DNA from: Vicinamibacterales bacterium
Lineage (GTDB): Bacteria; Acidobacteriota; Vicinamibacteria; Vicinamibacterales; 2-12-FULL-66-21
Length of the DNA stretch: 40,544 bases
Assembly (NCBI GenBank): GCA_035699745.1
Contig: DASSPH010000026.1
Span: forward strand, 1-40,544
Direction: 5' to 3'
This document shows, in pieces, positions 1 through 40,544 of the stretch (the stretch's first letter is position 1; every line of letters starts with the position of its first letter). Made by a program: the position numbers and the translations under genes. The notes beneath the pieces were generated by a model, which was given only the letters and a program-made list of their open reading frames with translations, ran no database searches and was not told the DNA's origin.

Positions 1-264
1 GTCGGCAACCGCGCCCGGATCTACGGCATCAACACCATCGGCCTGATCCGCCGGGGTTTCTCGCAGGACACGATCACCAAGCTGCGCCGCACCTACCGCG
101 TGCTGCTGCACGCCAATACCAGCCGCGCCCTCGCGCAGATCGAGCGCGACCCGAACCTGCAGTCGCCCGAAGTGGCCTACGTGGTGAACTTCATCCGCAC
201 GTCGAAGCGCGGGGTTGGTCTGAGGAGACCCAGTCGGCGGGTCGAAGAGGTGGTTGAGGACTGA
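1..264 (+). CDS. lpxA: UDP-N-acetylglucosamine acyltransferase LpxA, C-terminal part
   Basis: The window opens inside this gene; the visible 87 codons in frame 1 end with TGA at 262-264. LpxA transfers an R-3-hydroxyacyl chain from ACP to the 3-position of UDP-GlcNAc, the first step of lipid A synthesis in the cytoplasm. The visible segment begins in the last turn of the left-handed beta helix and runs into the helical C-terminal domain. It shows the family pattern GLIRRGFS, then a helix with TITKLRRTYRVLL, and the closing SPEVAYVVNFIRTSKRG. A tail of about 15 charged residues after SKRG exceeds the usual end. The neighbouring lpxI supports the lipid A assignment. The 5' part lies outside the window, so the start and hexapeptide repeats cannot be judged. 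Confidence 0.9.
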   Translation, partial: VGNRARIYGINTIGLIRRGFSQDTITKLRRTYRVLLHANTSRALAQIERDPNLQSPEVAYVVNFIRTSKRGVGLRRPSRRVEEVVED

Positions 265-265
265 G

Positions 266-341
266 TCAATTCCCAACGAGCAAGGCCCAACTCCCAATTA
301 ACTCCCAACTTGGGAATTGGCAGTCGGGCCTTGGGAATTGA
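266..341. repeat. Imperfect palindrome built from short CCCAA-type units
   Basis: This lies between the lpxA stop and the 3' end of the convergent lipoprotein gene. The outer arms TCAATTCCCAA and TTGGGAATTGA pair; AAGGCCCA and TCGGGCCTT pair inside them; the centre repeats AACTCCCAA against TTGGGAATT. It could act as a bidirectional terminator hairpin, but no clear U-run follows. It belongs to the same style of short-unit inverted repeats seen at other junctions in this window. Confidence 0.6.
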
Positions 342-355
342 CCTGGACGCCCCCG

Positions 356-781
356 TTACTGGGGATGCTTCACCGTCACCGTATACGTATACGGGACGTT
401 GTCGGTCGTGACGTTGCCGTTGTCGTAGACCCGGACGCAGTACGAGCCGAGCGTCGTCGCGTTGGCCTTGAACTCGAACGCCTGGAGCGCCGCCGGATTG
501 TCGAAGACGGCGGTGCAGACGTTGAGCGTCGAGTTGAACGTGCCCAGGCTGAAGCCGACGTTCTTGGCCGGATCCGGCCCGACGGCGGTGAGGGTGGCGG
601 TGACGGCGCCGCCGAGCAGGGTGACGAAAGAGTGCGTCGAACCGGACGCCGGGTTCACCGTGCCGGTGAACGTCTCGGTCACTTCCGCCGGCGTGGGTGC
701 CGTGCCCGTGGTGGTGTCCCCGCAGCCGGCCAGCACGGCCGTCGCGCCGAGCAGCAGTCCGCACACTATCCGTCGCAGCAT
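356..781 (-). CDS. Small secreted lipoprotein, function unknown
   Basis: A 141-residue protein encoded antisense between lpxA and lpxI. The N-terminus is a lipoprotein signal: two arginines, a hydrophobic stretch, then lipobox VLAGC with the lipidated cysteine at residue 20. A Thr/Pro-rich linker (about 22-35) leads to one beta-rich domain (about 36-138) that contains two further cysteines, about 38 residues apart and possibly disulfide-bonded. The start ATG at 779-781 has a strong AGGAGAGG ribosome site immediately upstream on the minus strand. The fold resembles small beta-sandwich secreted domains, but I recognise no named family. It shares only 45 bp of divergent upstream region with lpxI. 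It is likely periplasmic or outer-membrane anchored. Confidence 0.8.
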   Translation of the reverse strand: MLRRIVCGLLLGATAVLAGCGDTTTGTAPTPAEVTETFTGTVNPASGSTHSFVTLLGGAVTATLTAVGPDPAKNVGFSLGTFNSTLNVCTAVFDNPAALQAFEFKANATTLGSYCVRVYDNGNVTTDNVPYTYTVTVKHPQ

Positions 782-826
782 TTCCCTCTCCTAGCCCAAT
801 GATAGACTTCGCTTGTTAGACTTCTT

Positions 827-1642
827 GTGGCTCGCATCGGTCTTATTGCCGGCAACGGCCGGTTTCCCTTCCTGGCGCTGCAGGGGGCGCGCAGCCTCGG
901 TCACGACGTGACGGTCGTCGCCGTGAAAGAGGAGGCGTTTCCGGAGCTGGAAGCGGCGGCTCGGGACGCCGGCGCAGACCTCCACTGGGTCTCGCTCGGC
1001 CACCTCGGTAAGTGTATCAAGATCCTGAAGGCGGCCGGCGCCCGGCAGGCGCTCATGGCGGGGCAGGTCAAGCACGCCAGAATCTTCTCCGGCATCGTCC
1101 CCGACATGACCCTGCTGTCGGTGATCACGCGGCTGCGCGCGCGGAACACCGATGCGCTGATCTCGGCGGTGGCCGACGTGCTCCGCGGCGAGGGGATCGA
1201 GCTGCTGAATTCGACCGCGTTCCTCGAGCCGCTGCTGGCGCGCCCCGGCGTGCTGAGCCGACGCCCGCCGACGGCGGAGGAGCGCGAGGATCTCGAGTTC
1301 GGGTATCGCATGGCGGATGCGATCGCCGGGCTCGACATCGGCCAGACGATCGTCGTGAAGGACAAGGCGGTGGTGGCGGTCGAGGCGATGGAAGGCACCG
1401 ACGCCGTGATCCGGCGCGCCGGCGAGATTGCCGGGCCCGGCAGCCGTGTGATCAAGGTGGCGAAGCCGAAACAGGACATGCGCTTCGATGTTCCGGTGGT
1501 GGGCGTGGCGACGATCGAGGCGATGAAGGCGGCGGGGGCGAGCGCGATCACGATCGATGCCGGCAAGACGCTGATCGTCGACGGAGAGCGGTTCTTCGAC
1601 GCCGCCAATGCCGCGGGAATGGCGGTCGTGGGTCGTGGATAG
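827..1642 (+). CDS. lpxI: UDP-2,3-diacylglucosamine pyrophosphatase LpxI
   Basis: A 271-residue LpxI-family protein. LpxI cleaves UDP-2,3-diacylglucosamine to lipid X and UMP, replacing LpxH in many non-enteric bacteria; it is cytosolic and peripheral. The N-terminal half opens with [15 protein letters not shown]. The C-terminal DUF1009 half has the conserved run beginning [23 protein letters not shown] (about 184-206, split here for brevity) and [14 protein letters not shown] (about 211-224). The start is GTG at 827, since no ATG gives the conserved N-terminus. It overlaps the next gene. Its location just after lpxA and its full family length make the call firm. Confidence 0.93.
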
Positions 1643-2573
1643 TTCCCCGATCCGCACCGCCGTCATCGGGATCGGGCATCTGGGCAGGCATCACGCGCGG
1701 CTGCTGGCGGGAATCGACGCCGCGACGCTCGTCGCCGTCGTCGACACCGATCCCGAGCGCGCCGCAGCCGCGGCGGCCGCGACCGGCGCGCGCGCGCTGG
1801 CGGATTATCGCGAGCTGTTCGGCCAGGTGGATGCCGTGACGGTCGCGGTGCCGACGGAGCTGCACCGCGAGATCGCGCTGCCGTTTCTCGAGCGCGGGAT
1901 CGCGGTGCTGGTGGAAAAGCCGATCGCGCGTACGCTCGCGGAGGCTGACGCGCTGATCGCCGCCGCTGCCGCGTCCGGCGCGACGCTCGCGACCGGACAG
2001 ACCGAGCGCTTCAATCCGGCGATCGCGACGGTGATGCCGTTCGTGACCACGCCGCGGTTCATCGAGGTGCACCGGCTCGGCGTCTTTCCCGACCGGAGCC
2101 TCGACATCGACGTCGTGTTCGACCTGATGATTCACGATCTCGACATCATTCTGGCGCTGGTCAAGGCGGAGCCCACGTCGATCGAGGCGGTCGGCGTGCC
2201 GGTGCTGACCGACAAGTTCGACATCGCCAACGCGCGGCTGCGGTTCGCGAGCGGCTGCATCGCCAACGTGACCGCGAGCCGGATCAGCAAGGAGCGCGTC
2301 CGCAAGATCCGGTTCTTCCAGCCCGACGCCTACGTGTCGATCGACTACGCCGAGCAGGAAGTGGAAGGCTACCGGCTGCTCCGGCGTGCCGGCGAGCGCC
2401 CGCAGATTCAGGGCGGCAAGCTGCCGGTGACGCGCGAGGAGCCGCTGAAGCGGGAGCTCACGGATTTCGTCCACGCCGTCCGCGACACGCGCCGGCCGCT
2501 GGTCACCGGCGAGGACGGCCGCCGCGCGCTGGCGCTGGCCCAGGCGATTGCAGACAGGATGGAGACCGTTTGA
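1635..2573 (+). CDS. Gfo/Idh/MocA-family NAD(P)-dependent sugar oxidoreductase
   Basis: About 312 residues. The N-terminal Rossmann fold shows [16 protein letters not shown], followed by the family EKP motif ([16 protein letters not shown]) and a C-terminal alpha/beta substrate domain. These enzymes oxidise or reduce hydroxyls on nucleotide sugars or inositols with NAD(P). I prefer GTG at 1635 (8-bp overlap with lpxI) over ATG at 1608, which would overlap by 35 bp and add a non-conserved extension. The position directly after lpxA and lpxI suggests a role on a lipid A precursor sugar. GnnA, the oxidoreductase that helps make UDP-GlcNAc3N, belongs to this superfamily, but its aminotransferase partner GnnB is not visible here, so the substrate remains open. 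The stop overlaps the next gene's TTG. Confidence 0.85.
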
Positions 2574-4027
2574 CGTACAAGGATCTGAACACGTTCATCT
2601 CCGCGCTCGACCAGGACCGCGAACTGGCACGCATCAAGGAGCCGGTCAGCCCCGACCTCGAGATCTGCGCCGTGACCGATCGCGTGTCCAAGTCCCCGGG
2701 CGGCGGCCCGGCGCTGCTGTTCGAGAACCCCAAGGGATACGCCATGCCGGTCGCGATCAATCTCTACGGATCGATGAAGCGGATGTGCATGGCCCTCGGC
2801 GTCGAGTCGCTCGACGCGCTCGCCAGGGAGATCGAAGCGCTGACCAACCCGAAGATGCCCGCCGGCATGCTCGACACGCTGAAGATGCTGCCGATGCTGT
2901 CGCGGCTCAAGGACCTGATGCCAAAGACGGTCAGCAGCGCGCCGTGCCAGGAGGTCGTGACGAAGAACGGCACGCTGGACGAGATCCCGATTCTCACCTG
3001 CTGGCCGGAAGACGGCGGCCCCTACATCACGCTGCCGATGGTCTTCACCAAGGACCCCGAAACCGGCATGCGCAACATCGGCACCTATCGCATGCAGGTG
3101 TACGACTCGCGCACCACGGGCATGCACTGGCAGCGCCACAAGGGCGGGGCGCAGCACCATCGCATCGCCGAACGGATGGGGAAGCGGCTCGAGGTCGCGG
3201 TCGCGCTCGGCGCCGATCCCGCGTTGCCGTTCGCCGCCACCGCGCCGATGCCCGAGGGGCTCGACGAGCTGCTGCTCGCCGGCTTCCTGCGCCGAGAGCG
3301 GGTCGAGCTGGTGAAATGCGTGACCGTCGATCTCGAAGTGCCGGCCAGCGCGCAGATCGTTCTCGAAGGTTACGTCGAGCCCGGCGAGCGCCGCCGCGAA
3401 GGCCCGTTCGGCGACCACACGGGTTTCTACTCGCATCCCGACGACTATCCGGTGTTCCATCTGACGTGCGTCACCCGGCGCAAGAATCCGATCTACCTGA
3501 CCACGGTCGTCGGCATCCCCCCGATGGAGGACTACTATCTCGGCAAGGCGAGCGAGCGCATCTTCCTGCCGTTGATCAAGAAGACCGTCCCCGAGATCGT
3601 GGACATGAACTTCCCGGCCGAAGGCATCTTCCACAACATCGTCATCATCTCGATCGACAAGCGGTACCCGGGACACGCGCGCAAGATCATGAACGCGGTG
3701 TGGGGGCTCGGCCAGCTCATGTTCTCGAAGTCGGTGATCGTCGTCGACAAGGACATCGACGTGCAGAACCTTTCGGAAGTCGCCTGGGTCGTGGGCACGC
3801 ACATCGATCCCGAGCGCGACATCCAGTTCATGCGCGGCCCGGTGGACGATCTCGAGGACGCGAGCGATCTCGCCGCCTACGGCAGCAAGATGGGGATCGA
3901 CGCGACGCGGAAGTGGAAATCGGAAGGTTTCATGCGGCCCTGGCCGACACGGATCCGGACCACGGACGCGGCGGCGCGGCGCGCCGATCAGATCTGGACG
4001 CAGATCCGCCAGGGTTGGAAGCCATGA
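2570..4027 (+). CDS. UbiD-family prenylated-FMN decarboxylase of menaquinone synthesis
   Basis: A 485-residue UbiD-family protein starting at TTG 2570 (TTGA overlap with the previous stop). UbiD enzymes decarboxylate aromatic acids using prenylated FMN supplied by UbiX. Visible hallmarks are GTYRMQVYDSRTTGMHWQRH followed by KGGAQHH (about residues 168-196, cofactor and metal binding) and REGPFGDHTGFYS (about 276-288, with the acidic catalytic residues around E277 and D282). With mqnA, mqnC, a UbiA prenyltransferase and UbiX downstream, the likely substrate is prenylated 1,4-dihydroxy-6-naphthoate in the late futalosine pathway; the literature uses the symbol mqnL for such genes. The last codons overlap the next gene as ATGA, indicating translational coupling. 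Family is certain; substrate is inferred from context. Confidence 0.92.
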   Translation: MTYKDLNTFISALDQDRELARIKEPVSPDLEICAVTDRVSKSPGGGPALLFENPKGYAMPVAINLYGSMKRMCMALGVESLDALAREIEALTNPKMPAGMLDTLKMLPMLSRLKDLMPKTVSSAPCQEVVTKNGTLDEIPILTCWPEDGGPYITLPMVFTKDPETGMRNIGTYRMQVYDSRTTGMHWQRHKGGAQHHRIAERMGKRLEVAVALGADPALPFAATAPMPEGLDELLLAGFLRRERVELVKCVTVDLEVPASAQIVLEGYVEPGERRREGPFGDHTGFYSHPDDYPVFHLTCVTRRKNPIYLTTVVGIPPMEDYYLGKASERIFLPLIKKTVPEIVDMNFPAEGIFHNIVIISIDKRYPGHARKIMNAVWGLGQLMFSKSVIVVDKDIDVQNLSEVAWVVGTHIDPERDIQFMRGPVDDLEDASDLAAYGSKMGIDATRKWKSEGFMRPWPTRIRTTDAAARRADQIWTQIRQGWKP

Positions 4028-4869
4028 GCACGATCTCGATGGCCGACGCGGAAGCCATCCTCACCGACCGCAACGTCATCGCCGTGGGCGCACGGGGAGA
4101 CGACGAGCGGCGCCGCCGGCACGGCACGAAGACGACGTTCGTGCGCGTGTTCGAGGTCCACGGCGACGCCGTCCCCGCGGCCGTGCCCGCGGGCACGGCC
4201 GCCGGTGAGGTTCGGCTGACCGGCAGGCCGGCGTCAGCAGACGCGGCGGTTGCGAGCGTGATCGCCGTACGCGCCCTCGCCCGAGCGATCCCGCTCACCG
4301 CATATTCGCTGGCCGACCTTCTCGCCCTCGCTGGTGGAAGCAGCGCCACCCTGACCGAACTGGCGCGCCGTCTCGCGGCGGCGGGACTTGGCGCCATTGC
4401 CGAGGCGCCGATCGACCTGCTGCCCGACCCGGTGCAGACGATTCGCGCCGTCCGCAGCGCCGGCCTGGACGTGCCGCGGCTTACCGTCCAGCAGCCCGCC
4501 GCCGATCCTCTGCGGCACGTCGCGCTGGCGCGCGACGTGCAGGCAGGCGCGGGCGGCGTCCGCGCCTTCGCGCCGCTGCCGCGCGTCCAGTCGGTCGCGC
4601 AGCCGACCACCGGGTACGACGACGTGCGGCTCGTGGCGGTGTCGCGGCTGATGCTGGACAACATCGAGTCCATCCAGGTCGACTGGGCGCTCTACGGCCC
4701 GAAGCTCGCGCAGGTCGCGCTCACCATGGGAGCGGATGACGTGGACAGCGTGTCGCCGTTCGACGGCGATCTCGGACGCCGCCGCAGCCCGCTCGAAGAG
4801 ATCCGCGGCAACATTACCGCCGCCGGCCTCGAGCCGATCGAGCGTGACGGCACCTGGCAGCCTCGCTAG
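4024..4869 (+). CDS. Cysteine-free MqnE-like (aminofutalosine synthase homologue) pseudoenzyme
   Basis: A 281-residue protein coupled to the UbiD gene through ATGA. Its N-terminus (about 8-42: AEAILTDRNVIAVGA, then RRRRHGTKTTFVRV) and especially its C-terminus (about 193-242: PTTGYDDVRLVAVSRLMLDN, then YGPKLAQVALTMGADDVD) match the MqnE/MqnC/CofH radical-SAM framework. The CxxxCxxC iron-sulfur motif that should follow about residue 42 is absent, and the protein contains no cysteine. The region between is Ala/Val-rich and shortened, about 100 residues less than a normal MqnE. It therefore cannot bind the catalytic 4Fe-4S cluster. The reading frame is intact, in mqn-operon position, with coding bias like its neighbours, so decay to a pseudogene seems unlikely. 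A structural, regulatory or ligand-binding role is inferred, not shown. Alternatives are an assembly partner of true MqnE or MqnC, or recent decay. Confidence 0.75.
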   Translation: MSTISMADAEAILTDRNVIAVGARGDDERRRRHGTKTTFVRVFEVHGDAVPAAVPAGTAAGEVRLTGRPASADAAVASVIAVRALARAIPLTAYSLADLLALAGGSSATLTELARRLAAAGLGAIAEAPIDLLPDPVQTIRAVRSAGLDVPRLTVQQPAADPLRHVALARDVQAGAGGVRAFAPLPRVQSVAQPTTGYDDVRLVAVSRLMLDNIESIQVDWALYGPKLAQVALTMGADDVDSVSPFDGDLGRRRSPLEEIRGNITAAGLEPIERDGTWQPR

Positions 4870-4904
4870 ATTTCCAAATTCCCAAATTTCCAAATTTCCA
4901 AATC
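4868..4904. repeat. 8-bp tandem repeat, unit ATTTCCAA (about 4 copies)
   Basis: Four adjacent units, ATTTCCAA or ATTCCCAA, start right at the stop codon of the MqnE-like gene and end 5 bp before the mqnA ATG. They occupy the place where a ribosome binding site would be expected. The same unit, in the other orientation, occurs at 24896-24939 and 31455-31500. Confidence 0.85.
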
Positions 4905-4908
4905 CTGC

Positions 4909-5706
4909 ATGATTCGGGTAGGCGCCGTCACGTATCTGAACGCCCGGCCACTGGTGTACGGGCTCGAGCACAGCGATCGGTTCTCAATCCGATACGACCT
5001 TCCGTCGGAGTGCGCCCGGCTGCTGCATGCGCATGAGACCGACGTCGGACTGATCCCGTCGATCGAGTATCTGCGCGGACCCTCGCCGTACTGGATCGTG
5101 CCGGGGCCGGCGGTGACCTCGCGCGGGGCCGTCGCCTCGGTTGCGATCTTCACCCGCCGCGAGCCGCGCGACATCCGCACCATCGCGATGGACACCAGCT
5201 CGCGCACGTCTGTCGCGCTCGCCACCGTGCTGCTGCGGCGCCGCTTCGACGTGGCGCCGGCGCCGGCGCCGATGGCGCCCGATCTCGAGGCGATGCTCGC
5301 CACCGCCGATGCGGCGCTGATCATCGGCGACGTCGCGCTGTTTCTGGATCACGAGGCGGCCGGCGCCGCCAAGATCGATCTGGGTCAGGAGTGGACGGCG
5401 ATGACCGGCCTGCCGTTCGTCTATGCCTGCTGGACGGGCTGGGCGGATGCCGTCGCGCCGCACGACGTGACCCTGCTGCAGCGCGCCAGGGACGCGGGGA
5501 TGGCGCAGTCGCACGCGGTGGCCGCGGCCTACTATCCCGACGATACCCCGCGCCAGGCGATCGCCCGGCGCTACCTGCGCGATAATATCCAGTACGTGCT
5601 CGGGGAGAGCGAGATCGAGGGCTTGAAGACGTTCTATCGCTATGCCAGCGAGCTCGATCTGGCGGACTTCGACGGCACGCTGCGGTTTTACGATGCCGAG
5701 GACTGA
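4909..5706 (+). CDS. mqnA: Chorismate dehydratase MqnA
   Basis: A 265-residue periplasmic-binding-like fold enzyme that dehydrates chorismate to 3-[(1-carboxyvinyl)oxy]benzoate, the entry step of the futalosine menaquinone pathway (cytosolic). Family features are the start IRVGAVTYLNARPLVYGLE, the SRTSVALA helix near residue 97, LIIGDVALF near 143, and DLGQEW followed by TGLPFVYACW (about 160-180). The length is normal. The ATG at 4909 is the only start preserving the conserved N-terminus, but no Shine-Dalgarno is visible because an ATTTCCAA repeat array lies immediately upstream. The 3' end overlaps mqnC by 14 bp. Confidence 0.95.
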   Translation: MIRVGAVTYLNARPLVYGLEHSDRFSIRYDLPSECARLLHAHETDVGLIPSIEYLRGPSPYWIVPGPAVTSRGAVASVAIFTRREPRDIRTIAMDTSSRTSVALATVLLRRRFDVAPAPAPMAPDLEAMLATADAALIIGDVALFLDHEAAGAAKIDLGQEWTAMTGLPFVYACWTGWADAVAPHDVTLLQRARDAGMAQSHAVAAAYYPDDTPRQAIARRYLRDNIQYVLGESEIEGLKTFYRYASELDLADFDGTLRFYDAED

Positions 5707-6910
5707 GACGCTCGCGGCGAAGATCCGTGCCGGCGGCCGCGTGAGCGCCGACGAGGCGCTGCACCTGTATCGTCACGCGCCGCTGCCGCTGCTCGGCGAG
5801 CTGGCCGACGGCCTCCGCGCCGCCCGGCACCCCGGCGGCATCGTCACCTACATCATCGACCGCAACGTCAACTACACGAACATCTGCGTCGCGCGGTGCA
5901 ACTTCTGCGCGTTCTACCGCCCGGTGGGTTCCGGCGACGGCTACGTCCTCGGCTTCGAGGAGATCTTCAAGAAGATCGACGAGACGATTGCGCTCGGCGG
6001 CGTGCAGCTGCTGCTGCAGGGCGGCCACAATCCCGATCTGCCGATCGAGTGGTACGAGGACCTCTTCCGCGCCGTCAAGCAGCGGTATCCGTCGTTCAAG
6101 CTGCACGCGTTGTCGCCGCCCGAAGTGATCCATCTGACCAGGATGACCCGTCTCCCGGCTCCGGAGGTCATCGATCGCCTGATCGCCGCGGGGCTCGACA
6201 GCATTCCCGGCGGCGGCGCCGAGATCCTGGTCGACCGCGTCCGCAGGCTGCTCAACTGCTACGGCAAGGCGACCGCAGACGAATGGCTCGAGGTGATGCG
6301 CCAGGCGCACCTGAAGGGGCTGCGCACCACCGCGACGATGATGTACGGGCACGTCGAGACGGTGGAGGAGCGGATCGAGCACATGCGCCGGCTGCGCGAG
6401 GTGCAGGACGAGACCGGCGGCTTCACCGCGTTCATCACCTGGAGCTACCAGCCGGAGCACACCGAGCTGGGCGGCGGCGAAGCGACCGGCGTCGAATACC
6501 TGCGGATGCTGGCGCTGGCGCGGATCTTCCTCGACAACTTCCCGAGCCTGCAGGCGTCATGGGTGACGCAGGGCGGCAAGGTCGGCCAGCTCTCGCTCGC
6601 CTACGGCTCGAACGACATGGGCAGCGTGATGATCGAGGAGAACGTCGTCCGCGCCGCCGGCGCGAGCTACTGCATGGACGAAGTCGAGATCGTGCGCAAC
6701 ATCGAGAACGCCGGGTTCGTCGCCAAGCGGCGCAACATGCATTACGACATCCTGGGCGACCCGTTCTTCCGCGAGCAGGCAGTGCCGCGGCAGTTGGCCC
6801 TGGCCACGGCGCGCGCCGACGGCGACACCAGCCGCCCCGAGGAGCTGAAGCTCTACGCCGCCCGCAGCGCCGCGGAAAAGCGCCTGCGGGCCAACGACGG
6901 CCCGTCCTAG
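5693..6910 (+). CDS. mqnC: Cyclic dehypoxanthinyl futalosine synthase MqnC (radical SAM)
   Basis: A 405-residue radical-SAM enzyme that cyclises dehypoxanthine futalosine. The cluster motif is CVARCNFC, with cysteines at residues 65, 69 and 72 when counted from ATG 5693. GGVQLLLQGGHNPDLPIEWY, the IPGGGAEIL segment, MMYGHVET and the C-terminal GSNDMGSVMIEENVV follow in the order usual for MqnC. I chose ATG 5693 because it overlaps mqnA by only 14 bp; an upstream in-frame ATG at 5642 would extend deep into mqnA. The short C-terminal extension after DILGDPFF is Ala/Arg-rich. The intact cysteines here contrast with the cysteine-free MqnE homologue two genes upstream. Confidence 0.96.
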   Translation: MPRTETLAAKIRAGGRVSADEALHLYRHAPLPLLGELADGLRAARHPGGIVTYIIDRNVNYTNICVARCNFCAFYRPVGSGDGYVLGFEEIFKKIDETIALGGVQLLLQGGHNPDLPIEWYEDLFRAVKQRYPSFKLHALSPPEVIHLTRMTRLPAPEVIDRLIAAGLDSIPGGGAEILVDRVRRLLNCYGKATADEWLEVMRQAHLKGLRTTATMMYGHVETVEERIEHMRRLREVQDETGGFTAFITWSYQPEHTELGGGEATGVEYLRMLALARIFLDNFPSLQASWVTQGGKVGQLSLAYGSNDMGSVMIEENVVRAAGASYCMDEVEIVRNIENAGFVAKRRNMHYDILGDPFFREQAVPRQLALATARADGDTSRPEELKLYAARSAAEKRLRANDGPS

Positions 6911-6930
6911 CACGGCGTTCGCTGCGAGGG

Positions 6931-7052
6931 CCGACGGCTTACGCTCCGGCACGAAGATCACAAAGGCCACAAAGACACTAAGAAACCCAATAGGTCTTCT
7001 TTGTGAGCTTTGTGATCTTCGTGGACTTTGTGTCGGAGCGTTGAGCCGTCGG
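6931..7052. repeat. Long palindromic intergenic element with 9-bp CACAAAG-type units
   Basis: The left arm begins GCCGACGGCT, then CTCCGGCACGAAGATCAC and repeated 9-mers such as CACAAAGGC and CACAAAGAC. The right arm is the near reverse complement and ends GAGCCGTCGG. The centre is about 10 nt. As RNA this would fold into a stem of roughly 50 bp with bulges. It fills the gap between mqnC and the amidohydrolase gene. A second copy with the same arm order lies at 12684-12821, so this is a dispersed element rather than a simple terminator. Confidence 0.85.
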
Positions 7053-7076
7053 CCGTCACAGGCGGATTACACTTGA

Positions 7077-8264
7077 ATGTTGCCCGTCGCTTACAGAGCC
7101 GCCTGGGTCCTTCCGATCTCCACGCCACCGATCGCCGGCGGCGTGGTCACGGTCGATCGCGGCATCGTCACGGCCGTCGGCGCGTACGCGGGGGGCGCGG
7201 TCGAGGATCTCGGAAGCGTGGCGATCCTGCCGGGGCTGGTGAACGCCCACACCCATCTCGAACTCTCGTGGATGCGCGGGCAGGTGGCGCCGAACACGTC
7301 GATGCCTGCCTGGGCGGCATCGCTGATGGCGCTGCGTCGCACGGTGTCGCACGAACCGCCGGAGCCGATCGGTGATGCGATCGCCGAGGCGCGGCGCGCG
7401 GGCACCTGTCTGGTCGGCGACGTCACGAACACGTTCGCGACGTTCGATCCGCTGCTCGACAGCGAGCTGTCGGCGGTGTTGTTTCGTGAGCTGCTCGGAT
7501 TCGCGGTCGCCGATCCCGAAGCCGCGATGGCCGGCGCGGTCGAGCAGATCGCCGCGCTGACGCCGGTCGAATGGCTGCGTCCCGCGCTTGCGCCGCACGC
7601 GCCGTATTCGGTCGCACCGGCGCTCCTGCAGGCGATCGCCCGCGCCAACGACGGCCGTCCGCTGAGCATTCATCTCGGCGAGTCGGCCCAGGAGATCGAG
7701 TTCCTCGCCGACGGGACGGGGGAGTGGCGCGGGCTGCTGGAGGCGCTCGGCGTCTGGAACCCGTCGTGGACCCCGCCCGGCTGCGGTCCGGTGGAGTACC
7801 TGGATCGCCTCGGACTCGTCGACCACCGGCTGCTCGCCGTCCATGGCGTCCATTTCACCGATGCCGACCTCGGGCGTCTCGCGGCCGCGGGAGCCACGGT
7901 GGTCGCGTGCCCCCGCAGCAACCGCTGGACCGGCGCGGGGGAGCCGCCCATCGGGCGGTTCTACGCGTCCGGCGTCCGGGTCGCGGCCGGCACCGACAGC
8001 CTCGCCAGCGTGGCGGATCTCGATATGTTCGCGGAACTGGCCGAAATCCGTCGTCTCGCGCCTGGCGTCCCCGCCGCGCGCCTGCTCCACAGCGCGACCC
8101 TGGCCGGCGCGCAGGCGCTCGGGTTCGGCGCGGAGCTCGGCTCGATCGAGCCGGGAAAGCGGGCCCAGCTCCTGGCGGTTCGCGTGCCGCCAGACGTCCC
8201 GGACGTGGAACAATATCTGCTGAGCGGTATCGAGACTGCCGACGTCCGCTGGCTCGATTCGTAA
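7077..8264 (+). CDS. mqnX: Amidohydrolase, probable aminodeoxyfutalosine deaminase (MqnX type)
   Basis: A 395-residue metal-dependent amidohydrolase related to TRZ/ATZ and guanine/adenosine-type deaminases. Metal ligands seen are HTH at 58-60 (LVNAHTHLE), APHAPYS near 175, IHLGES near 195, a VHGVHF segment near 260, and GTDSLAS near 306. In the futalosine pathway one branch deaminates aminodeoxyfutalosine to futalosine with an amidohydrolase of this kind. The position between mqnC and the prenyltransferase gene makes that the best assignment. The substrate is inferred from context; other aminopurine or triazine substrates are possible on sequence alone. ATG 7077 is preceded by the palindromic element at 6931-7052. 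Confidence 0.8.
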   Translation: MLPVAYRAAWVLPISTPPIAGGVVTVDRGIVTAVGAYAGGAVEDLGSVAILPGLVNAHTHLELSWMRGQVAPNTSMPAWAASLMALRRTVSHEPPEPIGDAIAEARRAGTCLVGDVTNTFATFDPLLDSELSAVLFRELLGFAVADPEAAMAGAVEQIAALTPVEWLRPALAPHAPYSVAPALLQAIARANDGRPLSIHLGESAQEIEFLADGTGEWRGLLEALGVWNPSWTPPGCGPVEYLDRLGLVDHRLLAVHGVHFTDADLGRLAAAGATVVACPRSNRWTGAGEPPIGRFYASGVRVAAGTDSLASVADLDMFAELAEIRRLAPGVPAARLLHSATLAGAQALGFGAELGSIEPGKRAQLLAVRVPPDVPDVEQYLLSGIETADVRWLDS

Positions 8265-8266
8265 AT

Positions 8267-8308
8267 ACTACCGGCTACCGGCTACCGGCTACCGGCTACC
8301 GGTTACCG
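8267..8308. repeat. 7-bp tandem repeat, unit CTACCGG (about 5-6 copies)
   Basis: Five near-perfect CTACCGG units plus one TTACCG variant fill the gap between the amidohydrolase stop and the TTG start of the prenyltransferase gene. No ribosome binding site is visible beside them. A related unit (CCGGTAA/CCGGCAA) forms the larger array at 16183-16299. Confidence 0.9.
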
Positions 8309-8318
8309 AACCTCGACA

Positions 8319-9185
8319 TTGAACAGGCTTGCGACATACCTCTCGTTCGTGCGCTTCTCGCACAGCGTCTTCGCGCTCCCGTTCGCGCTGACCGGGGCGC
8401 TGCTCGCGCTCCGGGCTTATCCCATCGGCCCTCGCGAGATCGCCTGGCGCGTTTTGTGGATCGTGATCGCAATGGTGGCGGCGCGGACCGCGGCGATGGG
8501 CTTCAACCGGCTGGCGGACGCGCGATGGGACGCGCAGAATCCACGCACCGCCATGCGTGAGATCCCACGCGGCGCGATGAGCCGCCGCGAGGCCGCGGTG
8601 TTCGTGATCGCCGCCGCCGCCGTCTTCGTCGGCGCATCCTCGCGGCTCGGCGCGCTGTGCTTCGCGCTGTCTCCGGTCGCGCTCGCCATCGTCTTCTGGT
8701 ATTCGCTGGCGAAGCGGTTCACCAGCTACACGCAGTTCTTCCTCGCCCTGGCGATGGCCGTGGCGCCGGTCGGCGGCTGGCTCGCCGCGGGCGGGCCGAT
8801 CGCCGCGGCGGAGCCCTGGCTGCTCGGCGCGGCGATTGGCGCCTGGGTCGGCGGCTTCGACATCCTCTACGCCTGCCAGGATCTGGACTTCGATCGCGCC
8901 GCCGGCCTCAATTCGATTCCGGTGCGCTTCGGCGTCCGCGCGTCGCTGCTGATCTCGCGCCTGATGCACGCCGCCGCGGTCGTGTTCCTCGCCTGGCTCG
9001 GCCTCGTGGCCGATCTCACTCCGCTCTATTTCCTCGGCGTCGCCGTCGTCGCGGCGCTGCTCGTCTACGAACAGTCGCTGGTCAGCGAGCAGGACCTGTC
9101 GCAGGTGAAGCGCGCGTTCGACCTGAACGGCTACGTCGGCATCCTGTATTTCGTCGCGACCGCGGTATCGATCTATGTCGCCTGA
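8319..9185 (+). CDS. UbiA-family prenyltransferase of menaquinone synthesis (MqnP-like)
   Basis: A 288-residue integral membrane protein with about eight to nine hydrophobic helices. Both Asp-rich motifs of UbiA enzymes are present: NRLADARWDAQNPRT (about 66-80) and DILYACQDLDFDR (about 184-196), which bind the Mg-diphosphate of the prenyl donor. In this operon it should attach the polyprenyl tail to the 1,4-dihydroxy-6-naphthoate-derived ring; the literature name for this subfamily is MqnP. Many databases label it 4-hydroxybenzoate polyprenyltransferase. The start is TTG at 8319, giving NRLATYLSFVRFSHSVFALP, the usual UbiA N-terminus. It overlaps ubiX by 11 bp. Confidence 0.92.
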   Translation: MNRLATYLSFVRFSHSVFALPFALTGALLALRAYPIGPREIAWRVLWIVIAMVAARTAAMGFNRLADARWDAQNPRTAMREIPRGAMSRREAAVFVIAAAAVFVGASSRLGALCFALSPVALAIVFWYSLAKRFTSYTQFFLALAMAVAPVGGWLAAGGPIAAAEPWLLGAAIGAWVGGFDILYACQDLDFDRAAGLNSIPVRFGVRASLLISRLMHAAAVVFLAWLGLVADLTPLYFLGVAVVAALLVYEQSLVSEQDLSQVKRAFDLNGYVGILYFVATAVSIYVA

Positions 9186-9807
9186 GCATCCTCCCGCGCC
9201 GCCTCGGAGACGCACGTTCGCGCTGGCGATTACCGGCGCCAGCGGGGCGATCTACGCGACGCGGACGATGGCGGCGCTGCTCGAGCGCGAATGCCACCTC
9301 GAGGTGGTGATTTCCGACTACGGCCGCCGGCTGCTGCACGAGGAGCTGGGCGAGGCGGCCGCGGTGCCGCGGCTGAGGGAGTACCTCGTCGGCAAGTACG
9401 GCGACGCCGCGTCGCGCGGCTCCTACAGCGTCCTCAGCAACAAGGATCTCGGCGCCACGATCGCGAGCGGCAGCCACGACTGCGAGGGGATGGTGATCGT
9501 CCCCTGCTCGATGAAGACCCTGGCGGGCGTCGCGCACGGGCTGTCGCGCAACCTCATCGAACGCGCGGCGGACGTGATGATGAAGGAAAAGCGGCGCCTC
9601 GTGCTGGTCCCGCGCGAGGCGCCGATGAGTCTGCCGCAGCTGAGGAACATGGTGCTCTGCGCCGAGGCGGGTGCGATGATGCTGCCGGCGATGCCGGCCT
9701 TCTACCAGATGCCGAAGAGCCTCGACGATCTCGCCGACTTCATGGCCGGCAAGATCCTCTCGGCGCTCGGCTTCGAGCAGACGCTGTATCCCAAGTGGGA
9801 AGGATGA
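9175..9807 (+). CDS. ubiX: UbiX-family flavin prenyltransferase
   Basis: A 210-residue flavin prenyltransferase that joins dimethylallyl phosphate to FMN to make the prenylated FMN needed by UbiD enzymes. Family motifs are AITGASGAIYATRTM (about 16-30), the IVPCSMKTLAGVAHGLSRNL segment (about 109-128), and the VLVPREAPMSLPQLRNM region (about 143-159). The cognate decarboxylase is encoded at 2570-4027 in the same operon. ATG 9175 lies within the end of the prenyltransferase gene, indicating coupled translation. In futalosine clusters the symbol mqnM is sometimes used. Confidence 0.95.
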   Translation: MSPEHPPAPPRRRTFALAITGASGAIYATRTMAALLERECHLEVVISDYGRRLLHEELGEAAAVPRLREYLVGKYGDAASRGSYSVLSNKDLGATIASGSHDCEGMVIVPCSMKTLAGVAHGLSRNLIERAADVMMKEKRRLVLVPREAPMSLPQLRNMVLCAEAGAMMLPAMPAFYQMPKSLDDLADFMAGKILSALGFEQTLYPKWEG

Positions 9808-9810
9808 CGC

Positions 9811-10839
9811 TCACTTCACGAGCGGCCCGCCGCCGATCATCGCGCCGCTGAACGACGCGCTCCCGTTCGGGTCCCGGTCGGGATCGCGGTTGCCGCGCGG
9901 GCGCGAGTAGGCGATCCCCGCATGGTAGGACTCCGCCGCGGAGAGCACGCCCGCCGGACACGCGCCGGAGGCGAACGGGTACATCAGGCTGCCGCGATCC
10001 GACACGTGGAAGAAGCCCATCGCGTGACCGACCTCGTGCATCGTCACCGCGCCGGGCACCTTCACGCTCCCGCAGGAGCACACGTCGATATACAGCGTGA
10101 TCTCGCCCGGGTTGCGGCCGACGTATGACGTGCCGCAGGTGCGTCCGCCGGTGTTGCGCATGAAGTTGACGGCGATCCACCCGGTCCGCTCGGGCCGCGC
10201 GTCGGTGCCCGTCTCGACCGTCGCGGTGTAGGTGCCCCCGGTGTAGGCAGGGACGGCGCGGCGGATCGCATCCAGCGTCACGGCCAGCACTTCCGGCTCC
10301 ACGGCGCGGCCGCCGGCGTCGACGGTGCGCACGTAGAAGCTCGGGGCGCTCGTCCAGCGCAGCACCGGCCACGGCGATCCCTCGCTGTTGTCGTACGTAT
10401 CGCGCACGAACTGCCGGTAGAACTCCATCGAGAACGGCGCGGAGTCGCGGATCAGCGTGATGTCGACGCCGGTCCGCGCGCTGCGGCTCCACGAGAACCA
10501 GGTGTCGCGCGTGATCATGCCGTTGGCCGACACCGCCACCGGATACGGGGAAGACGGCGGGTTCGCCACGTCGCCGAGCATGAAGTTTCCGTCGGCGTCG
10601 GCGACGACGGCGCCGAGCGACCATCCCGGGGTGAGGGTTGCGCCGCCCACGCCCTGACCCGTTCCGTACGCCGTGACCCGTCCGGCGGCCGACCACGTAT
10701 TCGTGGGTGTCGTCGGGGTCGTCGGGGTAGTGGGCGATCCGGGCGTCGACGGGGTGCCTCCGCCGCCACCGCAGCCGGCACCCAGCGCACACGCGATGAT
10801 GGCGCACGCCGCGGCACCCCGCGAAAATGCGTTCGTCAT
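9811..10839 (-). CDS. Lipoprotein with metzincin-type zinc protease signature
   Basis: A 342-residue surface or periplasmic lipoprotein encoded antisense between ubiX and ubiE. The signal peptide ends in lipobox LGAGC (Cys23), followed by a Gly run and a Thr/Pro linker (about 30-47). A carboxypeptidase-regulatory-like beta domain follows (about 50-110). The C-terminal half carries HEVGHAMGFFH at 268-278, the extended HExxHxxGxxH zinc motif. SLMYP at 284-288 provides the Met-turn methionine (286), which is characteristic of metzincins. Three cysteines before the motif (CGTSY and the CSC pair) may form disulfides. The protease call rests on these motifs; the substrate is unknown. It breaks the menaquinone operon but runs in the opposite direction, so a functional link is not implied. 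Confidence 0.85.
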   Translation of the reverse strand: MTNAFSRGAAACAIIACALGAGCGGGGGTPSTPGSPTTPTTPTTPTNTWSAAGRVTAYGTGQGVGGATLTPGWSLGAVVADADGNFMLGDVANPPSSPYPVAVSANGMITRDTWFSWSRSARTGVDITLIRDSAPFSMEFYRQFVRDTYDNSEGSPWPVLRWTSAPSFYVRTVDAGGRAVEPEVLAVTLDAIRRAVPAYTGGTYTATVETGTDARPERTGWIAVNFMRNTGGRTCGTSYVGRNPGEITLYIDVCSCGSVKVPGAVTMHEVGHAMGFFHVSDRGSLMYPFASGACPAGVLSAAESYHAGIAYSRPRGNRDPDRDPNGSASFSGAMIGGGPLVK

Positions 10840-10920
10840 ATTGAGTTGTCCTGTCGGGGAGCGACCGATCTTACCACGGCCGAGCCGGGAGCTCTACCAT
10901 GGGAAGGTAAGATCGCGGGA

Positions 10921-11643
10921 GTGGCCACGCTTCCCGACAAGTCCCCGGCGCGCATCGCGGCGATGTTCGACGCGATCGCCCGGCGGTACGACTTCCTCAA
11001 CCACTTTCTCAGCGTGGGGCTCGATACGCGCTGGCGCGCCCGCGCCATCCGCGATGCCGCCCTGCCGCCGGACGCCCGCGTGCTCGATCTCTGCACCGGC
11101 ACCGCGGATCTGGCGATCGCCGCCGTCGCCGGCGTGCCGACCGCACGCGTCGTCGGCGTCGATTTCGCCGGTGCGATGCTGCGCGTCGGCCTGGACAAGC
11201 TGCGCGGCCGCGGTCTCACCGGCCGGATCTCGCTCGTGCGCGGCGACGCGACGCGGATTCCGGTGCGCGACGGCTGGGCGGACGCGGCGACCATCGGTTT
11301 CGGCATCCGCAACGTGGCCGACCCGGAAGCGGCGCTGCGCGAGCTGGCGCGGACGATCAAGCCGGGCGGGCGCCTGGTGATCCTGGAGTTCGGCGAGCCG
11401 CGGATTCCGGGGATCCGGACGCTGTACCAGTGGTATTTCCGCTACCTGCTGCCGAGGCTCGGGAAGGTCGTCTCGAAGCACCAGAGCGCCTATTCGTACC
11501 TGCCTGCCTCCGTCGGCACGTTCCCGCCCCCGGCACAGTTCGCCGCCACGATTTCTTCACACGGGTTTCGCGACGTTCGTGCCGTCCCTTTGTCGCTCGG
11601 CATCGTCTATCTCTACGGCGGCACCCGCGCGCAGCTGTTATAA
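10921..11643 (+). CDS. ubiE: Demethylmenaquinone methyltransferase UbiE/MenG
   Basis: A 240-residue SAM-dependent C-methyltransferase that converts demethylmenaquinone to menaquinone, the last step. Visible motifs are the family start with MFDAIARRYDFLNHFLS, the SAM-binding VLDLCTGTADLAIA, GVDFAGAML, and the UbiE signature TIGFGIRNVADPEAALREL, then KPGGRLVILEF. I chose GTG 10921, preceded by GCGGGAG, over a TTG at 10846 whose extra 25 residues are not family-like. It completes the set of menaquinone tail, decarboxylation and methylation genes here. The stop overlaps a TATAAT sequence that may serve the next gene. Confidence 0.94.
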   Translation: MATLPDKSPARIAAMFDAIARRYDFLNHFLSVGLDTRWRARAIRDAALPPDARVLDLCTGTADLAIAAVAGVPTARVVGVDFAGAMLRVGLDKLRGRGLTGRISLVRGDATRIPVRDGWADAATIGFGIRNVADPEAALRELARTIKPGGRLVILEFGEPRIPGIRTLYQWYFRYLLPRLGKVVSKHQSAYSYLPASVGTFPPPAQFAATISSHGFRDVRAVPLSLGIVYLYGGTRAQLL

Positions 11644-11644
11644 T
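11639..11644 (+). promoter_or_regulatory. Possible -10 box (TATAAT) before the TonB-domain gene
   Basis: A perfect TATAAT hexamer spans the ubiE stop codon, 15 bp ahead of ATG 11659. I see no good -35, and the resulting leader would be very short. It may be chance, though AT-rich hexamers are rare in this GC-rich DNA. Confidence 0.3.
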
Positions 11645-11658
11645 CGTGTAAATCACTG

Positions 11659-12645
11659 ATGTACTTCGACTTTGAGGATCGTCGCCCGGACACGCCCATC
11701 CTCGAGCGGCCGCTCACGCGGCTCGAGCAGATGCTCCTCACGGTCATCGCCTATCTGCTCATCGTGATCGCGCTGATTCTCTATCCGCGCATGCCCTGGG
11801 TGAAGGCGGCGGAAGCGGCCCGCCTGCAGAAGCTGGAAGAGCAGCGTCAGAAGCAGCAGGACGACCTGCGCGATCGCGCGCAGTTCGTCTTCGTCCAGCC
11901 GAAGATCGAGATGGACGCGAAGATTCCGCCGAAGCTCGCGGAGCTCTCCGATCGCACGCGCCGGGCCCAGACGATGGAGCGGGCGCGCGACCCGAAGAAC
12001 GACGTCGCGTTCTCGCGCGGCAACTCCGGCGAGAAGATCATCAGCGACGCGCCGAAGGAGCGGCCGCAGCCGTCCGAATCCGCAGCCCCGCCGGCCGGCA
12101 ACGAGGGCACCAACCCGAACGGCGGCCAGAAGCCGGATCCCAACGCGCTCGCGCTGCCGACCGCGCCGCAGGCGACGATCGCGCGCAACGACCCGAACCG
12201 CAACCCGATGCTCGGCGGTCCGGCGCCCGGCGTGCTCAGCGACGCGATCCGCAACGTCCAGAAATACTCGCAGGGCGAGTCGCTGCAGAACGTCCAGGGG
12301 AACGGCGACTTCGGTCCGTCGATTCAGTTCGATACCAAGGGGGTCGAATTCGGTCCGTGGCTGCGCCGCTTCGTGGCGCAGATCCGGCGCAACTGGTTCG
12401 TGCCCTACGCGGCGATGTCGCTGCGCGGTCACGTGGTGCTCAGCTTCAAGGTGCACAAGGACGGCAGCATCACCGACCTGCAGATCATGAAGCCGTCGGC
12501 GATCGAGGCGTTCACGCGGTCGTCGTTCAACGCCATCAAGCTGTCGAACCCGACGGTGCCACTGCCGACGGAGTTCCCGGACGAGAACGCGCCGTTCATC
12601 GTGACGTTCTACTTCAACGAGACCCCGCCCGGAGGGGGCAGTTAG
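11659..12645 (+). CDS. TonB C-terminal domain protein (TonB/TolA-like energy transducer)
   Basis: A 328-residue inner-membrane protein. A single transmembrane helix (about 24-42, MLLTVIAYLLIVIALIL) follows a short acidic cytoplasmic N-terminus. A charged coiled-coil stretch (about 50-72) and a long Pro/Asn/Gly-rich periplasmic linker (about 75-230) lead to a TonB C-terminal domain (about 234-322), which includes RGHVVLSFKVHKDGSITDLQ. Such proteins use the ExbBD or TolQR proton-motive-force motor to act on outer-membrane receptors or the envelope. No exbB/exbD or tolQR lies beside it. The linker composition differs from classic TonB (few Pro-Lys repeats), so TonB versus TolA-like function is unresolved. 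Confidence 0.85.
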   Translation: MYFDFEDRRPDTPILERPLTRLEQMLLTVIAYLLIVIALILYPRMPWVKAAEAARLQKLEEQRQKQQDDLRDRAQFVFVQPKIEMDAKIPPKLAELSDRTRRAQTMERARDPKNDVAFSRGNSGEKIISDAPKERPQPSESAAPPAGNEGTNPNGGQKPDPNALALPTAPQATIARNDPNRNPMLGGPAPGVLSDAIRNVQKYSQGESLQNVQGNGDFGPSIQFDTKGVEFGPWLRRFVAQIRRNWFVPYAAMSLRGHVVLSFKVHKDGSITDLQIMKPSAIEAFTRSSFNAIKLSNPTVPLPTEFPDENAPFIVTFYFNETPPGGGS

Positions 12646-12683
12646 GACTCCGTGTCGTGAGGCATCGGCAAGTACCGGACTCG

Positions 12684-12821
12684 ACTGAGACGCGCCGACG
12701 GCTCGGGCACAAAGATCACGAAGACCACAAAGACCACAAAGTCACGAAGACATCGTGGGTCGTTTTTGGTGATCTTCGTGACCTTTGTGGTCTTTGTGTC
12801 GCGCCGTGGGCACGTCTCAGT
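12684..12821. repeat. Second copy of the CACAAAG-type palindromic element
   Basis: The outer arms ACTGAGACG and CGTCTCAGT pair. Inside are GCCGACGGCTCGGGCAC, then 9-mers CACAAAGAT, CACGAAGAC, CACAAAGAC, mirrored by GATCTTCGTGACCTTTGTGG in the right arm. The order GCCGACGGCT / CGGGCAC / AAGATCAC is shared with the element at 6931-7052. The element ends 18 bp before the small membrane ORF. Confidence 0.85.
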
Positions 12822-12839
12822 CAAGCCTGTTTCCGCGGC

Positions 12840-12938
12840 ATGACCTGTCAAATGGCAACCCGGACGCAACAGGTCGGTCTCTTTCTCGTGCTCACCATCG
12901 TCGCGATCTACGCCGTCGTCCGTGCGTGGGCGCGGTGA
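12840..12938 (+). CDS. Very small predicted single-pass membrane protein
   Basis: An ORF of 32 codons from ATG 12840, or 28 from the in-frame ATG 12852 (MATRTQQVGLFLVLTIVAIY). It has a polar N-terminus, one clear hydrophobic helix of about 18 residues, and ends VVRAWAR. Its stop overlaps the GTG of miaA as GTGA, the same coupling used by bona fide genes nearby. It could be a real microprotein, or a leader peptide coupling translation into miaA. The composition (one TM helix with Arg-rich end) is plausible, but length gives little statistical support. I know no family. Confidence 0.45.
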   Translation: MTCQMATRTQQVGLFLVLTIVAIYAVVRAWAR

Positions 12939-13879
12939 AGCCGCGGCTGATCGCGATCGTGGGCCCCACGGCGACGGGGAAGAGCGCCCTCGGGATCGCG
13001 CTGGCGCAGCGGTTCGAGGGCGAGATCGTCAGCTGCGATTCGACGGCCGTGTACCGCGGGTTCGACATCGGCACCGACAAGGTGCCTCCCGCCGAGCAGC
13101 AGGGCATTCCCCACCACATGGTCGACGTCGTCGAGCCGACCGAAGAGTATTCCGCCGCGCGCTACGCGCGCGAGGCGGCGGCCGTCGTCCGCGACATCAC
13201 GGGGCGGCGGCTGCTGCCGATTCTCGTCGGCGGCACCGGCTTCTACTACCGGGCGCTGACGCGCGGGTTGTTCGAAGGGCCGAGCCGCGACGAGCGGCTG
13301 CGGCGGCGGCTCGAACGGGTCGCCGAGCGCCGCGGCGCGGCGAGCCTGCACGCGTGGCTGGCGAGAGTCGACCCGTCGTCTGCTGCACGTGTCAAGGCGG
13401 CGGACGTCAAGCGGGTGGTGCGCGCGCTGGAAGTGTGGATCCTGACCGGCCGTCCGCTCACCGAGCATTTTGCCGCCACCGCGTCCCCGCTGCCGGAGTA
13501 CGACGTGACCGCGTTCGCGCTGCAGATTACTCCGGAGGAAACGGCCGAGCGCGTGGCGCGGCGCGTCGACCAGCAGTTCGCACAGGGACTGCTCGACGAG
13601 ATCCGGGGACTGCTGGCGCGGGGCGTCCCCGAAGACGCGCTGCCGTTCACGGGGCTGGTCTACCGCCAGGCGCTCGAGCACCTGCACGGCGTCCGCGGCG
13701 AAGCGGAGACGCGCGAGCTGATCGTGCGCGAGAACCGGAAATACTCGCGGCGCCAGTTGATCTGGTTCCGGAAAGAGCCTAACCTACGCTGGATTCACGC
13801 CGCCGGCGAGCGTGCCGAGACGCAGGAACTGGTGGCCAGCCTCCTCGACTTTCGCCGCCGGCAACCCCAGGAACTTTGA
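12935..13879 (+). CDS. miaA: tRNA dimethylallyltransferase MiaA
   Basis: A 314-residue enzyme that prenylates N6 of A37 in tRNAs reading UNN codons. It has the P-loop IVGPTATGKSALGIALAQ (about 7-24), the catalytic-site ISCD-like VSCDSTAVYRGFDIGTDKV, the HHMVDVVEP segment, and VGGTGFYYRALTRG. The C-terminal part includes the conserved ENRKYSRRQLIWFRKE. The start is GTG 12935, coupled to the small upstream ORF; an alternative GTG at 12926 would add three residues. The stop overlaps the deoB start (TTGA). The length fits the family. Confidence 0.95.
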   Translation: MKPRLIAIVGPTATGKSALGIALAQRFEGEIVSCDSTAVYRGFDIGTDKVPPAEQQGIPHHMVDVVEPTEEYSAARYAREAAAVVRDITGRRLLPILVGGTGFYYRALTRGLFEGPSRDERLRRRLERVAERRGAASLHAWLARVDPSSAARVKAADVKRVVRALEVWILTGRPLTEHFAATASPLPEYDVTAFALQITPEETAERVARRVDQQFAQGLLDEIRGLLARGVPEDALPFTGLVYRQALEHLHGVRGEAETRELIVRENRKYSRRQLIWFRKEPNLRWIHAAGERAETQELVASLLDFRRRQPQEL

Positions 13880-15069
13880 CCCTGCTGCCCGATCGAGTCT
13901 TTCTGACGGTGCTCGACAGCGTCGGCGTCGGCGAGCTTGCCGACGCCGATGCGTACGGCGATCGCGGCAGCGACACTCTCGGCAACATTTCGCGGGCCGT
14001 GCCGCTCCGGCTTCCGACGCTGCGATCGCTGGGGCTGGCGCGCGTGGCGCGCATCGATGGCGATCCGCCGCCGCCGAGCGCGCCGGGCGCCGTTCCCCTG
14101 GGCGCGTTCGGCCGCATGGCGGAGCGCTCGCCCGGCAAGGACTCCGTCACCGGCCACTGGGAGATCGCGGGCATCGTGCTCGACCGCCCGTTTCCGACCT
14201 TTCCCGACGGCTTCCCCGCGGAGGTGATGGCCGAGTTCGAGAAGCGGATCGGGCGTGCCGCGATCGGCAACTACCCGGCGTCGGGCACGGCGATCATCGA
14301 CGAGCTCGGTCCTGAGCACATGCGGACGGGACGGCCGATCGTCTACACATCCGCCGACAGCGTGTTCCAGATCGCCGCGCACGAAGAGGTGATTCCGGTT
14401 CCGGAGCTGTATCGCATCTGCGAGATCGCCTTCGACCTGGTCGGGAAGGGGATGAACGTGGGGCGCGTGATCGCGCGGCCGTTCGTCGGCCGGCCGGGGG
14501 CCTTCACGCGGACGGCGAACCGCCACGACTACGCGCTCGAGCCCGCCGGGATCACGCTGCTCGACCGGCTCACCGACGCGGGACACCACGTCCATGCGAT
14601 CGGCAAGATCAAGGATCTCTTCGCCGGCCGGGGCATCACCACCGCCGTGCACACGAAGTCAGACGATGAAGGGGTCGATGCGATCGAGGCGGCGATTGCG
14701 GCCGGCGGACCAGGGCTGGTCTTCACCAACCTGGTGGACTTCGACACCCAGTACGGCCACCGCAACGACGTCGAGGGCTACGCCGCGAATCTCGAGCGGT
14801 TCGACGCGCGGCTGGCGCGCCTCCTGCCCCGGCTTCGCGAGCGCGATCTGCTCGTCATCACCGCCGACCATGGCAACGATCCGACGACGCCGAGCACCGA
14901 CCACGCGCGCGAGCACGTGCCGGTGCTGATCGCCGGCGCCTGCGTCCGCCCGGGCGCGGACATCGGCACGCGGCCAACCTTCGCGGATCTCGGCCAGACG
15001 CTGGCGGAAGTCTTCGACGTCAATCCGCTGGCACACGGCACGAGCTTCCTTCGCGATATCCTGCGATGA
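13876..15069 (+). CDS. deoB: Phosphopentomutase DeoB
   Basis: A 397-residue alkaline-phosphatase-superfamily enzyme interconverting ribose (or deoxyribose) 1-phosphate and 5-phosphate, cytosolic, two Mn ions. Metal and catalytic motifs are VLDSVGVGELADADAYGDRG near the start, GKDSVTGHWEIAG near residue 92 with the nucleophilic Thr, and LLVITADHGNDPTTPSTDHA near 325 with the metal-binding Asp and His residues. It starts at TTG 13876 overlapping the miaA stop. The downstream neighbour is a dGTPase, also in nucleotide salvage, joined by an ATGATGA overlap. Confidence 0.95.
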   Translation: MTLLPDRVFLTVLDSVGVGELADADAYGDRGSDTLGNISRAVPLRLPTLRSLGLARVARIDGDPPPPSAPGAVPLGAFGRMAERSPGKDSVTGHWEIAGIVLDRPFPTFPDGFPAEVMAEFEKRIGRAAIGNYPASGTAIIDELGPEHMRTGRPIVYTSADSVFQIAAHEEVIPVPELYRICEIAFDLVGKGMNVGRVIARPFVGRPGAFTRTANRHDYALEPAGITLLDRLTDAGHHVHAIGKIKDLFAGRGITTAVHTKSDDEGVDAIEAAIAAGGPGLVFTNLVDFDTQYGHRNDVEGYAANLERFDARLARLLPRLRERDLLVITADHGNDPTTPSTDHAREHVPVLIAGACVRPGADIGTRPTFADLGQTLAEVFDVNPLAHGTSFLRDILR

Positions 15070-16109
15070 TGATCCGCAGACAGCTCGAGCAGCGGGAGCA
15101 CGAGATTCTCGCGCCGCAGGCGGCCAAGAGCGACGCGACGAAGGGGCGGCTGCGCCCCGAGCCGGAGGATCCGATCCGGCCGGCGTTTCAGCGCGATCGC
15201 GATCGCGTCATCCACAGCAAGGCGTTCCGGCGGCTGAAACACAAGACGCAGGTATTCTTCGCGCCCGAAGGGGACCACTACCGCACGCGCCTCACCCACA
15301 CGCTCGAGGTGTCGCAGATCGCCCGCAGCATCGCCAAGGTGCTCAGGCTGAACGAGGAGCTGACGGAAGCGATCGCGCTCGGACACGACCTGGGGCACAC
15401 GCCGTTCGGCCATGCCGGGGAGCGGGTGCTGCAGACGCTGGTGCCCGGCGGCTTCGAGCACTACGAGCAGAGCCTGCGCATCGTCGACGTCCTGGAACAT
15501 GACGGCGCCGGCCTGAACCTCACCTGGGAAGTGCGCGACGGGATCGCGCGGCACTCGAAAGGCAAGCACGGCGTGCCGGTCGGCGCGGATCCGGCGCACC
15601 GCGCCAGCACGATCGAGGGACAGATCGCGCGCGTCGCCGACATCATCGCCTACGTCAATCACGACATCGACGACGCGGTCCGCGCCGGGCTGCTGAAGCA
15701 CGAAGACCTGCCGCACGAACGCACGCAGCTGCTCGGCCGCACCTCCTCCGAGCGCATCGGGACGATGGTGACGGACGTGGTGCTCCGGACGCTGGAAGGA
15801 GGAATGACCGACGTGCGGATGAGCGACGAAGTGCTCGACGCGACGATCGGCCTGCGCAGCTTCCTGTTCGAAGCGGTGTACGAGAACGACGTCGCGACCG
15901 CCGAGTTCAAGAAGGCGGCCGGGATTCTCGGCGGCCTGTGGGAGAAGGTTCGCGAGAACCCGCACGCGTTCCTCGATCCCCGCGTGATCGAGAGCGAAGG
16001 GCTCGACGTGGCCGCCAAGGATTTCGTCGCCGGGATGACCGACCGCTACGCCGTCAACCTCTACGAGCAGCTGTTCATCCCGAAACCGTGGGTATCCGTG
16101 AATCCCTAA
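15066..16109 (+). CDS. dgt: dGTPase-like HD-domain dNTP triphosphohydrolase
   Basis: A 347-residue protein. The HD metal-binding set is visible: RTRLTHTLEVSQIARSIAKV, then LGHDLGHTPFGHAGERVL, and a later DIIAYVNHDIDDA. These are the H...HD...D ligands of dNTP triphosphohydrolases, which cut dNTPs to deoxynucleoside plus triphosphate. The N-terminal DRDRVIHSKAFRRLKHKTQV is typical of the dGTPase family. It is shorter than E. coli Dgt and matches the type-2 deoxyguanosinetriphosphate triphosphohydrolase-like group, so exact dNTP preference is not certain. The start is ATG 15066 or 15069, both overlapping the deoB stop. Confidence 0.93.
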   Translation: MMIRRQLEQREHEILAPQAAKSDATKGRLRPEPEDPIRPAFQRDRDRVIHSKAFRRLKHKTQVFFAPEGDHYRTRLTHTLEVSQIARSIAKVLRLNEELTEAIALGHDLGHTPFGHAGERVLQTLVPGGFEHYEQSLRIVDVLEHDGAGLNLTWEVRDGIARHSKGKHGVPVGADPAHRASTIEGQIARVADIIAYVNHDIDDAVRAGLLKHEDLPHERTQLLGRTSSERIGTMVTDVVLRTLEGGMTDVRMSDEVLDATIGLRSFLFEAVYENDVATAEFKKAAGILGGLWEKVRENPHAFLDPRVIESEGLDVAAKDFVAGMTDRYAVNLYEQLFIPKPWVSVNP

Positions 16110-16299
16110 TCTCCGATCGCTGATCCTGAATCGCGCATCGCGGATCCTGAATCGCGAATCCCGAATCCCGAATCCGTTGCAGCCGGTAACCGGTAACCGG
16201 TAACCGGTAACTGGCAACCGGCAACCGGCAACCGGTAACCGGCAACCGGCAACCGGCAACCGGCAACCGGCAACCGGTAACCGGTAACCGGTAACCGGC
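16108..16299. repeat. Large intergenic array: AATCCCG/ATCGCG units then about 17 CCGGTAA/CCGGCAA heptamers
   Basis: From the dgt stop to about 16178 the sequence repeats short units such as GATCCTGAATCGCG and CGAATCC. From 16183 to 16299 it is an almost uninterrupted tandem array of the heptamer CCGGTAA with CCGGCAA variants, about 17 copies. CCGG makes each unit partly self-complementary. The intergenic stretch 16110-16395 holds nothing else I can support except a possible promoter near its end. Confidence 0.92.
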
Positions 16300-16356
16300 G
16301 CCTGGAGCACCCATACCCTACGGAGCTCCCGCACCCCAGCCAAGCGGGTTTCAGGT

Positions 16357-16362
16357 TATAAT
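16357..16362 (+). promoter_or_regulatory. Possible -10 box (TATAAT) for yceD-rpmF and the lipid operon
   Basis: TATAAT lies about 34 bp before GTG 16396, directly after the repeat array, where a promoter for the yceD-rpmF-plsX-fab operon would be expected. The -35 region (around 16334-16340) is not recognisable. The hexamer and position make it a fair candidate. Confidence 0.5.
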
Positions 16363-16395
16363 GAGCGGTTCCTGCCCGTGAGGAGAGGGACCACC

Positions 16396-16953
16396 GTGAC
16401 CATGCGATTCGACCTCAGGCAGCTTGGGCGGAAAGGGAGCGGGACGCTCCGGGACGAGCACGTCGATCGGACGTTTCAGCCGGCCGACTTCGCGGCCTCG
16501 CTCTCGGCGGACGAGGAATACACGGTCGCGGCGCCCGTCCATCTGGTGATGGACGTGCACAGGGACGGCGGCGCCTATCGCGTCACCGGCCGCGTGCAGA
16601 CCCGGCTCCGCCTGGAGTGCGGCCGCTGTCTCGAGGCCTTCGAGATCCCGATCGACAGCGCGTTCGAGCTCCGCTACGTGCCCGAGCCGGCGGCCGGCGC
16701 CGACGGGGACGAGCGCGAGGTCAGCGAAGACGATCTGACCACCGCGTTCTACAAGGAGGACGCGATCGACCTCGGCGAGCTGATGCACGAGCAGTTCGTG
16801 CTCGCGCTGCCGATGAAGCCGCTCTGCTCGGAGGACTGCAAGGGGTTGTGCGGGCAGTGCGGCACCAATTTGAACCGGGGCACCTGCGAGTGCAAGCCGA
16901 CGTGGACCGATCCGCGCCTGGAAGGCCTCAAGGGGATGCTCAAAGAGAGCTGA
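16396..16953 (+). CDS. yceD: YceD/DUF177 family protein (23S rRNA accumulation protein)
   Basis: A 185-residue YceD-family protein, nearly always encoded just before rpmF, as here. The family is linked to large-subunit rRNA accumulation in bacteria and plants. The central LRLECGRCLEAFEIPID gives one CxxC pair, and the C-terminal stretch CSEDCKGLCGQCGTN continues to a CEC, a probable zinc site. I chose GTG 16396 because AGGAGAGG ends 7 nt before it; ATG 16402 in the same frame is the alternative. The gene ends 12 bp before rpmF. Confidence 0.92.
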   Translation: MTMRFDLRQLGRKGSGTLRDEHVDRTFQPADFAASLSADEEYTVAAPVHLVMDVHRDGGAYRVTGRVQTRLRLECGRCLEAFEIPIDSAFELRYVPEPAAGADGDEREVSEDDLTTAFYKEDAIDLGELMHEQFVLALPMKPLCSEDCKGLCGQCGTNLNRGTCECKPTWTDPRLEGLKGMLKES

Positions 16954-16965
16954 ACAAGGAGTAGC

Positions 16966-17145
16966 ATGCCGAATCCCAAACGCCGGCACTCGAAGACCCG
17001 CACCGCCAAGCGCCGCACCCACGACGCCTTGCAGCCGATCGGCCGCAGCGTGTGCCCGCAGTGCCAGGAAGCGAAGATGCCGCACGTCGTCTGTCCGAAC
17101 TGCGGCTACTACAACGGCCGGCAGGTCAAGGCGGTCGAAGAGTAG
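16966..17145 (+). CDS. rpmF: Ribosomal protein bL32
   Basis: A 59-residue large-subunit ribosomal protein. It starts MPNPKRRHSKTRTAKRRTH, the standard bL32 N-terminus. Two zinc-binding pairs, CPQC and CPNC, are separated by about 11 residues, so this is the Cys4 (zinc-plus) form. A GGAG-like site (AAGGAG) precedes ATG 16966. The yceD-rpmF-plsX order is the classic arrangement linking ribosome and phospholipid synthesis. Confidence 0.97.
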   Translation: MPNPKRRHSKTRTAKRRTHDALQPIGRSVCPQCQEAKMPHVVCPNCGYYNGRQVKAVEE

Positions 17146-17220
17146 CTCTCAGCCTTCAGCGTTCAGCTCTCAGCACGCGCTGACGGCGGCTGAAAGCTGA
17201 CAGCTGACAGCCGACAGCTC
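17146..17220. repeat. Inverted 7-bp repeat arms (CAGCTCT / GCTGACA units) between rpmF and plsX
   Basis: The left arm repeats heptamers such as CTCTCAG, CCTTCAG, CGTTCAG. The right arm repeats GCTGAAA, GCTGACA, GCTGACA, GCCGACA. The arms are roughly reverse complements around a centre of about 15 nt. The array begins at the rpmF stop and ends one base before the plsX ATG, leaving no room for a normal ribosome binding site. Confidence 0.88.
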
Positions 17221-17221
17221 T

Positions 17222-18259
17222 ATGCGCATAGCCATCGACGCCATGGGGGGCGACGGCGGCCCCGCCGTCACCGTCGATGGCGCGCTCGTCGCGGCGCGGC
17301 ACCTCCAGGTCGGACTGCTGCTCGTCGGCGACGCGGCGGTGATCGAAAGCGAACTGGCCCGCCATCCGGTCGCCAGCCTCTTCCGCCGCATCGACGTGCA
17401 GATCGCCGACGCGCCCGAGCGCGTGGAGATGTCCGAAGGCGCCGCCCAGGCGCTGCGGCGCAAGCCGCGCGCCTCGATCCGCGTCGCCGCCGAGGCGGTG
17501 CGCGACGGCCGCGCCGACGCGCTGTTCAGCGCCGGCCACACCGGCGCGTCCGTGATGGCGGCGCACGCCGCCTTCGGCCTGCTGCCCGGCGTCGATCGTC
17601 CGGCGCTCGCCACCATCATTCCGACCCGCCGCAGCCCCGCGGTGCTGCTCGATGCGGGCGCCAACGTCGGCTGCCGCGCCGCGCATCTCGTGCAGTTCGC
17701 CGTCATGGGATCGGCCTATGCGCGCGTCGCCCTCGGCGTCGAGTCGCCGCGCGTCGCGCTGCTCTCGATCGGCGAAGAAGAAACCAAGGGCAACGAGCTG
17801 ATCCGCGAAGCGCACCAGCTGCTCAAGTCGGCGCCGATCACCTTCATCGGCAACGTCGAAGGACGGCATGTCTACTCCGGCGACGCCGACGTGATCGTCT
17901 GCGACGGCTTCACCGGCAACGTCACGCTCAAGCTCAGTGAAGGGCTGGTCGAGACGGTCGAAGCCCTGCTGCACGACGAGCTGGCGGCGACCTTCGGCGG
18001 CCGCGTCGGCTACGTCCTGTCGCGCCAGGCCTTCCGCCGCTTCCGCCGCCGCGTCGACTATTCCGAGTACGGCGGCGCGCCGCTGGTCGGCCTCGACGGC
18101 CTCTGCATCGTCGGCCACGGCCGCTCGTCCCCGAAGGCGGTCGCCAACGCGGTCACGATGGCCGTGCGCGCGGTGAACGAGGATCTGATCGGCCGGCTCA
18201 CGCGCGATCTCTCCCCGATCTCCGTTGCCCGATCCCCGATCCCCCGATCCCTCAAATGA
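17222..18259 (+). CDS. plsX: Phosphate acyltransferase PlsX
   Basis: A 345-residue peripheral membrane enzyme that makes acyl-phosphate from acyl-ACP, feeding PlsY in phospholipid synthesis. Family motifs are the start RIAIDAMGGDGGPAVTVDGA, FSAGHTGASVMAAH (about 101-114), LLDAGANVGC, and DVIVCDGFTGNVTLKLSEG (about 223-241), then EYGGAPLVGLDG. The last dozen or so codons (SPISVARSPIPRSLK) fall outside the conserved domain and are encoded by a CCCGATC tandem repeat. The stop overlaps fabD (ATGA). ATG 17222 directly abuts the upstream repeat and lacks a visible Shine-Dalgarno. Confidence 0.95.
   Translation: MRIAIDAMGGDGGPAVTVDGALVAARHLQVGLLLVGDAAVIESELARHPVASLFRRIDVQIADAPERVEMSEGAAQALRRKPRASIRVAAEAVRDGRADALFSAGHTGASVMAAHAAFGLLPGVDRPALATIIPTRRSPAVLLDAGANVGCRAAHLVQFAVMGSAYARVALGVESPRVALLSIGEEETKGNELIREAHQLLKSAPITFIGNVEGRHVYSGDADVIVCDGFTGNVTLKLSEGLVETVEALLHDELAATFGGRVGYVLSRQAFRRFRRRVDYSEYGGAPLVGLDGLCIVGHGRSSPKAVANAVTMAVRAVNEDLIGRLTRDLSPISVARSPIPRSLK
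18206..18254. repeat. CCCGATC-type tandem repeat within the plsX 3' end
   Basis: About five units, CCCCGATC, CCCGATC or CCCCCGATC, repeat over the last codons of plsX up to the base before the fabD start. They encode the repetitive SP/PI/RS tail of PlsX and occupy the fabD ribosome-binding region. Similar 8-mer units form the array at 39367-39482. Confidence 0.8.
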
Positions 18260-19173
18260 TCGCGTTTGTCTTCCCCGGGCAAGGCTCGCAGAAGGTGGGA
18301 ATGGGACGTTCGCTCGCAGAGGCGTTCCCGATCTGCCGCGAGACGTTCGCCGAAGCCGACGCGGCGCTGGGCGAATCGTTGAGCACGCTGTGCTTCGAAG
18401 GGCCGGCCGATCGCCTGATGCTGACCGAGAACACGCAGCCGGCGATCGTCGCCATGAGCACCGCCGTGGCCCGGCTGGCGGCCTCGCGCGGGCTGCAGCC
18501 GGCGTTCGCGGCCGGCCACAGTCTCGGCGAGTACTCGGCGCACGTCGCGGCCGGTACGCTATCCTTCGCGGATGCGCTGCGCACGGTGAGGCGCCGCGGG
18601 CGATACATGCAGGAGGCGGTGCCGGTCGGCGAAGGGGCGATGGCGGCGATCCTGGGGCTCGACGCCGACACGGCCGGGCGCGCGTGCGCGGAGGCCGCCC
18701 AGGGGGACGTCGTCACGCCGGCGAATCTCAACGCGCCGGGCCAGGTGGTGATCGCCGGCCATGCCGCCGCGGTGACGCGCGCCGGCGCGCGCGCGAAGGA
18801 GCTTGGCGCCCGCCGCGTGATGCCGCTCGCCGTGTCCGCGCCGTTCCACTGTCCGCTGATGAAACCGGCGGAGGAACGGCTCGCGCCCGAACTGCGAGCG
18901 CTGTCTGCCGCCGATCCGGCTTTTCCCATCGTCGCCAACGTGGACGCGCTGCCGAAGCGCCGCGCCGACGAATCGATCGAGGCGCTGATCAGCCAGGTGT
19001 CGTCGCCGGTCCGCTGGGAAGAGGTGGTCAGGCGGCTGATCGCCGACGGCGCACGGACGTTCGTCGAACTGGGTCCCGGCACCGTGCTCGCGGGGTTGAT
19101 CAAGAAGATCGACCGCGAGGTTGCGGTCTACAGCGTCGAGGATGCGGCCGGGCTCGACGCATTGAAGCTATGA
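18256..19173 (+). CDS. fabD: Malonyl-CoA:ACP transacylase FabD
   Basis: A 305-residue cytosolic enzyme loading malonyl units onto ACP. It has FPGQGSQKVGMG at the N-terminus, the nucleophile Ser89 in AGHSLGEYSAH, and the partner histidine region SAPFHCPLMKPA. The length is standard. ATG 18256 overlaps the plsX stop as ATGA, and the stop overlaps fabG as ATGA. fabH, which commonly sits between plsX and fabD, is missing from this cluster. Confidence 0.96.
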   Translation: MIAFVFPGQGSQKVGMGRSLAEAFPICRETFAEADAALGESLSTLCFEGPADRLMLTENTQPAIVAMSTAVARLAASRGLQPAFAAGHSLGEYSAHVAAGTLSFADALRTVRRRGRYMQEAVPVGEGAMAAILGLDADTAGRACAEAAQGDVVTPANLNAPGQVVIAGHAAAVTRAGARAKELGARRVMPLAVSAPFHCPLMKPAEERLAPELRALSAADPAFPIVANVDALPKRRADESIEALISQVSSPVRWEEVVRRLIADGARTFVELGPGTVLAGLIKKIDREVAVYSVEDAAGLDALKL

Positions 19174-19910
19174 TCGATTTGACGGGACGGGTCGCGATCG
19201 TCACCGGCGCGTCGCGCGGGATCGGCCGGGCGATTGCAGCGAAGCTGGCGGCGCAGGGGGCGGTGGTGATCGGCGCCGCGCGCGGCGACAACGCCAGGGC
19301 GACGGCCGACGCGATCGTCGCCGCCGGCGGCAAGGCTGAAGCGGCGGCCGCGGATGTCGCCGATCCCGCGGCGATCGAACGGCTGGTCGCCGCCACGCTC
19401 GAACGGCACGGCCGCATCGACGTGCTGGTCAACAACGCCGGCATCACCCGCGACCAGTTGATGCTGCGGATGAAGCGCGATGACTGGGACGCGGTCATCG
19501 CCACCAACCTGACGGCCGCGTTCATGCTGACGCAGGCCGTGCTGAAGCCGATGATCCGGCAGCGCAGCGGCCGCATCATCTGCATCAGCTCGGTGGTCGG
19601 GCAGGGCGGCAACGCGGGGCAGGCGAACTACGCGGCGTCCAAGGCGGGACTGATCGGGTTCGCCAAGTCGGTGGCGCAGGAAGTGGCCTCGCGCAACGTC
19701 ACCGTGAACGTGGTGGCGCCGGGGCTGATCGAAACGGACATGACGCGCGCCATCACCGACGCCGCGCGCGACGACTGGTCCGCCCGCATTCCCTTGAAGC
19801 GGCTGGGCACGCCGGACGACATCGCGGCGGCGGTCTGTTTCCTTGCATCGGACGAGGCGGCGTATATTACTGGACAGGTCCTTGCCGTCAACGGCGGCAT
19901 GTACATGTAG
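19170..19910 (+). CDS. fabG: 3-oxoacyl-ACP reductase FabG
   Basis: A 246-residue short-chain dehydrogenase. The NADPH-binding segment is VAIVTGASRGIGRAIAAKLA, the structural NNAG motif is LVNNAGITRDQLML, and the catalytic set is Ser in ICISSVVGQGGN with YAASK (about 151-155 for Tyr-x-x-x-Lys). The C-terminus VLAVNGGMYM is typical of FabG. It reduces beta-ketoacyl-ACP in each elongation cycle. It sits between fabD and acpP with an ATGA overlap upstream and 21 bp downstream. Confidence 0.96.
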   Translation: MIDLTGRVAIVTGASRGIGRAIAAKLAAQGAVVIGAARGDNARATADAIVAAGGKAEAAAADVADPAAIERLVAATLERHGRIDVLVNNAGITRDQLMLRMKRDDWDAVIATNLTAAFMLTQAVLKPMIRQRSGRIICISSVVGQGGNAGQANYAASKAGLIGFAKSVAQEVASRNVTVNVVAPGLIETDMTRAITDAARDDWSARIPLKRLGTPDDIAAAVCFLASDEAAYITGQVLAVNGGMYM

Positions 19911-19931
19911 GTGAGTTTGGAGGGTGTTTAG

Positions 19932-20174
19932 ATGGCCGTAGCAGACAAGGTGAAGAGCATCATCGTCGAGCAGCTCGGGGTCGACGAAGAGGAAGTGACG
20001 CCGGATGCGTCGTTCGTGGATGACCTGGGCGCCGACTCGCTCGACACCGTCGAGCTCGTGATGGCGTTCGAGGAGGAGTTCGGGATCGAGATCCCCGATG
20101 AGGACGCCGAGAAGATCACGCGCGTGAAGGAAGCCATCGAGTACATCGAGTCCCACGCCAAGTCCAAGAAATGA
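19932..20174 (+). CDS. acpP: Acyl carrier protein
   Basis: An 80-residue acidic carrier protein. The phosphopantetheine site is Ser36 in [20 protein letters not shown], and the helix III region [10 protein letters not shown] follows. A good ribosome site (GGAGG at 19919-19923) lies 8 nt before ATG 19932, one of the clearest in the window, consistent with the high expression acpP needs. Its stop overlaps fabF (ATGA). Confidence 0.97.
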
Positions 20175-21424
20175 CCGGCGGCAGGCGCGTTGTGGTGACG
20201 GGCGTCGGGCTGGTGTCCCCGCTCGCCATCGGAACGCAGGCGAACTGGGAAGCCCTGCTCGCCGGCCGGAGCGGCATCGGGCCGATCACCCGGTTCGATG
20301 CGTCCAGCTTCTCGGCGCGAATCGCGGGCGAGGTCAAGGGCTTCGACCCGCTGCAGTTCGTGGACAAGAAAGACGTCAAGAAGATGGACGTCTTCATCCA
20401 GTTCGCGCTGGCCGCCTCGCAGTTCGCGGTGGACGACGCCCGGCTGCAGGTCACGGCGGATCTCGCCGACCATGTCGGCGTCTACATCGCCTCCGGCATC
20501 GGCGGGTTCCAGACCATCGAGCGCGAGCACCAGGAGCTGATGAAGGGCGGCCCGCGCCGCATCTCTCCGTTCTTCATTCCCGCCTCGATCATCAACCTGG
20601 CCGCGGGCCAGGTCTCGATCCGCTTCAACGCCCGCGGCCCGAACTTGGCGACGTGCACGGCGTGCACCGCCTCGGCGCACGCCATCGGCGAGGCCTACGA
20701 GATCATCCGCCGCGGCGACGCCGAGGTCATGATCGCCGGCGGCTCGGAAGCGGCGATTACCCCGATGGGCGTCGGCGGCTTCGCCGCGATGCGCGCGCTG
20801 TCGACGCGCAACGCCGAGCCGCATCGCGCCAGCCGTCCGTTCGACAAGGATCGCGACGGCTTCGTGATGGGCGAGGGCTCCGGCATCTGCATCCTCGAGA
20901 CGCTCGAGTCGGCCACCCGGCGCGGCGCCGGCATCTACTGCGAGCTGGTCGGCTACGGCCTGACCTCCGACGCCTATCACCTCACCGGCCAGCCCGAAGA
21001 AGCGCACGGCGCGATCCGGTCGATGACGATGGCGCTGAACAAGGCGGGCATTCAGCCGTCCGAGGTGAATTACATCAACGCGCACGGCACGTCGACGCCG
21101 ATCAACGATCCGACGGAGACGCGCGGCGTGAAGAAGCTGTTCGGCGAGCACGCCTACAAGCTGGCGCTGTCGTCGACCAAGTCGATGACCGGGCACCTCC
21201 TGGGCGCCGCCGGCGGGCTGGAAGCGGGCATCACCGCCCTGGCGATCAAGCACCAGATCGCCCCGCCGACCATCAATCTCGACAACCCCGACGCGGCGTG
21301 CGATCTCGACTACGTGCCGTACACGCCCAGACCGATGACCATCAACTACGCGCTGTCCAACTCGTTCGGGTTCGGCGGGACCAACGGCACGCTGTTGATG
21401 AAGAGGTTCGACCCGCACGCGTGA
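20171..21424 (+). CDS. fabF: 3-oxoacyl-ACP synthase II (FabF)
   Basis: A 417-residue condensing enzyme extending acyl-ACP with malonyl-ACP. The catalytic triad is visible: Cys165 in [15 protein letters not shown], the first histidine in [15 protein letters not shown], and the second in [14 protein letters not shown]. The C-terminal [14 protein letters not shown] is standard. The length is normal. It closes the fab operon; a hairpin-forming gap of 79 bp separates it from etfB. Confidence 0.96.
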
Positions 21425-21457
21425 TTCGCACGCCGGTCGCGCAGGGAGCTCAAGCGA

Positions 21458-21490
21458 GGGGCCGCTGGGAACCGGCGCGAAGCCGGCCCC
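21458..21490. terminator. GC-rich hairpin between fabF and etfB
   Basis: GGGGCCG at 21458 pairs with CGGCCCC ending at 21490, with inner CCGG complementarity. No U-run follows, so it is at best a weak or factor-dependent terminator. Otherwise it is a structured leader of etfB, whose start is 14 bp downstream. Confidence 0.35.
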
Positions 21491-21503
21491 GAGCGCCAAG
21501 ACC

Positions 21504-22265
21504 ATGAAAATTGTCGTCTGTATCAAGCAAGTGGTGACGCGAGAGTGGCAGCTGCGCGTCAACGATCAGAAGACCTGGATCCGCGATCAGGATGCGGGGT
21601 TCGAGCTGAACGAGCCTGACGCTTACGCGCTCGAAGAAGCGCTGCGGCTCAAGGAGAAGCATGGCGGCGAGGTCGTGGCGTGCTGCGCCGGTCCCGCCCG
21701 TGCCACGCAGGTCATCCGCGAGGCGCTCGCCCGCGGCGCCGATCGCGCGATCCACGTCGAAGCGGACGCGCTGGCGACCGCCGACGCGAGCGTGATCGCC
21801 GACGCGCTGGCGGCGGCAATCAAGGACGAAGCGGTCGACCTGGTCCTGACCGGGCTGCAGTCCGACGATCAGGGCTTCGGGCAGGTCGGCGTCATCCTGG
21901 CCGAGAAGCTCGGCATGCCGCACGCGACCATCATCATGGAAGTGCAGCAGGGGGACGGCGGGCTGCTGCGCGTGAAGCGCGAGCTCGAAGGCGGATGGTT
22001 CCAGTGGGTGGCCCTGCCGATGCCGGCGCTGCTGACCATCCAGAGCGGCATCAACCAGCTGCGCTACGCCACGCTCAAGGGGATCATGGCGGCGAAGAAG
22101 AAGGAGATCAGGAAGGTGACGCCGCCGGCGGCCGCGCCGGCGCAGCGCATCACCAGCCTCTACTTCCCCGAGAAGGGGAAGAAGACGCAGATGCTCGCCG
22201 GCTCCCCGGCCGAGGCCGCGAAAGAGCTGGTGAAGCGGCTGCGCGAGGAAGCGAGGGCGCTGTGA
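21504..22265 (+). CDS. etfB: Electron transfer flavoprotein beta subunit
   Basis: A 253-residue ETF beta subunit that binds AMP and, with EtfA, carries electrons from acyl-CoA and related dehydrogenases. The N-terminus KIVVCIKQVVTREWQLRVN and ELNEPDAYALEEALRLKEK are family-typical. VLTGLQSDDQGFGQVG (about 113-128) is the ETF signature region. The C-terminal Lys-rich segment and KEIRKVTPP are as in other bacterial EtfB. The stop overlaps etfA (GTGA). The downstream ETF-quinone oxidoreductase gene points to a quinone-linked, non-bifurcating ETF. Confidence 0.94.
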   Translation: MKIVVCIKQVVTREWQLRVNDQKTWIRDQDAGFELNEPDAYALEEALRLKEKHGGEVVACCAGPARATQVIREALARGADRAIHVEADALATADASVIADALAAAIKDEAVDLVLTGLQSDDQGFGQVGVILAEKLGMPHATIIMEVQQGDGGLLRVKRELEGGWFQWVALPMPALLTIQSGINQLRYATLKGIMAAKKKEIRKVTPPAAAPAQRITSLYFPEKGKKTQMLAGSPAEAAKELVKRLREEARAL

Positions 22266-23215
22266 TTCTCGTCATCGCCGAACATCGCGACGGCAAACTG
22301 AACCGCGCCACGCTGGAGACGATCGCCGCGGCGCAGGCCGCGAGCGCGCAGGCCTCAGGGCCCGTCAAGGCCGCCGTGCTGGGCTCCGGCGTCGACACGG
22401 TGGCGGCGGAGGTTGCCGCCGCCGACCTCGCCGAAGTGATTGCCGTGGACGACGCCGCGCTGAAGGACTACACCGCCGACGGCTTCGTCCTCGCGCTGCA
22501 GGCGCTGATCGACGCCGAGAAACCGGATCGCGTGTTCCTGCCGCACACGTACCAGACCCGCGATTTCGCGCCGGCGCTGGCGGCCCGCCTCAACCGGCCG
22601 CTGATCACCGACTGCGTCGCCGTGAAGGACGGCGCCTACGTGCGGCCGATGTTCCAGGGCAAGCTGCAGGCCGACGTTGCCGTCGAGGGGGCGCACCTGG
22701 CGACGTTCCAGATCGGCGCCTACCGCGCGGATGCCATGAAGGCCGGCGGCGCGCCGGCGGCGGTGCGGAAGGCGGCGATCGCCATCGACGCCTCCAGGAT
22801 CCGGCAGCGTCCCGAGCAGCCCTTCAAGGAAGCGAAGCAGGCCGTCGACCTGTCGCAGGCGGAGCGGATCGTGTCGGTCGGCCGCGGCATCAAGGCGCAG
22901 GAACACCTGCAGCTCGCCCAGCAGCTCGCGCAGGCGATGGGCGCCGAGATCGCCGCCTCGCGGCCGATCTGCGATGCCGGCTGGCTGCCGATGGATCGGC
23001 AGATCGGCAGCTCCGGGCAGACGGTCGCGCCCCGGCTGTACGTCGCGCTCGGCATCTCCGGCGCCATCCAGCACCTGGTCGGCATGAAGGGCGCCCGCAC
23101 GATCGTCGCCGTCAACAAGGATCCGGAAGCCCCGATCTTCGAGATCGCCGACTACGGCATTGCCGGCGATCTCTTCGAGGTGGTGCCGGCGATGATTGCG
23201 GAATTGAACAAGTAG
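22262..23215 (+). CDS. etfA: Electron transfer flavoprotein alpha subunit
   Basis: A 317-residue EtfA. The N-terminal domain begins ILVIAEHRDGKLNRATLETI. The FAD-binding C-terminal domain has ERIVSVGRGIKAQEHLQLAQ (about 201-220), the DRQIGSSGQTVAPRLYVALG region (about 245-264), SGAIQHLVGMK and VAVNKDPEAPIFEIADYGI (about 282-300). The length and motif order are normal. GTG 22262 overlaps the etfB stop, and the gene for the acceptor oxidoreductase begins one base after its stop. Confidence 0.95.
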   Translation: MILVIAEHRDGKLNRATLETIAAAQAASAQASGPVKAAVLGSGVDTVAAEVAAADLAEVIAVDDAALKDYTADGFVLALQALIDAEKPDRVFLPHTYQTRDFAPALAARLNRPLITDCVAVKDGAYVRPMFQGKLQADVAVEGAHLATFQIGAYRADAMKAGGAPAAVRKAAIAIDASRIRQRPEQPFKEAKQAVDLSQAERIVSVGRGIKAQEHLQLAQQLAQAMGAEIAASRPICDAGWLPMDRQIGSSGQTVAPRLYVALGISGAIQHLVGMKGARTIVAVNKDPEAPIFEIADYGIAGDLFEVVPAMIAELNK

Positions 23216-23216
23216 C

Positions 23217-24896
23217 GTGGCCGAACGCGAGGTTCTCGAAGTCGACGTCCTCATCGTCGGCGGCGGACCCGCCGGCATGTCGGCAGCGCTGCGGCTCGCG
23301 CAGCTGCAGAAAGAAAAGGGGGGCGAGCCCCTGGCAATCGCGGTGCTCGAAAAGGCGCGCGAGGCCGGCGCGCACATGCTGTCCGGCGCGGTGCTCGACC
23401 CTTCGACGCTCCGCGACCTCATCCCGGACTTCAAGGCGAAGGGAGCGCCGCTCGCCACCGAGGTGCACGGCGACGACATCTACTTCCTGACCCGCACCGG
23501 CAAGGTGCGGCTGCCGATCACGCCGCCGTTCTTCCGCAATCACGGCAACTACATCATCTCGCTGAACCGCTTCGTGAAGTGGCTCGGCGGGCTCGTGGAA
23601 GCGGAAGGCGTCGACGTGTTCACCGGCTTCCCCGCGACCGAAGTGCTGTTCGATACCGCCGCGCAGCCGGCTCGCGTGATCGGCGTCCGCACCGGCGATC
23701 GCGGCATCGACAAGCACGGGCAGCGCAAGCCGACCTTCGAGCCGGGCGTCGACATCCACGCCAAGGTGACGATCTTCACCGACGGCGTCCGCGGCAACCT
23801 CACCAAGTCGCTGGTACGGCAGCTCGGTTTGGACGACGGCAGGAGCCCGCAGGTCTACGCGATCGGCATCAAGGAACTGTGGGAGCTGCCGCCGGGACGC
23901 ACCACGCCGGGCCGCGTGATGCACACGATGGGGTTCCCGCTGCGCAACGAGGAGTTCGGCGGCGGCTTCGTCTATTCGCTGCCCGACAACCTCGTCTCGC
24001 TCGGGCTGGTGACGGGGCTGGACTACAAGGACCCGATGTTCGACCCGCACATCGCGTTCCAGCATTTCAAGCGGCACCCGCTCATCGCCTCGATGCTGCA
24101 GGGGGCGACGCTGGTGCGGTACGGCGCGAAGGCGCTGCCGGAAGGCGGCTGGCACACGGTGCCGAAGCTGTACGCCGGCGGCGCGCTGATCGCGGGCGAC
24201 GCCGCCGGGTTGATGAACTCGGCGCGGCTGAAGGGCATCCACCTCGCCATGCGGTCGGGGATGCTCGCGGCGGAGACCTGCTTCGAGGCGATTCGCAAGG
24301 GGGATACCTCGGAGGCGGCGCTGCAGGCCTACGAGTCGCGCATCAACGCCAGCGCGGTCCGCAAGGAACTGTATCCGGTCCGCAACGTCCACCAGGCGTT
24401 CGGCTACGGTTCGTTCGCCGGGGCGATGTTCGCGGGGCTGTCGCTCGTCACCGGCGGCTGGTGGTTCCGCGATCCGCTGCCGTCGCACGGCGGCTGGACG
24501 CGCATCCAGAAGCTCGGCGAGTACTACAAGGACGCGCGGCCCGATCCCGACACACCGGTGAACCCGGTCAGGATCGATCGCCAGCTCACCTTCGATCGCC
24601 TCACCGGCGTCCACTATTCCGGCACGCGCCACCCGGAGGATCAGCCGTCGCACCTGATCGTGCACGACGCGAACGTGTGCGCCACGCGCTGCCGCGAGGA
24701 GTACGGCAACCCGTGCATCCGCTTCTGCCCGGCGAACGTCTACGAGATGGTGGACGACGGGGCGCGGGGAAAGAAGCTGCAGATCAACGCCTCGAACTGC
24801 GTCCACTGCAAGACCTGCGACATCATGGATCCGTATCAGATCATCGACTGGGTGCCTCCGGAAGGGGGCGGCGGCCCCCACTACGAAGGCATGTAG
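23217..24896 (+). CDS. Electron transfer flavoprotein:quinone oxidoreductase
   Basis: A 559-residue monotopic inner-membrane flavoprotein that moves electrons from ETF into the quinone pool. The FAD-binding start is VLIVGGGPAGMSAALRLAQL. AGAHMLSGAVLDPSTLRDLI and GGALIAGDAAGLMNSARLKG are family signatures. The C-terminal ferredoxin-like domain carries the 4Fe-4S ligands in CIRFCPANVYEM and NCVHCKTCDIMDP (about 500-540). Although named for ubiquinone, it would use menaquinone in this organism, whose futalosine pathway is encoded upstream. It starts at GTG 23217 and is operonic with etfBA. Confidence 0.95.
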   Translation: MAEREVLEVDVLIVGGGPAGMSAALRLAQLQKEKGGEPLAIAVLEKAREAGAHMLSGAVLDPSTLRDLIPDFKAKGAPLATEVHGDDIYFLTRTGKVRLPITPPFFRNHGNYIISLNRFVKWLGGLVEAEGVDVFTGFPATEVLFDTAAQPARVIGVRTGDRGIDKHGQRKPTFEPGVDIHAKVTIFTDGVRGNLTKSLVRQLGLDDGRSPQVYAIGIKELWELPPGRTTPGRVMHTMGFPLRNEEFGGGFVYSLPDNLVSLGLVTGLDYKDPMFDPHIAFQHFKRHPLIASMLQGATLVRYGAKALPEGGWHTVPKLYAGGALIAGDAAGLMNSARLKGIHLAMRSGMLAAETCFEAIRKGDTSEAALQAYESRINASAVRKELYPVRNVHQAFGYGSFAGAMFAGLSLVTGGWWFRDPLPSHGGWTRIQKLGEYYKDARPDPDTPVNPVRIDRQLTFDRLTGVHYSGTRHPEDQPSHLIVHDANVCATRCREEYGNPCIRFCPANVYEMVDDGARGKKLQINASNCVHCKTCDIMDPYQIIDWVPPEGGGGPHYEGM

Positions 24897-24939
24897 GATT
24901 TGGAAATTTGGAAATTTGGGAATCTGGGAATCTGGAATC
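24896..24939. repeat. 8-bp tandem repeat, unit ATTTGGAA (about 5 copies)
   Basis: Units ATTTGGAA, ATTTGGAA, ATTTGGGA, ATCTGGGA, ATCTGGAA follow the stop of the ETF:quinone oxidoreductase gene. The unit is the reverse complement of that at 4868-4904 and identical to that at 31455-31500. Confidence 0.88.
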
Positions 24940-24954
24940 GGGTAGCGTGAGCTT

Positions 24955-25653
24955 CTGACGCAGGAATCCGCTCTCTCGCCGGCGCAGCTTCGACGGGCGG
25001 CCCTGATTTCGGCGGGTGCCGCTCCGCTGATCCGGGTGCTCGGCGCGACCTATCGCTGGCGCGTCGATGGCTACGCGCACTACGACGCCATCGTCGCTTC
25101 CGGCCGGCAGCCGATCTTCGCGTTCTGGCACGGACGCATTCTGCCCGCCACGCTGTTCTGGAAGCGCCGCGGCATCGTCGTCATCACCAGCCAGAACTTC
25201 GACGGCGAGTGGATCGCCGGGATCATCCGGCGGTTCGGCTACGGCACGGCGCGCGGATCGACGTCGCGCGGCGGGGCGCGGGCGCTGGTGCAGTTGCGGC
25301 GCGATCTCGCGGCGGGAAAGCCGGCCGCCTTCACCGTCGATGGTCCGCGCGGTCCCGCGCGCGTGGCGCAGCCCGGCGCGGTGTTCCTCGCCGGCGCGAC
25401 CGGCCAGCCGATCCTGCCGTTCCACATCGAGTCCAGTTCGTCGTGGACGATGAAGAGCTGGGATCGCACGCAAATCCCGAAGCCGTTCGCGCGAATCGCC
25501 CTGGCGATCGGTCAGCCGCTCGAAATCCGCGACACGCAGGATCCGACGATCGACGCCGGGGTCGAGCAGCTGCAGCGCACCCTGAGCGCACTGGAACTGC
25601 GGGCCCAACAGATCGTGGCCGGCTCGCGCGGACTTCGAAGCAGGAAAACCTGA
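24955..25653 (+). CDS. DUF374-family lysophospholipid/lipid A acyltransferase-like protein
   Basis: About 232 residues (or 205 from GTG 25036). It belongs to the DUF374 branch of LPLAT acyltransferases: FAFWHGRILPATLFWKRRGI contains the catalytic-type histidine, followed by ITSQNFDGEWIAGIIRRFGY, GSTSRGGARALVQL, and FTVDGPRGPARVAQPGAVFL. Members are membrane-associated and thought to act on lipid A or lysophospholipids, but few are characterised. The start is uncertain: the frame is open from 24946 and only CTG 24955 would include the N-terminal helix (AALISAGAAPLIRVLGATYR). GTG 25036 is the first conventional start but truncates that helix. The gene is preceded by an ATTTGGAA repeat array. 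Confidence 0.8.
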   Translation: MTQESALSPAQLRRAALISAGAAPLIRVLGATYRWRVDGYAHYDAIVASGRQPIFAFWHGRILPATLFWKRRGIVVITSQNFDGEWIAGIIRRFGYGTARGSTSRGGARALVQLRRDLAAGKPAAFTVDGPRGPARVAQPGAVFLAGATGQPILPFHIESSSSWTMKSWDRTQIPKPFARIALAIGQPLEIRDTQDPTIDAGVEQLQRTLSALELRAQQIVAGSRGLRSRKT

Positions 25654-25688
25654 GAACGAGAGAATATTTGATCTCCCGTTCTCAGGTT
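25647..25688. repeat. Near-perfect 17-bp inverted repeat
   Basis: AACCTGAGAACGAGAGA pairs with TCTCCCGTTCTCAGGTT with one mismatch around the 8-nt AT-rich loop ATATTTGA. It overlaps the last codons of the acyltransferase gene and lies 19 bp before the deacetylase start. It is a strong RNA hairpin without a following U-run. Confidence 0.85.
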
Positions 25689-25707
25689 CTCCTGTGAAAG
25701 ACACTGA

Positions 25708-26628
25708 ATGCTGCTGATATCGAGTACCCGCTTCGCCGAACACACCACGCCGCCGGGGCATCCCGAGGGGCCGGAGCGCGCCGACGTGTTCACCGCGGTG
25801 GCGGACGCGTGGCGCGACCAGGGGGTGCGGGTAATCGAGCCGCGCGCGGCGACGCGCGAGGAACTGCTGCGAGTGCACGACGCCGGGTACGTGGACGCCA
25901 TGACGCGGATCGCCGGACGCGCGGCGAAGCTGGACCCGGACACCTACACCTCGCCGGAATCCTACGAGGTCGCACTGCTCGCGGCAGGAGCGGCGGTCCA
26001 GGCCGCGGATCATGCGCTCGACACCGGCGAGCCGGCGCTCGCGCTGGTGCGGCCGCCGGGGCATCATGCGGAGCGGGATGCGGCGATGGGGTTCTGCCTG
26101 TTCAACAACGTCGCGGTCGCGGCCGCGGCCGCACTCGCGCGCGGGGTGGAACGGGTGGCGGTCGTCGACATCGACGTCCATCACGGCAACGGCACGCAGT
26201 GGATGTTCTACACGGAGCCGCGCGTCCTGTACGTGTCCACGCATCAGTTCCCGTTCTATCCGGGGACCGGCGCCGCGGACGAGACCGGCTCTGGCGCCGG
26301 CCGGGGTTTCACGCTGAACATTCCGCTTGCGGCGGGCGCGACCGACGCCGACTACGCACGCGCCTACGAGACCGTTGCGGCGCGGCTGGAGGAATACGCG
26401 CCCGGGCTGCTGCTGATCTCGGCCGGGTACGACGCGCACGAGGACGATCCCCTGGCCTCGATGCGCGTCAGCACCGCGGGTTACGCCGCCATCGTCCGGG
26501 CGCTGCGCGACACCGCCCGGCGCATCGGCTGTCCGCTCGCGGCGGTGACCGAAGGGGGCTACGACCTGGCCGCGCTGCGCGCGTGTCTCGACGAGACCAT
26601 CAGGGTGCTGCGCGAAGCTATAATTTAA
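25708..26628 (+). CDS. Histone deacetylase-family amidohydrolase
   Basis: A 306-residue zinc-dependent arginase/deacetylase-fold enzyme. The active site is well preserved: [20 protein letters not shown] (about 113-132, tandem catalytic histidines), [13 protein letters not shown] (zinc ligands Asp and His, about 153-165), and [15 protein letters not shown] (zinc Asp, about 232-246), with EGGYDL near 275. Bacterial members deacetylate small substrates such as acetylpolyamines or acyl amides rather than histones. Neighbours do not reveal the substrate. ATG 25708 follows a strong inverted repeat, and the stop lies 5 bp before leuS. Confidence 0.92.
26619..26624 (+). promoter_or_regulatory. Possible -10 box (TATAAT) before leuS
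   Basis: TATAAT lies within the last codons of the deacetylase gene, 9 bp before the leuS GTG. If used it would give a nearly leaderless mRNA. No -35 is recognisable. It is listed because perfect TATAAT hexamers are rare in this DNA. Confidence 0.25.
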
Positions 26629-26633
26629 GGATC

Positions 26634-29164
<2,531 letters not shown>

Positions 29165-29168
<4 letters not shown>

Positions 29169-29728
29169 CGCGGTTCCTCGCAGACACGCGATCCAGGCGT
29201 CGGCTTTACTGCTGGATCGGGTTGGCCGTGCTCGCCGCCCTCCAGAGCGGATGCGGCTACTCGCTGGCCGGACGCGGATCGTTTCTGCCGGCCTACATCA
29301 AGCGGATCGGCGTGCCGCAGTTCACCAACAACACCGCGGTCTTCGAGCTGGATCGGCAGGTCACCGAACGCGTCCGCAGCGAGTTCATCGGCCGCGGCAA
29401 GTGGACGATCGTGCCGGACGCGACCGGCGTGGACGGACTGGTCACCGGCGTCATCTCGTCCGTCACACTGACGCCGGTGGCCTTCAATACGGCGCAGCAG
29501 GCGACGCGCTACGCGTTGACGTTGAGCGCCTCCGTCGAGTTCAAGGACATGCGCACCAACACGGTGCTGTGGTCCAACCCGTCGATGCAGTACCGCGAGG
29601 AGTTCGCGCTGAACCCGACCAGCGCGCTCGACACGGCCACGTTCCTCGGCCAGGACGTCAACGCGCGCGAACGGATGGCCAACGAATTCGCCCGCGCGCT
29701 CGTCAGCTCGATTCTCGAAGCCTTTTAG
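29165..29728 (+). CDS. lptE: LPS-assembly lipoprotein LptE
   Basis: A 187-residue outer-membrane lipoprotein that plugs the LptD barrel for LPS delivery to the surface. The N-terminus is Arg-rich, followed by a hydrophobic helix and lipobox LQSGC (Cys30), then the family-typical [20 protein letters not shown]. The rest is a mixed alpha/beta domain with a C-terminal helix ([15 protein letters not shown]). The leuS-lptE-holA order is the same as in many Gram-negative bacteria. The start is GTG, overlapping the leuS stop. Confidence 0.93.
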
Positions 29729-29731
29729 CCG

Positions 29732-30748
29732 ATGGCTCTGGCCTCTCAGGTCCGGCAGCAGATCGCCCGGGGCACGGCGGATCCGGTCTATCTCCTGCTC
29801 GGCGATGACGACGCGGAGATCGCGCGGCTGGCGGCGGACATCAGCTCGCTGGTCGAAGACGAGCTGCGCGTCTTCAACGTCGAGCGGATGTACGCGGGGG
29901 AGAAGACCACCACCCCGGCGTCCATCGTTCAGGCGTGCCGGCAGATCCCGATGATGGGCGAGCGCCGCGTCGTCGTCGTGGTGCGCGGCGAGCGGCTGCT
30001 GAAGCCGAAGCGCAGGAGCAGGGAAGACCCCGCCGAGGGGGACGAGGATGCCGAGCCGCCGAGCGACCTGGACGCGCTGACCGAGTACGTGCAGAGCCCC
30101 TCGCCGACCACCACGCTCGTGATCGCGGCCGCGGACATCGACAAGACGCGCAAAGCCGGCAAGGCGATCATGAAACACGCCACCGTCGTCGAGTGCTGGG
30201 GACTGAAGCCGGGCAAGGAAGCCCGCGGATCGGATCTGCACCAGGCGACGCGGATCGCGGAACAGATGGTGAAGAAGGCGGTCGCCGAGGCGGGGCAGGT
30301 GATCGAACCGGCGGCGGCGCGGCTGGTGGCCGAGCGCGCCGGCTTCGACATCGTCCGGCTCCGCGGCGACATCGAGCGGCTGATGCTCTACACGACCGGC
30401 AAGCCGGGCATCACGCTGGCGGACGCGCGCGAGATCGTCAGCGCCGAAACGGCGAACGACGACTGGGCGGTGACCAACGCGATTCAGAATGGCAATGCCA
30501 GGGAGGCGCTGCGCCAGCTCGCGCTGGCGTTCGACGCCGGCGCGGTGTCGTATCAGGTGCTGGGGCAGCTCGCCTGGTTCGTGCGGGACAAGATGAACGA
30601 TCCACGGCGGATCCCGGCGGCGGTGGAGGCGCTGTTCCGCACGGACCTCGACCTGAAGAGTTCAGGAGGAGACCCGCGAGTGCTGCTCGAACGCCTGGTG
30701 GTGGAGTTGTGCCGTCCGCCGTCGCCTCGCGGCCCGGCCGGACCGTAG
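29732..30748 (+). CDS. holA: DNA polymerase III delta subunit
   Basis: A 338-residue clamp-loader delta subunit, which opens the beta sliding clamp. The N-terminal PVYLLLGDDDAEIARLAADI and the QIPMMGERRVVVVVRGERLL region are typical. A charged insertion (about 95-112, rich in Arg, Asp, Glu) is unusual. The C-terminal collar domain includes FDIVRLRGDIERLMLYT and VSYQVLGQLAWFVRDKM. The gene lies directly after lptE, 3 bp apart. Its stop is 6 bp from the stop of the convergent rpsT. Confidence 0.93.
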   Translation: MALASQVRQQIARGTADPVYLLLGDDDAEIARLAADISSLVEDELRVFNVERMYAGEKTTTPASIVQACRQIPMMGERRVVVVVRGERLLKPKRRSREDPAEGDEDAEPPSDLDALTEYVQSPSPTTTLVIAAADIDKTRKAGKAIMKHATVVECWGLKPGKEARGSDLHQATRIAEQMVKKAVAEAGQVIEPAAARLVAERAGFDIVRLRGDIERLMLYTTGKPGITLADAREIVSAETANDDWAVTNAIQNGNAREALRQLALAFDAGAVSYQVLGQLAWFVRDKMNDPRRIPAAVEALFRTDLDLKSSGGDPRVLLERLVVELCRPPSPRGPAGP

Positions 30749-30754
30749 CGCCCG

Positions 30755-31024
30755 CTAGGCCGCGCTGCGCCCGGCGACGCGCTTCGCCAGGCGCGACTTG
30801 TAGCGCGCGGCGGCGTTGCGGTGGATGACCCTCTTGCCGGCCATCTTGTCGACGAGCGAAATCGTGCTGCGGAGCGCGTCCTTCACCTTCGCCGGATCCC
30901 CCGCGTCGATGGCGGCGCGGATCGAGCGCAGGGCGCCGCGGAGGCGGGCGCGGTACTGGCGGTTCGCCTCCCGCTTGACGAGACTCTGGCGGTGGGCCTT
31001 GACGGCGGATTCGTGACTAGCCAT
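30755..31024 (-). CDS. rpsT: Ribosomal protein bS20
   Basis: An 89-residue small-subunit protein, Lys/Arg-rich. It starts ASHESAVKAHRQSLVKREAN; the three-helix pattern continues with RGALRSIRAAIDAGDPAKV and ends with NAAARYKSRLAKRV. The usual bS20 N-terminus is N(I/H)KSAxKRxRQ, and this variant keeps the pattern. holA and rpsT are often neighbours in bacteria; here they converge. Confidence 0.95.
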   Translation of the reverse strand: MASHESAVKAHRQSLVKREANRQYRARLRGALRSIRAAIDAGDPAKVKDALRSTISLVDKMAGKRVIHRNAAARYKSRLAKRVAGRSAA

Positions 31025-31033
31025 AAACGCCTG

Positions 31034-31039
31034 ATTTTA
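31034..31039 (-). promoter_or_regulatory. Possible -10 box (TAAAAT) for rpsT
   Basis: On the minus strand TAAAAT lies 9 bp before the rpsT ATG, within an AT-rich patch unlike the surrounding DNA. I see no matching -35. It would give a very short leader. Confidence 0.3.
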
Positions 31040-31068
31040 GCACACCTTTCCTCGCCGGCGCCCGTTCG

Positions 31069-31452
31069 CTAGGACCCGCCGCGCTTCATCCGGCGTAATT
31101 CCCGCCGTTCGCGCTTGTCCGGGGCGCCGGCCCCCGGCCGCCGCACGAAGGGAGCCGCCAGCCGCGCCATCCGCCGCAGTTCGACTTCCTCGGGAGTCGG
31201 CTTCGGCGTCACGTCCTCGTACATCAGCCGCGCCTGCGCCCTGGGCATGTGCTGCCCGGCCAGGACACGGACGATGACCTTCTGCCGCCGGCCGAACGGC
31301 CGGCTGATCTCGATCTCGTCCCCCTCCTTGAGGTCGCGGTGCGGCTTCGCCGCCTGCCCATTGACGTCGACCTTGCCCCCCTCGGCCGCGCGCTTGGCTT
31401 CCGAGCGGGTCTTGAAGAGACAGGCCACGTCGAGCCAGACGTCAAGGCGCAT
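31069..31452 (-). CDS. S4-domain RNA-binding protein, Hsp15 (HslR) type
   Basis: A 127-residue protein with an N-terminal S4 domain (about 1-60): MRLDVWLDVACLFKTRSEAK, then EGGKVDVNGQAAKPHRDLKE and GDEIEIS. The C-terminus is basic and ends KRERRELRRMKRGGS. Hsp15 binds stalled large subunits carrying nascent peptidyl-tRNA and helps recycle them. I place the start at ATG 31450-31452; the frame is open further upstream, but that extension is only the translated ATTTGGAA repeat. It shares the minus strand with rpsT. Confidence 0.88.
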   Translation of the reverse strand: MRLDVWLDVACLFKTRSEAKRAAEGGKVDVNGQAAKPHRDLKEGDEIEISRPFGRRQKVIVRVLAGQHMPRAQARLMYEDVTPKPTPEEVELRRMARLAAPFVRRPGAGAPDKRERRELRRMKRGGS

Positions 31453-31454
31453 AG

Positions 31455-31500
31455 GGGATTTGGAAATTTGGGAATTTGGGAATTTGGAAATCTTTCCCAA
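31455..31500. repeat. 8-bp tandem repeat, unit ATTTGGAA (about 5 copies)
   Basis: Units ATTTGGAA, ATTTGGGA, ATTTGGGA, ATTTGGAA, then ATC and TTTCCCAATTG, whose last part pairs with the units. It lies directly upstream of the S4-protein start on the minus strand, where a ribosome site is expected. It is the third copy of this unit in the window. Confidence 0.88.
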
Positions 31501-31553
31501 TTGTACCGGCTGGCGGACAGCGGTGAGCGAGCGGCCGGCGGGTCGGCGGCTGC

Positions 31554-32219
31554 CTACTTCTGCGAGTACCGGACGACTTCCCGGCCGTTGACGATCTCCA
31601 CCCGGCGGACGATCGGCTTCGGTCCGCTCTCGGCCGCCGCGCCGGCGTTGGCGCGGATCTTCGAGACGTAGTTGCGGGTTTCCTTGTAGGGGGGCACGGC
31701 GTTGCCGTAGCGTTCCACCGCTTTCGGCCCGGCGTTATAGGCGGCGAGCGCGAGCGAGATGTCGTTGCCGAAGCGGACGAGCAGGCTTTTCAGATAGGCG
31801 ACGCCCGCCTTGACGTTCTGCACGGGGTCGAAGGCGTCCGTCACGCCGTACTGCGCGGCCGTGCCGGGCATCAGCTGCATCAGGCCCATCGCCCCCTTCA
31901 CCGACCGCGCCCGGGGGTTGAATGCCGACTCGGCCTGGATCACCGCCCGGACGAAATCGGGGTGCAGCGCATGCTGGGTGGCGTTCTCGACGATCAGGTC
32001 GTCGAATTCAGTGATGCGGCGCTTCGACGCCGGGGCCTCGTTGACGACGCCGTACCCGGCGCCCACGTAGGCGACCGAATACGTCCTGGCCGCGGGGCTT
32101 TGCGGCCGGTCCGAGATGATCAGGCGCCCTGACGCATCTGTCCACGAGTACAGCTGGGCGTGCGCCAGGGCAGGCGTAATCACGCACAGGAGGACGGTGG
32201 AGAGTGCGATGCGGAGCAT
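31554..32219 (-). CDS. Lytic transglycosylase (SLT) with N-terminal DUF4124
   Basis: A 221-residue exported murein hydrolase. Signal peptide (about 1-21, ending ALAHA), then a short DUF4124 domain (QLYSWTDASGRLIISDRPQ). A variable linker precedes the goose-type SLT domain (about 75-190): the catalytic Glu97 is in AVIQAESAFNPRARSVKG, followed by AMGLMQLMPGTAAQYGV, a NVKAGVAYLKSLL segment and ALAAYNAGPKAVERYG. Enzymes of this kind cleave glycan strands with 1,6-anhydro ring formation. A GAGGAT ribosome site precedes the ATG. Confidence 0.93.
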   Translation of the reverse strand: MLRIALSTVLLCVITPALAHAQLYSWTDASGRLIISDRPQSPAARTYSVAYVGAGYGVVNEAPASKRRITEFDDLIVENATQHALHPDFVRAVIQAESAFNPRARSVKGAMGLMQLMPGTAAQYGVTDAFDPVQNVKAGVAYLKSLLVRFGNDISLALAAYNAGPKAVERYGNAVPPYKETRNYVSKIRANAGAAAESGPKPIVRRVEIVNGREVVRYSQK

Positions 32220-32267
32220 ATCCTCGTGCCAGCTCGACAGTGTACGGCCGGGCCGGGCTCTACCACA

Positions 32268-32286
32268 ACGGCAAGGGCGTTGCCGT
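32268..32286. terminator. Small hairpin in the alaS-transglycosylase gap
   Basis: ACGGCAA pairs with TTGCCGT around a 5-nt loop, in the 127-bp gap downstream of alaS. Flanking ACA and TGT lengthen the stem with mismatches. No U-run is present on the minus strand, so intrinsic termination is doubtful. The rest of this gap shows nothing I can name. Confidence 0.3.
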
Positions 32287-32346
32287 GGGTTGTCAATGAC
32301 TTACGAGGATATTTTCGGCTCCGGCGTCCCGTTCCTGCACGCCCGA

Positions 32347-35064
32347 TTACAGAAGTGAACCGACGACCTCCGGAGCCCGCTGGAGCAGTTCGTCGATTTT
32401 CGAGGGGTCCTTGCCGCCGGCTTCGGCGAAGTCGGGCCGGCCGCCGCCGCCGCCCCCGACGATCGGGGCCAGTTCCTTGACGACCCGTCCGGCCTGGATC
32501 CGCGCGGTGAGATCCTTGGTGACCGACACCACCAGCGACACCTTGCCGTCGTTCTCCGAGGCAATCACGACCAGCCCGCTGCCCAGGCGATCGCGCAGGG
32601 TATCGGACAACCCGCGCAGCGCAGCCTTCTCCAGGCCGCTGACGCGCCGCGCGATCATTCGCACGCCCTTCACCTCGCGCACGTCGTCGTGTCCGCCCGC
32701 GGCGCCGCCGCCGCCGAGCGCCGCCTTCATCCTCAACTGCTCGATCTCGCGGGTGAGGCGCTTGACGTCGGACTGCAGGCGCTGAACGATCTCGACCCCC
32801 TGGTCTGCGGAGGTGTTCAGCGCGCCGAGCACCCGATCCAGCGCCTGCCGCTGCTGCTGCTGAAAGGCCACGGCGCCGGCGCCGGTGAGCGCTTCGATGC
32901 GGCGCACGCCCGCGGCGACGCCGCTCTCCTGCGTGATCACGAACGGACCGATGTCTCCGGTGGCGCGCACGTGGGTGCCGCCGCACAGCTCCTTGCTGAA
33001 CGAGCCGTCGCCGATCGACACCACGCGCACCCGATCGCCGTACTTCTCGCCGAACAGCGCCATTGCGCCCGACGCCATCGCCTCCTCGGTGGCTTTGACC
33101 TCGGTCTGCACCGGCGCGTTCCGGTAGATGTGCTCGTTGACGATGCGTTCGATCTCGTCGAGCTGCTCGCGCCGGATCGCCTGGAAGTGTACGAAGTCGA
33201 AGCGGAGGCGATCGGGCGCGACCAGCGAGCCCGCCTGCTTGACGTGCGTGCCCAGGACCCTGCGCAGCGCGGCGTGCAGCAGATGGGTCGCGGTGTGATT
33301 GCGCCGCGTCGCGTCGCGGGTATCGGCATCGACGGTGGCAGTCACGATGTCGCGCGGCTTGAAGACCCCGCGCTCGACGGTGACGCGGTGCGCGCGCGGG
33401 CCGCTGGCCGCCAGCCTGGCCAGCCCGTTCACCTGCGCGACGGCGCCGGTCGCCTCGCTGGCGATCGTGCCGCTGTCGGAGACCTGGCCGCCGGACTCGA
33501 GGTAGAACGGCGTCCGTTCCAGCACGACGTACCCGGTCTGCCCCTGCTTCAGTTCCGCGGCTTGCCGCCGTTCGCCGTCGAACACTGCGATCACCGGCAC
33601 CCCTTTCACGCTGGTGGCGGTGTAGCCTTCGAACTGATCGCCAGGCGCAGTCGCCGCCGTCCGATCCGCGTCAGACGCGTAGGAGAACTCCTGCGTGCGC
33701 TTCCCCTCGAACGTGCTCCCCGCGCGGGCGCGCTCGCGCTGCCCCTCCATCGCCCGCTCGTAGCCTTCACGATCGAGCGTCACGCCGCGCTGGCCCGCCA
33801 GATCCTCCATGAAGTCGAGCGGCACGCCGAGCGAGTCGTACAGCCGGAACGCTTCATCGCCGGGCAGCACCTTCGTCCCGGCCGCGGCGCGGTCGAGCGC
33901 CTCTTCCAGGCGCGGCAGCCCGCCGGTCAGCACGGCATCGAACCGTTCCTCTTCGCTCCGCACCACCAGCACGATGTTGTCGCGGTTGCGCGGCAATTCG
34001 GGGTACGCATCCCCCATCTCGCGAACGACGACGTCGACCAGCGAGTGGAGCACCGGCTGCGTGAACCCGAGCTTCTTGCCGTGGCGCATCGCGCGGCGCA
34101 TGATCTTGCGGAGCACGTAGCCGCGCCATTCGTTCGACGGGATGACGCCGTCGGCGATGAGGAACGTCATCGCGCGGAGGTGATCGGCGATCACGCGCAT
34201 CGAGACGTCGGAGGGATCGTCGAGCGTCGCGCCGTAGCGGCGGCCGGCGCGATCCCCGATTGCCTTCAGGATCGGCGCGAACAGATCCGTGTCGTAGTTC
34301 GAGATCCTGCCCTGGATGACGGCGGTGATGCGCTCGAGCCCCATCCCGGTGTCGATCGACGGCGCCGGCAGCGGGTTCAGCGTGCCGTCCGGCTGCCGAT
34401 CGAACTCCATGAAGACGTTGTTCCAGATCTCCACGTAGCGGTCGCAGCTGCAATCGATCGCCAGGCACGGCTGGCCGGCGGCCTCGCGCTCGCAGGGAAT
34501 GTCGTTGCCGCGGAAGTAGTGGACCTCGGAGCAGCGGCCGCACGGCCCGGTGTCCCCCATCTGCCAGAAGTTCTCCGCCAGGCCGAGCTCGGTGATCCGG
34601 TCGCGCGGCACGAACCGCTGCCAGATGGCGAACGCCTCGTCGTCACGCGGAATCCCGGCTTCTCCCTTGAAGACGGTGGGGAACAGCCGGTCCGCCGGCA
34701 GGTTCCAGACCGTGGTGAGCAGCTCCCACGCGAACGGGATCGCGTCATTCTTGAAATAGTCGCCGAACGAGAAGTTGCCGAGCATCTCGAAGAAGGTGTG
34801 ATGCCGCAGCGACGGGCCGACGTTGTCGAGATCGTTGTGCTTGCCGCTCACGCGCATGCACTTCTGAGACGTCGTGGCGCGGGTGTAGGCGCGCTTTTCC
34901 CTGCCCAGGAACAGGTCCTTGAACTGGTTCATCCCGGCGTTGGTGAAGAGCAGGGTCGGATCGTCCCCCGGCACGAGCGACGAGCTCGCGACGATGGCAT
35001 GCCCGTGGCGCTCGAAATACTTGAGAAACGAGCGCCTGATCTCCTTCGACGTCATGCTCGACAT
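32347..35064 (-). CDS. alaS: Alanyl-tRNA synthetase
   Basis: A 905-residue class II synthetase. The catalytic core opens MTSKEIRRSFLKYFERHGH and has FTNAGMNQFKDLFLG, SVHTFF-like RHHTFFEMLGNFSFGDYF, and DTGMGLERITAVIQG. The editing domain has HTATHLLH and CGGTHVRATGDIG; a C-Ala domain with the Gly-rich VGGGGGGRPDFAEAGG closes it. Between motifs 2 and 3 the usual spacer is replaced by a cysteine-rich insertion: C175, C178, C191, C200, C205 and C207, numbered from the upstream ATG. That spacing could bind zinc. ATG 35062-35064 and ATG 35053-35055 are alternative starts; the frame is open far upstream, but that extension is antisense to the kinase gene. Confidence 0.96.
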   Translation of the reverse strand: MSSMTSKEIRRSFLKYFERHGHAIVASSSLVPGDDPTLLFTNAGMNQFKDLFLGREKRAYTRATTSQKCMRVSGKHNDLDNVGPSLRHHTFFEMLGNFSFGDYFKNDAIPFAWELLTTVWNLPADRLFPTVFKGEAGIPRDDEAFAIWQRFVPRDRITELGLAENFWQMGDTGPCGRCSEVHYFRGNDIPCEREAAGQPCLAIDCSCDRYVEIWNNVFMEFDRQPDGTLNPLPAPSIDTGMGLERITAVIQGRISNYDTDLFAPILKAIGDRAGRRYGATLDDPSDVSMRVIADHLRAMTFLIADGVIPSNEWRGYVLRKIMRRAMRHGKKLGFTQPVLHSLVDVVVREMGDAYPELPRNRDNIVLVVRSEEERFDAVLTGGLPRLEEALDRAAAGTKVLPGDEAFRLYDSLGVPLDFMEDLAGQRGVTLDREGYERAMEGQRERARAGSTFEGKRTQEFSYASDADRTAATAPGDQFEGYTATSVKGVPVIAVFDGERRQAAELKQGQTGYVVLERTPFYLESGGQVSDSGTIASEATGAVAQVNGLARLAASGPRAHRVTVERGVFKPRDIVTATVDADTRDATRRNHTATHLLHAALRRVLGTHVKQAGSLVAPDRLRFDFVHFQAIRREQLDEIERIVNEHIYRNAPVQTEVKATEEAMASGAMALFGEKYGDRVRVVSIGDGSFSKELCGGTHVRATGDIGPFVITQESGVAAGVRRIEALTGAGAVAFQQQQRQALDRVLGALNTSADQGVEIVQRLQSDVKRLTREIEQLRMKAALGGGGAAGGHDDVREVKGVRMIARRVSGLEKAALRGLSDTLRDRLGSGLVVIASENDGKVSLVVSVTKDLTARIQAGRVVKELAPIVGGGGGGRPDFAEAGGKDPSKIDELLQRAPEVVGSLL

Positions 35065-35097
35065 TGTACCGTGACAACACGATAGGATCGGAGCCCG

Positions 35098-38000
35098 ATG
35101 CAGAACGTCTTCGAGCAGGGCGGCGAAGTCGGCGCGCTCATGCGCGACATGGACTGGACCGGCACCGCGCTCGGTCCGCCCGACGACTGGCCGCAAAGCC
35201 TGCGGATTGTCGTGCGCATCATGCTCACGTCGCGCTTTGCGATGTGGATTGGCTGGGGACCCGAGCTGTCGTTTCTCTATAACGACGCGTACGCGCGCAT
35301 GTCGCTCGGTCCCAGGCATCCGTCGGCGCTGGGGCGTCCCGCGCGGGAGGTGTGGGCGGAGATCTGGAAGGACGTCAGCCCGCGCATCGACCAGGTCATG
35401 TCGTCGGGGCGGGCGACCTGGGACGAAGGGCTGATGCTGATCGTCCTGCGCTACGGCTATCCGGAAGAGACGTATCACACCTTCTCCTACAGTCCGCTGT
35501 TCGACGACAGCGGCACGATCGCGGGCAACCTCTGCGTCGTGACCGAGGAGACCGAGCGGATCATCGGCGAGCGCCGCCTCGGGGCGCTGCAGATGCTGGC
35601 CTCGATGCTGGCTGGTGCGAACGAGGCCCAGGAGGTGTACGCGGCGGTGGAGACCTGCGCCGCCGCCAACGGGCGCGACATTCCGTTTGCGCTGCTCTAC
35701 GCGGTGGACGAGGCGAGCGCCCACGCGACGCTCGTCGCGCGCAGCGGTATCACCGAGGATCACCAGGCCGCCCCGAGCCAGGCGGCGCTCGAGGACGGCG
35801 GACCCTGGCCGTTCGCCCGCGTGCTGCAGGGCTCGGACGACCTGATCGTGGATCACCGGGCCGGCGACGCGGCGTGGCCGTCGGGACCGTGGGACGTGCC
35901 GGTGACGCGTGCCGTCATGCTGCCGATCACGCTGCAGGGGCAGCTGCGGCCGTCTTACGTGTTCATCGCCGGCCACAACCCGTACCGTCCGCTCGACGAG
36001 TCCTGCCGCAGCTTCCTCGGTCTGCTGGTGGGGCAGATCGCCTCGGGCCTCGCCAACGCGCGCGTCTACGAAGACGAGCGGCGCCGCGCCGAAGCGCTGG
36101 CGGCGCTCGATCGCGCCAAGACGGCGTTCTTCTCGAACGTCAGCCACGAATTCCGCACCCCCTTGACGCTGATGCTCGGGCCGACCGAAGACGCGCTGGC
36201 GCACGGCGGCGTCATGCACCGTCCCGAGCTGGAGACGGTCTATCGCAACCAGCTGCGGCTGCTCAAGCTGGTGAACTCGCTGCTGGACTTCTCACGGGCG
36301 GAAGCCGGCCGCGCCCAGGCGACCTACGAGCCGATCGATCTCGCGGCGCTGACGACCGATCTCGCCAGCAACTTCCGGTCGGCGATCGAGCGCGGCGGAC
36401 TCGCGTTCGAGGTCGACTGCCCGCCGCTGCCGGAGCCGGTCTTCGTCGATCGGCAGATGTGGGAGAAGATCGTTCTCAACCTGCTGTCGAATGCGTTCAA
36501 GTTCACGCTCGAAGGCAGCATCAGGGTGGCGATTCGCGCCGCGCGCGGTGCCGTCACGCTGTCGGTGGAGGACACCGGCGTCGGCATTCCGGAGGCGGAG
36601 CAGCCGCGCGTGTTCGAGCGCTTCCATCGGATCGAAGGCACGCGGGCGAGGACGCACGAGGGCACCGGCATCGGCCTCGCGCTCGTCCAGGACCTGGTCG
36701 CGCTGCACGGCGGGGCGATTACCGTCGAGAGCCAGCCCGGACGAGGCACGACCTTCAGCGTGACGATTCCCCTGGGCGCCGCGCACCTCCCGGCGGAGCG
36801 GATCGGCTCCGCGCCGGCGCTCGCGTCGAGCGCGATCGGCGTGCAGCCCTTCTTCGTCGAAGCCGAGCGGTGGCTCGAATCCGCCGCGGCGCCCGACCTC
36901 GCGGTCGACGAGGCGCCGATCGAGGCAGGGCCGCCGGAGCGCGGCCGCATCCTCGTCGCCGACGACAATCTCGACATGCGCGACTACCTGCGGCGGCTGT
37001 TGTCGCCGCGCTGGGTGGTCGACACCGCGCGCGACGGACGGGAGGCGCTGGCGCGGATGCAGCGGCATCGAGCCGACCTGGTGATCACGGACGTCATGAT
37101 GCCGGAGCTGGACGGCTTCGGACTGCTCGCCGCGCTGCGCGCGAACCCCGAGACCCGCGACGTGCCGGTGATGATGCTCTCGGCACGGGCGGGGGAAGAG
37201 ATGCGGCTGGAAGGGCTCCAGGCCGGGGCTGACGAGTATCTGGTCAAGCCGTTCTCCGCGCGTGAGCTGACGGCGCGCGTCGAGACGCTGCTGATCCGCG
37301 CCTCGATGCACGCGGTCGAGAACCTGCAGCGCCGTCAGCTCGTCGACATCTTCCGCCAGGTCCCCGCGGCAATGGCGATCCTGCGCGGTCCGGATCACGT
37401 GTTCGAGCACGCCAATCCCGCCTACCTCGCGCTGATCGGCAATCGCGACGTCATCGGCAAGCCGGTGCGCGAGGCGTTGCCCGAGCTCGACGGGCAGGGG
37501 GTCTACGAGCTGCTCGACGGCGTCTTTACCACCGGGCAGCCCTACGTCGGCAGCGAGCTGCGCCTGAGGGTGGAGCGCACACGGGGGGAGGCGCCGGAGG
37601 AGCTGTTCTTCGATTTCGTCTATCAGCCGCTGCGCGATGCGACGCAGCAGATCGACGGGATTGCGGTCGTCGTCTTCGAGGTCAGCGAGCTGGTGCGCGC
37701 GCGCAGCGACGCGGAGTCGGCGAGCCGCGCCAAGGACGAGTTCCTCGCCATGCTCGGGCACGAGCTGCGCAACCCGCTGGCGCCGATCCTCACCGCGCTG
37801 CAGCTGATGCGGCTGCGCGGCGGGGCCGCGCTGGAGCACGAGCGGACCGTGATCGAGCGGCAGACCCGGCACCTGGTCCGGCTGGTGGACGACCTGCTCG
37901 ACGTCTCCCGCATCGCCCGCGGCAAGATCGAGCTGCGGCGCGAGCGGCTCGACGTCGCCGACGCGGTGGCGAAGGCGATCGAGATGGCGAGTCCGCTCCT

Positions 38001-38832
38001 CGAGGAGCGCAAGCATCGCCTCGACGTCCGCGTCCCGCGCGGACTGGACGTCGTCGCCGACCCGGCGCGGCTGGCGCAGATCGTCGCCAACCTCCTCACC
38101 AACGCGGCGAAGTACACCGACGGCGGCGGCCGGGTCGTGATCAAAGGCGCGCTGGAGGGGGACATGGTGGCGGTGCGCGTCGCCGATACCGGCATCGGCA
38201 TCGATCCGATGATGCTGCCGCGCGTCTTCGAGATGTTCACGCAGGAGCGGCAGACGCTGGATCGGACGGCGGGCGGCCTCGGCCTGGGGCTGACGATCGT
38301 GCGCAATCTCGTCCAGCTGCACGGCGGCACCGTCGAGGCGTACAGCGAAGGGCGCGGCAGAGGCAGCGAGTTCGTGGTGCGCCTGCCGGCGGCGCCGTCG
38401 GCGCACGAGGCGGCCGCGCTGGCGGAGGCGGCGTCGGCGGAGCGGGACCTGCCGCGCGAAGGGCTGCCGGTGCTCGTCGTGGACGACAACGCGGACGCCG
38501 CCGACATGCTGCGCGAGTACGTCGGCGCGCTCGGCTACCGGGTGACGGTGGCGCTGGACAGCCTGGCGGCGCTGCGCGCCGCCGACGAGAACCCGCCGGC
38601 GATCGCGCTGCTCGACATCGGCCTGCCGGTGATGGACGGCTTCGAGCTGGCCCGCCGCTTCCGCGAATCGGACCGGCACGCGGCGATCAAGCTCGTCGCC
38701 ATCACCGGCTACGGCCAGGAAACCGATCGCCAGCGCAGCCGGGACGCCGGCTTCGACGCGCATCTCGTGAAGCCGGTCGACATGGACCAGCTCGAGCACC
38801 TGCTGTCGGTGCTCACTACGGGCCTCCGATAG
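35098..38832 (+). CDS. Hybrid histidine kinase with two complete kinase-receiver modules
   Basis: A 1244-residue soluble-looking signalling protein with no clear membrane helix. Order: PAS-like domain (about 15-155), GAF (about 165-330), HisKA 1 with His350 in NVSHEFRTPLTLML, HATPase 1 (about 445-560; LNLLSNAFKFT, DTGVGIPEAE, GTGIGLALVQD), receiver 1 (about 617-735; Asp665 in VITDVMMPELDG), PAS 2 (about 750-870), HisKA 2 with His888 in LGHELRNPLAPIL, HATPase 2 (about 985-1110; VANLLTNAAKYT, DTGIGIDPM, GGLGLGLTIVRN), and receiver 2 (about 1125-1244; Asp1173 in LLDIGLPVMDG). All catalytic boxes are present in both modules. It is divergent from alaS with a 33-bp gap. No partner response regulator is adjacent; the input signal is unknown. 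Confidence 0.93.
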   Translation: MQNVFEQGGEVGALMRDMDWTGTALGPPDDWPQSLRIVVRIMLTSRFAMWIGWGPELSFLYNDAYARMSLGPRHPSALGRPAREVWAEIWKDVSPRIDQVMSSGRATWDEGLMLIVLRYGYPEETYHTFSYSPLFDDSGTIAGNLCVVTEETERIIGERRLGALQMLASMLAGANEAQEVYAAVETCAAANGRDIPFALLYAVDEASAHATLVARSGITEDHQAAPSQAALEDGGPWPFARVLQGSDDLIVDHRAGDAAWPSGPWDVPVTRAVMLPITLQGQLRPSYVFIAGHNPYRPLDESCRSFLGLLVGQIASGLANARVYEDERRRAEALAALDRAKTAFFSNVSHEFRTPLTLMLGPTEDALAHGGVMHRPELETVYRNQLRLLKLVNSLLDFSRAEAGRAQATYEPIDLAALTTDLASNFRSAIERGGLAFEVDCPPLPEPVFVDRQMWEKIVLNLLSNAFKFTLEGSIRVAIRAARGAVTLSVEDTGVGIPEAEQPRVFERFHRIEGTRARTHEGTGIGLALVQDLVALHGGAITVESQPGRGTTFSVTIPLGAAHLPAERIGSAPALASSAIGVQPFFVEAERWLESAAAPDLAVDEAPIEAGPPERGRILVADDNLDMRDYLRRLLSPRWVVDTARDGREALARMQRHRADLVITDVMMPELDGFGLLAALRANPETRDVPVMMLSARAGEEMRLEGLQAGADEYLVKPFSARELTARVETLLIRASMHAVENLQRRQLVDIFRQVPAAMAILRGPDHVFEHANPAYLALIGNRDVIGKPVREALPELDGQGVYELLDGVFTTGQPYVGSELRLRVERTRGEAPEELFFDFVYQPLRDATQQIDGIAVVVFEVSELVRARSDAESASRAKDEFLAMLGHELRNPLAPILTALQLMRLRGGAALEHERTVIERQTRHLVRLVDDLLDVSRIARGKIELRRERLDVADAVAKAIEMASPLLEERKHRLDVRVPRGLDVVADPARLAQIVANLLTNAAKYTDGGGRVVIKGALEGDMVAVRVADTGIGIDPMMLPRVFEMFTQERQTLDRTAGGLGLGLTIVRNLVQLHGGTVEAYSEGRGRGSEFVVRLPAAPSAHEAAALAEAASAERDLPREGLPVLVVDDNADAADMLREYVGALGYRVTVALDSLAALRAADENPPAIALLDIGLPVMDGFELARRFRESDRHAAIKLVAITGYGQETDRQRSRDAGFDAHLVKPVDMDQLEHLLSVLTTGLR

Positions 38833-38844
38833 AGGCACGGATCT

Positions 38845-38893
38845 CACGGACGACACCGGTTGGTCCGCCCCGCGGTTCTCCGCGCGGTCCGTG
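38845..38893. terminator. Inverted repeat between the convergent kinase gene and recX
   Basis: CACGGAC at 38845 pairs with GTCCGTG at 38887-38893. An inner stem CGCGG/CCGCG encloses TTCT. It sits between two convergent stop codons, as expected of a bidirectional terminator, but lacks U-runs. It also resembles the short-unit palindromes at other junctions. Confidence 0.45.
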
Positions 38894-38897
38894 GCCG

Positions 38898-39422
38898 TCA
38901 GTGATCGTCGGTGAAGTCACCGCGCCGGAACGCACGCAGGGCGGCGGTAATGCCGCCCGGCGAGAAGCCCTGGCGCATGAGGAACTGGTAGACGCGGGCG
39001 TACTCGGCGGGGGTCGCGATCGTCGTCTTGCCCCGCAGCTTCTTCTTCAACGCGCGCGCGATCAGCGTGCGCTCGTCGACCGAGCCGAACCCCTCGGCGA
39101 GCGCCTCGGCGGCGACCTCCTTGTCGATCCCCATGGCCTGCAGCTCGCGCTGGATCCGCAGCCGCCCGCGTCCCTTGACGGCCAGCGCGCTTCGCACGTA
39201 CGCGGCGGCGACGCGGCGGTCGTCGAGCGCGCGATTCTCGATCAGCAGACCGATTGCGCGCTCGATGTCGTCCTGGGAATGATCGCGCTCGCGGAGGCGC
39301 TCGCGCAGCTGGTGAACGGAGAGCTCACGCCGGCCGAGCAGATGCAGCGCGTCGACGTAGGCGGTTCGATCGGGGGATCGGGCGATCGGGTGATCGGGTG
39401 ATCGAGGCACGCGTCTGCTCAC
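38898..39422 (-). CDS. recX: Regulatory protein RecX
   Basis: A 174-residue RecX-family protein, an inhibitor of RecA filament growth, made of tandem three-helix repeats. Characteristic segments are ALHLLGRRELSVHQLRERL, IERAIGLLIENRALDDRRVA, GRGRLRIQRELQAMGIDKEV and YQFLMRQGFSPGGITAAL. The first 20 or so residues (RSPDHPIARSPDRTAY) are encoded by the octamer array at 39367-39482 and are not part of the family. The GTG at 39420-39422 is the first start; a second in-frame GTG follows four codons later. The true start is uncertain. recA is not in the window. Confidence 0.88.
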   Translation of the reverse strand: MSRRVPRSPDHPIARSPDRTAYVDALHLLGRRELSVHQLRERLRERDHSQDDIERAIGLLIENRALDDRRVAAAYVRSALAVKGRGRLRIQRELQAMGIDKEVAAEALAEGFGSVDERTLIARALKKKLRGKTTIATPAEYARVYQFLMRQGFSPGGITAALRAFRRGDFTDDH

Positions 39423-39482
39423 CGATTATGCGATCACCCGATCACCCGATCACCCGATCACCCGATCGCCCGATCACCCGAT
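39367..39482. repeat. 8-bp repeat arms in inverted orientation (CGATCGGG / CGATCACC)
   Basis: The left arm has about 4.5 units such as TGATCGGG and CGATCGGG. The right arm has six CGATCACC or CGATCGCC units. They flank a 26-nt centre and could form a long cruciform or RNA hairpin. The array lies between pilT and recX and runs into the 5' coding part of recX. Confidence 0.92.
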
Positions 39483-39483
39483 G

Positions 39484-40544
39484 CTATCGTCCTCCGAACC
39501 GTTCGATCGTCGGCATCGCCGGCCTGGCGGGCGCGGCCGGTGCGGCGGGCTTGCTCCCGGGCCTGGGGGCGGCCAGCTTTGCCGCCATCTCGTCTCGCGC
39601 CATGTCGGCGGTGGTCGAGATGCCGGACACCTTGAGCTTGAAGTCGTCCACGTTCGACGCCCAGCGCAGCGCCTCTTCGAGCGTCACCAGCCCCTGCGAA
39701 TAGAGGCCGAAGATCGCCTGGTCGAAGGTCTGCATCCCGTACTGCGACGTGCCGGAGGCGATCGCGCCCGAGATCATCGACGTCTTGTCCTTGTCGATGA
39801 TGCAGTCGCGGATGAATGCCGTCGACGTCATCACCTCGACCGCGGCGGCGCGCCCCATCCCGTCGGCGCGCGGCAGCAGGCGCTGCGAGATCGCCGCCTT
39901 GAGCACGGCGGCGAGCTGAATCCGCACCTGGCGCTGCTGGTGGGGCGGGAACACCGCGATGATGCGGTTGATCGTTTCGGTCGCGTCGAGCGTGTGCAGC
40001 GTCGAGAACACGAGGTGGCCGGTCTCGGCGGCGTGCAGGGCGGTCTCGACGGTCTCGAGGTCGCGCATCTCGCCGACCAGGATGACGTCGGGGTCCTGAC
40101 GCAGCGCGGCGCGCAGCGCGTGCGCGAACGACTGGGTATCGACCGAGATCTCGCGCTGGTTGACGATCGACTGGTTGTCCCGGTGCAGGTACTCGATCGG
40201 ATCCTCGACCGTCATGACGTGCGCCTGGCGCGTCGCGTTGATGTAGTCGATCATCGCCGCCAGCGTGGTGCTCTTGCCCGATCCGGTCGTCCCGGTCACC
40301 AGCACCAGGCCGCGCTCTTCCGACGCGATCCGCTTCAGCACCGGCGGCAGGTTCAGCTCGTCGATCGTCTTGATGCGCGTCGGGATGATGCGCAGGACCA
40401 GCCCCACGGTGCCGCGCTGCTGGAACACGTTGACGCGGAAGCGCCCCAGCCCGTCGATGCTGTAGGCGAGGTCGACGTCCTGGTTCTTCCGGAACTTCTC
40501 GACGTGCTCCGGCCCGAGGATCGTCTGGGCGATCGCTTCGGTAT
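39484..40544 (-). CDS. pilT: Twitching motility ATPase PilT (5' end cut by window)
   Basis: About 353 residues are visible; the frame is open to the window edge, so the N-terminus lies beyond it. PilT is the hexameric cytoplasmic ATPase that powers type IV pilus retraction. Seen are the N2 domain end (GRFRVNVFQQRGTVGLVLRI), Walker A GTTGSGKSTTL, an acidic box (VMTVEDPIEY), the Walker B-like LVGEMRDLET, and the His box TGHLVFSTLHT. The C-terminal part has a TSMISGAIASGTSQYGMQTF segment. The Ala/Pro-rich tail is longer than in E. coli-type PilT. Other pil genes are not visible here. Confidence 0.95.
   Translation of the reverse strand, partial: TEAIAQTILGPEHVEKFRKNQDVDLAYSIDGLGRFRVNVFQQRGTVGLVLRIIPTRIKTIDELNLPPVLKRIASEERGLVLVTGTTGSGKSTTLAAMIDYINATRQAHVMTVEDPIEYLHRDNQSIVNQREISVDTQSFAHALRAALRQDPDVILVGEMRDLETVETALHAAETGHLVFSTLHTLDATETINRIIAVFPPHQQRQVRIQLAAVLKAAISQRLLPRADGMGRAAAVEVMTSTAFIRDCIIDKDKTSMISGAIASGTSQYGMQTFDQAIFGLYSQGLVTLEEALRWASNVDDFKLKVSGISTTADMARDEMAAKLAAPRPGSKPAAPAAPARPAMPTIERFGGR

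Follow-up and report, generated by a model that had tools for sequence, protein, structure and literature searches.

The locus studied here raises the question of what a relative of the radical-SAM enzyme MqnE does in a menaquinone operon if its own 4Fe-4S cluster ligands are gone. The gene lies in a window of 40,544 nucleotides (the whole stretch of DNA analysed) from a Vicinamibacterales bacterium. With a probability of roughly 0.42, we favour the reading that its product is an order-specific pseudoenzyme, which would have kept the substrate-side half of the barrel and would serve the futalosine pathway without radical chemistry, as a binding partner or carrier.

Features of the encoded protein

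The gene (positions 4024 to 4869, forward strand) is an open reading frame for 281 amino acids followed by a TAG stop codon, and its product is classified as a cluster-less MqnE/MqnC-type protein from reading frame, profile, family and structure evidence. The original prediction described it as free of the CxxxCxxC motif and of any cysteine. Absence of the motif is confirmed for this protein and applies to the whole family, in which neither CxxxCxxC nor even a C..C pattern occurs in any of the 54 different members that match over 200 or more residues. The complete lack of cysteine is correct for this protein (0 Cys) but not for the family: 19 of the 54 members have none, and the remaining 35 contain one to five.

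The Pfam domain CofH_C (PF19288) covers residues 185–278 with 47.4 bits, above the cut-off of 27, and was matched at E 0.001 in all 31 family members scanned. The NCBIfam models for MqnC (TIGR03699, residues 160–278, 70.9 bits, cut-off 428.1) and MqnE (TIGR03700, residues 161–279, 64.7 bits, cut-off 434.55) also matched the C-terminal part, in both cases far under the cut-off. N-terminal similarity to MqnE or MqnC was absent from these single-protein family scans. The same gene in seven relatives matches positions 1–55 of the MqnE profile, and homology therefore spans both ends of the protein.

An AlphaFold model, for which the MqnC of the window was used as third row, reached a pLDDT of 76.3 and a pTM of 0.72; its worst-predicted part is the conserved loop 239–255 (pLDDT <50). 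The best structural match was MqnE with bound aminofutalosine (6xi9, Z 17.4), followed by other radical-SAM enzymes (Z 11.4–12.9) and unrelated barrels (Z ≤10.1). The prediction amounts to a barrel of the MqnE type, and Foldseek gave MqnE as top match for both models. By its CofH_C domain and a barrel fold nearest to MqnE, the protein belongs by descent to the CofH/MqnC/MqnE superfamily. The proposed relationship with MqnE and MqnC, for which the profile comparison had been named as a possible point of failure, was upheld by profiles and fold.

Lost and conserved regions

With MqnE (TIGR03700; PDB 6xi9/6xig, Pedobacter heparinus) the protein shares the barrel homology at both ends and the C-terminal motifs PL, R, W, AQ, GADDxD and P-ER, whereas the motifs CxxxCxxC, GGGAE, TMLYGH and E...AG are all missing and the length is 281 instead of 374 residues. 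Neither CxxxCxxC, nor the SAM motifs of the first half, nor a score at the TIGR03700 cut-off is present, and the protein does not qualify as an MqnE aminofutalosine synthase. Superfamily, CofH_C domain and operon vicinity are shared with MqnC (TIGR03699); the motif losses against MqnC are the same, and the lack of CxxxCxxC and a score under the TIGR03699 cut-off exclude membership there as well. Aminofutalosine synthase activity is not expected of a protein lacking the cluster.

The losses are unevenly distributed. Of 44 MqnE-conserved positions in the half that bears the cluster and SAM motifs in MqnE, five are kept; the C-terminal third has 38 such positions and retains 22 of them (Fisher p 1.2e-5). 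Within the family, 23 of the 32 positions with at least 95% identity fall in residues 181–281 (p 1.7e-5). Polar residues are conserved at strand 2 (E62, R64) and strand 7 (Q218, D220), which is a hint of a pocket. Conserved residues were not significantly more frequent in beta-to-alpha loops (9/49) than in alpha-to-beta loops (2/40; p 0.10), and a concentration of them at the mouth of the barrel was rejected.

Ancestry

Descent from MqnE is favoured over descent from MqnC. Tree support for an MqnE ancestry was 94/87, just under the starred level. In AU tests, grouping of the protein's family with all MqnC was not rejected (p 0.196), and forced groupings with MqnE of its own order or of the same class were weakly rejected (p 0.024 and 0.041), possibly due to long-branch effects. 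Among 22 diagnostic columns, five are MqnE-like (G34, F94, L185, D238, D241), three MqnC-like (Q218, D26, S95) and the others neither (p 0.73). In three of four same-class loci fetched from other orders, all three of family f16, a true mqnE holds the slot before mqnA-mqnC that the gene occupies here. The fourth locus (family f17) carries mqnE with neither mqnA nor mqnC in the stretch fetched. The gene would most likely have arisen from an mqnE copy in this slot.

Organization of the operon

Upstream lies a gene for a UbiD-type menaquinone biosynthesis decarboxylase (2570–4027, forward strand like all genes of the window named here; TIGR03701, 622.9 bits, over cut-off). The ATGA coupling that had been noted is real in the window, as the start codon at 4024 overlaps the ubiD stop codon at 4025–4027. 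The link is not conserved: ubiD stands directly upstream in 15 of 36 loci with the gene and not in 18, and three loci are cut off there. Downstream, both predicted neighbours are present. Between the gene and mqnA lie 39 bases (4870–4908) that contain an A/T-rich tract of short repeats. The mqnA gene for chorismate dehydratase (4909–5706) was recognised by PF02621 (VitK2_biosynth) and by its location in the operon and matched none of the NCBIfam models; it is followed by mqnC for cyclic dehypoxanthinyl futalosine synthase (5642–6910; TIGR03699, 483.4 bits, over cut-off), which possesses CxxxCxxC. Farther downstream are an amidohydrolase, probably the aminofutalosine deaminase (7077–8264; PRK08418, 146.4 bits, under the cut-off of 320), a UbiA-like, MqnP-like prenyltransferase (8319–9185), a UbiX-type flavin prenyltransferase (9175–9807) and a UbiE/MenG-type methyltransferase (10846–11643). 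An Rfam scan of the window gave nothing at gathering score.

The gene is directly followed by mqnA in 35 of 36 loci (G027 among them); in G001 mqnC follows directly and mqnA sits on another contig.

Distribution and selection

Family matches, defined by E ≤1e-48 and including a few pieces at contig ends, were found in 137 of 162 genomes of the same order and in none of 31 genomes of other orders within the same class. Ten same-order exceptions were examined more closely, and in these the contig ends at the site or no mqnC was seen. In 15 same-order genomes only MqnE/MqnC-like matches occurred; four of them show mqnC (G009, G254, G481, G540), and in these the contig breaks off close upstream of or within mqnC, within mqnA or within the gene. 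Absence from sister genomes with the same operon had been named as a finding that would refute the pseudoenzyme reading, but the sister genomes carry the gene, which is order-wide. None of 17 stretches of viral contigs that fit a pattern encodes a relative.

The dN/dS ratio was 0.15–0.31 in nine pairs, including three intragenus pairs; this is well below 1 and indicates purifying selection. Thirty columns are invariant across 31 members, and none of 35 same-gene matches contains an internal stop, the match in G036 showing one TGA only on extension. The gene is neither debris nor a single-genome oddity.

The proposed search for an intact MqnE found one in this genome on a different contig (G000:C67, 476.8 bits, cut-off 434.55); with this genome counted, 33 of the 40 genomes of the relatives search contain an MqnE over the cut-off. 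The idea that the operon copy represents the remains of mqnE while the true enzyme lies elsewhere is therefore correct in its second part, but the operon copy is not decaying. A remnant on its way out, which persists only by chance or through polar effects on mqnA-mqnC, would agree with this second MqnE and with the evolutionary rate of the gene, which is higher than that of the seven genes used for comparison (median distance 0.96 versus 0.26–0.83). Nevertheless, dN/dS, the near-universal presence in the order, the invariant columns and the intact frames stand against it. This explanation is largely refuted by dN/dS and distribution, and we consider it very improbable.

Putative function

Loss of catalytic residues combined with purifying selection in many species, together with an active-looking paralogue in the same genome, is what characterizes a conserved pseudoenzyme. 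This part of the original prediction is supported by the lost cluster motif, the purifying selection, the order-wide presence in the same operon and the kinship with MqnE and MqnC. The protein probably serves the menaquinone (vitamin K2) pathway in a new way, because it has been kept intact across the order despite loss of the parts for radical chemistry.

According to the preferred pseudoenzyme reading, the protein has lost the ligands of the 4Fe-4S cluster and, in the first half of the barrel, the motifs for SAM binding, but the C-terminal third, taken as the substrate side, was kept and then frozen. The radical chemistry of the pathway would be performed by the intact MqnE and by MqnC. The protein would be made together with MqnA and MqnC and might bind a pathway intermediate, i.e. 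3-enolpyruvylbenzoate, aminofutalosine, futalosine or dehypoxanthinyl futalosine, which it could protect or hand on; or it may tune MqnA or MqnC. Ligand binding as well as the identity of ligand and partner are what we infer. It is unlikely, though conceivable, that the radical-SAM barrel, once stripped of its iron-sulfur and SAM half, has become a non-radical working part on which one order depends, be it a subunit that is obligatory for the handling of intermediates or the enzyme of the step from futalosine to dehypoxanthinyl futalosine.

A protein that occurs throughout an order in the operon slot of mqnE, but lacks its chemistry, points to a part of the futalosine route to menaquinone that has so far gone unrecognised; this pathway is under discussion as a drug target. 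Naming genes by position or by a CofH_C match is misleading in such cases, because the gene could be named mqnE or mqnC while the active enzyme lies elsewhere.

MqnB and a possible new enzymatic activity

Between ubiD and the deaminase gene, this protein alone has no assigned step. The old barrel might have acquired a new, non-radical enzymatic activity, for instance as a replacement for the futalosine hydrolase MqnB; the step concerned, from futalosine to dehypoxanthinyl futalosine, has no recognised catalyst in most relatives searched. MqnB was not found among the PF01048 proteins of the window's genome (estimated 100% complete), of which there are two, one purine-nucleoside phosphorylase and one MTA phosphorylase. 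The MqnB model TIGR03664 exceeded the cut-off in only six of 40 relatives; in the window's family it matched none of the 12 genomes at E 0.01. The closest fold match being an enzyme with bound aminofutalosine also fits this idea. No nucleosidase was present near mqnD in the own genome among nine reading frames scanned.

However, constraint on the gene does not differ with the presence of MqnB-like genes: its relative rate was 1.78 in eight genomes that have them and 1.80 in 26 others (p 0.83), the latter including G021, G029 and G030 with weak TIGR03664 matches under the cut-off. No columns were conserved only in these 26 genomes, and conservation tracking MqnB absence, or replacement of MqnB, was rejected on the lack of any rate or residue difference. 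Catalytic residues were not identified either. A new enzyme appears quite unlikely.

Possible association with pathway proteins and a second cluster loss

The protein could also be a pure protein partner, i.e. a non-catalytic subunit or chaperone of MqnE or MqnC that acts via the kept barrel half and has no ligand of its own. In 21 of 31 loci there is, in place of the spacer, an overlap between the gene's stop codon and a possible start of mqnA, and mqnC is constantly near. Among pathway proteins, rate covariation in 19 genomes was highest with MqnE (r 0.37, p 0.0025), followed by the deaminase (0.29), MqnC (0.26) and MqnA (0.09). However, the unrelated control pair MqnE-LpxI covaried more strongly (0.57); covariation as a sign of a link to MqnA, MqnC or MqnE was rejected, as none exceeded this pair. 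Complementary loss was likewise rejected: 29 other MqnE share 105 universal positions, of which the MqnE of the own order has lost nine and clearly kept 84, and the protein retains two of the nine and 21 of the 84, which is no enrichment. The conserved polar residues, which hint at a pocket, also count against a partner without a ligand of its own. We regard this alternative as possible, albeit doubtful.

A further argument for a protein partner comes from family f24 of the same phylum, where cluster-less MqnC-like proteins (L152–L154, L200–L203) have also lost the CxxxCxxC segment. Among 12 chosen f24 genomes, such a protein occurs in all six that lack a canonical MqnC but encode a divergent MqnC-like protein with CxxxCxxC, and in none of the remaining six. 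In three loci read, neither mqnA nor mqnC was matched beside the gene.

Pseudo-radical-SAM proteins in general are likewise radical-SAM relatives lacking the cluster motif; none is known to us from quinone biosynthesis. Literature searches showed no paper on a cluster-less MqnE or MqnC among the records listed (for one query, 12 of 122), and a search on pseudo-radical-SAM proteins gave no paper. Unlike the protein studied here, the f24 proteins nest inside the canonical MqnC of f24 (100/99), although joining them with the window's family was not rejected in the AU test (p 0.139). By the tree, the MqnC-derived f24 case is a second, separate cluster loss in the same phylum, and the phenomenon is therefore open to comparative study.

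Sequence and predicted fold of the cluster-less protein

The open reading frame at 4024-4869 on the forward strand encodes a protein of 281 residues without a single cysteine. Its C-terminal third represents the CofH/MqnC/MqnE C-terminal domain (47.4 bits; cut-off 27), and residues from about 160 to 279 matched the NCBIfam models of MqnC and MqnE with scores of one sixth to one seventh of the cut-offs. Its counterpart in seven relatives additionally matched positions 1-55 of the MqnE profile; thus, the gene is related to MqnE at both of its ends, and the MqnE/MqnC-like N- and C-terminal segments of the original prediction were confirmed. The reported lack of cysteine and of CxxxCxxC, the ligand motif of the 4Fe-4S cluster, applies to the window protein in both parts, but only the second part holds for the whole family. 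Neither CxxxCxxC nor C..C occurred in any of 54 distinct members (at least 200 matched residues each), whereas only 19 were free of cysteine, the others possessing one (11 members), two (16), three (6), four (1) or five (1).

An alignment of 31 family members contained 30 invariant columns. In radical-SAM barrels, SAM is generally assigned to the first half and the substrate to the last third. When MqnE-conserved positions (reference of 28 MqnE sequences) were counted as kept if present in at least half of 14 family members, 7 of 11 were kept before the cluster. The cluster/SAM half retained 5 of 44 and the C-terminal third 22 of 38, these two regions differing from each other at p 1.2e-5. TN-CxxxCxxC, PGGGAE, TMLYGH and the late E...AG are among the motifs lost, and PL, W, AQ, GADDxD and P-ER among those retained.

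MqnE was already the top match of a poor two-row AlphaFold model (pLDDT 61.0). A three-row model, with the MqnC of the window among its rows, reached a pLDDT of 76.3 and a pTM of 0.72, and its predicted fold was nearest to MqnE 6xi9 (Z 17.4, rmsd 3.8, 258 residues), in comparison to Z 11.4-12.9 for other radical-SAM enzymes and 10.1 and below for unrelated barrels. The loop 239-255, which carries several invariant residues, had a pLDDT below 50 in this model.

Selection and distribution

The gene evolved fastest in comparison to seven other genes and is nevertheless clearly constrained: dN/dS (NG86) was 0.15-0.31 across nine pairwise comparisons, of which three used a trio of congeneric genomes, and not near 1, the value named beforehand as speaking against a retained function. 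The corresponding ranges were 0.07-0.33 for mqnA (8 pairs) and 0.09-0.16 for mqnC (9 pairs).

The family is also widespread in its order, and sister genomes carry the gene, unlike in the refuting case considered in the original prediction. In a class search of 193 genomes (162 of the same order, 31 of other orders), 137 of the 162 matched the family profile with E 1e-48 or better, including a few contig-end pieces (shortest: G494, 91 positions). Fifteen showed MqnE- or MqnC-like matches only and ten none. Four of the fifteen possessed mqnC without a family match: a contig end lies some 0.2 kb upstream of matched mqnC (G009), inside mqnA (G254) or inside the subject gene, with its C-terminal piece present (G540), and the contig of G481 starts inside mqnC. 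The remaining 11 had one match each; of six re-examined, G034 and G315 contained MqnE, and G475, G503, G447 and G491 MqnE-like matches only. Family f12 accounts for 7 of the ten matchless genomes, and the PF02621 gene was missing as well in G022 and G033 (both f12) and in G038 (another family). Genomes of the other orders lacked the gene throughout (0 of 31); 27 of these had MqnE/MqnC-like matches and four none. Among the genomes listed with a match in a phylum search of 396 genomes, the family occurred in 40 of 42 of the same order (misses: G254, G315) and in none of four from other orders of the class.

In the draft genome G484, two copies of the gene lie on two contigs (L246 and L247), each with an MqnC-like match downstream; this reflects a duplication or a mixed assembly.

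Operon context and ancestry

The window neighbours are ubiD, mqnA, mqnC, an amidohydrolase gene (probable aminofutalosine deaminase, scoring under the cut-off of its model), a prenyltransferase gene, ubiX and a ubiE-type methyltransferase gene. The genes mqnA and mqnD were assigned from PF02621 and position; neither gave an NCBIfam match. As predicted, mqnA and mqnC lie downstream: mqnA follows directly in 35 of 36 loci (G027 included), and in G001 mqnC does so, with mqnA on a different contig. Upstream, ubiD was present in 15 of these loci, absent in 18 and cut off in 3. A candidate mqnA start codon overlaps the stop codon of the subject gene in 21 of 31 loci, L018 among the 31 lacking mqnA there; in place of this overlap, the window has a 39-base spacer with an A/T-rich short repeat tract (4870-4908). 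An imperfect inverted repeat of the CACGAAGATCACAAAG type lies between mqnC and the amidohydrolase gene (6911-7076). In the draft genome G002, mqnC (L083, C216, 13962-14949) is seemingly broken by a TAG stop, possibly an assembly error.

Four same-class loci from other orders were fetched. In three, all f16, a true mqnE occupies the same slot before mqnA-mqnC, which suggests that the subject gene descends from the mqnE formerly in this slot. The fourth (L215, f17) has mqnE without mqnA or mqnC in the fetched stretch.

A tree of 72 rows (14 of the 31 family members, 10 own-order MqnE, 18 other MqnE, 28 MqnC-side sequences, 2 CofH) showed the family as a single clade (100/100) with a long stem (3.56), joined with all MqnE at 94/87, just under the starred level. 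Own-order MqnE grouped with same-class MqnE (87/84) and therefore need not be a foreign gene. In AU tests, a sister position of the family was weakly rejected both for own-order MqnE (p 0.024) and for same-class MqnE (p 0.041); placements on the MqnC side (p 0.196) or with the cluster-less proteins of family f24 (p 0.139) were not rejected. Long branches limit these tests. Of 22 diagnostic columns, 5 were MqnE-like and 3 MqnC-like, a split that favours neither side. D200 and P226 are common to the family and other-class MqnE, missing in own-order MqnE and almost missing in MqnC; because of these residues and the operon slot, MqnE ancestry is favoured over an MqnC origin.

Proposed function and the apparent lack of MqnB

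On contig C67, the genome of the window (110 contigs, estimated 100% complete) encodes an intact MqnE containing the motif CVASCLFC and scoring 476.8 bits (cut-off 434.55), which answers the question whether a true enzyme exists elsewhere. A second PF02621 gene, taken as mqnD, lies on the same contig. Of the 40 genomes covered by the search of relatives, 33 encode an MqnE above the cut-off.

MqnA, MqnE, MqnC, MqnD, a probable deaminase and the late steps are present in this genome. No futalosine hydrolase (MqnB), the enzyme expected to free dehypoxanthinyl futalosine, was found in it, its two PF01048 proteins being a purine-nucleoside phosphorylase and an MTA phosphorylase. The MqnB model TIGR03664 exceeded its cut-off in 6 of 40 relatives. 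At E 0.01 it matched in 13, and the window's own family (12 genomes) gave no match at this level. The subject gene was therefore examined as a stand-in for MqnB. Its relative rate was 1.78 in eight genomes with an MqnB-like gene (the six over cut-off, and G014 and G027, where sub-cut-off pieces lie next to mqnD) and 1.80 in 26 others (p 0.83), which include three with weak MqnB matches (G021, G029, G030) and drafts that may hide MqnB; no column was conserved solely in these 26. A simple replacement of MqnB is thus rejected, and the protein could work alongside another enzyme. Of the pathway proteins, MqnE showed the strongest rate covariation with it (19 genomes); an unrelated control pair was higher still.

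The best-supported reading is that the protein is a pseudoenzyme, putatively binding a pathway intermediate or partner. The non-catalytic role proposed originally agrees with the lost cluster motif, the constraint on the gene and the intact MqnE.

An earlier study reports MqnA, MqnC and MqnD in five of five Acidobacteria (PMC3914697). No publication on a cluster-less MqnE or MqnC was found in a search largely outside subscription journals, which is weak evidence for novelty.

A second cluster-less case and motif variants of MqnE

Twelve genomes of family f24, from another class of the phylum, were picked among the phylum-search matches. Six (G085, G127, G144, G168, G373, G379) encode an MqnC relative of 296-320 residues without CxxxCxxC (L152 1652-2605, L153 8197-9084, L154 8710-9624, L200-L203); none of them has an MqnC over cut-off, and each encodes a divergent, MqnC-like protein in which CxxxCxxC is present (L192-L197). 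The other six (G118, G205, G250, G287, G319, G335) possess a canonical MqnC and no cluster-less relative. Both the f24 proteins and the window's family lack CxxxCxxC, but the former are MqnC-derived: in the 72-row tree they are nested within f24 MqnC (100/99), which points to separate origins. Since the scores drop from 272 to 112 bits, a simple reading of the f24 case is gene replacement followed by relaxed evolution.

In some other families of the phylum, MqnE (L206, L210, L216, L218, L222) carries C-x5-C-x2-C (CVYTYNCKFC or similar) and not CxxxCxxC.
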